Shown here: positions 1 to 51,649 of the stretch, one piece after another | Position numbering within the stretch: position 1 is the first letter of the stretch | How the letters are laid out: every line of letters begins with the position of its first letter | Assembly: GCA_013044385.1 (NCBI GenBank) | Contig: JABEUN010000093.1 | Location: forward strand, 1-51,649 | From: Acidimicrobiaceae bacterium | GTDB lineage: Bacteria > Actinomycetota > Acidimicrobiia > Acidimicrobiales > Acidimicrobiaceae | Reading direction: 5' to 3' | DNA: 51,649 nucleotides | The notes under the pieces: model-generated | The model's database searches: none | What the model saw: the letters and a program-made list of their open reading frames with translations, nothing else | What the model was told of the DNA's origin: nothing | Program-made: the position numbers and the translations under genes

Positions 1-555
1 AAACTAGATACTTTGCATCGCACATACTCCAGCGTCCGACTACGTCGGCAGAATTTCCGACCTAAGTTGCCAGGATGATCATCGCAATCCGGCAACCGAT
101 CATGGGCCGGGTAAAATGAATCAGGCGCAAGTGCAAGATGCGATCAATCACCGTCAGGGCCACATTGCAATGGTGATATCCAGCCACCGGTCATAATCAC
201 CAAAACTGAAGTTCCAGTCACGATCTCCAGGGGTGGAAACCCGGCGAATCACCGTCTATCAGCCAGGGTTGCTGATTTGACAAATAGCTGGAGATTTGCA
301 CGACACCACGATCAAGACGTCCCATATTTGATGATGAGCAAAGTTTGAAGTCGTTCCACCAGCCTGTTATTACCTACGGCTTCCTGCCCAACACAAATTG
401 GCCTAAGCCCAAGGAAATGGACACCCAGGGAGCCTCTCTCTGGCAAATTGCACCAAGTCAATTCGACGCCGGTGCAGCAATTCTCAAGCCTAAGTAGTTA
501 GATAAGGGTTTAGCTCAGGAAGCCGGAACGGACCAGGCTTGGGTTACAGGCTGAA
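1..555. other. Gene-poor left edge, possible decayed coding DNA
   Basis: No intact gene is visible here. On the plus strand three short open stretches in different frames follow one another. One begins at an ATG near 116 and stops near 198. The next runs from about 180 to 350. The last runs from about 290 and ends at a TAG near 497. The translated stretches have ordinary protein-like composition, for example LPNTNWPKPK near 400. This could be a frameshifted remnant of one gene, but I do not recognise the family and chance open frames are not excluded. Confidence 0.2.
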
Positions 556-1005
556 TCAGATTGAGCGAAGAAACTCCAACGCTCCATCGGCATGGGAATT
601 CATATTCGTCTCAGACTTGAAAGCAGCAACGACCCTGCCGTCAGTTCCGATAACGAAGGTATGCCTCTTCACTTTGAGCAGGTTCACCGCTCTTTTCACC
701 CCGAAGCTCCTGGCGACCACCCCGTCTGGATCAGATAAGAGTGGGTAATCGAAACCGTGCTTATCCGAGAACTGCCGCTGCTTTTCTACCTTGTCCATAC
801 TTATACCGACCCTCTGAGCACCGAGTTCACCGAACTCACGTCCGAGATCTCGAAAGTGACAGCTCTCCACTGTGCAACCTTTGGTCATGGCCGCCGGATA
901 GAAGAAGAGTACAATTGGACCCTTTTCCAGAAACTCGCTCAGCGATCTTGTCTTTCCATCCTGATCATCGAGTTCGAAATCCTGAACTCTGTCCCCGACT
1001 TCCAT
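556..1005 (-). CDS. bcp: Peroxiredoxin of the BCP/PrxQ type
   Basis: A cytoplasmic thiol peroxidase that would reduce hydrogen peroxide and organic hydroperoxides. The 149-residue length is typical of bacterioferritin comigratory protein/PrxQ. The peroxidatic cysteine is Cys44 in the motif FFYPAAMTKGCTVESC, and a second cysteine, Cys49, sits five residues later as in E. coli BCP, giving an atypical two-cysteine mechanism. The usual P-x-x-x-T/S-x-x-C context is kept (P37, T41, C44). The ATG start at 1005 has AGGGGA about 8 nt upstream. The gene follows the alternative-oxidase-type gene on the same strand after 125 nt, so co-transcription is possible but not certain. Both would limit oxidative stress. 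Confidence 0.9.
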   Translation of the reverse strand: MEVGDRVQDFELDDQDGKTRSLSEFLEKGPIVLFFYPAAMTKGCTVESCHFRDLGREFGELGAQRVGISMDKVEKQRQFSDKHGFDYPLLSDPDGVVARSFGVKRAVNLLKVKRHTFVIGTDGRVVAAFKSETNMNSHADGALEFLRSI

Positions 1006-1130
1006 CCCAACGATCCCCTAACTTCAACGTGCCTGATTATGTCAAGAGGAGATCTACTGCCAATATTCCCATCCGCCGATGCGGAGGTAGCCGCTCGCTG
1101 TACTCGCCAAGGCCAAGGCCAAGCGACCTT

Positions 1131-1838
1131 CTAGCGGAATCTTGGCTCCTTCATCCTGGATTCACTCTCGAGTTTGTGCATCCGCTCGTCGTAGCCAATC
1201 TGACGGAAAAGGTCGGCCAAGGATTGGTAGTGGCCATATTCCGAAGCAAACTGTGAGTGGAAAGGTCTTGTCTCCCAATCGGGGTGCTCGGTGACCATGG
1301 TCATGTACTCGTGTTCGGCGTGATCTTCAAAGTCCGCGTTGAGCCTGTAACTGAGTGATGGACGTATCACGTAAAGGAGTACCGAAACCTGGTAGTAGAT
1401 AAAGGAGATTATCTGAGGCAGGACGGTATAGAGGAGGAAACTCTCCTTGATGCCTTCCCCATCGATCAGTTCCTCGAGAAGCAACAAGTGCCACTGCTCG
1501 TTGTCCTGCTGCTGCCTTGCCTCCAGAACTCGGTCATGAATTCGTCGAGCCATCGAAACCCGGTCTGAGACGTGAGTGATCGCAATATATGCAACCTGTT
1601 CCCAAGACTGATAAGGCACCCTTGCCACTAGTTCCAAGACCCTGAACTTGGATAACGTTCGGGGCTTACCGTAAACGAGGTCAAGGCTACCGAAGAGAAT
1701 GCGCGCAAGAATTCCATAACGGCGGCGAGCCGAATTCAACGTGTTCGACTGCTCCTTTAAACGCTGCGCTGCGGTCAGGGATCCGATTGCGCCGTGGCTT
1801 CCCTCGGAGGATGCACCTCCGTCGAGTGAATCAAGCAC
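1131..1838 (-). CDS. Alternative-oxidase-type diiron protein (AOX/PTOX-like)
   Basis: Probably an interfacial membrane quinol oxidase that passes electrons from quinol to oxygen without pumping protons. All six diiron ligands expected for alternative oxidase can be placed in order: Glu69 in VLELVARVP, Glu114 and His117 in NEQWH, Glu171 in ADFEDHAEHEY, and Glu218 and His221 in DERMH. A hydrophobic amphipathic stretch around residues 138-160 would embed in one membrane leaflet. The length (235 residues) matches bacterial members and is shorter than plant AOX, which carry targeting peptides. The GTG start at 1838 is chosen because GGAGG lies 6-7 nt upstream. The peroxiredoxin downstream fits a role in oxygen or redox stress. 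A different substrate for this diiron fold cannot be excluded. Confidence 0.8.
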   Translation of the reverse strand: MLDSLDGGASSEGSHGAIGSLTAAQRLKEQSNTLNSARRRYGILARILFGSLDLVYGKPRTLSKFRVLELVARVPYQSWEQVAYIAITHVSDRVSMARRIHDRVLEARQQQDNEQWHLLLLEELIDGEGIKESFLLYTVLPQIISFIYYQVSVLLYVIRPSLSYRLNADFEDHAEHEYMTMVTEHPDWETRPFHSQFASEYGHYQSLADLFRQIGYDERMHKLESESRMKEPRFR

Positions 1839-2192
1839 CTGAAACCTCCATTCTCATCTTGCTCGTACTGTCGACATAGCAGGATCAAAAGGCCGATGCG
1901 AGCCTAGTCCCAGCGACACCCGTTTTACAGAAAGGGAAGGGCGTCTATACAAATCCGCTGCTCTAGATACTAACTGAAGGCAATCTTCTCTCCTCATCGA
2001 GCCAACATCTATAACCGGATCAAGTGGGTCAGCTAGTCGACGAAATTGCTTACAGAACTTCACATGTGCAATCAACGGCGGCAAACCACGCTCAACTCGG
2101 CACAGCAAAAACCATGAATCGATCCCATGACAAACCATCCAAGTCACCTAAGCGGTAGCAAGGAAGTAGTCTCTCAATCCGGAAGGGAAACG
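1839..2192. promoter_or_regulatory. Divergent intergenic region between AOX-like and arfB genes
   Basis: This 354-nt gap lies between two divergently read genes and must hold their promoters. I see no repeat, hairpin or confident promoter hexamer pair. The only long reading frame (1854-2147, minus strand) has no recognisable motif or good ribosome site. Confidence 0.35.
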
Positions 2193-2606
2193 ATGACGTT
2201 AGCAATCGAACTAGATAACGGGTTGCAAGTCTCAGCCGAGGACCTCGAATGGAAATTCGCACGATCGGGTGGACCTGGTGGACAACATGTCAACACCTCC
2301 GATACCAAGGTGATCCTTGTCTGCAGGTTAGAACACCTACGCGGTCCAGTCCGACTTGTCGAGCGCGTTCAAATGAATGCTGGCTCAGATTCCCTCAGAG
2401 TATCCGTGTCCTCAAACAGATCGCAGTGGCGCAACCGCATTGAAGCCACCGAACAGATGAAGCAACAACTACTTGCGCTCTCCGAGAACGTTGCCCCCCG
2501 GGTGCCGACTCGGATTCCCTTCGCATCAAAGAGGCGGCGTGTCGAAGACAAACGACACGCTTCTGACAAGAAACGTCTCAGAAGACAACCCGGCAGCTGG
2601 GACTGA
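2193..2606 (+). CDS. arfB: Peptidyl-tRNA hydrolase ArfB (YaeJ-like), GGQ domain
   Basis: A release-factor-like rescue protein that would enter stalled ribosomes lacking an A-site codon and hydrolyse the peptidyl-tRNA ester. The catalytic GGQ is at residues 29-31 in ARSGGPGGQHVNTSDTKV, a hallmark of class I release factor domain 3 and ArfB. There is no codon-recognition domain, and the C-terminus is a strongly basic tail (KRRRVEDKRH and KKRLRR) as in ArfB, where it occupies the mRNA channel. The ATG at 2193 is preferred to the longer frame from 2127 because GGAAGGGA lies just upstream and the protein then starts immediately before the conserved domain (137 residues). It appears monocistronic. 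Confidence 0.88.
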   Translation: MTLAIELDNGLQVSAEDLEWKFARSGGPGGQHVNTSDTKVILVCRLEHLRGPVRLVERVQMNAGSDSLRVSVSSNRSQWRNRIEATEQMKQQLLALSENVAPRVPTRIPFASKRRRVEDKRHASDKKRLRRQPGSWD

Positions 2607-4286
2607 CCTGAACCTTCCCTCACCAGAGAAAGAGAAGCAGGCGCAGTCGGACCCGGCAGCCTAATCGAACAGCCCGGTCTCAACGAAGCTGCATCACACC
2701 TTCAAGCGCATACCGAATTCTCCTGTTTAAATTGGGACGAAGTGCTAAACCGATGACACAAACGGGCCATATTCAAATCGTCAACGCCGGCGATCCAGTG
2801 GTTGAGATCCGATGAACCTTGAGCAGTCAAGACATATTCGATTTGAATGAATCCGAATCCACGATTAGCGACAAGGACTAAGACTCCCACGGTAACTCAA
2901 ACATGGTTCAGAGCGACAACTCTGGCATCCCCATGGGACGGACCAGCCTAGGCAGACCTATCGTTCTCGACTGCCGTAACATCAGCTGGGATCAGACGGA
3001 AGAACTCCGCAGGTTCCCTTCTGACGGTGGTGCAATTTGTGGTCAATCTATGAAGCGGTGACCTTCTAATCCACAAAGACATGGCTCACTCCCCCGAAAC
3101 TTATGTTGTACTCCACCAGGATCGAGCTGTGTTCATAGCGGTAGTAGGCGGCAGAACTCTGAAAACGGAGTTCGTTGCCCTCTCTCTGCGGACAGATCTA
3201 GCTGCCCTCAATGACGATCGACCCGAGAATTGACGCCTACCCAGTCGCGGTTGCTAAGACCACACGTCTTGCTGAAAAAGCCGCGATACCGAGGTCTGTT
3301 GATATGTAAGAGTTACTCGCGTCCAGCGGGCCGAGTAGCACTAACTTCCCACGATTGGGCAGTGGATCCCCATCTCTATGTACTCAATTATCAAACGTCG
3401 ATGGGTGGGATAAAGTACGATGCCGAACCCTTCAAGTTAGGGCCCCAATGAAAACTCCGCTGGTTCAATTCGCAGCAGTTACCCGATAGATCCTGAGGGA
3501 TCTCATCTCCGCCTGAAACACAGCCACTTAGTGCACTCCCGAGCGACCAGTTCCCCCCCGAAGTGTCATGACTAACCATCGCATTGCCATCGAAGCCTCA
3601 GCTCAAGTCGACCTTTGTATCAGCCGCCGCCAGATCGGCAAATTAGTCGTTTTCCGAGACCCATTGAACAGTCACGGGAGAGACAAATCTGCTCCGGCAA
3701 TGTCAGCCTCCGAGACAATGAGGCTCCGATGGAGCAGCCGCTTGGTACATTCGCGCACCTAAATAAAGTAAAAGTCGTTGACGTTAGAAAATCGGTTCAG
3801 GGGCCAATCAGATTCGCATCAGAGACTCAAGCGTCTTGCCCACTGCATCCTAGGACGGCACCGAGGCGCGTCCAGCCGACAGTGAAGCTCTGATCATTAG
3901 AGACTGTCAAATCCCGAGACAGAGCCAGGTCCAATAAATGTAGCGGACCATCGCTATCGCTATTTCAGCTGGTTAACCACTATCACCCATATTGGAACAT
4001 TTGCGATGTCACAATTTAAGAGCCAACGGCTTCATATAGGTTTCGCAACGACTCTTGTGAGCTTATCTTGTCCATTAGACAATTTTTGAGTTATCCCATC
4101 CGGACCATCCTCGGTTCAGTCACCTATCGCAAATCGAGAGCTTGCTCGAGCCACTCCCTAACTAGGTCACTTTAAAACCAATATCACAGCGCTGTTGCAG
4201 ATCTGTTACGTCATGGTTAAACCAGCTTCTGGGAGTCTCCTCATACCTAGCATCTATCCCATCGACTTGTATGGGGAGTTTCAGGA
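2607..4286. other. 1.7-kb region without a credible gene
   Basis: The frames here are short, lack ribosome sites and match no family I know. The best candidate small ORF (3081-3233) is listed separately. Two near-identical motifs in opposite orientation, CAGCTGGTTAACCA at about 3966-3979 and its reverse complement with one extra base at about 4213-4227, lie upstream of the ridA gene and could be regulator sites. The region is unusually long for a bacterial intergenic space and may be decayed coding DNA. Confidence 0.4.
3081..3233 (+). CDS. Possible 50-residue ORF or gene fragment
   Basis: An ATG-initiated frame encodes 50 residues with a balanced, protein-like composition (central stretch YVVLHQDRAVFIAVVGG, then a leucine-rich helix-like end). 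No clear Shine-Dalgarno site is visible; the sequence before the start is CACAAAGAC. I do not recognise the family. It could be a fragment of a larger lost gene, because the surrounding 1.7 kb is otherwise empty. Confidence 0.2.
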   Translation: MAHSPETYVVLHQDRAVFIAVVGGRTLKTEFVALSLRTDLAALNDDRPEN

Positions 4287-4709
4287 TTGAGCAAGCAGAT
4301 TATCAGGTCAAACTTCACGCCCGACGAAGGTGTTCCGGCTCCCGTGGCATCCTACAGTCACACAGTGACCTATGGAGACCTGCTCTTCGTAACAGGTCAG
4401 ATGCCAATTGATGCTAAGACAGGAGCACTTGCCGAAGGTGGGATAGTTGGCCAGACACACCAGGTCATGGCAAACCTCAAAGCAGTCCTAAAGGCTGCAG
4501 GGACCAACTTGGAAAGAACCCTCATGGTTCGAGCCTATCTTTCGTCAATGGAACTGTTCGAGGCGTTTAACGACGTCTATGCCACATATTTTGTCGGCAA
4601 TCTGCCTGCAAGAACCTGTGTCAGTGTTACCGGAATGGCCTGTCACGCCGACCTGGAGATCGACCTGATCGTCGGAGTGGGCGACATGGACCCAAGGAGT
4701 TCAAATTGA
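4287..4709 (+). CDS. RidA family (YjgF/YER057c/UK114) deaminase
   Basis: A small trimeric cytoplasmic enzyme of a family that hydrolyses reactive enamine/imine intermediates or related metabolites. It is 140 residues long. The conserved arginine that binds the substrate carboxylate lies in LPARTCVSVTG, and a C-terminal acidic residue follows in the segment DLEIDLI. The start is TTG at 4287, with GGGGAG at 4273-4278 and AGGA just upstream; the nearby ATG at 4271 is out of frame. The stop codon overlaps the TTG start of the amidase gene by 3-4 nt, so the two are translationally coupled. A role in processing an amine or amide breakdown product alongside the amidase is a reasonable inference. The exact substrate is unknown. 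Confidence 0.88.
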   Translation: MSKQIIRSNFTPDEGVPAPVASYSHTVTYGDLLFVTGQMPIDAKTGALAEGGIVGQTHQVMANLKAVLKAAGTNLERTLMVRAYLSSMELFEAFNDVYATYFVGNLPARTCVSVTGMACHADLEIDLIVGVGDMDPRSSN

Positions 4710-5821
4710 AGCTAGCCACCACCGACACTTCATTGATCGCAGGAAAGTACATACCCTCAAATCCAGACAACGTCCTCTGGGGAGAGATACCGTCCTCGAA
4801 GGACGGAGCTATTGCGAGGTTGACCTCAGGCGAAATCGTAACCATAGACACGGTCTCTCATGAGGGAATGATGGAAGACCAGGGTCGCGATCCGGCCACC
4901 TGGTTTGCTTCAAGGGGTGTCGACCCTTCGCTCATACCCAACGATGTAATTGACATAGCTAGGGACTTCAAGGGCAGAAATGCTGAGTCTGACGGACCCC
5001 ACATAGTCACCGGTCCGATCGAGATAGTCGACGCGCATCCGGGCGACATCATTAAAGTCGACTTCCTCGTTCTGGAACCAAGAGTACCTTTTGGCGTAGT
5101 CTCCTCACGTCATGGATTCGGAGCTCTCGCCGGCGAGTACCCCACTGCAACACACCCCCCACTCGGAGACCCTGCCATAGAGGCGCCTGGCATGGTATGC
5201 GTCATGTGTGAACTGGATCTACGTTCAGCTATACCTCAAATCACCATCCAGCCGCGAGGCGGAACACCGCCACTTCAGTTTCCGTTCGCACCATTTCTGG
5301 GATTGATAGGCGTCACGCCTGATTCGACGTCAAGACTCAATTCAATACCCCCCGGTGATTTCGGCGGCAACATGGATATCAGAAACCTCGTCGTCGGAAG
5401 TTCCCTTTATCTGCCGGTTCAGGTACCCGGAGCGGGACTGTTCATGGGCGATCCACACTTTGCACAGGGTCACGGAGAGGTGGCACTGACAGCGGTCGAG
5501 GCGTCACTACGGGCAACTCTCATGATCACACTCATCAAGGCAGATCGGGCAAAGCAAATTCTAGGTAGTCTGACGAGGCCATTTGCCGAGGATGACTCCT
5601 ACTGGTACTGCGTCGGAATGGACAGAGATCTGAATACTGCGATGAGATCCGCTGTCCGTGAGGCAGTCAGATTTATTAACGAACGCTTCGGAATCCAAAC
5701 TGAAGAGGCCGTCGCCTACTTGAGTGCCGCTACCGATTTTGTAGTGACCCAAGTGGTCGACGACGTCAAAGGCGTCCACTGTCAGATCAGGAAGGCCGAC
5801 TTTCGCTCCTACTCCAGCTGA
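4706..5821 (+). CDS. Acetamidase/formamidase family protein (FmdA/AmdA)
   Basis: Predicted to hydrolyse a short aliphatic amide to ammonia and a carboxylate in the cytoplasm. The family shows as a beta-rich fold with HPGDIIKVD near residue 110 and the diagnostic stretch VPGAGLFMGDPHFAQGHGEVALTAVE near residues 235-260, equivalent to the GD.H..QG.GE signature of formamidases. The length (371) is slightly below methylotroph formamidase (about 400). The start is TTG at 4706, coupled to the ridA stop, with AAGGAG at 4694-4699. It converges on the AIM24 gene downstream. The substrate could be formamide, acetamide or a ring-opening amide product; neither active-site detail nor context decides this. 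Confidence 0.88.
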   Translation: MKLATTDTSLIAGKYIPSNPDNVLWGEIPSSKDGAIARLTSGEIVTIDTVSHEGMMEDQGRDPATWFASRGVDPSLIPNDVIDIARDFKGRNAESDGPHIVTGPIEIVDAHPGDIIKVDFLVLEPRVPFGVVSSRHGFGALAGEYPTATHPPLGDPAIEAPGMVCVMCELDLRSAIPQITIQPRGGTPPLQFPFAPFLGLIGVTPDSTSRLNSIPPGDFGGNMDIRNLVVGSSLYLPVQVPGAGLFMGDPHFAQGHGEVALTAVEASLRATLMITLIKADRAKQILGSLTRPFAEDDSYWYCVGMDRDLNTAMRSAVREAVRFINERFGIQTEEAVAYLSAATDFVVTQVVDDVKGVHCQIRKADFRSYSS

Positions 5822-5958
5822 ACCACGAGGTCAAACCTGACCAGAGATGATGGTTTCCGACTCCTCAGAAATTCCGACCAACCTGGACCATCAGAATTAC
5901 CTCAGGACTACCTCTCAAGTGTTTCCTACACCCAAGACGGCTCCGCATCGCAACCGGC

Positions 5959-6723
5959 TCAAATATTCCGTCCAAAAAGCTCTCCAGCGATTCCACCGGC
6001 GATACCACCGGATGCGGCGGCCTGACCTCCATTGTTCGGGAGATATGGCTCGATGGCATGTGCCAATACAGCAAGTGGCATCGACTGCAACCAAACGTCT
6101 CCTGGGCCGGTAAGTGCCACAAGATGGTACCCGTCACCTCCGAAAACAATGTTGGAAAGTCCCTGAACGGTCGTGATCTGAAAGCTCACGGAGTCCTGAA
6201 ACATGCCCACATGGCCCGGATGCACAAGAATCTGCTGGCCAGGTGCGAGGGTGTAGTTTACGATCTCACCTGACAACTCCACCCATGCACTGCCAGAACC
6301 TTCGAGCCTCTGCAGGATGAATCCGGTACGCCCGTATAGACCTGCCCTGAAGGACTGTTGCATACCCACAGTCGGAGTAATCCCATCGGTACCACACAGC
6401 CATCCATCTCGATGGACCAAGAAACCCTTGCCCGGCTCTATATCCACGTTGAAGATCCGTCCTGGCAACTTTGATGCGAATGCGACCATGGCTTGGCCCC
6501 CAGTTGCCTGGTATTTCGTTAGCATCAGGCCCCCGCCACCTACCACTCGCTTGAGCGCCGACAGCATGCCACCTCCAGATGATCCAGAGGAATGCGTGGT
6601 TTGCGACATCGACATATTGGGCGTCATCCACGAGAGTTCACCATGAGTCGAGATGACTGATTCACCAGAGTCGAGAGTCATCTCAAGCACGGGCATGGTA
6701 GTCCCTTTGATCTCAGCTTTCAT
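5959..6723 (-). CDS. AIM24 family protein (TIGR00266-like)
   Basis: A protein of the AIM24/TIGR00266 family, predicted to fold as a beta-helix-like jelly roll. Its function in bacteria is not established. Conserved features are MTPNMSMSQTT near residues 33-43, the glycine-rich loop GGGGLMLTKYQA near 65-76, HPGHVGMFQDSVSFQI near 170 and the C-terminal GPGDVWLQSMP near 215. The C-terminus is glycine/alanine rich. The ATG at 6723 is preferred to TTG at 6753 because GAGGAAG lies 3-5 nt upstream, giving 254 residues. It lies downstream of the SulP gene in the same direction after a 117-nt gap, so they may or may not share a transcript. Confidence 0.8.
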   Translation of the reverse strand: MKAEIKGTTMPVLEMTLDSGESVISTHGELSWMTPNMSMSQTTHSSGSSGGGMLSALKRVVGGGGLMLTKYQATGGQAMVAFASKLPGRIFNVDIEPGKGFLVHRDGWLCGTDGITPTVGMQQSFRAGLYGRTGFILQRLEGSGSAWVELSGEIVNYTLAPGQQILVHPGHVGMFQDSVSFQITTVQGLSNIVFGGDGYHLVALTGPGDVWLQSMPLAVLAHAIEPYLPNNGGQAAASGGIAGGIAGELFGRNI

Positions 6724-6839
6724 TTCTTCCTCGAATCTCTTTACGGAACTCAAATCGCCAACCGGAAAACGTTATCACTATCAAATGGACCCTGCAGTTG
6801 CAGTGGGGAACTGAGGTGAAGTCAAGTACTCTCAGCGGA

Positions 6840-8507
6840 TCACGGTTGCCTTTTGGGATCAACTGCCTCCACAGCATCCTGTACCGTCACGAAGAAGTGG
6901 GCAGACGCAGTAGACGCCCCAAGCGAGGTACCTAGAAATCTCTCCTCGACTTCTGAATCCATCCGCGCCCACACCAGTTTGATGCCGCGATGTTGAAGCT
7001 GTTGGTCAAGACTCACCATCACCTCAGCACCCGTGAAATCTATATCCTCGATACCTGCAGCATCTATCACCAATGCATCCACTTGCGGCTTCTGCTCTGC
7101 CACGGCCGCCAATATCCTGCGGAGAATGAACTGCGCATTACCAAACCAAAGTGGCGCAGTGATCAGATAGACCAGAACGCCAGGTACCTGCTCGGTAGGC
7201 AGTTCGCTCCGCTCCACCCAATGGTCGGTCCCAACCTCTCTCAGAAGCACTCTGTCCTTAGGTCGTGCAGCCAACTTCGTCCTGTAGGCGAGCGAGAACA
7301 GTATGGCCACAATTACGCCCTCTTCCACTCCCAAAAGTGCAACTGCCAGAAGAGCAGCAACTGCCAGAACGAACTCCACCTTGTCGTAGTGCAGAACCGA
7401 CCTAAGTTCCTTGATTCTCAGCAACCTGGTAGCTACTACCATCAGGATCGCCGCAAGAGTCGCATTGGGCAGATCAGTAATTAAGCCAGTTGCCACCAAT
7501 GCCACCAAAAGCATCGCTGCAGCGGCTATCAAGCTCGTCATCTGGCTCTTTCCGCCAGCCCTGACTATGACTGCGGATCTAGGCGGACTTGCATCGACTG
7601 CAAATCCGCCGGTCGCCCCTGCGATCAGACTTCCAACCCCCACACCGACAAGGTCCGATGCAACGTCTGGCGCCTCGCCCGTCGAGGAAGCCACGAGTCT
7701 CGAGGTTGCTGCAGTCTGAACAATGGTCACATAGGCAACGGTGACCGCAGCTCCCAATACCAGCTTGAGATTGCTCAAATCTATCGGAGGTAGACCCAAC
7801 GAAGGCAGCCCTCCTTTGACAACCCCCAAGACAGAGACTCCTTTGCCCTTTAAACCAAAAGCCGGGACAATCAAAATCGACGCAACAAGGGCGATAAACG
7901 GACCTGGTATTCGACGGTCGATTCGTTCCGAAAAAAAGACAACCAATATCACGCCGGCGGCTATCGCCAAACTCCAAGGATGGATACCACCGATATTGCG
8001 GGCAATAGAGCCAAACTTGCCCAAGAGCGTGGTTCCACCCCGCTTTATACCGAGTGCATTTGGAAGTTGACCGACGGCTATGTCCACCGCGATACCCGCC
8101 AGAATCCCATCCACGATCGGCGTCGACATCAGATCCGCGACCCACCCCATCCTCAGTAGTCCCGATAACACGACGAAAATTCCGGCCAAGATTGCAACCA
8201 GCGAAACAAGGTGCTGGTATTTGACGGAATCCACAGGCGCCAAAAGGATGATTACCGAAGCAAATACGGGTGCGACCGTAGAATCCGCACCGACTGACAT
8301 CTGCCGTGTGACCCCGAAAATGGCTATACCTATCGAGCCAGCAATGAATGCATACATTCCAATGAGGGCTGGCATACCGGCCAGTCGTGCGGTTGCTATC
8401 TGTTCAGGAATGGCTATCGAGATCAACGCGAGTGCTGCTACTGTGTCCTTTCCGAGCCAGGATCGATGGTAACCTCGCATAGTTGTGGCAATACTCACTC
8501 TGGTCAT
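6840..8507 (-). CDS. SulP family anion transporter with C-terminal STAS domain
   Basis: An inner-membrane secondary transporter of the SulP/SLC26 family, which move sulfate, bicarbonate or other anions. About 10-12 hydrophobic segments fill residues 15-420, beginning with LGKDTVAALALISIAIPEQI, the family's first-helix signature (usually AG...A...IPQ.MAYA). A cytoplasmic STAS domain follows, with VDALVIDAAGIEDIDFTGAEV as its nucleotide-binding-like core. The ATG at 8507 with GGAG about 5 nt upstream is preferred to the 31-codon extension to 8600, which would add a basic, non-conserved N-terminus. Sulfate would be useful for the sulfotransferase encoded 35 kb away. A carbonic anhydrase also occurs in the window, so bicarbonate is an alternative substrate. 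Confidence 0.88.
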   Translation of the reverse strand: MTRVSIATTMRGYHRSWLGKDTVAALALISIAIPEQIATARLAGMPALIGMYAFIAGSIGIAIFGVTRQMSVGADSTVAPVFASVIILLAPVDSVKYQHLVSLVAILAGIFVVLSGLLRMGWVADLMSTPIVDGILAGIAVDIAVGQLPNALGIKRGGTTLLGKFGSIARNIGGIHPWSLAIAAGVILVVFFSERIDRRIPGPFIALVASILIVPAFGLKGKGVSVLGVVKGGLPSLGLPPIDLSNLKLVLGAAVTVAYVTIVQTAATSRLVASSTGEAPDVASDLVGVGVGSLIAGATGGFAVDASPPRSAVIVRAGGKSQMTSLIAAAAMLLVALVATGLITDLPNATLAAILMVVATRLLRIKELRSVLHYDKVEFVLAVAALLAVALLGVEEGVIVAILFSLAYRTKLAARPKDRVLLREVGTDHWVERSELPTEQVPGVLVYLITAPLWFGNAQFILRRILAAVAEQKPQVDALVIDAAGIEDIDFTGAEVMVSLDQQLQHRGIKLVWARMDSEVEERFLGTSLGASTASAHFFVTVQDAVEAVDPKRQP

Positions 8508-8722
8508 TGCTCTCCAGCTGTAGTTGAACCTTTTGACACCGTACTTACTTTGCAGGCAGCGTGCTATTCGGTTACGCCTAACTGCCCAAAAATTTGGCAA
8601 CGGTAATGAATTACAACTGCTACGGCGACAGTTTTGAAAAGACTACTAGAACCAACTCGGGCCAATATTGCAGATTCAGTCGAACTTCTGACCGGTCCAC
8701 AATTGAGGTCCACACCTAGGAA
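8508..8722. promoter_or_regulatory. Gap upstream of the SulP gene with a direct repeat
   Basis: The heptamer GGTCCAC occurs twice, at 8694-8700 and 8707-8713, separated by AATTGA. A 13-bp spacing of direct repeats resembles a regulator half-site pair, lying about 190 nt upstream of the SulP start and just beyond the end of the acyl-CoA synthetase gene. No regulator is implicated. Confidence 0.3.
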
Positions 8723-10402
8723 TTAATCGGGGTTCTGAGAAGACGATTCCGTACCGTACTGCGCTCTCAACTTGTACTTGAGCACCTTCCCCCCAACTGT
8801 CTCGGGCAGGGCATCCACAAAGACAACAGATTTTGGGGTTTCAAAACCAGCGAGCCGTTCCCTGCAAAATGCGATCAGCTCGTCCTGGTCCAGGACTGCT
8901 CCGCCCCTAGGAATCACAATCGCAGTCACCGCTTCGCCCCATCTTGGGTCTGGGATTCCAATCACCGCTGCCTTCTCGACGAGGGGGTGGCTGTGCAAGA
9001 CAGCCTCGACCCTTATTGTTGAGACGTTTTCACCGCCGGACTTCACGATGTCCTTGAACCGATCAACCATGATTTTGAGGCCGTTCTCGTCATAGACACA
9101 ACTGTCTCCAGAGTGGAACCAACCGTCTCTAAATGCCTCCTCGGTAGCTGTTCGGTCGAGGTAGTATCCCGCAGTCACCGCCGGCGAACGATAAACCGCC
9201 TCTCCCGGGACAAATGGCTTGTCCAGAAGTGACGCTCCTTCAGCATCGACGACCATTGACCCAAGCATTGCGCTTGGCACGCCCACATAGTTGTGCTCTG
9301 GGGCCGTAGCTGCAAATACTTCTGGCCACTTGTCTGGCCAGAATCTGTGGCAGGAGATCGACTCCGTCTGACCGAATATCTCTACGGCGACGATCTCGTC
9401 GCCGCAATGCCTCTTCAGATCATCATGCAGTTCTGGCGATATTGCGGCCCACCCATAGACGATCACCTTGAGACACGAGAAGTCATACGCTCCGGGCACA
9501 CTTTGGTTTAGATGTCTAGCCAAGGCACTGAGCATTACCGGTGAGCCCGCCCATAGTGCCGTCACAGATTCGGCAGTAATCGCCGCAGCCATCGATTCCG
9601 GTACAGGACGACGACCGATCAAAAGTGTGCCGCCCGAAATAAAAACAGGCAATGTAAAGGCCTGATCAGCAACGTGATATATGACCGGAAGGAAACTTGC
9701 GACCTTTACATCACACTCGAAACGAATTCCACGAGTGAGGGTAAGCGAGAAGCTGAATGCCGCAAACATTGAGCTGGTATGTGACATCATCGCCCCTTTT
9801 GGAAGCGATGTCGTTCCGGACGTAAACAGAATCTGCCAGATATCGTCCCCATGTATTTCCAAATCGGGCTCACTGTCCAACTGAGCCGTCACGAAATCTG
9901 CAAATGTGACCGGCCCAACTACAGTTCCAGAACCTATCGATATCACGACATCGAGGTCGAGGCCGGCCGATCTGAATGGGGACTCTGCCCTCTCCCACAA
10001 CTCGAGATCACAAATCGAAAATCGCGGCTTCGTCTTAAGGATGATATGTTCCACAACATCGGGAGCCAGGGAGGGATTGACGGGGACTGCAACCATTCCT
10101 GCCTTGGCTATACCAATCTTCGCCAGATATGCCTCCACCGAGTTCTCGCAGAATAGGAGCACTCTGTCGCCTCGATTGAGGCCCTTTGCGATCAGTCCAT
10201 TGGCTATCTGGTTCGCGTAGCGATCTGCCTGTCTGTAACTTACCCGCTCAAAGATCGGTTCTCCGAAAGCACCCGACCATCCGACCAACGCGTCCTTGTC
10301 CGGGAAACTCCAGGTGACACGCTCGAAGATATCGCCTACGCTCACCCTGTTCCACCGGTTGGTCGCTCGGCGACCGGTCAGGCTTTCGACATCGATACCC
10401 AC
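8723..10402 (-). CDS. Acyl-CoA synthetase (AMP-forming, FadD/AtuH-like)
   Basis: Activates a carboxylic acid to its CoA thioester through an acyl-adenylate, feeding the divergent catabolic operon. It is 559 residues long. The phosphate-binding motif is FTSGTTSLPKG at 193-203, the A5 region contains FGQTESIS near 343-350, the hinge motif GWFHSGD is at 427-433, and the A8 motif DRFKDIVKSGGENV is at 447-460. The catalytic lysine is Lys539 in VGGKVLKYK. The GTG start at 10402 has GAGGGGG about 7 nt upstream; an ATG four bases earlier is out of frame. It is divergent from the carboxylase beta gene across a gap with a CRP-type site. The substrate cannot be read from the sequence; a terpenoid, branched or aromatic acid is possible. 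Confidence 0.9.
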   Translation of the reverse strand: MGIDVESLTGRRATNRWNRVSVGDIFERVTWSFPDKDALVGWSGAFGEPIFERVSYRQADRYANQIANGLIAKGLNRGDRVLLFCENSVEAYLAKIGIAKAGMVAVPVNPSLAPDVVEHIILKTKPRFSICDLELWERAESPFRSAGLDLDVVISIGSGTVVGPVTFADFVTAQLDSEPDLEIHGDDIWQILFTSGTTSLPKGAMMSHTSSMFAAFSFSLTLTRGIRFECDVKVASFLPVIYHVADQAFTLPVFISGGTLLIGRRPVPESMAAAITAESVTALWAGSPVMLSALARHLNQSVPGAYDFSCLKVIVYGWAAISPELHDDLKRHCGDEIVAVEIFGQTESISCHRFWPDKWPEVFAATAPEHNYVGVPSAMLGSMVVDAEGASLLDKPFVPGEAVYRSPAVTAGYYLDRTATEEAFRDGWFHSGDSCVYDENGLKIMVDRFKDIVKSGGENVSTIRVEAVLHSHPLVEKAAVIGIPDPRWGEAVTAIVIPRGGAVLDQDELIAFCRERLAGFETPKSVVFVDALPETVGGKVLKYKLRAQYGTESSSQNPD

Positions 10403-10471
10403 TCATGCCCCCTCGGTAATCCGATAACAGTAAATTCGCGTTCGCCTGATGATAGCTAATTCCTGAACTGC

Positions 10472-10491
10472 TATGTGATATCTGTCACATA
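10472..10491. promoter_or_regulatory. Perfect CRP/GlxR-type operator
   Basis: TATGTGATATCTGTCACATA is a 7-bp perfect inverted repeat with 6-bp spacer and matches the CRP-family consensus TGTGA-N6-TCACA at every fixed position. It lies 70 nt upstream of the acyl-CoA synthetase start and 108 nt upstream of the carboxylase beta start, placed to control both divergent units. A cAMP-dependent CRP/GlxR protein is the likely ligand; no such gene is in the window. Confidence 0.75.
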
Positions 10492-10598
10492 CTTTCTACC
10501 CTGCTACGTTAATGAGATCGCCAATGAGGCGAGGAGTTCTGTCCGGAAGCACAAGTGAATGGCGATTAACATTTGCAAAGAGGCAGAGAGGTTCGGCG

Positions 10599-12197
10599 AT
10601 GCCAGTCCTGAAGAGCACGGTCGACATCAGATCAGAGGAGTACCGAAACAATAGAGCTGCCCAGCTCGAAGTACTCCGACAGCTGAATGAACAGCTTGAA
10701 ATCGTGCGAGGTGGCGGAGGACCCAAATATGCCGAACGGCACCATATGCGTGGTCGTCTTCTGGTTCGAGAGAGGCTGGAGCTGTTACTCGACCCGGACT
10801 CGCCCTTCCTAGAGCTATCCTCCCTTGCTGCATGGGGCACCGAGTTCACCGTCGGGGCCAGCATTCTGACGGGGATCGGCGTCGTATCTGGAGTCGAGTG
10901 CGTGATTATCGGTCATGATCCGACCGTTCGAGGTGGATCGATGAACCCCATAACTCTAAAAAAGAATCTGCGGGCACTCGAGATAGCTCGTAGTAACCGA
11001 CTCCCTGTAATCAATTTGGTGGAATCGGGTGGGGCTGACCTACCCACCCAATCCGACCTGTTTGTGAATGCGGGCAAGATCTTTCATGACCTAACCGAGC
11101 TATCAGCTCTGGCCATTCCGACCATCGCACTTGTCTTTGGCAACTCCACTGCGGGAGGTGCGTACGTACCTGGAATGTGCGATTACGCAGTACTTGTTGA
11201 TGGACACGCCAAGGTCTTCCTCGGTGGACCACCGCTAGTGAAGATGGCCACTGGCGAAGACGCCGTAGACGAGGCGCTTGGCGGTGCATCGATGCACTCA
11301 AAGGTCTCCGGCCTATCCGATTTTTTTGCGATCGATGAGTACGACTGCATCAGAATAGGGCGTCAAATAGTTGCCGACCTCCACTGGAGGAAGCTCGGTA
11401 TCGGTCCGACCGAACCTGCAGACCCACCACTTTACGATCCCGATGAGCTCCTTGGCGTGGCATCGTCGGACTTCCGAGTTCCAGTTGATCCAAGAGAGGT
11501 CCTAGCACGGGTCACAGATGGATCGAGGTTTTCCGAGTACAAAGCTCTCTATGGCACGAGTCTCGTCACTGGATGGACGAGTATACATGGATTTCCCGTT
11601 GGCATTCTTGCAAATGCCAGAGGCGTCCTTTTCAGTGAAGAAGCAAAAAAAGCAACCGAATTCATTCTCCTTGCCAACCAGTCTGACACCCCCCTAATTT
11701 TTCTTCAGAACACCACCGGTTACATGGTCGGAACCAGCTACGAGCAGGGCGGCATCATCAAAGACGGTGCGAAGATGATCAATGCGGTAACCAACAGCAG
11801 CGTTCCCCATATCACCATTAACATCGGCGCCTCCTTCGGAGCTGGCAACTATGGCATGTCGGGAAGGGCTTATGATCCAAAGTTTATGTTCGCCTGGGCG
11901 AACGCGAAACTCGCAGTCATGGGAGCACAGCAGCTCGCCGGGGTACTCTCGATCGTTGCTCGCCAGGCGGCCGAGTCTCAGCACCGCGAATTCGATGCGG
12001 CGGCCGATGATGCCCGCCGTACTGCAATCGAAGAGCAGATCGAACGCGAATCGCACTCGTTCTTCGTGTCATCAAAACTTTACGACGATGGCGTGATAGA
12101 CCCGAGGGATACTAGGACCATTCTCGGCATAGCGCTTTCAGCTGTTCACTCCCAAGTGGTAAAGGGACGCCGAGGTTTCGGCGTCTTCAGGATGTAG
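10599..12197 (+). CDS. Acyl-CoA carboxylase, carboxyltransferase (beta) subunit
   Basis: Transfers the carboxyl group from carboxybiotin to an acyl-CoA and pairs with the alpha subunit encoded next. The 532-residue protein has the crotonase-like N and C domains of the MccB/AtuC/PccB family: VRERLELLLDPDSPFLEL near 60, NLVESGGADLP near 145, FGNSTAGGAYVPGM near 185, then TTGYMVGTSYEQGGIIKDGAKMI near 378 and GASFGAGNYGMSGRAYDPKF near 408. These resemble methylcrotonyl-CoA and geranyl-CoA carboxylase more than acetyl-CoA carboxylase. The ATG at 10599 has GAGAGG about 7 nt upstream; the frame from 10512 lacks a comparable site. First gene of a six-gene plus-strand operon with 2-nt to 4-bp junctions at the start. 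Confidence 0.92.
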   Translation: MPVLKSTVDIRSEEYRNNRAAQLEVLRQLNEQLEIVRGGGGPKYAERHHMRGRLLVRERLELLLDPDSPFLELSSLAAWGTEFTVGASILTGIGVVSGVECVIIGHDPTVRGGSMNPITLKKNLRALEIARSNRLPVINLVESGGADLPTQSDLFVNAGKIFHDLTELSALAIPTIALVFGNSTAGGAYVPGMCDYAVLVDGHAKVFLGGPPLVKMATGEDAVDEALGGASMHSKVSGLSDFFAIDEYDCIRIGRQIVADLHWRKLGIGPTEPADPPLYDPDELLGVASSDFRVPVDPREVLARVTDGSRFSEYKALYGTSLVTGWTSIHGFPVGILANARGVLFSEEAKKATEFILLANQSDTPLIFLQNTTGYMVGTSYEQGGIIKDGAKMINAVTNSSVPHITINIGASFGAGNYGMSGRAYDPKFMFAWANAKLAVMGAQQLAGVLSIVARQAAESQHREFDAAADDARRTAIEEQIERESHSFFVSSKLYDDGVIDPRDTRTILGIALSAVHSQVVKGRRGFGVFRM

Positions 12198-12199
12198 AG

Positions 12200-14200
12200 G
12201 TGGATCAGTTGCAAAGAATCCGACGGGTACTGATCGCAAATCGTGGTGAGATCGCTGCCCGAATCATCAGAAGTGCGCAGGAGATGGACATCTTGACGGT
12301 CGCAGTCTTCTCAGAGGCGGATCGGAATGCACCGTATGTGAAGTTAGCAGATCTTGCAATCCCCCTCCCTGGCAATTCGCCTAAGGAGACCTACTTGAAT
12401 CAGGGTCTTATCATCGATGCTGCGAAGATCAGCGGTTGTGATGCGATCCATCCTGGGTATGGGTTCCTCTCCGAGAATGCCGAATTCGCGTCTGCTTGTG
12501 GCCAAGCGGGAATCATATTTATCGGACCAACACCCAGGGCCATCGCTCTGATGGGTTCGAAGATTGAGGCAAAAAGGATCATGGCTGAGGCCGGTGTTCC
12601 GGTGCTGGCCGGCATCACTGTGTCCGACTCGGACACCCTGTCTGAAAACCTCACCGAACTAGCCGACACCGAAGTCGGATACCCGGTCCTCGTGAAAGCC
12701 GCATTCGGGGGCGGCGGTCGAGGCATGAGGGTTGTCCACAACCCCGGAGATCTACTTGAGGCAATCGAAGGTGCACGCCGAGAAGCCGCATCGGCTTTTG
12801 GCAATGGAACCGTCTTTTTAGAGCATTACGTAGAGTCTCCTAGGCACATTGAGGTCCAAATCTTCGGAGACAGCCACGGACAAGTAGTCCATCTGTTCGA
12901 GCGGGAGTGCTCTATACAGCGGAGATACCAGAAAATCATCGAAGAGTCACCTTCACCGGCCGTCTCTGAGGAGTTGAGAAGCGAACTAGGTGCCTCGGCA
13001 GTCGCAGCAGCGAAAGCGATCGGATATGTCGGTGCCGGAACAGTCGAGTTCGTGATGGACAACATCGGAAAGTACTACTTTCTGGAGGTGAATACGAGAC
13101 TCCAGGTGGAGCACCCGGTAACGGAGATGGTCACCGGCTTAGATCTAGTTAGGCTTCAGATCCTCGTAGCAGAGGGAATGCCGCTTCCCGACGAGGTAAG
13201 GTCTGCTCGGATCAACGGCCATGCAATCGAAGTCCGCATCTACGCCGAGGACGTACTTGGCGGATTCCTTCCTTCGACTGGGGTTATCCATCACTTCCAC
13301 GTGCCAGACCTGCCTGGCATCAGGCTGGATTCGGGAGTCAAAAGTGGCGGTGAGGTAAGCGTCCACTACGACTCAATGGTTGCAAAGGTAATTTCACACG
13401 GAAAGAACCGCGACGAGGCACGGCGCCGGTTAGCAAGAGCGCTCTCCGAGACGCGAATGTATGGGGTTGCCAACAACGTCGACTTACTCCTTGCAATACT
13501 TAGGGAGAGCGAATTCAAGGCCGGAGCAATCGACACCGGATATCTAGTAAGGCACACTCCTGCCGACCTTGTTGGGACGCTCAGGAGCTCGGACACAGTC
13601 GATGCACACTGCATTGCCGCTGCGATTGCAGTACAGGCCAGAAACAGATCAGAGTCAAAGGTTCTCGGTACGATCTCCAGTGGTTGGCGGAACGTTCCAA
13701 ATGGTCACCAGACGGTGACCTTCAAACACGACGGGACTGAACTTGTGGTCCGCTATCGATTGAGCGGAGACCGAGTCGAATTCTCTATCGGCGATGGGGA
13801 GCTCTGTCGTGCAACCATATATAGCTGCGCACCAGACGAAGTGGATTTCGAACTCGGAGGCATCCGCAGATCAGCTACAATCAGTCGCTTCGCGGGCCGG
13901 ATCTACGTAGCGGACAACACCGACGTAACCACGTTCACAGAAGTCCCTCGCTTCCAAGAACACCCAGCGCTTGAGGCGCACGGATCACTCGTGGCTCCGA
14001 TGCCTGGAACCGTTGTGCGTATTGCAGTTGACAAGGGCTCAGCAGTATCAGCGGGAGATACCGTCGTCGTACTGGAAGCGATGAAGATGGAACACTCGAT
14101 CAAAGCACCAGTCTCGGGCATCGTCCAGGAGATCCGGGTGGACCTAGGACAAAGCGTTGACATCGGGCTAGTCCTTGCAATCGTCGAGGGTCCGACATGA
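12200..14200 (+). CDS. Acyl-CoA carboxylase alpha subunit (biotin carboxylase plus BCCP)
   Basis: Carries the ATP-dependent biotin carboxylase and the biotin carrier on one chain of 666 residues. The N-terminal domain shows RVLIANRGEIAARI and GYGFLSENAEFA. The ATP-grasp centre has AFGGGGRGMRVV near 175 and the catalytic EVNTRLQVEHPVTE near 295. The C-terminal lipoyl-like domain has biotin-accepting Lys629 in EAMKMEHS, preceded by the proline of VAPMPGTV. The domain order equals MccA/AtuF/PccA. The GTG start at 12200 follows the beta stop after 2 nt; TTG at 12209, placed 5 nt after AGAGGTGG, is an alternative start. The stop overlaps the hydratase start (ATGA), so the genes are coupled. Confidence 0.93.
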   Translation: MDQLQRIRRVLIANRGEIAARIIRSAQEMDILTVAVFSEADRNAPYVKLADLAIPLPGNSPKETYLNQGLIIDAAKISGCDAIHPGYGFLSENAEFASACGQAGIIFIGPTPRAIALMGSKIEAKRIMAEAGVPVLAGITVSDSDTLSENLTELADTEVGYPVLVKAAFGGGGRGMRVVHNPGDLLEAIEGARREAASAFGNGTVFLEHYVESPRHIEVQIFGDSHGQVVHLFERECSIQRRYQKIIEESPSPAVSEELRSELGASAVAAAKAIGYVGAGTVEFVMDNIGKYYFLEVNTRLQVEHPVTEMVTGLDLVRLQILVAEGMPLPDEVRSARINGHAIEVRIYAEDVLGGFLPSTGVIHHFHVPDLPGIRLDSGVKSGGEVSVHYDSMVAKVISHGKNRDEARRRLARALSETRMYGVANNVDLLLAILRESEFKAGAIDTGYLVRHTPADLVGTLRSSDTVDAHCIAAAIAVQARNRSESKVLGTISSGWRNVPNGHQTVTFKHDGTELVVRYRLSGDRVEFSIGDGELCRATIYSCAPDEVDFELGGIRRSATISRFAGRIYVADNTDVTTFTEVPRFQEHPALEAHGSLVAPMPGTVVRIAVDKGSAVSAGDTVVVLEAMKMEHSIKAPVSGIVQEIRVDLGQSVDIGLVLAIVEGPT

Positions 14201-14961
14201 GCGACGTTACGAGCTACGAACTCGACGGCCCCATCGCATGGCTCACCATCAACCGGCCGGAGGCACGTAACGCGCTCAACCTCGAGGTCCGCAGTGGCCT
14301 CTGGGAAGGAGTTCGAAGATTCAACTCAGACCCATCTGCCAAGGTTCTCGTTCTCACCGGAGCCGGTGAAAAGGCCTTTTGTGCTGGTGGAGACCTCAAA
14401 GAGATGTCGGAAAACGAACTTGAAGTTCCACCACTCGACTTCCTGCCACAGTTTGGCCGCAATATAGAGGTCGAGAAGCCAACCATTGCAGCGGTAAATG
14501 GAGTCGCTTATGCCGGTGGATTCTTGCTTGCGCAGAACTGTGACCTTTGCATCGCATCAGAAAACGCTAGTTTCGCAGTAACCGAGGTGAAGGTCGGAAG
14601 GGGATCCCCGTGGGCGGTCCCGCTCCCATGGCTCATTCCTCCGCGCATCGCAATGGAGATCCTTCTGACTGGTGATCCCATAAGCGCCAGCAGGGCATAC
14701 AGTCTCGGCCTAGTCAATTCGGTAGTTCCCTTAGCGGATCTCCATAACGCCGCGCAGACTATGGCAGAGCGGATTGCAGCCAATGCGCCCCTATCCGTGA
14801 GGGCCGCCAAACGCACAATCAGGCTAGGCACGGAACTCCCGATGAGCAGTGCGTTCGAAATGTCTGAGAGCATATGGGATCCCGTCTACCGGAGCCTGGA
14901 CGCCAAGGAGGGGCCGCTGGCCTTCGTAGAGAAGCGCGCTCCACAGTGGAAGGGGATTTGA
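14197..14961 (+). CDS. Enoyl-CoA hydratase/isomerase family protein
   Basis: A crotonase-fold enzyme that would hydrate the unsaturated carboxylated CoA ester made by the carboxylase, in the place held by AtuE or methylglutaconyl-CoA hydratase. It is 254 residues long. The oxyanion-hole segments are KAFCAGGDL near 60 and NGVAYAGGFLLAQNCDL near 100. The second catalytic glutamate of the family is present in VTEVKVG near 130. The first glutamate, expected in the GGxxE position of the oxyanion loop, is Leu here (GGFLLAQ). Many crotonase relatives also vary at this site, so the reaction could be hydration, isomerisation or C-C cleavage. ATG overlaps the alpha stop by 4 nt, and the stop overlaps the next ATG by 1 nt. 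Confidence 0.88.
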   Translation: MSDVTSYELDGPIAWLTINRPEARNALNLEVRSGLWEGVRRFNSDPSAKVLVLTGAGEKAFCAGGDLKEMSENELEVPPLDFLPQFGRNIEVEKPTIAAVNGVAYAGGFLLAQNCDLCIASENASFAVTEVKVGRGSPWAVPLPWLIPPRIAMEILLTGDPISASRAYSLGLVNSVVPLADLHNAAQTMAERIAANAPLSVRAAKRTIRLGTELPMSSAFEMSESIWDPVYRSLDAKEGPLAFVEKRAPQWKGI

Positions 14962-15761
14962 TGGCGATCGACATGGTCTCGCTACTCGCTGATCTGGAGG
15001 CGGAGACATCAGAACTAATCCTGATCCTGAACGGCTTGGAGTCGCGCCAGTGGAGCATCCCAACGCCGGCTGAGGGCTGGGAGATAAAAGACCAGGTAAG
15101 TCACTTGGCATACTTCGATGAGACCGCCACCAAGGCTGCGACAGACCCGGCGGGCTTCATGGAGGACGCGGCCAAACTTTCTGAGTACGGTGAAGCATTC
15201 CCCGACGAGATCGCACGTCGTTTCCACGACACCGCCCCGGAACAGCTACTCCTATGGTTTATAACTGCACGCAAAGACATGGTTCTGACATTCTCGCAAG
15301 TGGACCCGAAAGCTCGTCTCCCTTGGTATGGACCACCGATGAGCGCAGCGAGCTCAATCACGGCCCGATTCATGGAAACTTGGGCGCACGGTCAGGACAT
15401 TGCAGATGCACTGGGAATAGAACGGGTTCCGACAGATCGAATCCGACACGTCGCTCACCTTGGCATCAGCACATACGGGTTCTCTCATTCCCTTCACAAC
15501 CTCGCAGTACCCGAAGTCCCCATCTCCGTTTGTCTCCGAGCGCCAAGTGGTGCTACTTGGTCGTGGGGACCCGATGATTCGGCTGAGTCGATATCCGGTG
15601 ATGCTGTCGACTTCTGTCTTGTGGTCACACAGAGACGGAATTTCAACGACACCGATTTACAGGTGGATGGGACCTCGGCAAAGCGCTGGATGAGCATTGC
15701 CCAAGCATTCGCAGGAGCACCGGGTCGCGGCCGCAACTCCGATACCGGAACCGCCACATGA
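14961..15761 (+). CDS. TIGR03084 family metal-binding protein (MDMPI/DinB-like)
   Basis: A protein of the TIGR03084 group within the mycothiol-dependent maleylpyruvate isomerase N-terminal-like superfamily. It is 266 residues long. A four-helix DinB-like bundle carries a probable metal triad: His48 in VSHLAYFDE, and Glu139 and His143 in METWAHGQD. A C-terminal domain (about 175-266) contains GATWSWGPDD and ends in a low-complexity tail. The function is unknown. Its fixed place between hydratase and AtuA-like gene argues for a step in this pathway, perhaps thiol-dependent isomerisation. Start ATG at 14961 with AAGGGGA upstream (14950-14956), overlapping the previous stop by one base; the frame open from 14874 is simply run-through into the hydratase gene. 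Confidence 0.85.
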   Translation: MAIDMVSLLADLEAETSELILILNGLESRQWSIPTPAEGWEIKDQVSHLAYFDETATKAATDPAGFMEDAAKLSEYGEAFPDEIARRFHDTAPEQLLLWFITARKDMVLTFSQVDPKARLPWYGPPMSAASSITARFMETWAHGQDIADALGIERVPTDRIRHVAHLGISTYGFSHSLHNLAVPEVPISVCLRAPSGATWSWGPDDSAESISGDAVDFCLVVTQRRNFNDTDLQVDGTSAKRWMSIAQAFAGAPGRGRNSDTGTAT

Positions 15762-15773
15762 ACGGAGGAGTAG

Positions 15774-17558
15774 GTGCCTGACAAACGACCGGTCCGAATC
15801 GCCAATTCATCGGGATTTTATGGCGACCGGATGCTTGCGGCGAAGGAGATGGTCGAGGGTGGTCCAATCGACTTCCTGACCGGCGACTACCTCGCCGAGT
15901 TGACGATGCTAATTCTCTGGAAATCGCGCCTGAAGGACCCGACGGCCGGATACGCGAGAACTTTCCTTGCGCAGATGGAGCAGGTCCTCGGCACGTGCTT
16001 GGATCGAGGCATCAGAATAGTGACGAACGCCGGTGGACTAAATCCTGGCGCCCTTGCCGAGGATTTGGGCAAGTTGGCTGCAAACCTTGGACTTAATCCG
16101 AAGATAGCCCACATTGAAGGAGACGACCTGATGGGCCGGATAGACGATCTGCTGACGTCTGGCCACCGTCTCTCGAATCTGGACACAGGCGAGGGTCTCA
16201 AAGAGGCAGGCATAACGCCAATCACCGCCAACGCGTACCTAGGCGCAAGGGGGATTGTAAGGGCCCTCGAAGCAGATGCCCAGGTGATCATCTGCCCGAG
16301 GGTAACCGATGCATCACTCGTAGTTGGCCCGGCGGCATGGTGGCACGGGTGGGGCTGGGATGAACTGGACCGACTTGCGGGCGCAGTTGTGGCCGGCCAC
16401 ATCATCGAATGCGGCCCCCAAGCGACTGGCGGCAACTACTCGTGGATCGACGAGATAGAAGATAAGCGTTACCCGGGTTTCCCCATAGCCGAGGTGGCAA
16501 ATGATGGATCGTCCATCATCACCAAACACGAAGACACAGGTGGGCTTGTATCTGTTGGGACCGTGACTGCGCAGCTGATGTACGAAATCGCCGAACCAGA
16601 GTACGTTAACCCAGACGTCGTGGCTCACTTCGATAGAATCCACCTGACACAGGTCGCGCCAGACAGGGTCCTCGTCTCTGGGACCAAAGGCAGCCCGCCA
16701 CCAAGCACTCTGAAGGTTGCAATCAATTACCACGGCGGCTTTCGGAATTCAATGACGATGCTCATCACTGGGCTCGACATAGAAAAAAAGGCGGAATGGG
16801 CTACAGACGAACTCTTCTCGATTCTGGGCGGGAGGGGTAGCTTCTCCGAGGTAGATGTGCGACTCACCCGATTTGATAGACCGGATGCAGATAGCAGTGA
16901 GCTCGCAACCGCACAGCTACGCATTTCGGTCAAGGACCAGGATCCAAAGAAGGTGGGGCGCCAGTTCTCAAATGCCATGATGGAACTTGCACTAGGAGGC
17001 TACGCCGGATTCCACACGACTACACCACCAACACCGGAGAGCGCATTTGGTGTGTATTGGCCGACTCTCATACCAGCAGACCTCGTAACTCAAAAGGTGT
17101 GGCTCCCAGACGGTAGGACGGTAATTGCAGATCCGCCCAGCCCGACTGCGAATTTTTCGGACATCCCAGCTGCGGTCCGCCCCCAGGATGTCTGTTCGGA
17201 GTCGTGGCCAAGCGAATCTCGACGACTTCCCCTCGGCACCATCTGCGCTGCACGATCTGGAGACAAAGGCGGAAACGCAAACGTTGGACTATGGACCCGA
17301 GAGCAGAGCTCGTACACGTGGCTGGAGAGTTACCTCACGATTCCGATGCTGAAGCAGCTACTTCCTGAGGCGGAGGGGCTGGAAATCAAGAGATTCTCAC
17401 TGCCAAACCTGTGGGCGATCAATTTCGTGATCATAGGACTTCTAGGCGAAGGGGTCGCTTCTTCAACTCGACCTGATCCACAGGCGAAAGGACTCGGAGA
17501 GTTCATCCGTTCCCGTTCGGTAGATATTCCAGTCGTCCTGCTCAGTGAGGGTTACTAA
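15774..17558 (+). CDS. AtuA-like acyclic terpene utilisation protein (DUF1446) with C-terminal AtuA extension
   Basis: A 594-residue protein of the AtuA/DUF1446 family, essential for acyclic terpene use in Pseudomonas though its reaction is unproven. The N-terminal domain (1-450) shows IANSSGFYGDR at 7-17, GDYLAELTM near 43, IVTNAGGLNPGALA near 85 and VTDASLVVGPAAWW near 180. The C-terminal 110 residues form a second conserved module starting LGTICAARSGDKGGNANVG near 484, which occurs as a separate small protein in some organisms. The GTG start at 15774 is set by GGAGGAG at 15764-15770. The gene follows the TIGR03084 gene after 12 nt and precedes the acyl-CoA dehydrogenase after 134 nt. It is the best pointer to a terpenoid or methyl-branched substrate. 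Confidence 0.88.
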   Translation: MPDKRPVRIANSSGFYGDRMLAAKEMVEGGPIDFLTGDYLAELTMLILWKSRLKDPTAGYARTFLAQMEQVLGTCLDRGIRIVTNAGGLNPGALAEDLGKLAANLGLNPKIAHIEGDDLMGRIDDLLTSGHRLSNLDTGEGLKEAGITPITANAYLGARGIVRALEADAQVIICPRVTDASLVVGPAAWWHGWGWDELDRLAGAVVAGHIIECGPQATGGNYSWIDEIEDKRYPGFPIAEVANDGSSIITKHEDTGGLVSVGTVTAQLMYEIAEPEYVNPDVVAHFDRIHLTQVAPDRVLVSGTKGSPPPSTLKVAINYHGGFRNSMTMLITGLDIEKKAEWATDELFSILGGRGSFSEVDVRLTRFDRPDADSSELATAQLRISVKDQDPKKVGRQFSNAMMELALGGYAGFHTTTPPTPESAFGVYWPTLIPADLVTQKVWLPDGRTVIADPPSPTANFSDIPAAVRPQDVCSESWPSESRRLPLGTICAARSGDKGGNANVGLWTREQSSYTWLESYLTIPMLKQLLPEAEGLEIKRFSLPNLWAINFVIIGLLGEGVASSTRPDPQAKGLGEFIRSRSVDIPVVLLSEGY

Positions 17559-17692
17559 TTGAGCGTGGACTTGGAAAGTGTTGAAATCGAAAACGGCACA
17601 TCCGCATCGATACCAAGACCTTTTGCCCGTTCCCGCGAAGGATTCAGTCTACGCATAAAGGTATATATATATGAGACAAGGGGGTCAGTCAG

Positions 17693-18844
17693 ATGGACTT
17701 TAGAGAGACCGAAGACCATTCGGCATTGCGTAAGGCGGTCGGAGACATCGCCGACCAGTTTGGTTCCGACTACTACGTCGCCCATGCCGAGTCCCGGACA
17801 CCAACCACCGACCTTTGGAAGCGTTTGGGCGAGCTCGGATACTTAGGCATTAACCTCCCCGAGGAGTACGGCGGCGGTGGCGCAGGTATGACAGAACTAA
17901 CGATCGTTTGCGAGGAGACAGCCGCTCATGGAAATCCCCTTCTACTGCTCCTGGTCTCGGCCGCAATCTCGGGCGAAGTGATAACCGAGTTCGGCTCTGA
18001 CGCCCAGCGCAGTCGATGGCTTCCATCTCTCGCCGACGGGAGTTCCAAGGTAGTCTTTGCTATCACAGAACCGGACGCTGGATCCAACTCACACAGAATC
18101 TCCACAACGGCTGTCAAAGATGGCGATGGGTATCTCATCTCGGGCCAGAAGTACTACATATCTGGAGTGGATGAGGCCGACGCGATCTTGGTAGTGACCA
18201 AAACCGGAACCGACAGTGCCGGAAGGGCAAAGATGTCGCTCTTCGTCGTAGATGCAGATGCACCAGGGTTAACTCGACAACATCTGCCGGTATCAGTGAC
18301 CCTTCCAGAAAAGCAGTTCACCCTCTACTTCGACAACGTCCGGGTTGGTAACGATCGCCTGATCGGAACTGAGGGCGACGGATTCAAACAGATCTTCCAG
18401 GGCCTCAATCCCGAACGAATCACCGGTGCCGCTATCTGCGTCGGGATCGGCCGTTTCGCGTTAGAGAGGGCCGCCGCCTATGCAAACAACAGAACTGTGT
18501 GGGGCGCTTCCATCGGTACGCACCAAGGGGTGTCGCATGCTTTGGCGAAGTCGAAAATCGAGATTGAGCTTGCTGCACTTATGACGATGAAGGCAGCGTG
18601 GCTGCATGATCAGGGCGAGCCGGCCGGTGATGCGTCAAATATGGCGAAGTACGCTGCAGCCGAGGCCGCAATAGGAGCTATTGATGCGGCAATACAGGTC
18701 CATGGAGGAAATGGGCTGTCAACCGAGATGGGACTCCTGCCGTACTGGGGTCTTGCCAGATTGCTAAGGATCGCACCAGTCAGCCGAGAGATGATACTAA
18801 ACCACGTAGCACAACACTCACTTGGGCTCCCTAGGTCCTATTGA
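17693..18844 (+). CDS. Acyl-CoA dehydrogenase (AtuD-like)
   Basis: An FAD-dependent alpha,beta-dehydrogenase of CoA esters with 383 residues. The N-terminal helical domain contains GYLGINLPEEYGGGG near 50. The middle beta domain has FAITEPDAGSN near 120 (flavin contact) and the C-terminal domain has ERAAAYANNRTVWGASIGTHQG near 260, then QVHGGNGLSTEMG near 338. The family end is RLLRIAPVSREMILNHVAQ followed by LPRSY, as in AtuD/CaiA-type dehydrogenases; the Glu in SREM may serve as base, or an equivalent mid-chain residue. AGGGGG lies at 17679-17684 before ATG 17693. The 134-nt gap to atuA contains an A/T run (TATATATATAT), so it may have its own promoter. Confidence 0.9.
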   Translation: MDFRETEDHSALRKAVGDIADQFGSDYYVAHAESRTPTTDLWKRLGELGYLGINLPEEYGGGGAGMTELTIVCEETAAHGNPLLLLLVSAAISGEVITEFGSDAQRSRWLPSLADGSSKVVFAITEPDAGSNSHRISTTAVKDGDGYLISGQKYYISGVDEADAILVVTKTGTDSAGRAKMSLFVVDADAPGLTRQHLPVSVTLPEKQFTLYFDNVRVGNDRLIGTEGDGFKQIFQGLNPERITGAAICVGIGRFALERAAAYANNRTVWGASIGTHQGVSHALAKSKIEIELAALMTMKAAWLHDQGEPAGDASNMAKYAAAEAAIGAIDAAIQVHGGNGLSTEMGLLPYWGLARLLRIAPVSREMILNHVAQHSLGLPRSY

Positions 18845-18959
18845 TGCTCAAGGTCCGTGAAGCAGAAACGGGTTCAGCAAGGCGAGTCATGAGCGGATCT
18901 GGACCCTGACCCATTTGACACACCCGTTGCTTCCATGACTTATACCGCTACAGGGGTAA

Positions 18960-19581
18960 GTTCTCGATCCAGACCGCAAGCGAAGAATCCTCGTGGTGCA
19001 GACCGACCTGTTTGCAACCAAAGGATTCCAATCGGTCTCGATGAGCGACATTGGCGTCGAAGCGGGGATCACCGGATCCGCAATTTACAGACACTTCGCA
19101 AGCAAGTCGGCAATCCTCATCGCTCTTTTTGAGCAGGCTACCGACGACCTCTAGGCACAGGAGCAGACCATCGTCATGGTCGCAAAGAAGCTGGGTCTAG
19201 ATCTGAAACTTGTACCTGGTTAGAATTGTCACTGGTCAAGTAGGTTTTGTGATCGATTGATCCATCGCGCAGGTATATCATAACGAGATCCAAAACCTCC
19301 CCCAACCCGATCGCATCCGACTCCGGAGGAAGCAACGACTCTACATTGAGGAGTGGGTACACCGACTTCGGGAGATCAGGGAGGATCCGGATGACTCCAA
19401 GGCTCGGGCCACGGTCCACGCCGCCATAGGAGCCATTAATTCGACCCTGCTCCACGACGTCGGACTACCGATTACAAGGCTCGATCAGACTCTCACAAAC
19501 ACAGTCATCGCCTTATTGGGCATCAATCAGTCTGTCAACCTGAACTCCAACACTCCTCAACTGGAACGCAAACAACGATGA
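18960..19581 (+). pseudogene. Broken TetR-family regulator
   Basis: A decayed TetR repressor read in two frames. From 18960 one frame gives RKRRILVVQTDLFATKGF and then the helix-turn-helix SMSDIGVEAGITGSAIYRHF, ending at TAG 19152. A second frame, shifted by one, continues from 19207 with QVGFVID, hits TGA at 19258, then runs openly from 19261 as SIAQVYHNEIQNLPQPDR through RLYIEEWVHRLREIRE to TGA 19579, a typical TetR ligand-domain sequence. The order and spacing match one intact gene of about 190-200 codons, so at least one frameshift and two stops have occurred. No intact start codon is seen. It directly follows the AtuD-like gene; in Pseudomonas the atu cluster is controlled by the TetR repressor AtuR. 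Confidence 0.88.
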
Positions 19582-19630
19582 CTACACAACGTGCAGGGCT
19601 CGACCGCAATCCTAACCCCGCAGACGGGTT

Positions 19631-20251
19631 TCAGGAATCACTACGGCGAGCCCAAAGATAGACCTTATCTACGTCTTTGGATGGATACCCACCACGACCC
19701 GGGACCCTGCCAATCTCCAACACCTCCATTGCGGGGAACAGGCTCTCGAGTCGCTCCTCAGAATAGAAGCGATTGAGCGCACACTCTTCGGCAGTCCGGG
19801 CCGAGTCTGAGTGCCTCCCAATAACGAAGAGGTGACCGCCGATCGCGACGGCGGTCTGGACGCGAGCGAAGAGTTCATGCGCCGAAGACTGCGGAAAATG
19901 GAGATTTGCGAGTACCACAAGGTCATACAGTCCAGGTTCGGGCTCAAACTCCAAAATGTCCGCCCTCAGAAAGGAGAGCGTGACCCCGGCGTCCACGGAG
20001 ATTCGGGATGCTTGAGACAGCCCAACCTGAGAGATATCTACTCCCTGGACACTCCAACCCATACTCGCAAGCCACACGGAGTTCCGCCCGGTACCACAGC
20101 CTAGGTCTAGAGCAGTACCAGCCATGAGTTCGGACGCAAGGCTGACCAAAATGGTATCGGGCTCCGACGGCCAAAGTCGCGCTCCATACCTCTGATCCCA
20201 ATACTCAGCGACATCCTCGATTCGGCTTAGGCTCTGGTCACCATCCGTCAT
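19631..20251 (-). CDS. Class I SAM-dependent methyltransferase
   Basis: A small-molecule methyltransferase of about 206 residues with the Rossmann SAM site ALDLGCGTGRNSVWLA (motif I, near residues 46-61), VQGVDIS as motif II and LRADILEFE followed by YDLVVLANLHF as motifs III/IV. It is close to the methyltransferase-11/TehB-like group. The ATG at 20251 overlaps the MarR stop (ATGA), which fixes the start despite a longer open frame to 20329. It is the last gene of the minus-strand aldolase operon. The substrate is unknown; it could modify or detoxify a product of the aldolase route. It converges with the TetR pseudogene remains. Confidence 0.85.
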   Translation of the reverse strand: MTDGDQSLSRIEDVAEYWDQRYGARLWPSEPDTILVSLASELMAGTALDLGCGTGRNSVWLASMGWSVQGVDISQVGLSQASRISVDAGVTLSFLRADILEFEPEPGLYDLVVLANLHFPQSSAHELFARVQTAVAIGGHLFVIGRHSDSARTAEECALNRFYSEERLESLFPAMEVLEIGRVPGRGGYPSKDVDKVYLWARRSDS

Positions 20252-20757
20252 GTCCAGTCCGTTTCGCTGGAGATGAAACCTATCTGATCCGAGATGGAGC
20301 GGATCCCACTTTCTCCGTACCCTGGCCACACTTCTACGCCCACTAGTCTCTCCAGTTTCGCGATCGACTCCATAAACGCCAACAGCTCGGCGTTGGATAG
20401 CGTTCCGACCAGTCGTGCTTGCTGTTCAAACGCGAGTTCGGTAATCCGCTTGATGACCAGCTCGCCGGACTGGCTAGGCCAGAGCGACCTAGATCTTCCT
20501 CCGCCCTTTCCTGTTCCAACCACCAGGCCGATTCCCTCGAGTTCATCCACGCACCTTTTAGTGTTGGTTGGATCGGACCCGAGAAGTCGAGCGATAGAAC
20601 GGACTGAGCCGCCTGGGGCCTGCGCGATTGCCCTGAGGGTTCCTGCCTGTGGTGGCGTGAGCCCAAGAGTCGCAAGCTGCACGGACCAGCTCCTCCTGAT
20701 CGCACGGCTGAGTCGGTTGAGTCGAAACCCCAACTCGACCTCGATTCCGCCATTCAT
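20248..20757 (-). CDS. MarR family transcriptional regulator
   Basis: A winged-helix DNA-binding regulator of about 169 residues. The HTH lies in LGLTPPQAGTLRAIAQAPGGSVRSIARLL with recognition helix DPTNTKRCVDELEGIGLV, followed by a wing rich in Gly/Arg/Ser (GTGKGGGRSRSLWP). N- and C-terminal helices would dimerise. ATG at 20757 is used; a TTG at 20793 overlapping the upstream gene by 8 nt is possible, and neither has a strong ribosome site. Being inside the operon, it is the natural candidate to bind the 20-bp palindrome upstream of the aldolase gene and control its own transcript, perhaps releasing it when a phenolic or similar ligand binds. Confidence 0.85.
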   Translation of the reverse strand: MNGGIEVELGFRLNRLSRAIRRSWSVQLATLGLTPPQAGTLRAIAQAPGGSVRSIARLLGSDPTNTKRCVDELEGIGLVVGTGKGGGRSRSLWPSQSGELVIKRITELAFEQQARLVGTLSNAELLAFMESIAKLERLVGVEVWPGYGESGIRSISDQIGFISSETDWT

Positions 20758-20785
20758 CTCACTAGGGCCTCGATTACCTTCCAAA

Positions 20786-21214
20786 TCACCCAAACTTATC
20801 TAGGTCATCATCTTCGACCTCTGAGAGTTCGGCAACGATCTCAATGGCAAGGCTGTAAGCAGGAATCCCAGAGGTTATGAGTGACAGTTCCGCCACACCC
20901 ATCAGGTCAGTCAAGCTGGCACCCGCCTTGAGTGCAGCTCCGGCATGCAGTCTGGCCGGGGATGCCTCGCCAAGCGCCACAAGTTGGGCAAAGTGAACTA
21001 GCTGTCCAATTTTGTGCCCGAGGGGATTCTGCATGATTAGCTCCTCCCTCATCGCCTCGATAGCTAGAATTGCTTGCACTCGCCCGGTCCGAACTCCAAT
21101 TTCAAGCCGCTTCTCAATGGACTCGGGCACCCTACCCGTCAACTCTACATATCTCGCCCTGATGGAGTCGAAGCGACTAGACCCAGCTCCAAAGGACTCG
21201 GAATTCGAAGTCAT
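20786..21214 (-). CDS. Carboxymuconolactone-decarboxylase-like protein lacking the CxxC
   Basis: A small all-helical protein of 142 residues resembling the CMD/AhpD superfamily. The core PLGHKIGQLVHFAQLVALGE plus ASPARLHAGAALKAGASLTDL and the following GVAELSLITSGIPAY keep the helix pattern, the GAT-like turn and the family histidine (His90). The redox CxxC of AhpD-type members is absent (the positions read A-S-P-A), so it is more like the decarboxylase branch or a non-catalytic relative. The ATG at 21214 overlaps the aldolase stop (ATGA), which sets the start even though an open frame continues upstream. The next gene (MarR) begins 29 nt downstream or overlaps if TTG is used. Function is inferred only from the fold. 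Confidence 0.65.
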   Translation of the reverse strand: MTSNSESFGAGSSRFDSIRARYVELTGRVPESIEKRLEIGVRTGRVQAILAIEAMREELIMQNPLGHKIGQLVHFAQLVALGEASPARLHAGAALKAGASLTDLMGVAELSLITSGIPAYSLAIEIVAELSEVEDDDLDKFG

Positions 21215-21882
21215 GCTCTGACACTTTCCATGGCCGCTCTTACATCCGCCAGCGCTCCGACCGGAAAGTTGACCGCCCCACCAATACGCTCGGCACTTAT
21301 CTCCGCCTCGGCCGCCTCCTCTAGGACTGTCAGTAGCCCAGCTGCAACTAGGGGTCCGCTCCCGAACACAAGCACACCATGGTTCCCCAAAATGACGGCA
21401 CTCGTATCGACATGCTTCGTGAGCGTATCTAGGATTCCACGCACCGACCGTTCCGATCCACGGGGTGCCCATGGCACAACTGGGACGTTGACTGCCTGGC
21501 CAAACCTCAGGAGTGCCTCGTAACGAATACTCAACTCCCGATTCGCCAAAGCAAAAGCGAGTAGATTCGGGGAATGTGTATGGATGATGGCACCTACCGC
21601 TGGTCGAGCCTCGTAAACCTCTGAGTGCATCCTGACAATCTCGGCGTTGGTGGGATCAAGATCTCCATCGAGTATTGTTCCGTCCAGAGCGACGAGCGCC
21701 AACCTGTCTACCGTCAGATCGCGGACATTGCCATCCATCGTCAGTAGCATGGCATCGTCTCCAACCTTTGCCGACAGGTTTGCATGTCCAGTTCGTGACA
21801 TCACCCCACTGCCGAAGAGCACCTTGGCGGCTTCCACCACTTCGTTCCTGAGGCTGATATGACTTAGGGTTGACTGCGACAT
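21211..21882 (-). CDS. Class II aldolase/adducin family protein (FucA/AraD-like)
   Basis: A zinc-dependent enzyme that would cleave or epimerise a sugar phosphate, or decarboxylate a related acid. It is 223 residues long. The phosphate-binding loop lies in VMSRTGHANLSAKVGD. The acidic catalytic position is in PTNAEIVRMHSEVY, the zinc histidines are in IIHTHSPNLLAFA, and the third is in LGNHGVLVFG. This order matches L-fuculose-1-phosphate aldolase and L-ribulose-5-phosphate 4-epimerase. ATG 21882 with AAGGAG 8 nt upstream is clearly better than the longer frame to 21921. It is the first gene of the four-gene minus-strand operon and lies 39 nt from the end of a perfect palindrome. Confidence 0.9.
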   Translation of the reverse strand: MSQSTLSHISLRNEVVEAAKVLFGSGVMSRTGHANLSAKVGDDAMLLTMDGNVRDLTVDRLALVALDGTILDGDLDPTNAEIVRMHSEVYEARPAVGAIIHTHSPNLLAFALANRELSIRYEALLRFGQAVNVPVVPWAPRGSERSVRGILDTLTKHVDTSAVILGNHGVLVFGSGPLVAAGLLTVLEEAAEAEISAERIGGAVNFPVGALADVRAAMESVRA

Positions 21883-21920
21883 TCTCGCTCCTTGGAAGTA
21901 TCCACTTACAATGAAGCTCA

Positions 21921-21940
21921 ACTGTAGTAATTACTACAGT
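21921..21940. promoter_or_regulatory. Perfect 20-bp palindromic operator
   Basis: ACTGTAGTAATTACTACAGT equals its own reverse complement over 20 bp. It sits 39-58 nt upstream of the aldolase start codon, where a repressor would cover the promoter. The uninterrupted symmetry and AT-rich centre fit MarR-family sites, and a MarR gene lies in the operon. No second copy was noticed in the window. Confidence 0.75.
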
Positions 21941-21982
21941 ATTCCCGAACATCTGCCTGTCTTGAAAGGCTTCCTGCCCGAA

Positions 21983-22459
21983 TCAATCCCACCATGACCG
22001 TTGAACTGGTTGATCTCCCAGAGCACTACCATCCAGTTCGGCACCTCTAACAGAATCTGCACCAGCCGTTCCGTAATAGAGTGCAACTATCGCGGTCAAC
22101 AGATGAAGAAAGTTGTCAGGGTCCGATATTCCATTTACACCAAGGAAGCCGAGTAGATTCAACATCCCTGTAATGGTCAAAAGTCCAAAGGTGATACCTA
22201 TGATGACGAGGGATCTCTTGGCCAACTCATGAGATCTGGCACAGTAGATCCAAACAAGCGCAACGGCCATATGAAGACTGTTATGCAGGGGATTGATGCC
22301 GAAAATGATCAGTGTCGCCTTCGGGAGCAGAGGAAAATGCCCGACCCCGATCAGAGCGAAGCCTGCCAAGGCGGTCATGAAGTAGACAGCTCCTGCAATG
22401 AGTGCGACCTTTTGTGCGGGGGTGAAATACCTAGTTGGTACGCGAATTACTCTTTGCAA
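21983..22459 (-). CDS. DUF4383 four-helix membrane protein
   Basis: A 158-residue membrane protein with about four hydrophobic helices: residues 15-38, 62-74 (preceded by GINPLHNSLHMAVALVW), 82-107 and 114-130 (DNFLHLLTAIVALYYGTAG). The paired NPLHN and NFLHL histidines are typical of DUF4383, widespread in Actinobacteria and of unknown function. The TTG start at 22459 has AGAAGGA about 9 nt upstream and lies inside the end of the GGDEF/EAL gene, a 13-nt overlap that implies translational coupling. The C-terminus is charged and cytoplasmic. A structural or signalling link with the c-di-GMP enzyme is suggested by coupling alone. Confidence 0.75.
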   Translation of the reverse strand: MQRVIRVPTRYFTPAQKVALIAGAVYFMTALAGFALIGVGHFPLLPKATLIIFGINPLHNSLHMAVALVWIYCARSHELAKRSLVIIGITFGLLTITGMLNLLGFLGVNGISDPDNFLHLLTAIVALYYGTAGADSVRGAELDGSALGDQPVQRSWWD

Positions 22460-24843
22460 TTTTTATCAGTCCTTCTAACTACCGAGTCATAGACCATCTC
22501 GGACCTCGCCACGCCGAATCGTCTATGAGGGTCGACCACCCCGTACTCGTCGCTTCGTTTAGTTTCTGGAAGAAACTTCTTGCGAAGATCCTCAGCAGAC
22601 AGGGGCCTGTCGAAGTGGAAACCCTGCCCATATAGACACCCAATCTCCATTAGCGACGTAACCTGAACGGCCTCCTCGATGCCCTCTGCCACGATCTTGA
22701 GCTGGAGTTCATTACCTAACTGCACTATCGTTCTGAGCGTGACCGGCACCTCTCCTGCCATCAAATGGTCAGTAAAGGACTTGTCAATCTTCAGCGAGTC
22801 AATAGGGAGGTTCTCAAGATAGCTGAGTGATGAGTAGCCGGTGCCGAAGTCATCAATTGCGATTCGCACCCCTATCGCATGAAGTGCGTCTAGGGTCGGC
22901 ACAAACGCTTCTGGACTACTCATGAGCAGAGTCTCAGTGAGTTCGATCGTAAGTAGATTCGGCTCCAACCCAGACTCTAAAAGGGAGTTCTGCACTGATG
23001 TGACGAAGTCCGGCTCAGCTAATTCCCGAAGCGACGCGTTGACGTTGAGCGTAAGGCAGCTATTTGGCTGGTATCGATTCCACTCCGCCAATTGCATGCA
23101 CGCAGTCCTTAGGACGAACTTACCCATCTCCACCACCAAGCCACTCTCCTCTGCTAGTGGTACGAATAGCAACGGAGGGAGGAGGCCAAGTTCCGGGTGG
23201 GTCCAGCGCACGAGAGCCTCAACGCCAACTATTGCGCCGTTTTCAAGATCAACAACCGGCTGATAGACCACGAAGAACTCTTGGCGTTCTAGTGCAGTCT
23301 GAATATCGGCCTTCAACCGAATCCGTTCCACGAACTTCTCGTGCATCTCGGGATCGAAGATAGCGAAGCAGGCCTTCCCTTGTTGCTTGGCTACATACAT
23401 CGCAATATCAGCATCTCGTAGGAGTGAATCGACGGACACCCCAGCTTCAGCGCCCGACGCTGCGCCCACACTTGCCAGCAAAACCCATTCGCCGGCCGAT
23501 AAAGTATACGGACGAGCCAGAGATTCGGTGATCGCCTCACCCGCAATAACTGCCGACTCTCTTCCGCCAAGATCCTCCAGCAAGACCGCGAACTCATCGC
23601 CTGCGAGTCTGGCCACCACATCGCCCTTCCCGCAGATTTCAAGTAGACGATCCGACACTTGGACCAGAAGTTCGTCGCCCGCGGAATGGCCGAGTGTGTC
23701 GTTCACGGACTTGAAATCATCAAGGTCAATGAAGAGAATGCTCACCGAGTCACCGGCCTCAGCTCGCTTCAGCGCTGAAGCTACGCGCTCTTCGAACAGG
23801 GCGCGGTTTGCCAATTCGGTCAACGGATCGTGGAACGCACTGTGGACCAGCTGATCTTCTAGTTGGCGCCGCTCGGTTATATCGCGGGCATTTAGAACGA
23901 TTGCACCCACATTTGGATCATCTAAAAGGTTTGTAATAACACTTTCCATGAAACGGACGCTTCCGTTGCGATGATTCCAGCTAACACATAGCTCGCCAGA
24001 TGAGTTAGCTGTGGACCCATCAATGCTCGCCAACATAGCGGTTCGATCGTCCTCGCAAACTAGTTCCAGGAGCGGTCGACCAACGATCTCCGAAATCGTC
24101 CAACCGAGCGTCCTCTCAAGCGATGGGGTAAGGTACAGAGCTCTCAAATCCTTGTCCAACACAACTAGAACATCATGGGAATTCTCCACCAACGTCTTGA
24201 AACGCGCCTGGGCCTTGGAGCGCTCCTCGGCGGCTTCGAGAACCCCCTTAAGCCTCGCCGCACTGAAGCTCTGAAAGAGGAGAGATCCCAGAATCGCCGC
24301 GAATAGCATCATCACGATCGTTTCTGCATCGGCCACAAGGGATGTTCGATGGGATGCGACCTCTTGCGCTAGTTCGGCCCGGCCCAGATCAGAACGAAGT
24401 CGATCCAACAGTGGTGAAGCAGTGGTATCCAGTTCCTTCAACGCAATGCCGATTCTACCATCTGCCAAATTTCCAGCTATTTGTCGAATCGACGACTGAT
24501 AGCTCAGATAGGCGTTGTTCAGGTCGACTGTCCAGATCTGGTTACTTCCGCTCGGCCCACTGAGGCTATGGTAAAGCGACGACGCATGAATTAGGGATGC
24601 AGCAAGGTCGCGCGGCGGATGGGCTGTGTCATAGTACATCTGCCATTCGATGCCACTTTCTCTTTCCGCCTGAGTCAACAGTTGAGCCATCGAGACGACC
24701 TGGGAGTTGGCGGTATCAACTGCGCTGTTAAGTGCAACCACACTGACTGATACACCCAGGGCGATATTGACTACGACTACCAAAACTAAGAGTCGCGCAA
24801 TTCGCGGCGGCAGGGAATTAAACCTGCCAATCAAGGAAGCCAT
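22447..24843 (-). CDS. Membrane PAS-GGDEF-EAL c-di-GMP signalling protein
   Basis: A 798-residue sensor. Helices at about 16-38 and 173-193 flank an extracytoplasmic helical domain (40-170), followed by a PAS domain (215-325), a GGDEF domain (330-500) and an EAL domain (515-755). The GGDEF signature reads AGDEF at 414-418 with FIDLDDFK and LGHSAGDELL intact. The allosteric RxxD site is missing because the expected arginine position is Gly405. The EAL domain has EALVRW at 542-547, TIELTETLLM, IDDFGTGYSS, KIDKSF and VAEGIE, all expected for an active phosphodiesterase. It may therefore be mainly a hydrolase with a GTP-binding or weakly cyclising GGDEF. ATG 24843 has only a weak ribosome site. 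It overlaps the DUF4383 gene. Confidence 0.92.
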   Translation of the reverse strand: MASLIGRFNSLPPRIARLLVLVVVVNIALGVSVSVVALNSAVDTANSQVVSMAQLLTQAERESGIEWQMYYDTAHPPRDLAASLIHASSLYHSLSGPSGSNQIWTVDLNNAYLSYQSSIRQIAGNLADGRIGIALKELDTTASPLLDRLRSDLGRAELAQEVASHRTSLVADAETIVMMLFAAILGSLLFQSFSAARLKGVLEAAEERSKAQARFKTLVENSHDVLVVLDKDLRALYLTPSLERTLGWTISEIVGRPLLELVCEDDRTAMLASIDGSTANSSGELCVSWNHRNGSVRFMESVITNLLDDPNVGAIVLNARDITERRQLEDQLVHSAFHDPLTELANRALFEERVASALKRAEAGDSVSILFIDLDDFKSVNDTLGHSAGDELLVQVSDRLLEICGKGDVVARLAGDEFAVLLEDLGGRESAVIAGEAITESLARPYTLSAGEWVLLASVGAASGAEAGVSVDSLLRDADIAMYVAKQQGKACFAIFDPEMHEKFVERIRLKADIQTALERQEFFVVYQPVVDLENGAIVGVEALVRWTHPELGLLPPLLFVPLAEESGLVVEMGKFVLRTACMQLAEWNRYQPNSCLTLNVNASLRELAEPDFVTSVQNSLLESGLEPNLLTIELTETLLMSSPEAFVPTLDALHAIGVRIAIDDFGTGYSSLSYLENLPIDSLKIDKSFTDHLMAGEVPVTLRTIVQLGNELQLKIVAEGIEEAVQVTSLMEIGCLYGQGFHFDRPLSAEDLRKKFLPETKRSDEYGVVDPHRRFGVARSEMVYDSVVRRTDKNCKE

Positions 24844-26263
24844 TACATAAGGTCGGCTCTCTATTAGATTTCTTTAGTAACAAACAATCATTGTTGCCTA
24901 ATTCCGACCACTCAGGCAGCCTCCGAAGTCCTCGGCGAAATCACCTACCTTCGGTCAAATAATTACCACCATCGACTACCCGAATTGAATCTGACCGACC
25001 CCATATAACATGCAATCCGTTCTCGAGCTGTAACAGGCTGGAACAGCTAATACCTGTTCACCGCCTATTTTCGCATCCGGAATTTCCCTTCTACTTGGTT
25101 TAGACCTGTGGAATAAGCAGAGCAACTCAAAGCTCCGTACGAAACACTTCCGGGCGGAGGAGCCATTTCGGAACTAATCGGGGAACCACATTTACAGAGA
25201 CCGAATAAGTGGATTTTTTACCAATTGCACCAGACGGGAGCGTTTACAGGAGATGCGGAACCCGATTCTGCCGCTTAGCAATGGACCTATCCAAGTAGTT
25301 CAGCACAATGGGTGCACCTACTTAGGGCAGGTCGAATTTTGAGGCCCCGAAGTTACATGGGCAATTCGCAACCCTACTCGACTCTTTCGGGAAATTCCGG
25401 AACGTTTCACTCAACGACATACGTGATATGGAAGCTCGCAAGGTCGCATTGCAAAGCTAGCGAGACGGGCTATTTAGATTTGGTCGCCTCATTGATGACC
25501 CGTAATGGGGGTTTAATTTACGACGCCTTGCTCAAAGCTTTGGAGTGACGACCACCTCTGTCGTTCTGCCGACCTACGCCACTTCAAATACATCGTCCCT
25601 GAAAGTCGCACCAAAGACAAAACAGCGGCGAGGACACCAACGGTGCCGATGTGGAAATCGTAAAATGGTCGAATAAGCCCTTCCGGGACAATTCGAGCCC
25701 TGGTCCGTTGGGTTCAAATGGGTCAACCATCTTCTTGCCTCGCAAAGCCCCTGCCCCGGAACCGTCGGTGTTGATGGATCGGATTGTAAATTTTAGGCTC
25801 ATGTAACCACAGACCAACTCGACGGCATTTCCATTTTTCCCTTAGTACTCGTGACACGCCTCTGTCTATGAGTGTGCAGTCATCACTACCCACTTTCATG
25901 CGCTCGTATGTTAACCCAGAGATCCAGAAATCGGATCCGTCCGCCAAAACCTACTCCGTCGCCTAAACCTAATACGAACCGAGGGAGATGTCACCGACTC
26001 TTAGGTTCGGATCATGTGTAGCGGCCTTGACGTAGGCACGAATTTCGATAGTGGCGGAACTAGCCAACGAACGCACCGCCTCCGGCGTCAGGTGAAAGTA
26101 AATGGGTATCTCCTACATCTACGACCCTAGGGTTGAATTTCAAGCCCCCACTACTCAGGTCGAGCGGCCGTGGACGCCGCTGTTGGAGTCGATCAGAGTT
26201 TCCGCGGCCACCCGCCGAGATACTGCCTAAAGTAGCGATTATATAGAAGCTTGGCGATAAGAG
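24844..26263. other. 1.4-kb region without a credible gene
   Basis: Only short frames with no recognisable domains or ribosome sites occur (for example 25312-25548 plus and 25584-25947 minus). The first part is AT-richer and must contain the promoter of the GGDEF/EAL gene. I see no tRNA, repeat array or strong terminator. Decayed coding DNA is possible but I could not reconstruct a family. Confidence 0.35.
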
Positions 26264-26521
26264 ATGACACTGACCATATACGGCGTTTTGGCCGTGGGAT
26301 TTATGATGACAATGTACGCACTTGAGTCGCGTGGACCGAGTTACATCCTCGCGTTCGCCGTTGGCTGTCTGCTTTCAAGCGGCTACGGCTTCCTGGCGGG
26401 GACGTGGCCATTCGGAATCGTGGAGATGCTCTGGTCAGTGGTTGCCATTCGAAGGTGGTTGAGACTGAGGACTGTCTCCGACTCGAATAGTGCAAATCTG
26501 CCCGATCGAGACTCCCCATAG
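26264..26521 (+). CDS. Small conserved two-helix membrane protein
   Basis: An 85-residue protein with two predicted membrane helices (about 4-20 and 27-45) and a third shorter hydrophobic stretch. The motif FMMTMYALESRGPSYILAFA is followed by GYGFLAGTWPFGIVEMLWSVVAIRRW, a pattern I recall from small actinobacterial hypothetical proteins of 70-90 residues. The tail (57-85) is polar and poorly conserved. The ATG at 26264 has only a modest AAGAG upstream. It stands alone between two gene-free stretches. The function is unknown. Confidence 0.6.
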   Translation: MTLTIYGVLAVGFMMTMYALESRGPSYILAFAVGCLLSSGYGFLAGTWPFGIVEMLWSVVAIRRWLRLRTVSDSNSANLPDRDSP

Positions 26522-26960
26522 TAGCTTCAGTTATTTACCGACCACCTCAAAAGTAATCACACTCGTTCCTTAGAAGGCGCACTACTTCTCAAGAACGGAG
26601 GTGACTAGTTCTGAAGGTTGGCATAACAGCTGGAGTCTCCCTTCTGGCTGACAATATAAGGTCTCAGAAGGGGCCGCAAAGACTCGCCGTTGGCAAGCTT
26701 TGTCCAGTGGATGTCGAGTGCTTGAGACTATGGGCCCATAGGGGTAACAATGCAGAGCAGTGGCTTTGTGCACAGGCGGACCGATCAGCCCTTAGACAAG
26801 GCAAAGGTCCCACGATCGAGTAGTACCGGACCGACACCTGTCGCTGAAATTCTGAACTATACAAATCCTGCACGGACATCGCACTTCGGGATCCGGCTGT
26901 GAAGGACAGTTGCGATGCCGGGGCATTTTCAGGGAAGCACCGTGAAAAGAGCAGTGTCAG
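26522..26960. other. Gap upstream of the phosphoesterase gene
   Basis: No supported gene. A plus-strand frame from about 26605 to 26822 is open and contains the protein-like stretch RLWAHRGNNAEQWLC, but it has no start codon near its beginning and no family match I recognise. The promoter of the phosphoesterase gene must lie in the last part. Confidence 0.3.
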
Positions 26961-28031
26961 ATGAAACTTGCCAGATCACAGCGTGCGGCCTCGAGCCGAC
27001 GTCTCAGCGGGTCGAAGCTTGCCTTCTTGATGGCCGTAATGGCGATCATCGCCGGTTGCGGTGCTGGAGCAGGCGTCCCGAAGCACAGCCAAAGTAGCCC
27101 CACTACCCGTCCGCCAGGTATACCTAAGTCCCCCTCGGTTCCGACCAAGGCAGGTCCGACTAGCACTACAGAGTTAGGCGTCGGAGGCACTTCAACCTTG
27201 GCAACACCACACATATTCGTGATCATGATGGAAAACCTCTCCTACTCGCAAGCATTGGCCACTCCATCTATAGCCACGTTGGCTGATCGCTATGCATATG
27301 GGACGAACTACTTCGCCGTCAGCCACCCATCACTTCCCAACTATTTAGCAGTGACCTCCGGCAGCACCTTCGGCATCACGACAGACTGTCTTACCTGTTA
27401 CGTCACCTCACCGAATCTGGCAACTCAGCTGACCCAGACGGGCATCAGCTGGAGCGCCTTCTTTGAAGGCACATCTCAGAGTTGCTACCTGGGCACTTCC
27501 TATGGCACCTACGCAGCAAAACACAACCCATTCCGTTATTTCACCGATGTCAGAGCGAGCACTACAATGTGCAGCCACCTTCTCCCATTCTCAGCTTTCA
27601 AACAGCAATTGGCAGATGGCGGAACCTCGCTCGCCGCATTCAACTGGATCACTCCGAACATCTGCAACGACGGTCACGACTGCCCCGCACAGGATGCTGG
27701 ACAGTGGCTATCGGGCTTGGTCTCTCAGATCGTATCCACGTCGGCATGGCGGACCAACGGTCTAATAATCATCACATGGGATGAAGGTGGCTTTTCTGAT
27801 AACCGCCAGATCTCTCCCACCGGGACGGTACTTCCAAGCGGCGGTGGAGGTAATGCACTGACGATCTTCATCTCTCCAAAGATCCCGTCGGGCACCCGAA
27901 TATCTCAACCTATGAGTAACTATTCAATCCTCGCATCGATTGAACAGGCGTACAACTTGCCACTACTCAACTCTGCTTCTCAGTGGAAGTCTGACACAAT
28001 CGGGAATGTCTTGGGCACCTCGGCCTATTAG
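26961..28031 (+). CDS. Secreted lipoprotein phosphoesterase (acid phosphatase/phospholipase C family)
   Basis: A 356-residue extracytoplasmic phosphoesterase of the PF04185 type. The signal peptide has a basic n-region (KLARSQRAASSRR), a hydrophobic core (20-30) and a lipobox IAGC with Cys33, so it would be lipid-anchored. A Pro/Thr/Ser linker (37-80) follows. Catalytic-domain markers are HIFVIMMENLSY near 85 (metal-binding Glu in MMEN), SHPSLPNYLAVTSG near 118 (nucleophile region) and IIITWDEGGFSDN near 275 (metal-binding Asp/Glu). Four or more cysteines (CLTC, SQSC, MCSH, CNDGHDC) may form disulfides. It would release phosphate from phospholipids or phosphomonoesters. ATG is at 26961; it is apparently monocistronic. 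Confidence 0.87.
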   Translation: MKLARSQRAASSRRLSGSKLAFLMAVMAIIAGCGAGAGVPKHSQSSPTTRPPGIPKSPSVPTKAGPTSTTELGVGGTSTLATPHIFVIMMENLSYSQALATPSIATLADRYAYGTNYFAVSHPSLPNYLAVTSGSTFGITTDCLTCYVTSPNLATQLTQTGISWSAFFEGTSQSCYLGTSYGTYAAKHNPFRYFTDVRASTTMCSHLLPFSAFKQQLADGGTSLAAFNWITPNICNDGHDCPAQDAGQWLSGLVSQIVSTSAWRTNGLIIITWDEGGFSDNRQISPTGTVLPSGGGGNALTIFISPKIPSGTRISQPMSNYSILASIEQAYNLPLLNSASQWKSDTIGNVLGTSAY

Positions 28032-29005
28032 AGCACCAGCAAATCCGAAAATATAGCCCTTTGCATAAGACCTTTTCCCGGGTTCATCAACGGCTTTCGT
28101 TTAGCTCACCTGAATTTCAAGCTGTCGCTTGTTGAGGGGGTCGACTCCACTGTTGGGATCAGAGCACAGGTCAAACGGCGGGTCAAAGAATAACTGAAGA
28201 ACCTTTTTGATTGACAACGTTGTCACAAAGTCGTAGCGAAAGGTCGCGCTGAATGTGGAACTCTGGTTGCGGACCATCATCTGCAACTTCACCTGCACCG
28301 ACTCGACGATGGCGACCAATTGACATGGAGACCACGTGTGTACGTCTGGCCCCGTCGTGGCTTTTCTTGGTATGATCGATACATGTATGCAGCACCAGAC
28401 AACTGGTATCAGCCGCTAACGATGAGTCAACAAGCCCGAGACCGCCATCGCCCCCACCTACCGTCAAACTAGGAATTACCACTACTCACCTCCCCCAGTT
28501 CATGCCCCAGGCTTAACGAGGGAAGGCCGCTTTGGGACTGCTTGACCCAAGTCCCGATCACCTAAGGCCTTTTCAATTGTGTCAGTGCTGTAGCTACACA
28601 ACTGCATATCTTCATCTACGGAGGAATCCGTCAAGAATCTCTTATCCATGGCCAAGAAGTGCTCGTTTGCAGCCCTGAAGCTCGGGTCACACTGCGACCT
28701 GCTGTCTGCAAAAACGCCGACGGGAAAGTAGCGTCGAGCTTAGAGTCAAAAGGTAATGTACATTTGCTGACCTAGCGGCCAGCGAACCCGTGCATCGACG
28801 GATCCAATGCGAGCAACTAGCTAATCAGCACCGCCATAATAGACAGCTATCGTGAAACTGATAGCTGAATACTGATCAGCACCTTGGGAATGCGTACTCC
28901 ATCAGCCTAATTAGCCGACTTCGGAAGGTTCTACCGCATCAAGCGATTTACCTCGTCAGTGTTCGTCTACCCAAGGTCATGCAGAGGCTTCCAAACTCCT
29001 TAAGT
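28032..29005. other. 1-kb region without a credible gene
   Basis: It lies between the phosphoesterase and CoA-transferase stops (convergent genes). A minus-strand frame at 28101-28319 has protein-like composition (FSATFRYDFVTTLSIKKVLQLFFDPPFD) but no ribosome site or known family and could be a fragment. An 8-bp inverted repeat flanked by 9-bp direct repeats at 28824-28883 is listed separately. Confidence 0.35.
28824..28883. repeat. Hairpin flanked by 9-bp direct repeats
   Basis: CAGCTATC (28844-28851) and GATAGCTG (28860-28867) form a perfect 8-bp stem with an 8-nt loop. The unit is flanked by two direct copies of ATCAGCACC (28824-28832 and 28875-28883), like a target-site duplication around a tiny insertion. 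It lies about 120 nt past the stop of the CoA-transferase gene; a terminator role is less likely because no T-run follows. Confidence 0.5.
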
Positions 29006-30250
29006 TCAAACTACCCCTCGAGATATCAAACTAGTCAACTCGTCATCTGTCAGACCAAGTTCGCCCACAAGAACTTCGGCGTTGTGGACCCCGAGGGAGG
29101 GACCCGCCCAGCGAATCGACCCCGGCGTCTCGGAGAGTCTGACTGCAACGTTCTGCATTGTCAGGGGCCCAAGCTCATCGTCTTCCACTTCAATCACAGT
29201 CGAACGCGACCGCATGTGGGGATCGTTCACGACGTCTGCGACGTCGAAGATCGGACCCACTGCAGCGCCAGAAGCACCCAGTTTCTCAAGAACTTCGGCT
29301 CGAGTAAGCTCCAGAAGCTTTTCGCTGATCAGTTGATCGAGCACGTCTACGTTCTTTATCCGGTCTGAATTGGTCCTAAATCTCGGGTCGTCGGCTATCC
29401 ATGCGATACCCAGTGTCTCTACAATCGCCACGAATGTCTTCTGAGTCGACCCCGCCAGCACAACCCATTGACCGTCGCCGGTCGGGTAGATGTTTCGCGG
29501 AGCAACAAAGGCACTTCTACTTCCGACCCTCTCCTGAACCACCCCCAACTGATCGAAGTCGATCACATGAGATCCCAGAAGCGTAACGAGGCCGTCGTAC
29601 AGTGCCAGATCAACATACTGACCTTTGCCTGTCCGCTCAGCTCTGTATAGGGCCAGCATGATGGCGAATGCTCCGAAGATTGCGGTACTGGTGTCTCCCA
29701 AGCCAAAAGTCGGCAGCAGCGGCGGTCCACCACTCATGCCGGTGACGGCTGCAAAACCACTCAGCCCCTCCCCTATAGTTCCAAAACCCCTCCTTTCTGA
29801 ATAAGGGCCCGTCTGCCCGTAGCCCGTGATTCTCACCATGACAAGCCGGGGATTCATTGCGGAGAGAGTCTCGTAACCGAGGCCCCATTTCTCAAGCGTT
29901 CCGGGCCGAAAGTTCTCAATAACGATGTCAGAACGGGCCGCTAGTCGCCGTGCAATCTCCTGACCGGCCGGCTCCCTCAGGTTCAAGGTAATTGCCCTCT
30001 TATTTCTATTTACAAGCTTGAACATTAAGGGCACCCCGTTTTTTGAGAGCCCCCAATTTCGAAGTTCGTCACCCCTACCCGGCTGTTCTACCTTGATGAC
30101 ATCGGCTCCAAAATCCCCGAGGTGCATTGCGGTCATGGGACCTGCCAGCAGCGTAGACAGATCGAGCACCCTGATACCATCTAACGGCCTCTCGGACGGT
30201 GCCGGATAATGTTCGCCTCTTGGACCCTGAGGAACCGCTCCTTCTTTCAT
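29006..30250 (-). CDS. Class III CoA-transferase (CaiB/BaiF family)
   Basis: Transfers CoA between acids through an aspartyl-CoA thioester. The 414-residue protein has the N-terminal ILDLS-like strand and TLLAGPMTAMHLGDFGADVIKVE, then NRNKRAITLNL, ENFRPGTLEKWGLGYE and RITGYGQTGPY, all diagnostic. The catalytic aspartate is in YVDLALYDGLV, matching Asp169 of formyl-CoA transferase. The ATG at 30250 has GGAAGGAG upstream at 11 nt spacing and starts 4 nt after the lyase stop, so the two are one operon; the longer frame to 30388 would run into the lyase gene. With a lyase it would cycle CoA between a dicarboxylate or hydroxyacid and a donor such as succinyl-CoA. Confidence 0.9.
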   Translation of the reverse strand: MKEGAVPQGPRGEHYPAPSERPLDGIRVLDLSTLLAGPMTAMHLGDFGADVIKVEQPGRGDELRNWGLSKNGVPLMFKLVNRNKRAITLNLREPAGQEIARRLAARSDIVIENFRPGTLEKWGLGYETLSAMNPRLVMVRITGYGQTGPYSERRGFGTIGEGLSGFAAVTGMSGGPPLLPTFGLGDTSTAIFGAFAIMLALYRAERTGKGQYVDLALYDGLVTLLGSHVIDFDQLGVVQERVGSRSAFVAPRNIYPTGDGQWVVLAGSTQKTFVAIVETLGIAWIADDPRFRTNSDRIKNVDVLDQLISEKLLELTRAEVLEKLGASGAAVGPIFDVADVVNDPHMRSRSTVIEVEDDELGPLTMQNVAVRLSETPGSIRWAGPSLGVHNAEVLVGELGLTDDELTSLISRGVV

Positions 30251-30254
30251 TTCG

Positions 30255-31208
30255 CTAAAGCTCCTTCCATGGTTCGACTCGGGCTCGATCAACAAGCTGA
30301 CTCTTTGTGCCGCCCGCACCAGAAAACGACTTTGAACTGACGCCGAGCTCGCGACTAATTCGCCTCGACGCTTCGACAATTGCATCAAGATTCACGCCAG
30401 TCTCAACACCGAGCTCGAAACACAGATTTATGAGATCTTCTGTCGGAACGTTCCCGTGATCCTGATCGCCACCCGGCAGCCGAATGCCACCCCCAATGCC
30501 GCATATGGATCCCTCCAGGACTTGTGCACCGGCCTGCATCGCAGCCATGGCATTTGCCAGACCCATGCCGTTCGCGTTGTGAAGGTGAATACCCAACTTG
30601 ATCTCAGGGTGACGATCAAGAATCATCGAGCAGAGCCTGTAAAGCTCACCGGGCCCGTCGACTCCCGTGCTCGTCGCCACCGAGAGCTCTTTGACTCCGA
30701 GCGAGCAATATGTGTCTACAATCCGAAGTGTGCCTGCTGGGTCTATCGATCCCTCGTAAGCGCAGAACATCGCCATCGCTACGGCCCCAACAAGATGCAT
30801 CGATCCATCCGTGTCCACTAATTGGACCATCGATCGAATCTCTTCCAGATTCTCATCTACAGACATGTTTTGGTTCAGCTTTACGTAGGTTTCGCTGGCA
30901 GTCGCCAGAAGAACCAATTCTGTGGCGCCTGCTGCGGTCGCCCGTTCGACGCCTCGCCTATTAGCCACCAGAGCGCGAAAACGAACCCCGCCGGTTGGCG
31001 GTAAGCCCGACCACAAGCTCTCGGCATCCGCTAACTGCGGAACAATCGACGGCCTTACGAAACTTGTGACCTCGATCCGACTCAGTCCCGTCTCACCTAG
31101 CTCACGGATCATCTCCAACTTGGTCTCAGTTGAGAAGCTTTTAGGAAGGCTCTGAAGTCCATCTCTCGGTCCAACTTCTACGATCTCTATCGTGCTCGGA
31201 AATCGCAT
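30255..31208 (-). CDS. Hydroxymethylglutaryl-CoA lyase-like protein
   Basis: A TIM-barrel lyase of the HMGL/isopropylmalate-synthase superfamily with 317 residues. Metal and substrate motifs are present: EVGPRDGLQ at 11-19, SFVRPSIVPQLAD near 48, the conserved C-terminal metal histidines in GIHLHNANGMGLAN near 200 and NVPTEDLINL near 255. The usual active-site loop GLGGCPYA reads GIGGGIRLP, so the catalytic cysteine is glycine, and an Asp-Gln-Asp-His segment follows. A nearby Cys in SICGIGGG is two turns away. The reaction may be aldol cleavage of a different 3-hydroxy-3-alkylglutaryl-CoA or an unrelated C-C lyase. ATG 31208 is preceded by GGGGGTGG; TTG 31220 is possible. Confidence 0.85.
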   Translation of the reverse strand: MRFPSTIEIVEVGPRDGLQSLPKSFSTETKLEMIRELGETGLSRIEVTSFVRPSIVPQLADAESLWSGLPPTGGVRFRALVANRRGVERATAAGATELVLLATASETYVKLNQNMSVDENLEEIRSMVQLVDTDGSMHLVGAVAMAMFCAYEGSIDPAGTLRIVDTYCSLGVKELSVATSTGVDGPGELYRLCSMILDRHPEIKLGIHLHNANGMGLANAMAAMQAGAQVLEGSICGIGGGIRLPGGDQDHGNVPTEDLINLCFELGVETGVNLDAIVEASRRISRELGVSSKSFSGAGGTKSQLVDRARVEPWKEL

Positions 31209-31282
31209 TCCCACCCCCAAATGGACAACTCACAATGCTCACGCTCAATTTGACCAGAGCTAAATCCACCTCCGTCGCCGCC

Positions 31283-31295
31283 TGATCGACGATCA
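31283..31295. promoter_or_regulatory. Palindrome upstream of the lyase/CoA-transferase operon
   Basis: TGATCGACGATCA is a perfect 13-bp palindrome with one central base, 75-87 nt upstream of the lyase start and just after the fadR-type gene stop. It is a candidate operator for that regulator or another one; GntR/FadR sites are often short palindromes, but this sequence does not match the classical TGGNNNNNCCA pattern. Confidence 0.35.
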
Positions 31296-31301
31296 AAAGA
31301 G

Positions 31302-32060
31302 TTAGTCGTCTTGGACAACAGTTGACTCCAATCTCGTGTTCGAATCCACGAACTCCATAACTTCCACCCGAGACACAGCCACAACACGAGCCATTGCTTC
31401 AATCGACCTCTCCGGGTTGCGCGCCTCTAGGGCTTCAAGTACTAGGCCATGATCAACTATGTTCTGAGGACCATGGAGTTCACTCTTGATTGCCATTGAA
31501 CGAAGCTCGGCCAGACCTACACCGATCAGCTCGTAAAGATGTCGGACCAATACGTTATCGATCGAATCGACGATCGCCTTGTGAAACGCTCGATCAGCTG
31601 CTGCAAACCGGGTGGAGTCATCCCCAGATTTGGTCAACTCATCGAAGAGGAGGCGCATATGCATCAAATCAGATTCCGTGGCTTCGATGGCCGCCAGGCC
31701 AGCGATTGCGGGTTCGATCACATGACGAAGTCCGATCAGGTCAATCAGGTCCGTCAGGTTTGCAGCACCCCTGTAGCGCCAGGAGATGACGTCGGGATCT
31801 AGAAGGTGCCATGACTCTGTCGGAACAACTACCGAACCTCGCCTAGTCCTTGTCTCAACCAGTCCCTTACCAGCCAGAATCTTGGTAGCCTCCCTCACCA
31901 CACTCCTACTGACATCGAATTCCAACATCAACTCCGGCTCGGTGGGAAGCGTCTCACCGGGTTGAATCCGTCCCTTAACAATGCGTGACCCAAGTTCGTG
32001 GACTACCCGACTATGCAGACTCCTGTCGGGATATAGAGCACTGGAATTTGAGTTGGACAT
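31302..32060 (-). CDS. GntR family regulator, FadR subfamily (FCD domain)
   Basis: A ligand-responsive repressor of about 252 residues. The N-terminal winged helix has HELGSRIVKGRIQPGETLPTEPEL and the recognition helix in VSRSVVREATKILAGKGLV with wing RTRRGSVVV. The C-terminal FCD domain carries metal/effector ligands in LRHVIEPAIA, AADRAFHKAIVDS (Asp and His) and DHGLVLEALEARNPE (His). It would sense an acyl-CoA or carboxylic acid and control the lyase and CoA-transferase genes 93 nt downstream. The start ATG at 32060 is chosen because a near-consensus promoter places the transcript start at this codon (leaderless); ATG 32069 would be upstream of the -10 box's end. Confidence 0.87.
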   Translation of the reverse strand: MSNSNSSALYPDRSLHSRVVHELGSRIVKGRIQPGETLPTEPELMLEFDVSRSVVREATKILAGKGLVETRTRRGSVVVPTESWHLLDPDVISWRYRGAANLTDLIDLIGLRHVIEPAIAGLAAIEATESDLMHMRLLFDELTKSGDDSTRFAAADRAFHKAIVDSIDNVLVRHLYELIGVGLAELRSMAIKSELHGPQNIVDHGLVLEALEARNPERSIEAMARVVAVSRVEVMEFVDSNTRLESTVVQDD

Positions 32061-32096
32061 CGCTTTCATCTTATCAACTGATCTAACTAGCGTCAA
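32061..32096 (-). promoter_or_regulatory. Near-consensus sigma-70 promoter, leaderless
   Basis: On the minus strand TTGACG (32096-32091) and TAAGAT (32073-32068) are separated by exactly 17 bp. Seven bases later comes the ATG at 32060, so transcription would start at or next to the start codon and the mRNA would lack a leader, a common arrangement in Actinobacteria. Confidence 0.55.
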
Positions 32097-32259
32097 CAAG
32101 GCCCAGGTGCTCCCTATCCCAGTCTTGGCCGGCGAAATAAGTACAAACTCGGTACTGCCTCTATTCGACTTCTAGCCTGCAGATCGCTCCCGAGGGGTAT
32201 TGCCCCAACAACTTCGGAAAAGGTGACAAGTGAGGCTAAGACCGGAAGCAACGACACCG

Positions 32260-32288
32260 TTGACCTAAGTTGATTATGTTGATAGGTT
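32260..32288 (+). promoter_or_regulatory. Probable promoter of the carbonic anhydrase gene
   Basis: TTGACC (32260-32265) and TAGGTT (32283-32288) are spaced by 17 bp. The predicted start near 32295 leaves a short leader holding the GGCGGGGG ribosome site for the GTG at 32327. The -10 match is only moderate. Confidence 0.4.
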
Positions 32289-32326
32289 TAGTCAAGTTTG
32301 AAAATACTCAAGGCGGGGGTCCGGCT

Positions 32327-32905
32327 GTGTCAATAAAATCTGAAGTTTTGGCTGCTAATGCAGAGTATGCCGAGGGGTTCGGTGAACTTGGCGCGCTCGG
32401 CTTACCACCGGCACGCGGATTTGCAATTCTCACCTGCATGGACGCCCGGCTGGACCCGGCCAAGTATGCAGGTCTGTCTGAAGGAGATGCACACGTAATC
32501 CGAAACGCTGGAGGTAGGGCGACCGATGACGCTATCCGATCGCTCGTGATCTCTTACAAGCTCCTCGGGACGAGGGAGTGGTTCGTCATTCATCACAGCA
32601 ACTGTGGCATGGAGTACTTCACTGACGCAGAAATGCGTTCTCTTCTCGCCCAGAGCCTGGACACAGCGGCTCTCGGCCCCGAGGGATTTTACGACACCGG
32701 CACGGGCCCAGGTTCTACAGAGGCGGATTACATCAATTGGCACACCATCTCGGACAACGCCCAAAGTGTGGTCGAAGACGTAGCCAGGATTCGTAGGCAC
32801 CCTCTTGTACCTGCGAGAATTCCCATCTATGGCCTAATCTACGACGTCACAACCGGTCGCCTTATTGAGATTGACGATGCTTCCAAAGCTGGTGCTGCTT
32901 CATAG
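32327..32905 (+). CDS. Beta-class carbonic anhydrase
   Basis: Interconverts carbon dioxide and bicarbonate in the cytoplasm. The zinc ligands are cysteine in TCMDARLD, followed by the Asp-Arg dyad of the same motif, then His and Cys in HHSNCGM. The protein is 193 residues long and resembles the compact mycobacterial type (Rv1284-like), with [15 protein letters not shown] at the C-terminus. The GTG at 32327 is chosen because AGGCGGGGG lies 7 nt upstream; the frame from TTG 32270 would add 19 residues spanning the predicted promoter. Bicarbonate would support the biotin-dependent carboxylase of the Atu-like operon and pH homeostasis. Divergent from the fadR-type gene. Confidence 0.92.
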
Positions 32906-33063
32906 GCCGTCGACCAAGCATTTGTAACTCTTGGACCTAATCGCTCATTAGATACACTCACATTGCAGCGCGCTAACACTGCAAATGACGGAAAGATGGG
33001 GCTATGTTTGGGATTGACGGATCAATACCGTCACTCTCACCATAGAAGCAGAGGGGACTGGAA

Positions 33064-33318
33064 ATGGGTTTACTCGACAAGGTGAAGGTACAGGCCCAGA
33101 CCGTCACGCAGACGGCAAAAGAAGCCGCCCAGAAGGGGCAGGAGAGAATTGAGGATCTGCAACAAAAGCGAGCTGTCGACTCCCTACTGAAGGATCTCGG
33201 GACCGTGACCTACCAGGTCAGGGCGGGCAGAATGGATACCGTCAAAGGCGACTCAGAGTCAAATCGACTCATCGACGCCATCAAGGCCCATGAAGCCGAA
33301 CATGGAGATATTTCCTGA
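33064..33318 (+). CDS. Small conserved helical protein
   Basis: An 84-residue, highly charged, probably cytoplasmic coiled-coil protein: GLLDKVKVQAQTVTQTAKEAAQKGQ, then RAVDSLLKDLGTVTYQVRAGR, with a conserved-looking end IKAHEAEHGD. This layout recurs in many actinobacterial proteins of 80-100 residues of unknown function. ATG has AGAGGGGA about 6 nt upstream, so it is well translated. It follows the carbonic anhydrase after 158 nt and probably has its own promoter. A stress or membrane-associated role is only a guess. Confidence 0.65.
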   Translation: MGLLDKVKVQAQTVTQTAKEAAQKGQERIEDLQQKRAVDSLLKDLGTVTYQVRAGRMDTVKGDSESNRLIDAIKAHEAEHGDIS

Positions 33319-33390
33319 TCCGCTCGGCTACTCCAACGAGCTGCTCAAGTAGATAATCAACACCTGAACGGTAGTCCTACTCGACCCCCA

Positions 33391-33478
33391 GGTAGCCGGT
33401 GAAGGCATTTGCCCTCCGGTAGCCGCGCCGTTACGCTCGGCGGCACACCTTAGCCCCGCTGATAGCCAGGCTGGCGGG
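33391..33478 (+). ncRNA. Candidate structured leader or terminator before the pilin-like operon
   Basis: The 8-mer GGTAGCCG occurs at 33391-33398 and 33418-33425. A GC-rich hairpin can form from GCCG plus CCG (33422-33430) with CGG plus CGGC (33438-33444), with a 2-nt bulge. A second one can form from CCC...GCCA (33455-33468) with TGGC GGG (33472-33478). The stretch could end the upstream gene's transcript or be the 5' leader of the prepilin operon. It does not fit a riboswitch consensus I can name. Confidence 0.3.
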
Positions 33479-33504
33479 AGAAGCACCACAACACTAAATC
33501 ATAG

Positions 33505-33567
33505 CACTATAAGTGACGATCATTACTGCAATAACGACTGTGCGAGATTGAGGGTCACTTAGAGTGA
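33505..33567. promoter_or_regulatory. Pair of similar inverted repeats upstream of prepilin operon
   Basis: CACTATAAGTG (33505-33515) and TCACTTAGAGTGA (33555-33567) share CACT-N3-AGTG arms, with about 50 bp between centres. The first contains TATAAG, a possible -10 element. The second overlaps the GTG start at 33564. Two copies of a related site at this spacing suggest one regulator with looping or an autoregulated promoter. Confidence 0.4.
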
Positions 33568-34460
33568 TAGGTATGGATGTCGGCAAGGACGATGGGTTGA
33601 CCATCATCGGTGTCATGATTGCTGCCGCCCTCATGGTTGTCGCACTGATCCCAGCCTCATCATTACTCGACTCAACGACAATCATTTCGTCGAACAGTCA
33701 AGACCGGGTTATAGCGTCTCACCTTGCAACTCAGATCCTTGAAGCTGACCGTACACTTGCAGCGAACAGCTTCATCTATTTTGCTGATACCTTCATCCCG
33801 CTCTCAGGTAAGACAAGCTCGATCCCGTCTGTCATACCCAATCCATATATTCAGTCGGGAACCGGAGTTCAGTTCACTTCGGCCCAAACTCTTAGTTGGC
33901 TTTCGATCCCCCCCGTCACTGGAAGCACACCTCCTTATCAATACCCCGATCTCCTCCAGTTAACAGCGACCGTTCGGTGGGGGCAGGGTACCCTCGCTGG
34001 AGGTACCGTAACAGTTTCGACCCAGCTATCCGCACCAACGAGTTCTGGAGTCTTTGGGCCACTCCCGAACAGTACGATCGAAGTGACGGCCTCGGCTACC
34101 GGTATCGACGCCCAGAAGCTATCGGTCTACGCTGCACCAACCTATTTCTACCTGTCTCCTGGAAACTCTGGTCAGGCACCGTTCCTTCTGGGAACCGTCA
34201 ACATAACACCCCCATTTGGCGCCTCTAGCTCCACTGTGACCACTGTGAGCCAACAGGTCCCACTTTTCCCCGGCTTCTACTACATGACCGCCTATTACTC
34301 AGATAGCTCAACTGGACAGACCGCACAGGCTGTCTGCACAACAGGTGAATCGCCGCCCGTGAGCGCTTACTCATGCTCTGTAACTGGTCTCGGCAGCTCC
34401 AGCGTCTCAACTCAGGAGGGTTCAAACTACCTACAGGTCACCTCGGAGTCTCCAAGTTGA
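33564..34460 (+). CDS. Prepilin-like protein (PilV-like), atypical N-terminus
   Basis: A 298-residue secreted protein with a short leader and one N-terminal hydrophobic helix: GKDDG, then LTIIGVMIAAALMVVALIP. The cut would follow Gly11, as in type IV prepilins, but the Glu at +5 is Gly16. The remaining 265 residues are Ser/Thr/Gly-rich with a beta-rich extracellular character and few cysteines near the end (VCTTG, YSCSV). It lies first in a tightly linked trio that parallels pilV-pilW-pilX minor pilins. The GTG at 33564 has GAGGG 9 nt upstream; ATG 33573 is an alternative. Its stop overlaps the TTG of the next gene (TTGA). Confidence 0.65.
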   Translation: MIGMDVGKDDGLTIIGVMIAAALMVVALIPASSLLDSTTIISSNSQDRVIASHLATQILEADRTLAANSFIYFADTFIPLSGKTSSIPSVIPNPYIQSGTGVQFTSAQTLSWLSIPPVTGSTPPYQYPDLLQLTATVRWGQGTLAGGTVTVSTQLSAPTSSGVFGPLPNSTIEVTASATGIDAQKLSVYAAPTYFYLSPGNSGQAPFLLGTVNITPPFGASSSTVTTVSQQVPLFPGFYYMTAYYSDSSTGQTAQAVCTTGESPPVSAYSCSVTGLGSSSVSTQEGSNYLQVTSESPS

Positions 34461-35179
34461 GATGGCCCGTGCTTCTTAAAGGCGATTCGGGTGCATCGTT
34501 GGTCGAACTGCTGGTGGCAATGGCAATGCTCGGCGCGATCTTTACCATCGGCTTTACTGCGATCTCAAACTTTGAAAGCCAGCAGTCCGCAACCTACTCG
34601 AAGTTGATTTCCGTCTCGCAAGCTCAGATAGCATCGGACACCTTGAGTCGCGAGGTCCGAAATGCGGACTCTCCTATAAACCAGGGTGCGACGCCAATAG
34701 TACTCGCATCACCCCTTCAACTGGAGTTCTACCAGCAGAGTTATATAAATCCAAATGTGAACCGACTGGTGGACGCCTATCTGTCTCCTGCCGCAGACCA
34801 TAACGTTTTGGCGACGCACTGCACTACTACTGTCCCATGCTCACTGGTCGAAAAGATCTTCGATCCTGCAACTTCAACGACTCCAACCAGTTCATTCGTA
34901 CTTGGCGATGGGATTGTCCTGCCGACGAACGGCACCTCCACGTCGTCGACCTCACTCTCACAATGTGCCAACCAAGCGGCGCCGAGCACCACATTCGCTC
35001 AGACAATCGGGTCAAGTCCGGGCATCTTCCAATTTCTCGATGGGTGTCTCAAACCGACCACCGACCTAGCACAGATCCGAGCCATCCAGGTCAACCTCGC
35101 AGCCCAACAGAGCGGCGGTGCTCAAGTGACCCTCACTGACCTGATCGAGCTCAGAAACTACGGGTCATCCAATGGTTGA
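34457..35179 (+). CDS. Prepilin N-terminal-methylation protein (PilW-like)
   Basis: A 240-residue minor pilin candidate. The leader LRWPVLLKGDSG is followed by ASLVELLVAMAMLGAIFTIG, a textbook type IV prepilin signal with Gly12 before the cut and Glu17 at +5 for assembly. The rest is an extracellular domain with LSREVRNADSP near 68 (a minor-pilin pattern) and a Thr/Ser-rich centre around four cysteines that could make two disulfides. The TTG start at 34457 overlaps the previous stop. The longer open frame from 34373 is only shared read-through. The stop overlaps the next open frame, implying an operon. Prepilin peptidase and the assembly motor are not in this window. Confidence 0.82.
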   Translation: MRWPVLLKGDSGASLVELLVAMAMLGAIFTIGFTAISNFESQQSATYSKLISVSQAQIASDTLSREVRNADSPINQGATPIVLASPLQLEFYQQSYINPNVNRLVDAYLSPAADHNVLATHCTTTVPCSLVEKIFDPATSTTPTSSFVLGDGIVLPTNGTSTSSTSLSQCANQAAPSTTFAQTIGSSPGIFQFLDGCLKPTTDLAQIRAIQVNLAAQQSGGAQVTLTDLIELRNYGSSNG

Positions 35180-35195
35180 AAAGGAGGTGGGGTAC

Positions 35196-36767
35196 TTGCA
35201 TACTCTCAGGTCGAAGCTAAGAAGCTTCGATGCGCGAGACGACCGAGGTGACCTAGCCGTAATCATGGGCATCTTTGTCCTGATGTTGCTGACGATGATA
35301 CCTCTAGCTGGATATGTGGGCGCCCTAGCACAGCAACCTATAGTGCTCCAGGACCAAAAGTACCAAGGCGCCTTAGGCGCGGCCGAATCCGGTGTCTCGG
35401 ACTTCATGAACAGGCTCAACGCGGCACTTTCATATACAACAGCGTCCCAAGTCAACCCGAGCGGATTCGTGGCGTCGCCCGGAGGTGGATACTTTTATTA
35501 CACGACAAGTCAATTGTCCAACGGCTCAGTCTCCATTACTTCTACAGGCGCTGTCACCGGCGCGTACGGCACCGTCGAGCGGACTATCAGGGTCACCGCC
35601 GCGCAGGCAAATCCGTTCACCAAATACATGCTTTTCGCCAACCACAACTCAATGTCGAACGGCACCCAGAACAATTACACTTGCCAGTCATCTCCATGCG
35701 ATGTTTCATCAGGTCTGGGGAGCGTAAACGGACCGATGATGACTAACGATCAGTTCTACAACCAGGACGCCAGAGTGTCATTCCCATCCGGCGCAAATTC
35801 CGGATCATCTGCGAGCGGCTACACCACAACGGGATATCCCGGCGGCATCAGCCACTCCACGCCTCTCACGCTGCCGTCGACCCTCCTTGGGATGGAGGCT
35901 GCGTCGCAAGGAGGCTGCACCTACCTTGGGCCCACCTACATAAGGTTCAACTCAAGCGGTGGGTACTATGTGACAAGCCCTGATACGGCATTTACGTCAA
36001 GTTCAGGATGCTATCCACCTGACGGTATTGTCTCAAACACTTCGGCCGGCAACGGAGTGATTTACGTCGGTTCGGGTGGCCAAAATTGCCAGACCTCGAT
36101 CCCATTGACATCTCCCGACGGATCCACTGCGGCGAGTTCGGGGACACAGGTTACATTTTCAGACACTAATAGCGCCGCCGTTTACACCGGACCTTGCACC
36201 AATTCCGACGTTATCGTGCAAGGTACGGTAGCGGGCAACTACTCAGTTGCTGCGAACAATATCTACCTCTCTTCCAACCTCTGCTACCAAACGGGCTGCG
36301 GAGTCCCATCGAGTTCCAACAACAGCCTCGGCATGGTGGCCCAAAATTCGATCCTGCTCGGCGCTTCCACCCCAAGCTCATCGAGTTTTTCGGGCGTAAC
36401 GTACTCCTTTGATCCTTGTCTATACGGAACTGCCTGCCATGGATCGAGCACCGGAAACATTCCACGCTACGTGTCAGGAGCCTTGATGGCCATGACTGGC
36501 TCGTTTGACTACGCGGCCCAGAACTCCGGAAATGATGGGCCTTTGAGCTTCCTCGGAATCCTCGCGACGAACTACACGGGCAATACTCACTTCTTCGAGA
36601 CGAAAAATGGCGCGAGTAGTTCCGGGAAGCAGACGAGCTTTAGCTACGACCCGAACCTAAGTTCGAACCCACCTCCCTACTTTCCGGCTCCAGTAGGAAA
36701 TTCTGCATGGGCCACCTCTCAATTCGTCGAGATTATCAATCCCACTAACCTGCCTAAGGTTCCCTGA
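35196..36767 (+). CDS. PilX-like pilus-associated protein
   Basis: A 523-residue protein with one N-terminal hydrophobic segment (about 19-42: DLAVIMGIFVLMLLTMIPLAGYVGAL) preceded by a basic region and DDRG. This resembles PilX_N-type proteins at the end of pilV-W-X operons. After it come LGAAESGVSDFMNRLNAAL, then 450 residues rich in Ser, Gly, Asn and Tyr with about 16 cysteines, typical of a secreted disulfide-bonded surface domain. The TTG at 35196 is preferred because AAGGAGGTG lies upstream at 9 nt; ATG 35172 is possible and would overlap the PilW-like stop. The usual +5 Glu is absent. It may decorate or cap a pilus or be an adhesin. Confidence 0.68.
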   Translation: MHTLRSKLRSFDARDDRGDLAVIMGIFVLMLLTMIPLAGYVGALAQQPIVLQDQKYQGALGAAESGVSDFMNRLNAALSYTTASQVNPSGFVASPGGGYFYYTTSQLSNGSVSITSTGAVTGAYGTVERTIRVTAAQANPFTKYMLFANHNSMSNGTQNNYTCQSSPCDVSSGLGSVNGPMMTNDQFYNQDARVSFPSGANSGSSASGYTTTGYPGGISHSTPLTLPSTLLGMEAASQGGCTYLGPTYIRFNSSGGYYVTSPDTAFTSSSGCYPPDGIVSNTSAGNGVIYVGSGGQNCQTSIPLTSPDGSTAASSGTQVTFSDTNSAAVYTGPCTNSDVIVQGTVAGNYSVAANNIYLSSNLCYQTGCGVPSSSNNSLGMVAQNSILLGASTPSSSSFSGVTYSFDPCLYGTACHGSSTGNIPRYVSGALMAMTGSFDYAAQNSGNDGPLSFLGILATNYTGNTHFFETKNGASSSGKQTSFSYDPNLSSNPPPYFPAPVGNSAWATSQFVEIINPTNLPKVP

Positions 36768-37486
36768 GCTGCTCGCCCTTCATTCACCTCGTCGTAGGCT
36801 CTCTGGCACAATTACCGAGAACGGGATCGACATTTCGCACTGGAAATGGGCTACCAAGGAAATCAGCATCCGATCCTTTCCCGTACAGTCGGGCCAGAAC
36901 CACATCTACTCGGAAGGCTCTACAACTTCGCATTCCAGGTGCCTTCCACTTTGCTCTTCTTAGTCAACGCACTCTCAGACCTGAGCCGCCACTCCTTTAT
37001 GAATAGAGCTGATCGCGCTGGAAGATAGGCTGTTCAGTCGTAGGCTTCGCTTTGCAGACATTCAGATTCAGCGAACCATCTTCGTGGAGTCGGGAGATCA
37101 GGAAACAGATTTCTAGATCAGGAAACAGATTTCTAAAGGCGTCCACATCCCGTGGGCTACCAGAGCACTACCTCACACCGGCAAACAGACACTTGCGGCC
37201 ACAACGAACTGCTGATGGTGGAAGTTGATGGGGAGATCTCAGAGACCTAGGTAATCGCACCAAGAGCGTAGGTGGGCAGTTTGTGCACGTCGGATATGTC
37301 ACCTTGCACATTGACAGCGCAACAGACCATAGCTTCACGTGACTAAATCGAGATCGGTAGCAGGTGGGACCTAATATGTCGCCCTTGCCCGACTGAAGTT
37401 CACCACCTACGGCTCACTTCAGAAACAAGTAGATCGACAATTGATCTAGAGTCTCTAACTATGGCTCGAACACAATCTCATCAGCT
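36768..37486. other. 0.7-kb gap with a tandem duplication
   Basis: No credible gene. The stretch holds a perfect 20-bp tandem repeat (37095-37134, listed separately). Short frames such as 36846-37028 have no ribosome site. The last part should contain the promoter of the acyltransferase gene. Confidence 0.35.
37095..37134. repeat. 20-bp perfect tandem duplication
   Basis: The unit AGATCAGGAAACAGATTTCT is present twice head to tail without any mismatch. It lies about 330 nt past the PilX-like stop and 350 nt before the acyltransferase start. It is most simply a recent slippage duplication; a regulatory direct repeat is possible. Confidence 0.9.
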
Positions 37487-38491
37487 ATGTATCGATCGCA
37501 ACAACTGGGGGTCAGGAGGTCGGTGACGAGTAAATTCAGCTCATATTTCCAGCAAACCAAGCGGACATACTCCTTCGCACGAGAGAGTTTTGCACTTGCT
37601 CAAGGAAAGACCGAGATCAAGAAGCTCCTGCCATACGTTGCCTCTGCGACCATTGCATCGATGATTTCTCGGAGATCCTACAACTTCATCTCACTGGTTT
37701 GGGGAGTATTCAGATACGTAACCCAGTCTGAGAGGCGTCGATTTTCGAGGGAGGGTCAGCGCTTAGCTTCAAGGGGTCAACTAGGCCCAATCGCTCTGGA
37801 ATTGAGAAACATCGCCGCATTCAGATCATATGTAAAGTTCTGGATCGAAGCCCTTGTCGCGTTGGTAAATGACCAGGCCAGAATTGATTTAGACCTAACC
37901 ATTGCCGGCGCTGATGCAGTGACGGATTGGCTCAGCACGGGAAAAGGCGCAATCCTCGCTACGGCGCACCTCGGAAACCCCGACTGGGCTGGCTATGCAA
38001 TCTCTTCGCACATTCGAACGTTGACGGCTATATTTGCTCCGCTAAAGCCACCGATTTTTGAGAAATGGCTCCTGCACTTCCGGACTATACGCGGCATGGA
38101 GTCCATCATGCTCACCGACGGATCAGTCGCCAGAAATGTCATCGAAGCCATCAATGCCGGAAAACTAGTGGCAATGGCGTGCGATTTCGACATCGCTGGA
38201 ACTGCACTGGGGGTTGAATTCTTTTCCAAGGTCGTCCCTATTGCGAGCGGACCCGCTACGATCTCCCTCAGAACAAAAACACCAATCTTCCCCGGTGCTT
38301 GCTTCATGACTCCTGAACACGGACACTTTGCAAAATTCCTAGAACCAATCTTTCCCAGCCAAGCCGAAGGTGACACAATCTCGGAAAAGATTTTACACTT
38401 GACCCAACTGGTGGCCACGGCACTCGAAGGTGCAATCGAGGCCGCCCCGGAACAGTGGCACGTAGTGGTTCCAATTCCCACGGAAGGGTAA
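37487..38491 (+). CDS. Lysophospholipid/lipid acyltransferase, LpxL-PatA family
   Basis: A membrane-associated acyltransferase with 334 residues. The catalytic HX4D motif is ATAHLGNPDWAG with His161 and Asp166, followed by the family stretch around FDIAGTALGVEFFSKVVPIASGPATISLRTKTPIFPG (substrate pocket and second helix hairpin). The end PEQWHVVVPIP equals the PEQW signature of LpxL, HtrB and mycobacterial PatA. In a Gram-positive, the PatA-like role (acylating a phosphatidylinositol-mannoside or another lipid-linked glycan) fits better than lipid A. ATG 37487 is used, although no ribosome site precedes it; GTG 37523 follows AGGAGGT by only 2 nt. It lies at the left edge of the glycan region. 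Confidence 0.82.
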   Translation: MYRSQQLGVRRSVTSKFSSYFQQTKRTYSFARESFALAQGKTEIKKLLPYVASATIASMISRRSYNFISLVWGVFRYVTQSERRRFSREGQRLASRGQLGPIALELRNIAAFRSYVKFWIEALVALVNDQARIDLDLTIAGADAVTDWLSTGKGAILATAHLGNPDWAGYAISSHIRTLTAIFAPLKPPIFEKWLLHFRTIRGMESIMLTDGSVARNVIEAINAGKLVAMACDFDIAGTALGVEFFSKVVPIASGPATISLRTKTPIFPGACFMTPEHGHFAKFLEPIFPSQAEGDTISEKILHLTQLVATALEGAIEAAPEQWHVVVPIPTEG

Positions 38492-38792
38492 ATGTCCGTT
38501 CTCGTACCGGGCCACTTTTTCAACATCGGCCGTTGGCAAAATGTGATCCGAAATCCGACAATCAACCCGGGCTAACCAGCCGCAAGATATCGCCAAAAAT
38601 GGCGAAGCCTCGTCTAAATGGACCAAGCTCGGGCCAGAACGATGCTCATCGAGGCAGCGAATACACGCAGGGCTATATGCAAGTAGTCTCTTGGGCTGAG
38701 TTCACCTCGGCAACACATGGGCGCTTAAAATCACTCGGATTTAGGAGTGAATCAGAGTCGATTATTTGGAAGGAAGGGCTCTGCTGAAGGGA
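38492..38792. other. Convergent intergenic gap
   Basis: It lies between the acyltransferase stop and the GT2 stop on the other strand. A small hairpin, TCACTC (38731-38736) with GAGTGA (38745-38750) and an 8-nt loop, might act as a weak bidirectional terminator. No gene is seen. Confidence 0.35.
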
Positions 38793-39776
38793 TTATTGCC
38801 GAGGTGGTGTGGCGTCCAGCGTAGTTGGTCCTTGTTGATTCAGAGGGAGATCGCTTGGAGATGAAGTGCCCTCATCCGCCACATCAGAACGCGTCTGCTT
38901 TCCCTCGCATGAAGAGATCAATCCACACAATGTACCCTTCAAATAGAGGACTAGCAGTTTCTTACGGTCCACTCGCTTCCTGGTCTCATAAACAAGGGCA
39001 ATAACGGAGACGGGTAATACAATGAGTAGAAAAACCGCCCAAGTGATGGGATCGTTACGATACTCCTTTCTATAGGTGATCCTTGATTTTGCTTGGTCGA
39101 ATATGTTGGTGGGGTTTATTCTTGTGAAATAGCCTGAATAATCGATGTCGTGATATACCGTCGATTCGACGCAAGTCGCCACTAAAAAACCAGCTCGACG
39201 GATCTGATTTCCAAACTCCGCTTCGGACCAATTGTGCGGAAAATTTTTCCAGTCGAAGTTAACGCCGACCTCTCGTAGAGCGTTTCTAACCATAAACACG
39301 TTGGGTTGAAAATCCACTTCGATAATTTGCTTATGAGTATCAATGTGGTGATCGTAGCTGACAACCAGAAAGCCATTGATCCTTCCACCAGCACACCAAA
39401 TACTTCCGTCAGACCATCTTCGCTGCACTGGACCAACGAGTCCCACTGATTCATGTCGGTCCAAGTAGTCCGCCAACGTCGAAAGCGAACCCTCCTCAAC
39501 CAAATTATCATCGTCAATAAAACACACGTAGGTTCCCGTTGCGAGGTCCCAGCCCTGCTGCCTAGCGTGGGCACTCAAGTGGTTTTGCAAGTTTTGTACG
39601 AATCGAACCTGTGGAAATTTCGCCACCTGGTTTTCGGTATCATCAGATGACGCATTGTCTACCACGATGATCTCACCCAGATCGTCACCCAAACGCGGCA
39701 CAAGCTGCTCCAACAGCCGGACGAGCATGCCTGCGCGATTCCTAGTCGGAATTACTACTGAGATCCTACCGGTCAT
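38793..39776 (-). CDS. Glycosyltransferase family 2 with C-terminal membrane helix
   Basis: A GT-A-fold enzyme with 327 residues that would transfer a sugar from a nucleotide donor to a growing glycan on the cytoplasmic face. Markers are ISVVIPTRNRAG at 5-16, EIIVVDNASSDDT at 35-47, and the metal-binding DDD at 88-90 in FIDDDNLVEEG. The later NWSEAEFGNQIRRAGF provides the acceptor-side acidic residue. One hydrophobic helix lies near 239-258 and the basic segment ETRKRVDRKKL follows; the tail (280-327) is polar and variable. ATG 39776 is preceded by GAGGGAAAG. It is read away from the next 1.7-kb empty region. Confidence 0.9.
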   Translation of the reverse strand: MTGRISVVIPTRNRAGMLVRLLEQLVPRLGDDLGEIIVVDNASSDDTENQVAKFPQVRFVQNLQNHLSAHARQQGWDLATGTYVCFIDDDNLVEEGSLSTLADYLDRHESVGLVGPVQRRWSDGSIWCAGGRINGFLVVSYDHHIDTHKQIIEVDFQPNVFMVRNALREVGVNFDWKNFPHNWSEAEFGNQIRRAGFLVATCVESTVYHDIDYSGYFTRINPTNIFDQAKSRITYRKEYRNDPITWAVFLLIVLPVSVIALVYETRKRVDRKKLLVLYLKGTLCGLISSCEGKQTRSDVADEGTSSPSDLPLNQQGPTTLDATPPRQ

Positions 39777-41476
39777 CTTTCCCTCAATTGGAAGCCAAGT
39801 ACCACATCTGATTGTGAGTCATCCCATCTACGTCAGCTAAGATCCGACTCCCACTGCAGGTCCGAGCATACCCTGGACAAAAGTCGCGAATTACGCGCTT
39901 CCGTACGTCCACCTGTTCACACAGGTCTAGCAGTCTCACCATCGCCACAGCTTAAGCGAATTTGCTACCGTTGGCAATACGGGAAATGCTGGCAAGAATA
40001 TCTTGAACCACCGGAAATGGTTTTAAACTACAGACCGCTCGACCACGGATTCGAACTGGGAGTCAGCTACTCGGGGTCTAGTCGAATGCAACGACGTCCC
40101 CTCCCGTCTTTCGAGCAGATCCACTTTTGAGCACGACTCGACCAACTTTGGCGTTCAAACCGCTATGCCCAGCCTTCGTGGTTCATTGCGCTTCGGCGAG
40201 AATAAAAACCGCAGATCACGTAGCTTGAGCAAAGCAAGAATGCATCACGAAAAAACTAACTATCGTTTCCAGGTCACATAATTGGCGGACCCAGAGTTAT
40301 GGTGCATGGCCACATTCTGGCGATTTGAACTTCAAGTATCGTGACTGAAATGCGCTGCTTTGGAGGCGCCTTTTTCATATCAAAACTTCGATTACTTCTG
40401 ACGGGGATATCGGCGTCATGTGGCGTGGCAAGAACTATCAGGAGCCCCACCGCATGACCATTCATACAAGCACTAAATGGCTTCAGTTTCGCATTCAGGT
40501 GAAGTTTGCCACTTCAGTTTGTCTGATCGACCTCAGTGACGCATTGGGGAGGCATTGATTTAGCGCATCTCCTTCCCAACGTCGAGTGGAACCTGACTCG
40601 AGGGCGCCAACGTGGTTCTTAACGAAAGGTTCACTCGCCCCTGCGCAACGAGCTGCTGGAGTCAATCACCTACATTTCTCGAGAACCGCAAATCGGAATG
40701 TGCTGGCTACTTCGAGCCAGCACACGGGACCACTGGCTGACAAAGGTCTATTACTCAATTCAGTCGAGGAAGCAGCGAAACTGTATTTGCCGTTGAAGTA
40801 ACTCGCAGATGGACTAAGGGGGTTCTAGGTCATTTAGTAGCCAGCGAAAAGTCCGTGTCGACATTGAACAGCTACCCACTGAATTCCTGATCATTGATGT
40901 TTCTGAGCTTTTGTGGAGCCAATCTCCCTGCGGCGATTCCTCTTGGAGCTTGTTCAATTTTGTAGTCAGTACCTACCGTGTCCGCAGGAACGCCGAGCTC
41001 GGCCCGAACCAGGGGACAGACGCCACTCATGCGTGAAATTCGCCAATGACCGACAATACCTGCAAAAGCGACATCGCCTAGTCGCCGGAAAAATGTGTGC
41101 CTCTCCCCCAGAGGTAGTTTTGGGAAACAGCTTTCGATCGAGCCATGGCTCATTAGGTCGCCGAGGGTTAGGTCCTAGCCACCGAGAATTAGGAGATTGA
41201 TCGGATTGTCATCGGCTGCAAGCCTTGGGTCGCATGGACCCTTCAATGGTGGCACGGTTCGTTCAATGCCAAAAGCGGAATTGTCACGTTAAGCCCACCT
41301 CTCCCCCTCGTCATCAGCGGCTTTACCTGCCGGATCGCCGTGAATCTCGGCCAGAAAGTCGTCAGGCGATTTATGAGCGTCACAACTGGCCCCTAAAGTG
41401 CATGTACAATTACGGATTGTTGCGCTTACCCCCTAAGGTTTGAAAAGGCCATAAGGGTTTTCTTGTTTGTGAGCCA
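39777..41476. other. 1.7-kb gene-free region with a strong hairpin
   Basis: No frame here looks coding: the longest (40872-41200, both strands) are shadows without ribosome sites. A perfect 10-bp hairpin at 40699-40724 is listed separately. The area separates two GT2 genes and could be decayed coding DNA or hold RNA genes. A GTTCGAATCC motif near 40050 (minus strand) resembles a tRNA T-loop, but its flanks do not pair. Confidence 0.4.
40699..40724. terminator. Perfect 10-bp hairpin
   Basis: TGTGCTGGCT (40699-40708) and AGCCAGCACA (40715-40724) pair fully around a 6-nt loop (ACTTCG on plus). No T-run follows on plus; on minus TTCCGATTT follows. It may be a terminator of an unseen short transcript or part of a structured RNA. 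Confidence 0.4.
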
Positions 41477-42559
41477 ATGATCATTTCTGAAGAGGTTTCG
41501 CGCAGCGAGACGATCGGTCCAAATCTCGGGGGGCTGGTGAGCACCAAGAACGTAGATGACGACAAGCCGCAGAAGGCACGACCATTAGTGTCGATCGTCG
41601 TGCCGACGCGCAACTCGGCTCGCACCCTTAGAGAGTGTTTGGAGTCAATCGAAGCACAGTCGATTGCTTGCGAGATAATCGTAGTCGACAATAATTCAAC
41701 CGACGAAACCACTCAAATAGCTCTGGAATATGTAGACAAGCTCGTTCGAGGTGGCCCAGAAAGATCGGCACAACGGAATATCGGCTTTTTGGAGTGCGCA
41801 GCGGATGCCGTCGGCTTCATTGACTCGGACATGGTACTGGAACCCACGGTTGCCGAAGAGGCACTTGCGATGATTTCAGGGGGATTCGCGGCAGCGGTAG
41901 TGCCTGAATACACGTCTGGAACTGGATATTGGACAAGCGTGAGGGCCTATGAACGTTCTATGTATCTGGAGAACAAGAACGTTGAAGCAGCTCGGTTCTT
42001 CAGCCGACCAATTCTTGAGCAACTTGGTGGTTTCAACGAGGAGTTGACCGGTGGAGAAGATTGGGATCTTGAGATCAGGGCTGAGCAGTTCGGCAAGATC
42101 GGAAGAGTAACAGCTCGCATTAGGCACGACGAAGGGCATCTCAGGTACCTAGAAGCCTGCCGCAAAAAAGGCTACTACGCAAAGGGTTACGCGAGGTTTG
42201 CTCGGACCCATGGAATCAAGACTCTCATCTCGATCACAGTGAACAGAACATATATAAAATCACCAAAAGTGCTGCTCACTGGCAAGGGAATCGGGCTTGC
42301 AGCACTAAAGTTTGGAGAGATGGTCGCAATTTTGGTGTCTGTTTCGCGCCAGTTCGCTATCGACACTTTCAGCACAGAACCGCGTGATTCTGTTTCCAAA
42401 TCCTCCTTAGCCAGCTTCTGGAGCACAATTGGAGAGCGCCTAAAAGAGGCAATCTGCGAGCAAGATCCCGAAGAGACATTGACCGTTGCTCCCCAGTTGC
42501 CGTCGGCCTCGATCGAGGCATCCGCTCAGTGTATTTCTCGGGACCAGCCGAAATACTGA
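41477..42559 (+). CDS. Glycosyltransferase family 2
   Basis: A 360-residue GT-A glycosyltransferase. The N-terminal 36 residues are non-conserved; the catalytic domain starts with VSIVVPTRNSART at 38-50 and has CEIIVVDNNSTDET near 65-78. SAQRNIGFLECAADAVGFIDSDMV follows, with the metal-binding DSD at 116-118. The acceptor segment GGFNEELTGGEDWDLEIRAEQ carries the catalytic ED. A weakly hydrophobic part (about 285-305) may touch the membrane. The ATG at 41477 lacks a clear ribosome site. The two GT2 genes flank the gene-free region in opposite directions, so they are not one operon. Confidence 0.88.
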   Translation: MIISEEVSRSETIGPNLGGLVSTKNVDDDKPQKARPLVSIVVPTRNSARTLRECLESIEAQSIACEIIVVDNNSTDETTQIALEYVDKLVRGGPERSAQRNIGFLECAADAVGFIDSDMVLEPTVAEEALAMISGGFAAAVVPEYTSGTGYWTSVRAYERSMYLENKNVEAARFFSRPILEQLGGFNEELTGGEDWDLEIRAEQFGKIGRVTARIRHDEGHLRYLEACRKKGYYAKGYARFARTHGIKTLISITVNRTYIKSPKVLLTGKGIGLAALKFGEMVAILVSVSRQFAIDTFSTEPRDSVSKSSLASFWSTIGERLKEAICEQDPEETLTVAPQLPSASIEASAQCISRDQPKY

Positions 42560-43061
42560 AGTAAAGCTCCGCCAGTCGTCCGAACCATCTGCTGACCATT
42601 TGACAAAGCAACCTGCTTGCGCCGAATCGAAGTCGCGTACTAACGGGAGACTTCCGAGTTGTGAGCCCCTATCCATATGCCTCGCCAAGAACAACTGACA
42701 AACTGGCCTATCTCCGTTAGCTAGCCAACATGTGATGGTCAAATTGGGAGAAGCAGAAATCTCACTTTCAAAACCCGCGCAACTAAAGTACACTTTTTAC
42801 GGTATCGAGGAAGTGCCCAAGGTAGAGGGCCGCACTCGCAATATAAAGATTGCTCAATCTATTCGAACTTCAAATGCTTTCACGGGACACGGCTTGGGAC
42901 TCCTTATCGGCTGTCAATCGAGTTTGTCGTCGGTTAGGGTATGAAGGTTAGATTTAATCACAGTTGGTGGGGCGGCACATTTCCGTTACAACATTGACTG
43001 ATTTTTTGGACAACTACCTTGTCCAGTTTTGTGGTAAGTAGTACGCCGAGGTGAAGGAAGT
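42560..43061. other. Gap upstream of the sulfotransferase gene
   Basis: No supported gene; the small frame at 42732-42944 has neither a ribosome site nor a recognisable motif. The promoter of the sulfotransferase-flippase-GT-C unit should be near 42980-43050. Confidence 0.35.
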
Positions 43062-44030
43062 GTGGGTCCTAGTTCCGACATGCAAGAGCAGATAGTAACA
43101 GGGCGCGACGACCGCATATTGGTGGCGGGCATCTCAAGGTCCGGAAGTTCATGGCTAATTGAGGCCCTCGGTGTGACGCCAGGTACCAAGCGTTGGTATG
43201 AACCAGACAACATTGACGCAGACCCAACAGGTACAAAGCCGGTCGGGCGGAGCGGATTTGGTCCGTACCCTATCATCCATCCTGGCGACGATGGCGGTGT
43301 GTTCAAATCACTGTGGGACGTAGCGTTCGGAAGCACCGTGCACCTAGACAGGTTTGGCGGACTTCTGATACCGATTCTCAGGCCCATGCTGAAACTGCCC
43401 CAACCCATCCTGCATCGATTGGTTCGCGTCGGATCAAAGGTTCTGACGACTCTGCCAGGTAAGACAGACCGTATCGCCGTTAAGTCGGTATATACCTGCT
43501 TCTGTTTGGATTGGCTAGTTGAAGAGTACGACCCAAAGGTCATCATCATCCAGCGAAACCCGCTCAACGTCATCTCAAGTTGGAGAGAATTGAAGATTCC
43601 GGCTTTTGACCTGATGACTAGACCAGAGCTGATCCGTCTTTACGCAGATCGATACGAGGGTCCACCGCCGACACTGGAAGACTCGCCCCTGACACGGATG
43701 GCCTGGCAGGTCGGACTCACCACAACGGCCATGGGCGACTCGCTAGACCGCCACCCGGGTTGGGTAGTCGCAAATCATGAAGATCTTTGCGTCGAGCCAG
43801 CCAAGAAGTTTAAGGCTCTCTTCGAGAAGGTGGGAGTCCCTTGGTCCGAAGACGTCGAGGCTTACCTTGAAAAGTCAAACCGACCTGGTGAGGGCTTGAA
43901 GCCAGTGCGGGTCACCAGTGAGCAGGTTGACCGTTGGAAGTCTCGACTTACAGCTAGCGAAGTCGAAGAGATCAATTCCGTTCTAGCCCGTTTCCCGAGG
44001 AAGGGTTGGATTCGGGAGCCCTCATCGTAG
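43062..44030 (+). CDS. PAPS-dependent sulfotransferase family protein
   Basis: Predicted to move a sulfate group from PAPS to a hydroxyl of a glycan or other acceptor. The 322-residue protein has the 5'-phosphosulfate loop ISRSGSSWL at 24-32 (P-loop-like, usually PRSGTTWL) and the 3'-phosphate motif IIIQRNPLNVISSW at 161-174 with Arg165 and Ser172. The end RFPRKGWIREP matches the usual GxxxxW-like family ending. The GTG start at 43062 follows GAGG by about 10 nt; ATG 43080 is possible. It lies 18 nt before the flippase gene on the same strand, which makes a sulfated surface polysaccharide the simplest reading. Confidence 0.85.
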   Translation: MGPSSDMQEQIVTGRDDRILVAGISRSGSSWLIEALGVTPGTKRWYEPDNIDADPTGTKPVGRSGFGPYPIIHPGDDGGVFKSLWDVAFGSTVHLDRFGGLLIPILRPMLKLPQPILHRLVRVGSKVLTTLPGKTDRIAVKSVYTCFCLDWLVEEYDPKVIIIQRNPLNVISSWRELKIPAFDLMTRPELIRLYADRYEGPPPTLEDSPLTRMAWQVGLTTTAMGDSLDRHPGWVVANHEDLCVEPAKKFKALFEKVGVPWSEDVEAYLEKSNRPGEGLKPVRVTSEQVDRWKSRLTASEVEEINSVLARFPRKGWIREPSS

Positions 44031-44048
44031 TCGGGGATGGCTGACTAG

Positions 44049-45467
44049 TTGAGAAAGAGGACCTTCTTGCTCGGCAGAGGCAGAGGCGTTGAAAGGCTGC
44101 ATGGGCACCACGAGCGAAAAAAACTCCTCAAGGATAACGCGATCGCGACTGTTGCTTCGATGCTCGCTGGCCTGCTCATGTTCGGCCTCCAATCATTCGC
44201 TGGCCACAAACTGCATCCGTCAGAGTTCGGGCGTGCTTTTGCGCTGATCGGTTTCTACTCGATTGTCGTCCGACCATCAGCATCTTTCGGAAGACTTGTT
44301 GCTTGGCAGACAAGCAGAGAGGACCCTGACGATCAGGGAAGACGTCCCCTGAGTGATGCTGTTCTCAGAACGCTCCTCATCTGGACATTTTGTGCTGGGT
44401 TGGTCATAGCGCTTTCGTCAACGGCCTTCTCGGGCGCCCTTTCTCACTACTTTCATACCACCGAGGCTGAGGTAGTCTCCATTGCGTGGTCATCACCGTT
44501 TCTCCTCTCCGTACAGCTGATGTTCGGCTCCTTGCAGGGCGAACGGAAGTTCGGCCTCTGGAGCACGATGATCGTACTTCTACCAATCAGCTACTTGGCA
44601 TTTATTGCATTTCTAGTCGGACCGCTTGGTACAAACGGTGTCCTCATCGGGGTTTTAATCGGAGCTTCCATCACCTTTGCAGTTGGCTTTGGAATCATTC
44701 GGCGACGCCTAACAGTGCATCCAGCACGATCAGTTAAGCCAAACTGGAAGGACTACCGCCCCTTCTTGGTCACGGGATTCATCTCGACGCTCACAGTTGG
44801 CGTCTTCGTAAGTGCAGACGTCGTAGTGGTACAGCACTACTTCAGTCGCACAATAGCGGGGCAGTATGCAACCGTCTCTGCCATAGGAAATGCGTTGTTT
44901 TCAGTTAGCGCTGGCGTCGCAAGTGCGATTTTCCCAAGCGTAGCTTCCAGACAGGCAAAGGGGCAGCGTACAGGCAGCATAATGTTCGCAGTTATAGCCC
45001 TTTTTGTCACTATTACACTCATCGGAACGACGACGCTCAACCTGCTAGGTTCGTTCGCTTTGCGCAACTTCGCAGGAGCCAAATACGAGGGTGCTTCATA
45101 CTATTTGGGCTGGTACGCATTCGGAATGGGCATCCTCAGCATTGCGGTCGTATTGGTTCACACACAGCAATCTCGCAACAGGTTCGGACTGTTGTGGATA
45201 TTGGTGCCAGCATTCGTTCTTCGTCCAACCCTGTTGATATTGTTCCACTCTTCGGTAATTATGGTTGTGGCCGTTAGCGATCTTGCAGTTACCTTGTTCG
45301 CAGCGGCCCTTTTGATTGCCTACCTTGTAGATGAGCGGAGAATGGGGGTCTCGGGTAATTTGAGCGCTGAGACGCGGGGCCGGCATTTCTCTCAGTCGGA
45401 AGGCTCAGATATTTTCAACGGTCAGCTCGGTGTCGCGCACGCCTTTGAAAACCCTTCCGTAGACTAG
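44049..45467 (+). CDS. Oligosaccharide flippase (Wzx/MOP family)
   Basis: A polytopic membrane protein of 472 residues with 12 or so hydrophobic segments between 30 and 435 that would flip a lipid-linked oligosaccharide across the membrane. The N-terminal half begins with NAIATVASMLAGLLMFGLQSF, and the pairs VGVFVSADVVVVQHYF and AGQYATVSAIGNALF near 255-290 are typical of Wzx-type exporters. TTG at 44049 is the start; the basic N-terminus (RKRTFLLGRGRG) precedes the first helix. The gene sits 18 nt after the sulfotransferase and 8 nt before the GT-C gene, so the three form an operon for assembly of a surface glycan. Confidence 0.86.
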   Translation: MRKRTFLLGRGRGVERLHGHHERKKLLKDNAIATVASMLAGLLMFGLQSFAGHKLHPSEFGRAFALIGFYSIVVRPSASFGRLVAWQTSREDPDDQGRRPLSDAVLRTLLIWTFCAGLVIALSSTAFSGALSHYFHTTEAEVVSIAWSSPFLLSVQLMFGSLQGERKFGLWSTMIVLLPISYLAFIAFLVGPLGTNGVLIGVLIGASITFAVGFGIIRRRLTVHPARSVKPNWKDYRPFLVTGFISTLTVGVFVSADVVVVQHYFSRTIAGQYATVSAIGNALFSVSAGVASAIFPSVASRQAKGQRTGSIMFAVIALFVTITLIGTTTLNLLGSFALRNFAGAKYEGASYYLGWYAFGMGILSIAVVLVHTQQSRNRFGLLWILVPAFVLRPTLLILFHSSVIMVVAVSDLAVTLFAAALLIAYLVDERRMGVSGNLSAETRGRHFSQSEGSDIFNGQLGVAHAFENPSVD

Positions 45468-45475
45468 AGGTGGCC

Positions 45476-48400
45476 ATGAGTACGACACATTCGCCCGATA
45501 CTCGGCCCCCGTCGAGCTACTCAGATTGGCTTCTGTCAAAGACCAAGTGGGTCGAAGACAAACCCTGGCTGGTGTGTTTGATTCTCGGAATTCTGGGCTT
45601 GCTCGTCCGACAATCTTGGCTTAACCTGCAACCTCTTGTCTCGGGGGATCAGGGTTGGGCGACTATAACTCGACTTAAGACGTTCGGTCCGTGGCCGACA
45701 ATCTGGGACCCAACTGACGGACTTGGCGGCCTGAACGGACTCTTCAACGACTTCAGGTTCCCGATGTATGCAGTGGAAGGTATCCTTGCAAATCTAGGAG
45801 CCCACTGGAACGTGATCCAGAGAGTCGTGCTCTACTTTCCCGAAGCTATCCTCGCTCCGATCAGCTCATGGCTGCTCGCAAGGGAGATCCTCGGTCAAAC
45901 TAGGTGGACACTGCTAAGTCCACTACTTTTCGTGGCGAGCACCTACATGATTACCGAAGGTAATGGTGAAATTCCCCTGGCCCTCGGAGCCGCAGTCGGC
46001 TGTCTAGTTCTCGTTGCATTCCTCAAAATGGTTCGACAAAGATCAGTCCCATGGGCGATCGCGACCGGACTTCTGATGGCAGTCTGCGCCACTTCGGACA
46101 TTCGCCCCGCTTACGTCACCGCTTTGATTTTGATCATCTATCTACCTGTGTTGTTCGCAGCCGAACCCAAAGGTCGATTGATACTCGCAAGGCTCGGCCT
46201 GGCATCTATTGCGGGAGTCACCTTCCTATTGACTCAGACGTTCTGGATCCTGCCGACCCTGGCTTATGGGAATCTTTCTGGACTACCAATTCCGAGCCAA
46301 CCGGACTTTAACATTATCACCCTGATTCACGGCATAACTGGAGTGATTCCAGAGTGGACGGGTGCTAATCCGACTCCGCTGGTTCAAGGGACACTAAATC
46401 CCCTTTTCATCCTGCTTCCGATGGTCGCGCTCATCGCACTCACCAGCCGAAAGCTCAAACCAGAATATCTATGGCTGGCAATCGTCGCCGTCGTCTTCGG
46501 ATTCCTCGCCAAGACCAACAATGCTCCTCTTGGGTCACTTTATGACTGGCTGTTCATGCATCTTCCTGGCTTTAACCTCTTCAGAGAAGGCAGCAAGTTC
46601 CAATATCCGGTAGTCATGGCATTTTCAATTCTCATACCCGCAAGCTTGATGACCCTATCGACATGGAGAAGGAGACCTAGTAAGCGTTCAAGGGTGGGAA
46701 TACCGATAGCAATCACTGCGATCCTGGGACTGACCGTCTTGATGTCAGCGGCGTCGATAATCTCACTCGAGAGCGGCGCTCTGCTCGGCACAACAGTTCC
46801 GATTGCGGAACCAAGCTCCTTTGTCTCGCTGACCCAGATGCTGAATCACGACAGCAAACCAGGTCAAGTCCTTTGGTTCGGCGCACCAAGATTTTACACA
46901 GCTACCGGCGAATCACACGGCTACAACATCGCATCTAAGACACACCCGATTTACACGTTGAATGGGAATATCAACTCAATCCAGGTCATAGCAAGAGACC
47001 CACTCCAGAGCTTCTGTAGGGTGTATTCGCAACCTTACTGTTACGTCACGAGTTCAATTTTCCCCTACTTAGTTGCTCAGACGAACACCACTTACCTAGT
47101 CAGCCCAGCGGGCCTCGGTATCTGGAGCCTCCCTGGAGGCTTGACCAACCAGTGGCTCGAGAAGCAGGTCTCGTCTATGTTTGGTCAGCCCATGACTCTT
47201 GGGACTGGGGCAACCGCGATCTACGTCTGGCATATCCCAACCAAGGCTCAACCAGTAACGAACTATCTAGCCGTCGGTGAAGTAGATTCTGGGACCTGGT
47301 CACTTCCTTCGATACTCCCAGCAGTGCAGGCGCTCAACATACCGCCAGCTTTCAGGCAGATTTACGCAGAGAACAACCTACCAGTAGCCCCAGCTGGCCT
47401 ACCTTCAAGTATCTCGATTTCACCATTAACATCCGGTACATGTACGGTCGGTCACAGCGGCGAGTACGCAATGATGATGAAATCGGCATTGAGTTCCGCC
47501 CAAATTTCATCTGGATCGGGCGTATTAGCGCTTAGTAGGCTCGCAAGCTCGGTTCGCGCACCTGGATGGAGCTTCTACGGCCCGGTGAAGCTGAGCGCTG
47601 GAAAAAATGAAGTTGCGGCCATAGGTAGCAATATCACGCAGGGACCCTGTGTGCTTTGGAGTTCACTCACTCGACGCGTACTTTCCAGCTCAGGAGCCAC
47701 TAGCTCCTACCCAACCAGTGCATTCAACAGTGAGCAGCTTACGAGTCATTTCACGGGCGCCGTTGGTCCATGGACACAGCTGAACGTCGGATATGACTCT
47801 GGCTGGCGTATGCGCGGCTCAAAAATCGCCTTACCCGGGGAAGCACTTTTCAACCTTTTCTACACTCCTACCGGATCCACCTCGTCAACAGCTTCCTTCA
47901 CATTCAAAACACTCGGCTCCGAAAAGATCGGTTTTCTGGTCTCGTCAATATCGAGCCTGATCGCACTTGCCCTTCTGCTCTGGCCCAGATTTCGAAAGCG
48001 CTTCAAAGTTCCCGTCGATGCGCAACTTCCCTATTTCCCCGAAAGCAATCTAGGTGCCTCTTTCGCTTCTCTGGGAGTCGTATTCTTCGGACTGACTACG
48101 GTGGCAGAGACGTATAACTGGCTCGGAATTCCATCTAGGTTTCCGTGGGCTTCTGTGACAGGCAATCCATACCTCTTGAGCACAATCTTTGCAACCATGG
48201 CAATCATCCTGGTTCTGCTCGCAGGAGTGGTCAGAATAGTACCTCCACTGCTCGGCGAGAGGCTCAGAAGTAGTGTGAACAGGACCCTTAGAATCAACAA
48301 GCCGCAAGCTGTTGCGGCGGCGGTTCTCGCCGCAACGCTCTCTGCGTGCACCTTGGGTTCATCCGGCAACATTAATCAAGTGCTAGTTCAAGCAGCTCAA

Positions 48401-49369
48401 GCAGGTGCGACTTCGCCAAAGATCATGGGCAGCTCAATTCAAGCGGCGCGCCTTTCATTCGTCGCTAACAATCCAACTAGTTGCATAGCCGACTATACAT
48501 CAGCACTTTCCACCTATCCTCAGCTCCCATCCATCTTTACGGGTCGCGCTAACTGCTACGAGAGTCGTGGGGTCCAAATGGCAGATGCAGCTCTGCAGGA
48601 TTACCTAGCATCGCAGAAGTTGATGCCCTTCAACCCAGACGTCTACTACAGGCTGGCAGCAGCATACAGACTTGTCGGGAACGTCAAGATGTCAAGGAAC
48701 TCTTACCTGAAACTCGCCTCAATGCCAAACGCAAGCGCTCAACTGGTCAGCAATGCGGTACAGGGTCTGATTAGCCTCAAATTCATGGCGGACGCACAAG
48801 CAGCCCTCCGCATCCAGTTCGAGAGATTCCCGAACAACCCAATATCTTTTATGGCCGCTAGCGATCTGGCAGCCGCCGAAAATCAAGACGTAAAAGCGCA
48901 GGCGTACATCATTCAGGCCGAAAACGCAGCACCTTCCTTCTCATTGGCCGCAGGTCAGGCTGCCGGAGCGGAGTGTCGCTTCTTGCTCGCTCGACTCGAA
49001 TTCAGTCGTGCCTTGACCTACTGCAAGGTCGCATTGGTGAGTCAGCAAAACCAATCGGCTCTCTGGGACGATATCTCAGCAATCTACGCAACTCAGGGGC
49101 ACCTTGGACAAGCAATCAGTGCCATGAACAGTGCAATTGGTTCATTCGAGGCGAATATCGGACCATACGCACAGCAATCCGGCATCAGTGGATTTGGACT
49201 AAGCAATCTTTACGAGGAGCAGGGACGGCTATACGTCGAGGTGTACAACTCCAAAGCAGCAGTCGCGGACTTTGAAAAGGCAATCTCTTTTCTCCCTCCA
49301 AACAGCCCTGACTCACTTGCGCAGTACAAGAACGACATAATCGCCGCCGAGAATTCAAGCGGAATCTGA
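45476..49369 (+). CDS. GT-C membrane glycosyltransferase fused to a TPR domain by an internal lipobox
   Basis: A 1297-residue protein. Residues 30-440 form a GT-C-type membrane domain of about 11 helices with an acidic residue in the first outer loop (LVSGDQGW, Asp58) and LFREGSKFQYPVV near 368, resembling AftD-like arabinofuranosyltransferases. An outer Ser/Thr-rich domain (about 440-815) and three more helices (about 820-920) follow. Then LRINKPQAVAAAVLAATLSAC (935-958) has the charge, core and lipobox (LSAC, Cys958) of a lipoprotein signal. Next come roughly 340 residues of TPR-like helices with conserved YRLAAAYRLVG, DISAIYATQGHLGQAISAM and LYEEQGRLYVEVYNSKAAVADFEKA. An in-frame GTG at 48275 could start a separate lipoprotein. 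ATG 45476 is preferred to GTG 45470 because AGAGG lies 5-6 nt upstream. Confidence 0.8.
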   Translation: MSTTHSPDTRPPSSYSDWLLSKTKWVEDKPWLVCLILGILGLLVRQSWLNLQPLVSGDQGWATITRLKTFGPWPTIWDPTDGLGGLNGLFNDFRFPMYAVEGILANLGAHWNVIQRVVLYFPEAILAPISSWLLAREILGQTRWTLLSPLLFVASTYMITEGNGEIPLALGAAVGCLVLVAFLKMVRQRSVPWAIATGLLMAVCATSDIRPAYVTALILIIYLPVLFAAEPKGRLILARLGLASIAGVTFLLTQTFWILPTLAYGNLSGLPIPSQPDFNIITLIHGITGVIPEWTGANPTPLVQGTLNPLFILLPMVALIALTSRKLKPEYLWLAIVAVVFGFLAKTNNAPLGSLYDWLFMHLPGFNLFREGSKFQYPVVMAFSILIPASLMTLSTWRRRPSKRSRVGIPIAITAILGLTVLMSAASIISLESGALLGTTVPIAEPSSFVSLTQMLNHDSKPGQVLWFGAPRFYTATGESHGYNIASKTHPIYTLNGNINSIQVIARDPLQSFCRVYSQPYCYVTSSIFPYLVAQTNTTYLVSPAGLGIWSLPGGLTNQWLEKQVSSMFGQPMTLGTGATAIYVWHIPTKAQPVTNYLAVGEVDSGTWSLPSILPAVQALNIPPAFRQIYAENNLPVAPAGLPSSISISPLTSGTCTVGHSGEYAMMMKSALSSAQISSGSGVLALSRLASSVRAPGWSFYGPVKLSAGKNEVAAIGSNITQGPCVLWSSLTRRVLSSSGATSSYPTSAFNSEQLTSHFTGAVGPWTQLNVGYDSGWRMRGSKIALPGEALFNLFYTPTGSTSSTASFTFKTLGSEKIGFLVSSISSLIALALLLWPRFRKRFKVPVDAQLPYFPESNLGASFASLGVVFFGLTTVAETYNWLGIPSRFPWASVTGNPYLLSTIFATMAIILVLLAGVVRIVPPLLGERLRSSVNRTLRINKPQAVAAAVLAATLSACTLGSSGNINQVLVQAAQAGATSPKIMGSSIQAARLSFVANNPTSCIADYTSALSTYPQLPSIFTGRANCYESRGVQMADAALQDYLASQKLMPFNPDVYYRLAAAYRLVGNVKMSRNSYLKLASMPNASAQLVSNAVQGLISLKFMADAQAALRIQFERFPNNPISFMAASDLAAAENQDVKAQAYIIQAENAAPSFSLAAGQAAGAECRFLLARLEFSRALTYCKVALVSQQNQSALWDDISAIYATQGHLGQAISAMNSAIGSFEANIGPYAQQSGISGFGLSNLYEEQGRLYVEVYNSKAAVADFEKAISFLPPNSPDSLAQYKNDIIAAENSSGI

Positions 49370-49884
49370 CTCACCTAATCCGATTCCACAACGTGATGAG
49401 CGATGTACTGACACCTGGATACCACCAACTACAACATCCCAGCCAAACGTCGCCAAATGCACCGATCCGGAATTTTGGGCAAAGCCTCGTGCGGTCTGGC
49501 TTAGCCGAATATTCGCCGCTCGGTAGAGACGTTTTCCACACTGCATAGGTTGACTTAGGCGCCAGGTCCGATTCAATAATGACCCAGCCAGCAGAAGCTA
49601 GTACTCTTCCCCACAATTCACCAGCACTCCAGTACGTCTCACCGGAGGTCAAATAACTAGGGACCGTCACACCCAGAACTACCATCATCCAGCTGTGTAA
49701 CCAAACCAACTCAGCAGATAAGGTACTTCCATCGATGCAATAGTCTCAAAAGGTGCTAACGGCATTCAGGGAACTTACTTTCCGAACTACAATCTCCAGA
49801 TCGCAACCACCAGCAAGTACATGACATTTTCCGCTGTAGACCAATCACCAATCAGGCGGTCCTCAAGACCAGGAGCAGCAATTA
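49370..49884. other. 0.5-kb gap with possible coding remnants
   Basis: No gene is supported. A plus-strand frame ending near 49903 contains GTYFPNYNLQIATTSKYMTF and overlaps the start of the next gene; a minus-strand frame at 49371-49709 contains GELWGRVLASAGWVIIESDL. Both have protein-like composition but no start with a ribosome site. Confidence 0.3.
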
Positions 49885-51126
49885 ATGGACCTTCAACTAC
49901 GTAAACGCAGACGAAGCCTGAAAGCCATCGCAGCACTGATTCTCATAGCGGTGACACTTGGTACTCTCTATATCACCAACCACAAAGCCACCAACGGAAC
50001 CTCGGCTCGCCCACCCGTTCCGAGACCAAGCGGCGCAAGTGGTCAAGGAGGCCTAGGAACTTCACCACTTCCGAAACCCACCAAAGTGTACAACGTCGTC
50101 AACTTCGGAGCAGACAGGACCGGACAGAGAGACTCGACAATCGCCATACGCGCTGCGATAACTGCAGCGGAGGCCCACTCGGGGAGTGAGGTCTACTTTC
50201 CCTCTGGAAAATTCATACTCGATCAGCCTTCGCCAAAACTCTTCGACTTCGTAATCAATAAGCCAATCCAGATAATAGGCGCCGGGATTTCAGCGACCAC
50301 AATCATCAATGAAGTCGGACATAAAACACCCGGAGTCACATTGAGCACAGACATGTTCGCAATCGAAGTCGTGCCAGGAACTCAGACCGGAGGCGGTAGT
50401 GGAACGATCATCTCGAATATGACGCTGGACAGCGCTACTTACGATGCCGGCACAGATATCATGGATTTCGCCAACCACACCACTCTAAGCAATCTAAAAG
50501 TTCTAGCGGCCAGCAGTACCAACACTTACAACTACAACTCATTTGGCATTCGAGTGATCGCAATTTGCAGTCCAAACAATATCTCATATAAATATAGAGT
50601 AGGCAACGTAATAAATAACGTTACCATCATCGGCAAAGGGCAACAAGGAACTACAGAACTCGACCTTTCATGTCAAATTGGAAGTTCTGCCTCTAACATA
50701 ACAATTGTCGGAAATGGATTAGATATCTTCTACTGCCATAATGACACAGTCCGCAATGCGAACCTCACAAGCGGCAACTATGCGCCACGCCTTTACACAT
50801 GGGTAATAACGGGATCTACGAACATAAGTTTGTCCAATATCATTGCAAATGGTATGGGTGGTACTATCGCTCCAGACGTCCGACTCGTCAGCAACAACAT
50901 AAGTATAGAGAACGAGAGTATGACCCAGAAATACTCATCACTTTACATTGGCGATTCGCGTAACGTATCAATACTCAATAGTTCTCTCGGCGGCATCATA
51001 ATCCTTCCTCGAGCCAAAGTAGACGGTCTAAAATTGGATCACACTAGCGTCAGCTTGGTAATTTGCAGGCCCGGAGCGTCCACATCGAATCTCTCAGGAC
51101 TTGCTTGCCCACCATATAGTCCGTAG
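49885..51126 (+). CDS. Pectate-lyase-superfamily beta-helix protein (secreted or membrane-anchored)
   Basis: A 413-residue protein with a basic start, a signal-anchor helix (AIAALILIAVTLGTLYI, about 14-30) and a Pro/Ser/Gly linker to residue 68. The right-handed beta-helix domain opens with VYNVVNFGADRTGQRDSTIAIRAAI near 69-93, the PF12708 signature, and continues with VYFPSGKFIL. Coils rich in Asn and Ile follow (many NxSI/NxTI repeats such as NNVTIIG, SNITIVG and TNISLSNI), the ladder of the beta-helix. It would act outside the cell as a polysaccharide lyase, hydrolase or epimerase on the glycan made nearby. No catalytic residues can be named with confidence. Confidence 0.82.
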   Translation: MDLQLRKRRRSLKAIAALILIAVTLGTLYITNHKATNGTSARPPVPRPSGASGQGGLGTSPLPKPTKVYNVVNFGADRTGQRDSTIAIRAAITAAEAHSGSEVYFPSGKFILDQPSPKLFDFVINKPIQIIGAGISATTIINEVGHKTPGVTLSTDMFAIEVVPGTQTGGGSGTIISNMTLDSATYDAGTDIMDFANHTTLSNLKVLAASSTNTYNYNSFGIRVIAICSPNNISYKYRVGNVINNVTIIGKGQQGTTELDLSCQIGSSASNITIVGNGLDIFYCHNDTVRNANLTSGNYAPRLYTWVITGSTNISLSNIIANGMGGTIAPDVRLVSNNISIENESMTQKYSSLYIGDSRNVSILNSSLGGIIILPRAKVDGLKLDHTSVSLVICRPGASTSNLSGLACPPYSP

Positions 51127-51158
51127 GACATATCAGGACCTATCGCAGACATCCCTCT

Positions 51159-51180
51159 GTGTCAACCTTGATGTAGACAC
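51159..51180. repeat. Candidate left terminal inverted repeat of the insertion sequence
   Basis: GTGTC (51159-51163) and GACAC (51176-51180) surround AACCTTGATGTA. The sequence starts with TGTCAACCTT, which resembles ends of some actinobacterial IS3-type elements. The other end is outside the window, so this cannot be verified. Confidence 0.35.
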
Positions 51181-51272
51181 CTTCTCTTCAGTAATTAGTG
51201 AGGGCGAGATCGTGAAGAAGGGACGTGAACTACGTAAATGCCGAGAGAAACACCGCCACCTACGATGAGGAG

Positions 51273-51649
51273 ATGGAGAACCAAAGACCTCCAGAGCCTG
51301 ATGTCCCAAAGAAAGCTAAGAGGAGGATTCACCCACCTAGCTACAAGGCCAGGATTCTGAAGGAGTACGAGAGCCTTCCCGCTAGAGAACGAGCGGCACT
51401 ACTGCGCAGAGAGGGACTGTACTCCTCTCACATCACGTCTTGGAGAAAGACCTTCGCCAAAGGTGGAGAGGCAAGTCTTGATACTCCGCGGGGACGAAAG
51501 CCCAACCCCATAGCCAAGGAGCTCGCGGCTCTAAGACGTGAAAACGAACGGCTCGAACGTGAGTTGTCGAAATCTCGAAAGGTAATCGAGATCCAGGGAA
51601 AACTCTCAGCGCTCTTAGAGGAGCTCAACCTGGGAAGCGCCGAGGAGGA
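51273..51649 (+). mobile_element. Partial IS3-family transposase OrfA (continues past window)
   Basis: The frame from ATG 51273 stays open to the window end (125 codons). It encodes RRIHPPSYKARILKEYESLP, then LLRREGLYSSHITSWRK (the OrfA helix-turn-helix), GRKPNPIAKELAALRRENER and a leucine-zipper-like coiled coil ending LSALLEELNLGSAEE. This is the typical OrfA of a two-ORF IS3-type element; OrfB would follow. GTG 51225 is an upstream in-frame alternative. The insertion lies 146 nt after the beta-helix gene and marks a possible edge of the glycan region. Confidence 0.87.

Follow-up and report, generated by a model that had tools for sequence, protein, structure and literature searches.

RESULTS

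One reading frame encodes a GT-C-like membrane protein and a TPR domain

In an Acidimicrobiaceae bacterium, a single open reading frame of 1297 codons encodes, from the N- to the C-terminal end, a divergent membrane region of GT-C-like type, then an ectodomain, three further transmembrane (TM) helices, a complete type II signal peptide and a TPR domain. The frame occupies 45476..49369 on the forward strand of the window, the whole stretch of 51,649 nucleotides analysed here; all features described below lie on the same strand. Judged from its sequence features, the frame probably gives one product whose Cys958 faces out and is lipidated; LspA probably then cleaves this product, separating a membrane enzyme from a TPR lipoprotein held by its lipid anchor. 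The initial annotation had proposed this fusion, and the single frame, its coordinates, Cys958 and an in-frame GTG at 48275, 24 codons 5' of Cys958, could all be re-derived from the sequence. Translation of the 1297-residue protein would start at the ATG at 45476, preceded by the Shine-Dalgarno sequence AGAGGTGG at 45466-45473, which overlaps the stop of the upstream gene. No RNA element matched Rfam above its gathering score anywhere in the window.

The GT-C-like polytopic domain spans residues 26-440 (45551..46795). In GT-C glycosyltransferases, the first outer loop contains a conserved acidic residue, and D58 of the GDQGW motif, which follows TM1 and is invariant in the six family members (the window protein and five homologues), matches this feature; FNLFREGSKF (F366-F375) is invariant as well. 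The GT-C parts of the six have no curated family match and no PF11847 match at E values up to 1. Their joint profile matches the GT-C gene of an outgroup genome, G453 (E 2.7e-34), which itself matches PF11847 below the cut-off (E 0.0005), so that the link to AftD and PF11847 is indirect. Of the two structure models, with mean confidences of 52.1 and 42.6, only the TPR part is usable; in the second model, the leading fold matches of the GT-C part are mostly GT-C enzymes (best Foldseek E 1.9e-3), and AftA aligns with a VIA Z of 11.1 (rmsd 3.7, 172 residues), a range (Z below about 13) that the tool describes as common for helical bundles. Together, the TM layout, the G453 match and these low-confidence fold lists support the GT-C identity that had been suggested, and a glycosyltransferase activity is predicted.

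Residues 441-814 (46796..47917) form an extracytoplasmic domain, mostly beta in the low-confidence models, with C514 and C522 invariant. Three C-terminal TM helices follow at about 815-840, 858-883 and 901-925 (47918..48253), as indicated by hydropathy and the same low-confidence models. In having an ectodomain and C-terminal TM helices, the protein resembles AftD and other long GT-C proteins of PF11847. The profile of residues 691-844 matches two AftD-like proteins of genome G325 (hhalign E 2.4e-6, probability 89) in their C-terminal part, which the PF11847 stretch does not include. Three sampled PF11847 proteins, of which that of locus L032 is cut by a contig end, gave no TPR match at E values up to 0.001.

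The predicted mature lipoprotein comprises residues 958-1297 (48347..49366), and its TPR nature is confirmed by Pfam, by PDB profile search and by fold. TPR_2 and TPR_17 match in all six members (E up to 0.1), and TPR_8 exceeds its own cut-off for the C-terminal part of the window protein. In the model, ten-residue confidence means are 61-90 over model residues 601-780, and the best VIA match has a Z of 21.3 (rmsd 8.2, 292 residues aligned). Sequence repeats and fold thus agree on the TPR domain that the first description had placed at the C-terminal end. Besides Cys958, C1003, C1027, C1167 and C1183 are invariant; these four would suit an oxidising location outside the cell, and any pairing among them would be a prediction from position alone.

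The fusion is found in six genomes and no split form was detected

Five full-length homologues were found, 39-47% identical to the window protein and all with the same unbroken fusion. With the window protein they make up the only six members known, and four of the five named records carry one sample label, which limits the weight of the conservation. An apparent internal TAG in the G024 homologue was rejected, as the match extends beyond the end of the gene and the ORF itself is open. Among 42 genomes of the bacterium's own family, profiles of the GT-C and TPR parts found the same six genomes, each with a single frame; five further GT-C matches were weak and partial, and the TPR profile had no match outside the six fusions. 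The order was represented by 397 genomes taken from a larger group; 19 of them matched the GT-C profile and seven the TPR profile, two of each holding the fusion. The one other clear GT-C match was G453, over residues 31-491, and the rest were weak or partial. Of 395 genomes of the class, 12 matched the full profile, the window's own genome over its full length and the others weakly and partially.

The initial annotation had suggested a search for homologues in which the two parts are separate neighbouring genes. In the genomes searched, no split form was found. As a sample of outgroup neighbourhoods, nine neighbouring proteins from seven loci were scanned against Pfam at E values up to 0.01, and none matched a TPR model. 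The outgroup GT-C proteins of L033 and G453 terminate without a TPR part, the latter, the closest clear outgroup relative, being 816 residues long with one C-terminal TM-like segment and no TPR match. An origin of the fusion from two formerly separate genes, as first proposed, is therefore plausible, although no separate neighbouring genes were found in the genomes searched.

A complete type II signal lies at the junction in all members

Between the third C-terminal helix and the TPR domain, residues 927-942 (48254..48301) form a linker, predicted to be cytoplasmic, and the basic n-region. Next come an h-region and lipobox (residues 943-957, 48302..48346) and Cys958 (48347..48349; context QAVAAAVLAATLSAC), the predicted lipidated +1 residue. 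All six members have the n-region, with a net charge of +4 to +6 in the 20 residues preceding the h-region, an h-region of 13-15 residues without K, R, D or E, and [AS]-Cys at its end. Cys958 is the only invariant column between R920 and A973 in the alignment of the six, and the lipobox Cys falls at positions 957-964, deep within the translated chain rather than at its N-terminal end. The stretch resembling a signal peptide noted at first is therefore a complete type II signal with a conserved Cys. The basic loop after TM helix 815-840 and the basic segment 927-942 agree with an N-in/C-out orientation under the positive-inside rule, and the genome of the window encodes Lgt at one locus and LspA at three, all above cut-off. 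The junction itself is modelled poorly (pLDDT about 25-39).

The flanking residues vary. All five homologues have Gly directly after the Cys, whereas the window protein has Thr; this agrees with six sampled, likely N-terminal lipoproteins of the window's genome, of which five have Gly there and one Thr. By contrast, position -1 is Ser in four of the six fusion proteins, versus Gly or Ala in all six sampled host lipoproteins, and the L002 signal has Thr at -3, both of which speak against processing.

How readily such a motif arises by chance was gauged with two rules. A looser motif rule gave seven internal matches among 331 ORFs of the window's genome, the fusion ORF included, and loose matches also fall within TM helices of the AftD-like outgroup; a lipobox motif in a single protein is therefore weak evidence. 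The type II signal rule, which asks for a basic n-region, then 10-22 uncharged residues, a lipobox and a hydrophilic continuation, was applied to 38 ORFs of 600 residues or more, sampled from three genomes. It found an internal site in three, all of them fusion-family members, and in none of the 35 others. The strong evidence for more than chance is conservation of the signal in all six members. With an unbroken frame and a signal shared by six genomes at this level of divergence, it is very improbable that the lipobox arose by chance or that two genes were joined in assembly.

Internal initiation is not conserved

The initial annotation had also raised internal initiation at GTG 48275 (48275..48277, residue 934), which would yield a separate lipoprotein alongside the full-length protein. 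This GTG is preceded by a GAGAGG at a distance of about 12 bases, and other in-frame starts occur in some members: TTG at -34 and -31 relative to the Cys in L002, and, in three of the six including the window, a start at -40 that falls within the third TM helix. However, none of the five homologues has a start codon at -24, and L005 has no ATG, GTG or TTG between -60 and -10. At synonymous sites, the 47-codon junction has diverged as strongly (pS 0.60) as the remaining long segments (0.52-0.60); the signal by itself has a pS of 0.44, but its 17 codons are too few to judge. Because the GTG has no counterpart in the homologues, internal initiation is disfavoured; as a conserved mechanism it was rejected, and we hold it to be highly unlikely in the window's gene.

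Comparison of coding sequences indicates that the junction is selected as protein. Its dN/dS is 0.116 in L004-L005, the one unsaturated pair, versus 0.083-0.215 in other long segments. In this pair the 17-codon signal has a dN/dS of 0.238, a faster rate than that of the domains, and in the two more distant pairs the 14-codon linker reaches 0.48 and 0.94; these values count against the processing model.

A permanently fused protein is the less likely reading

A further possibility is that the protein stays fused, with a plain last TM helix and the TPR domain outside, the Cys being kept for another reason or lipidated without a cut. The eukaryotic TMTC1-4 proteins, as outlined in the available part of PMC7801869, offer a precedent, with a GT-C part followed by an ER-luminal C-terminal TPR part in a single chain. 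No TMTC family model was among the Pfam matches of the window protein or its GT-C part at E values up to 1. We know of no internal lipoprotein signal in TMTC1-4. The lack of a split form among the genomes searched also favours permanent fusion, as does C176, a TM Cys behind a small residue that is invariant too and belongs to no signal; an invariant TM Cys alone is therefore no proof of a signal. However, the segment in question has just 13-15 uncharged residues and a lipobox Cys at its outer end, with nothing else invariant there, whereas the three preceding helices have about 25-26 residues each in the low-confidence model. Homologues with an ordinary TM helix here, the case named at the outset as contrary, were absent at the sequence level, the lipobox Cys being present in every member. 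We regard permanent fusion as possible but rather unlikely. Of the options first put forward, signal-peptidase processing of the fused product fits best because the lipobox is kept in all six fusions, and internal initiation finds no support.

Neighbouring genes are shared between loci

Directly upstream, 44049..45467 encodes a polytopic protein with a relative at the same position in the five homologue loci. The L002 relative is cut by a contig end and its likeness was judged by reading, so that the alignment covers the window and four homologues. Searches gave no family match and no PDB profile match for this protein, apart from one weak DUF match (E 0.04) in one of the five aligned members; the name flippase-like is therefore by reading only. 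Of the sulfotransferase-like gene at 43062..44030, four homologue loci likewise have relatives close to the fusion, and the fifth contig ends too early.

DISCUSSION

We propose that one passage of the ribosome would produce a two-in-one precursor, in which a TPR lipoprotein follows a glycosyltransferase of GT-C type. During polytopic insertion, the basic residues 927-942 would be retained on the cytoplasmic side, and helix 943-957, which is short, would span the membrane N-in/C-out; at the outer face, Cys958 would therefore be presented first to Lgt and next to LspA, as in a prolipoprotein. Lgt would place diacylglycerol on Cys958 and LspA would probably cleave on its N-terminal side; the enzyme would remain in the membrane, with the lipid-anchored TPR protein alongside at 1:1. 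The TPR lipoprotein would most likely assist the extracytoplasmic reaction of the enzyme, as a scaffold or by guiding the acceptor. We infer this topology, lipidation, cleavage and role from sequence. That the frame encodes a polyprotein, a glycosyltransferase and its partner lipoprotein in fixed 1:1 ratio, separated at the internal type II signal through Lgt and LspA, is on balance slightly favoured.

Single genes for a polytopic and a secreted protein have a precedent in Bradyrhizobium japonicum fbcH, whose cytochrome b/c1 precursor is cut at an internal signal peptide. That signal is of type I, and the products belong to a respiratory complex. Internal cuts by signal peptidase are already known from S. 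aureus LtaS, a polytopic protein cut internally by SpsB at Ser218, as described in the portion of PMC10865820 consulted. LtaS resembles the proposed precursor as a polytopic envelope-polymer enzyme from which an internal cut behind the TM domain frees an extracellular domain; it differs in using a type I signal peptidase, in lacking a lipid anchor and in that the freed part is the catalytic domain. Unlike LtaS, the product of 45476-49369 carries a complete type II signal before a separate TPR module, and its cut is predicted.

Lipoproteins have also been linked to extracytoplasmic GT-C enzymes. LpqZ and FecB are discussed with AftA and AftB as proposed helpers in the accessible sections of PMC12802301, but they are separate and substrate-binding-protein-like, whereas the lipoprotein of 45476-49369 shares the frame of the enzyme. 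The three-component pentofuranose addition systems, as presented in the available text of PMC11127046, likewise combine a flippase-like gene with a GT-C-like enzyme, with a GT2 nearby; for 44049..45467 the flippase role in this comparison is by reading only. That text has no mention of TPR, tetratricopeptide or lipoprotein.

In the part of a review consulted, the lipobox is placed within the N-terminal signal sequence (PMC8048626), and among the open-access papers searched, none of the titles and beginnings of abstracts listed described an internal type II signal or lipobox. The internal signal described here may function like an N-terminal lipoprotein signal after processing, and the protein would not be an ordinary member of the lipoprotein class. 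If this conserved lipobox, some 950 residues into a polytopic enzyme, is processed, the rules that define Lgt and LspA substrates would become broader, and the lipoprotein pathway would be able to act on signals deep within membrane proteins. Predictors that consider only the N-terminus would miss such lipoproteins, and the fusion would couple an enzyme to its periplasmic helper at the level of the gene.

The fusion is a single, conserved reading frame

The fusion is encoded by one frame of 1297 codons on the forward strand (45476-49369), which starts with ATG and has a Shine-Dalgarno sequence, AGAGGTGG, that overlaps the stop of the upstream gene. The positions initially annotated for this frame, for Cys958 (48347) and for an in-frame GTG (48275) are all exact. 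In a search of 60 genomes including its own, nine matched: its own, five with full-length homologues (39-47% identity) and three with weak partial matches. The suggestion that the two parts might be found as separate neighbouring genes is not borne out in the 42 genomes of the family searched, where the GT-C-like part and the TPR part occur in the same six holders, always in one frame. A scan of GTDB contigs returned six loci, comprising the five homologues, all from MAGs recorded as 'Actinomycetes bacterium' (four labelled DBS1-3, one ZJ1), and one Flavobacteriales contig whose match is limited to residues 999-1120 (26%).

An internal type II signal is common to all members

The initial annotation described a lipoprotein-like signal ending in LSAC at Cys958, and the full anatomy is present in all six members (the window protein and its five homologues): a third C-terminal TM helix, a basic stretch, an uncharged stretch and [AS]-Cys. 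Net charge over the 20 residues following the helix is +4 to +6, and the 13-15 residues before [AS]-Cys include no K, R, D or E. The lipobox is LSAC in the window protein and TSAC, LSSC, LSSC, LSSC and VASC in the homologues; Cys958 is the sole invariant column between R920 and A973, and is followed by Thr in the window protein and Gly in every homologue.

We searched 374 kb of the window genome (the window and 20 further stretches), 120 kb of genome G021 and 124 kb of genome G017 with a rule for type II signals. Among 38 ORFs 600 aa or longer, three have an internal signal, and all three are members of the fusion family. The full set of 589 ORFs, down to 80 aa in length, yields two more, at residue 229 of 233 and 82 of 101, which look spurious. 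The other hits (six in the window genome, two in G017) lie at or close to a usable N-terminal start; at loci L043 and L053 the called start probably lies upstream of the true one. In the six N-terminal signals of the window genome, Cys is always preceded by Gly or Ala, and is followed by Gly in five and Thr in one. An ordinary lipoprotein gene with an N-terminal lipobox, IIAGC, lies at 26961-28031. When the rule was relaxed, 331 ORFs yielded seven internal hits, one of them the fusion; two of the seven look like ordinary lipoproteins with a misplaced start. Furthermore, one TM helix of the enzyme part contains another invariant Cys preceded by a small residue, C176; more hydrophobic residues come after it, and the type II rule does not flag it. 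The argument therefore rests on conservation of the whole signal, not on the tetrapeptide.

The junction is translated and selected as protein

Segment-wise dN/dS in the closest pair, L004-L005, is 0.087 for the GT-C part, 0.136 for the ectodomain, 0.215 for the three-TM part, 0.116 for the 47-codon junction and 0.083 for the TPR part, with pS of 0.60 in the junction versus 0.52-0.60 elsewhere. Within the junction, dN/dS is 0.238 for the 17-codon signal (pS 0.44), and the linker (16 codons) is saturated. In the two more distant pairs the linker is the sole unsaturated segment (14 codons; dN/dS 0.48 and 0.94). Taken as a whole, the junction is thus translated and under selection as protein, with a linker that is nearly free. 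The GTG at 48275, proposed as an internal start for a separate lipoprotein, lacks a counterpart: none of the five homologues has a start codon at -24 relative to Cys958. Three of the six members have an in-frame start at -40, within the third TM helix, L002 has in-frame TTG codons at -34 and -31, and L005 has no in-frame start codon from -60 to -10. Rfam gave nothing above gathering scores over the window.

The membrane part is likely a GT-C enzyme

Pfam models match the window protein in its C-terminal third (TPR) and otherwise just weakly (PTPS_related, E 0.55); for residues 1-930 of the six members no curated family was matched (best PTPS_related, E 0.034). A profile of the membrane part aligned over residues 31-491 with a gene of G453, a genome from another family of the same order (E 2.7e-34), whose protein in turn matches PF11847, the AftD GT-C domain, below cut-off (E 0.0005). 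In profile comparison, residues 691-844 align with the C-terminal region of two AftD-like proteins of genome G325, 86% identical to each other (E 2.4e-6, probability 89), outside their PF11847 stretch. The membrane-part model is of low confidence (mean pLDDT 42.6); in Foldseek, oligosaccharyltransferases and Emb proteins rank first (best E 1.9e-3, no hit at or below 0.001). In VIA, AftA (Z 11.1, rmsd 3.7, 172 aligned), STT3 and Pmt4 lead, with AftD (Z 7.2, rmsd 5.8, 249 aligned) and ArnT lower down, interspersed with unrelated helical proteins. GT-C enzymes carry an acidic motif in the first outer loop, which D58, within an invariant GDQGW after TM1 of all six members, fits. Together, the profile matches, fold lists and D58 make the GT-C assignment of the initial annotation likely, and curated-model matching does not place the fusion in PF11847.

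The C-terminal part is a TPR domain

TPR_2 and TPR_17 match all six members (Pfam, E up to 0.1), and the window's C-terminal part taken alone exceeds the TPR_8 cut-off. For residues 441-1297, the AlphaFold model has low overall confidence (mean pLDDT 52.1); over model residues 601-780, ten-residue means are 61-90, and at least 76 in all but two. The TPR part of the model matches TPR superhelices (best VIA Z 21.3, rmsd 8.2, 292 aligned), in agreement with the domain first assigned. Besides Cys958, this part has four further invariant Cys, which fits an outside location; from their positions, some may pair.

Genomic setting

A polytopic protein, which looks like a flippase, a name that no library scanned supports, is encoded directly upstream of the fusion in the window and the homologue loci (the L002 copy is cut by the contig end). 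A sulfotransferase-like gene (43062-44030; Pfam match below cut-off) has relatives, 50-61% identical, close to the fusion in four homologue loci. The window has a GT2 gene at 41477-42559; a different, convergent GT2 adjoins the fusion in L003-L005 (L083:2512-3267, L082:3462-4232, L040:11923-12678) and is missing from the corresponding position of the window. The one scanned, in L083, weakly matches an undecaprenyl-phosphate 4-deoxy-4-formamido-L-arabinose transferase model. Downstream of the fusion, a pectate-lyase-like protein of the rhamnogalacturonase/epimerase type (49885-51126) has one TM-like segment close to its N-terminus. With a flippase-like gene, a GT-C-like enzyme and a GT2 close by, the locus recalls three-component systems described as adding sugars outside the membrane (PMC11127046).

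Proposed processing

Polytopic proteins that signal peptidase cuts at an internal site are already known, among them Bradyrhizobium cytochrome b/c1. The polytopic LtaS is also cut internally, by signal peptidase SpsB (PMC10865820). For a conserved internal type II signal, no report was found among the papers listed in searches of open-access literature.

In the window genome, a single locus matches Lgt and three match LspA, all above cut-off. The LspA-family loci are C75:34844-35248, C79:2969-3382 and C92:30235-30654, and the additional copies may be specialised for particular substrates. The positive-inside rule would put residues 927-942 in the cytoplasm, together with the loop that follows the first C-terminal TM helix, so that the short helix would run outward and place Cys958 on the outer side of the membrane, which is where ordinary prolipoproteins are described as being processed by Lgt and LspA (PMC8048626). 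The strongest rival to cleavage is that the fusion stays uncut, in the manner of TMTC1-4 (PMC7801869). The sequence best supports lipidation and cleavage at the internal signal: Cys958 would be lipidated and the chain cut there, separating the membrane enzyme from a TPR lipoprotein that stays tethered. The TPR part may serve as a scaffold or acceptor guide, for which the nearest analogy is offered by LpqZ and FecB, two proteins discussed as assisting AftA and AftB (PMC12802301).
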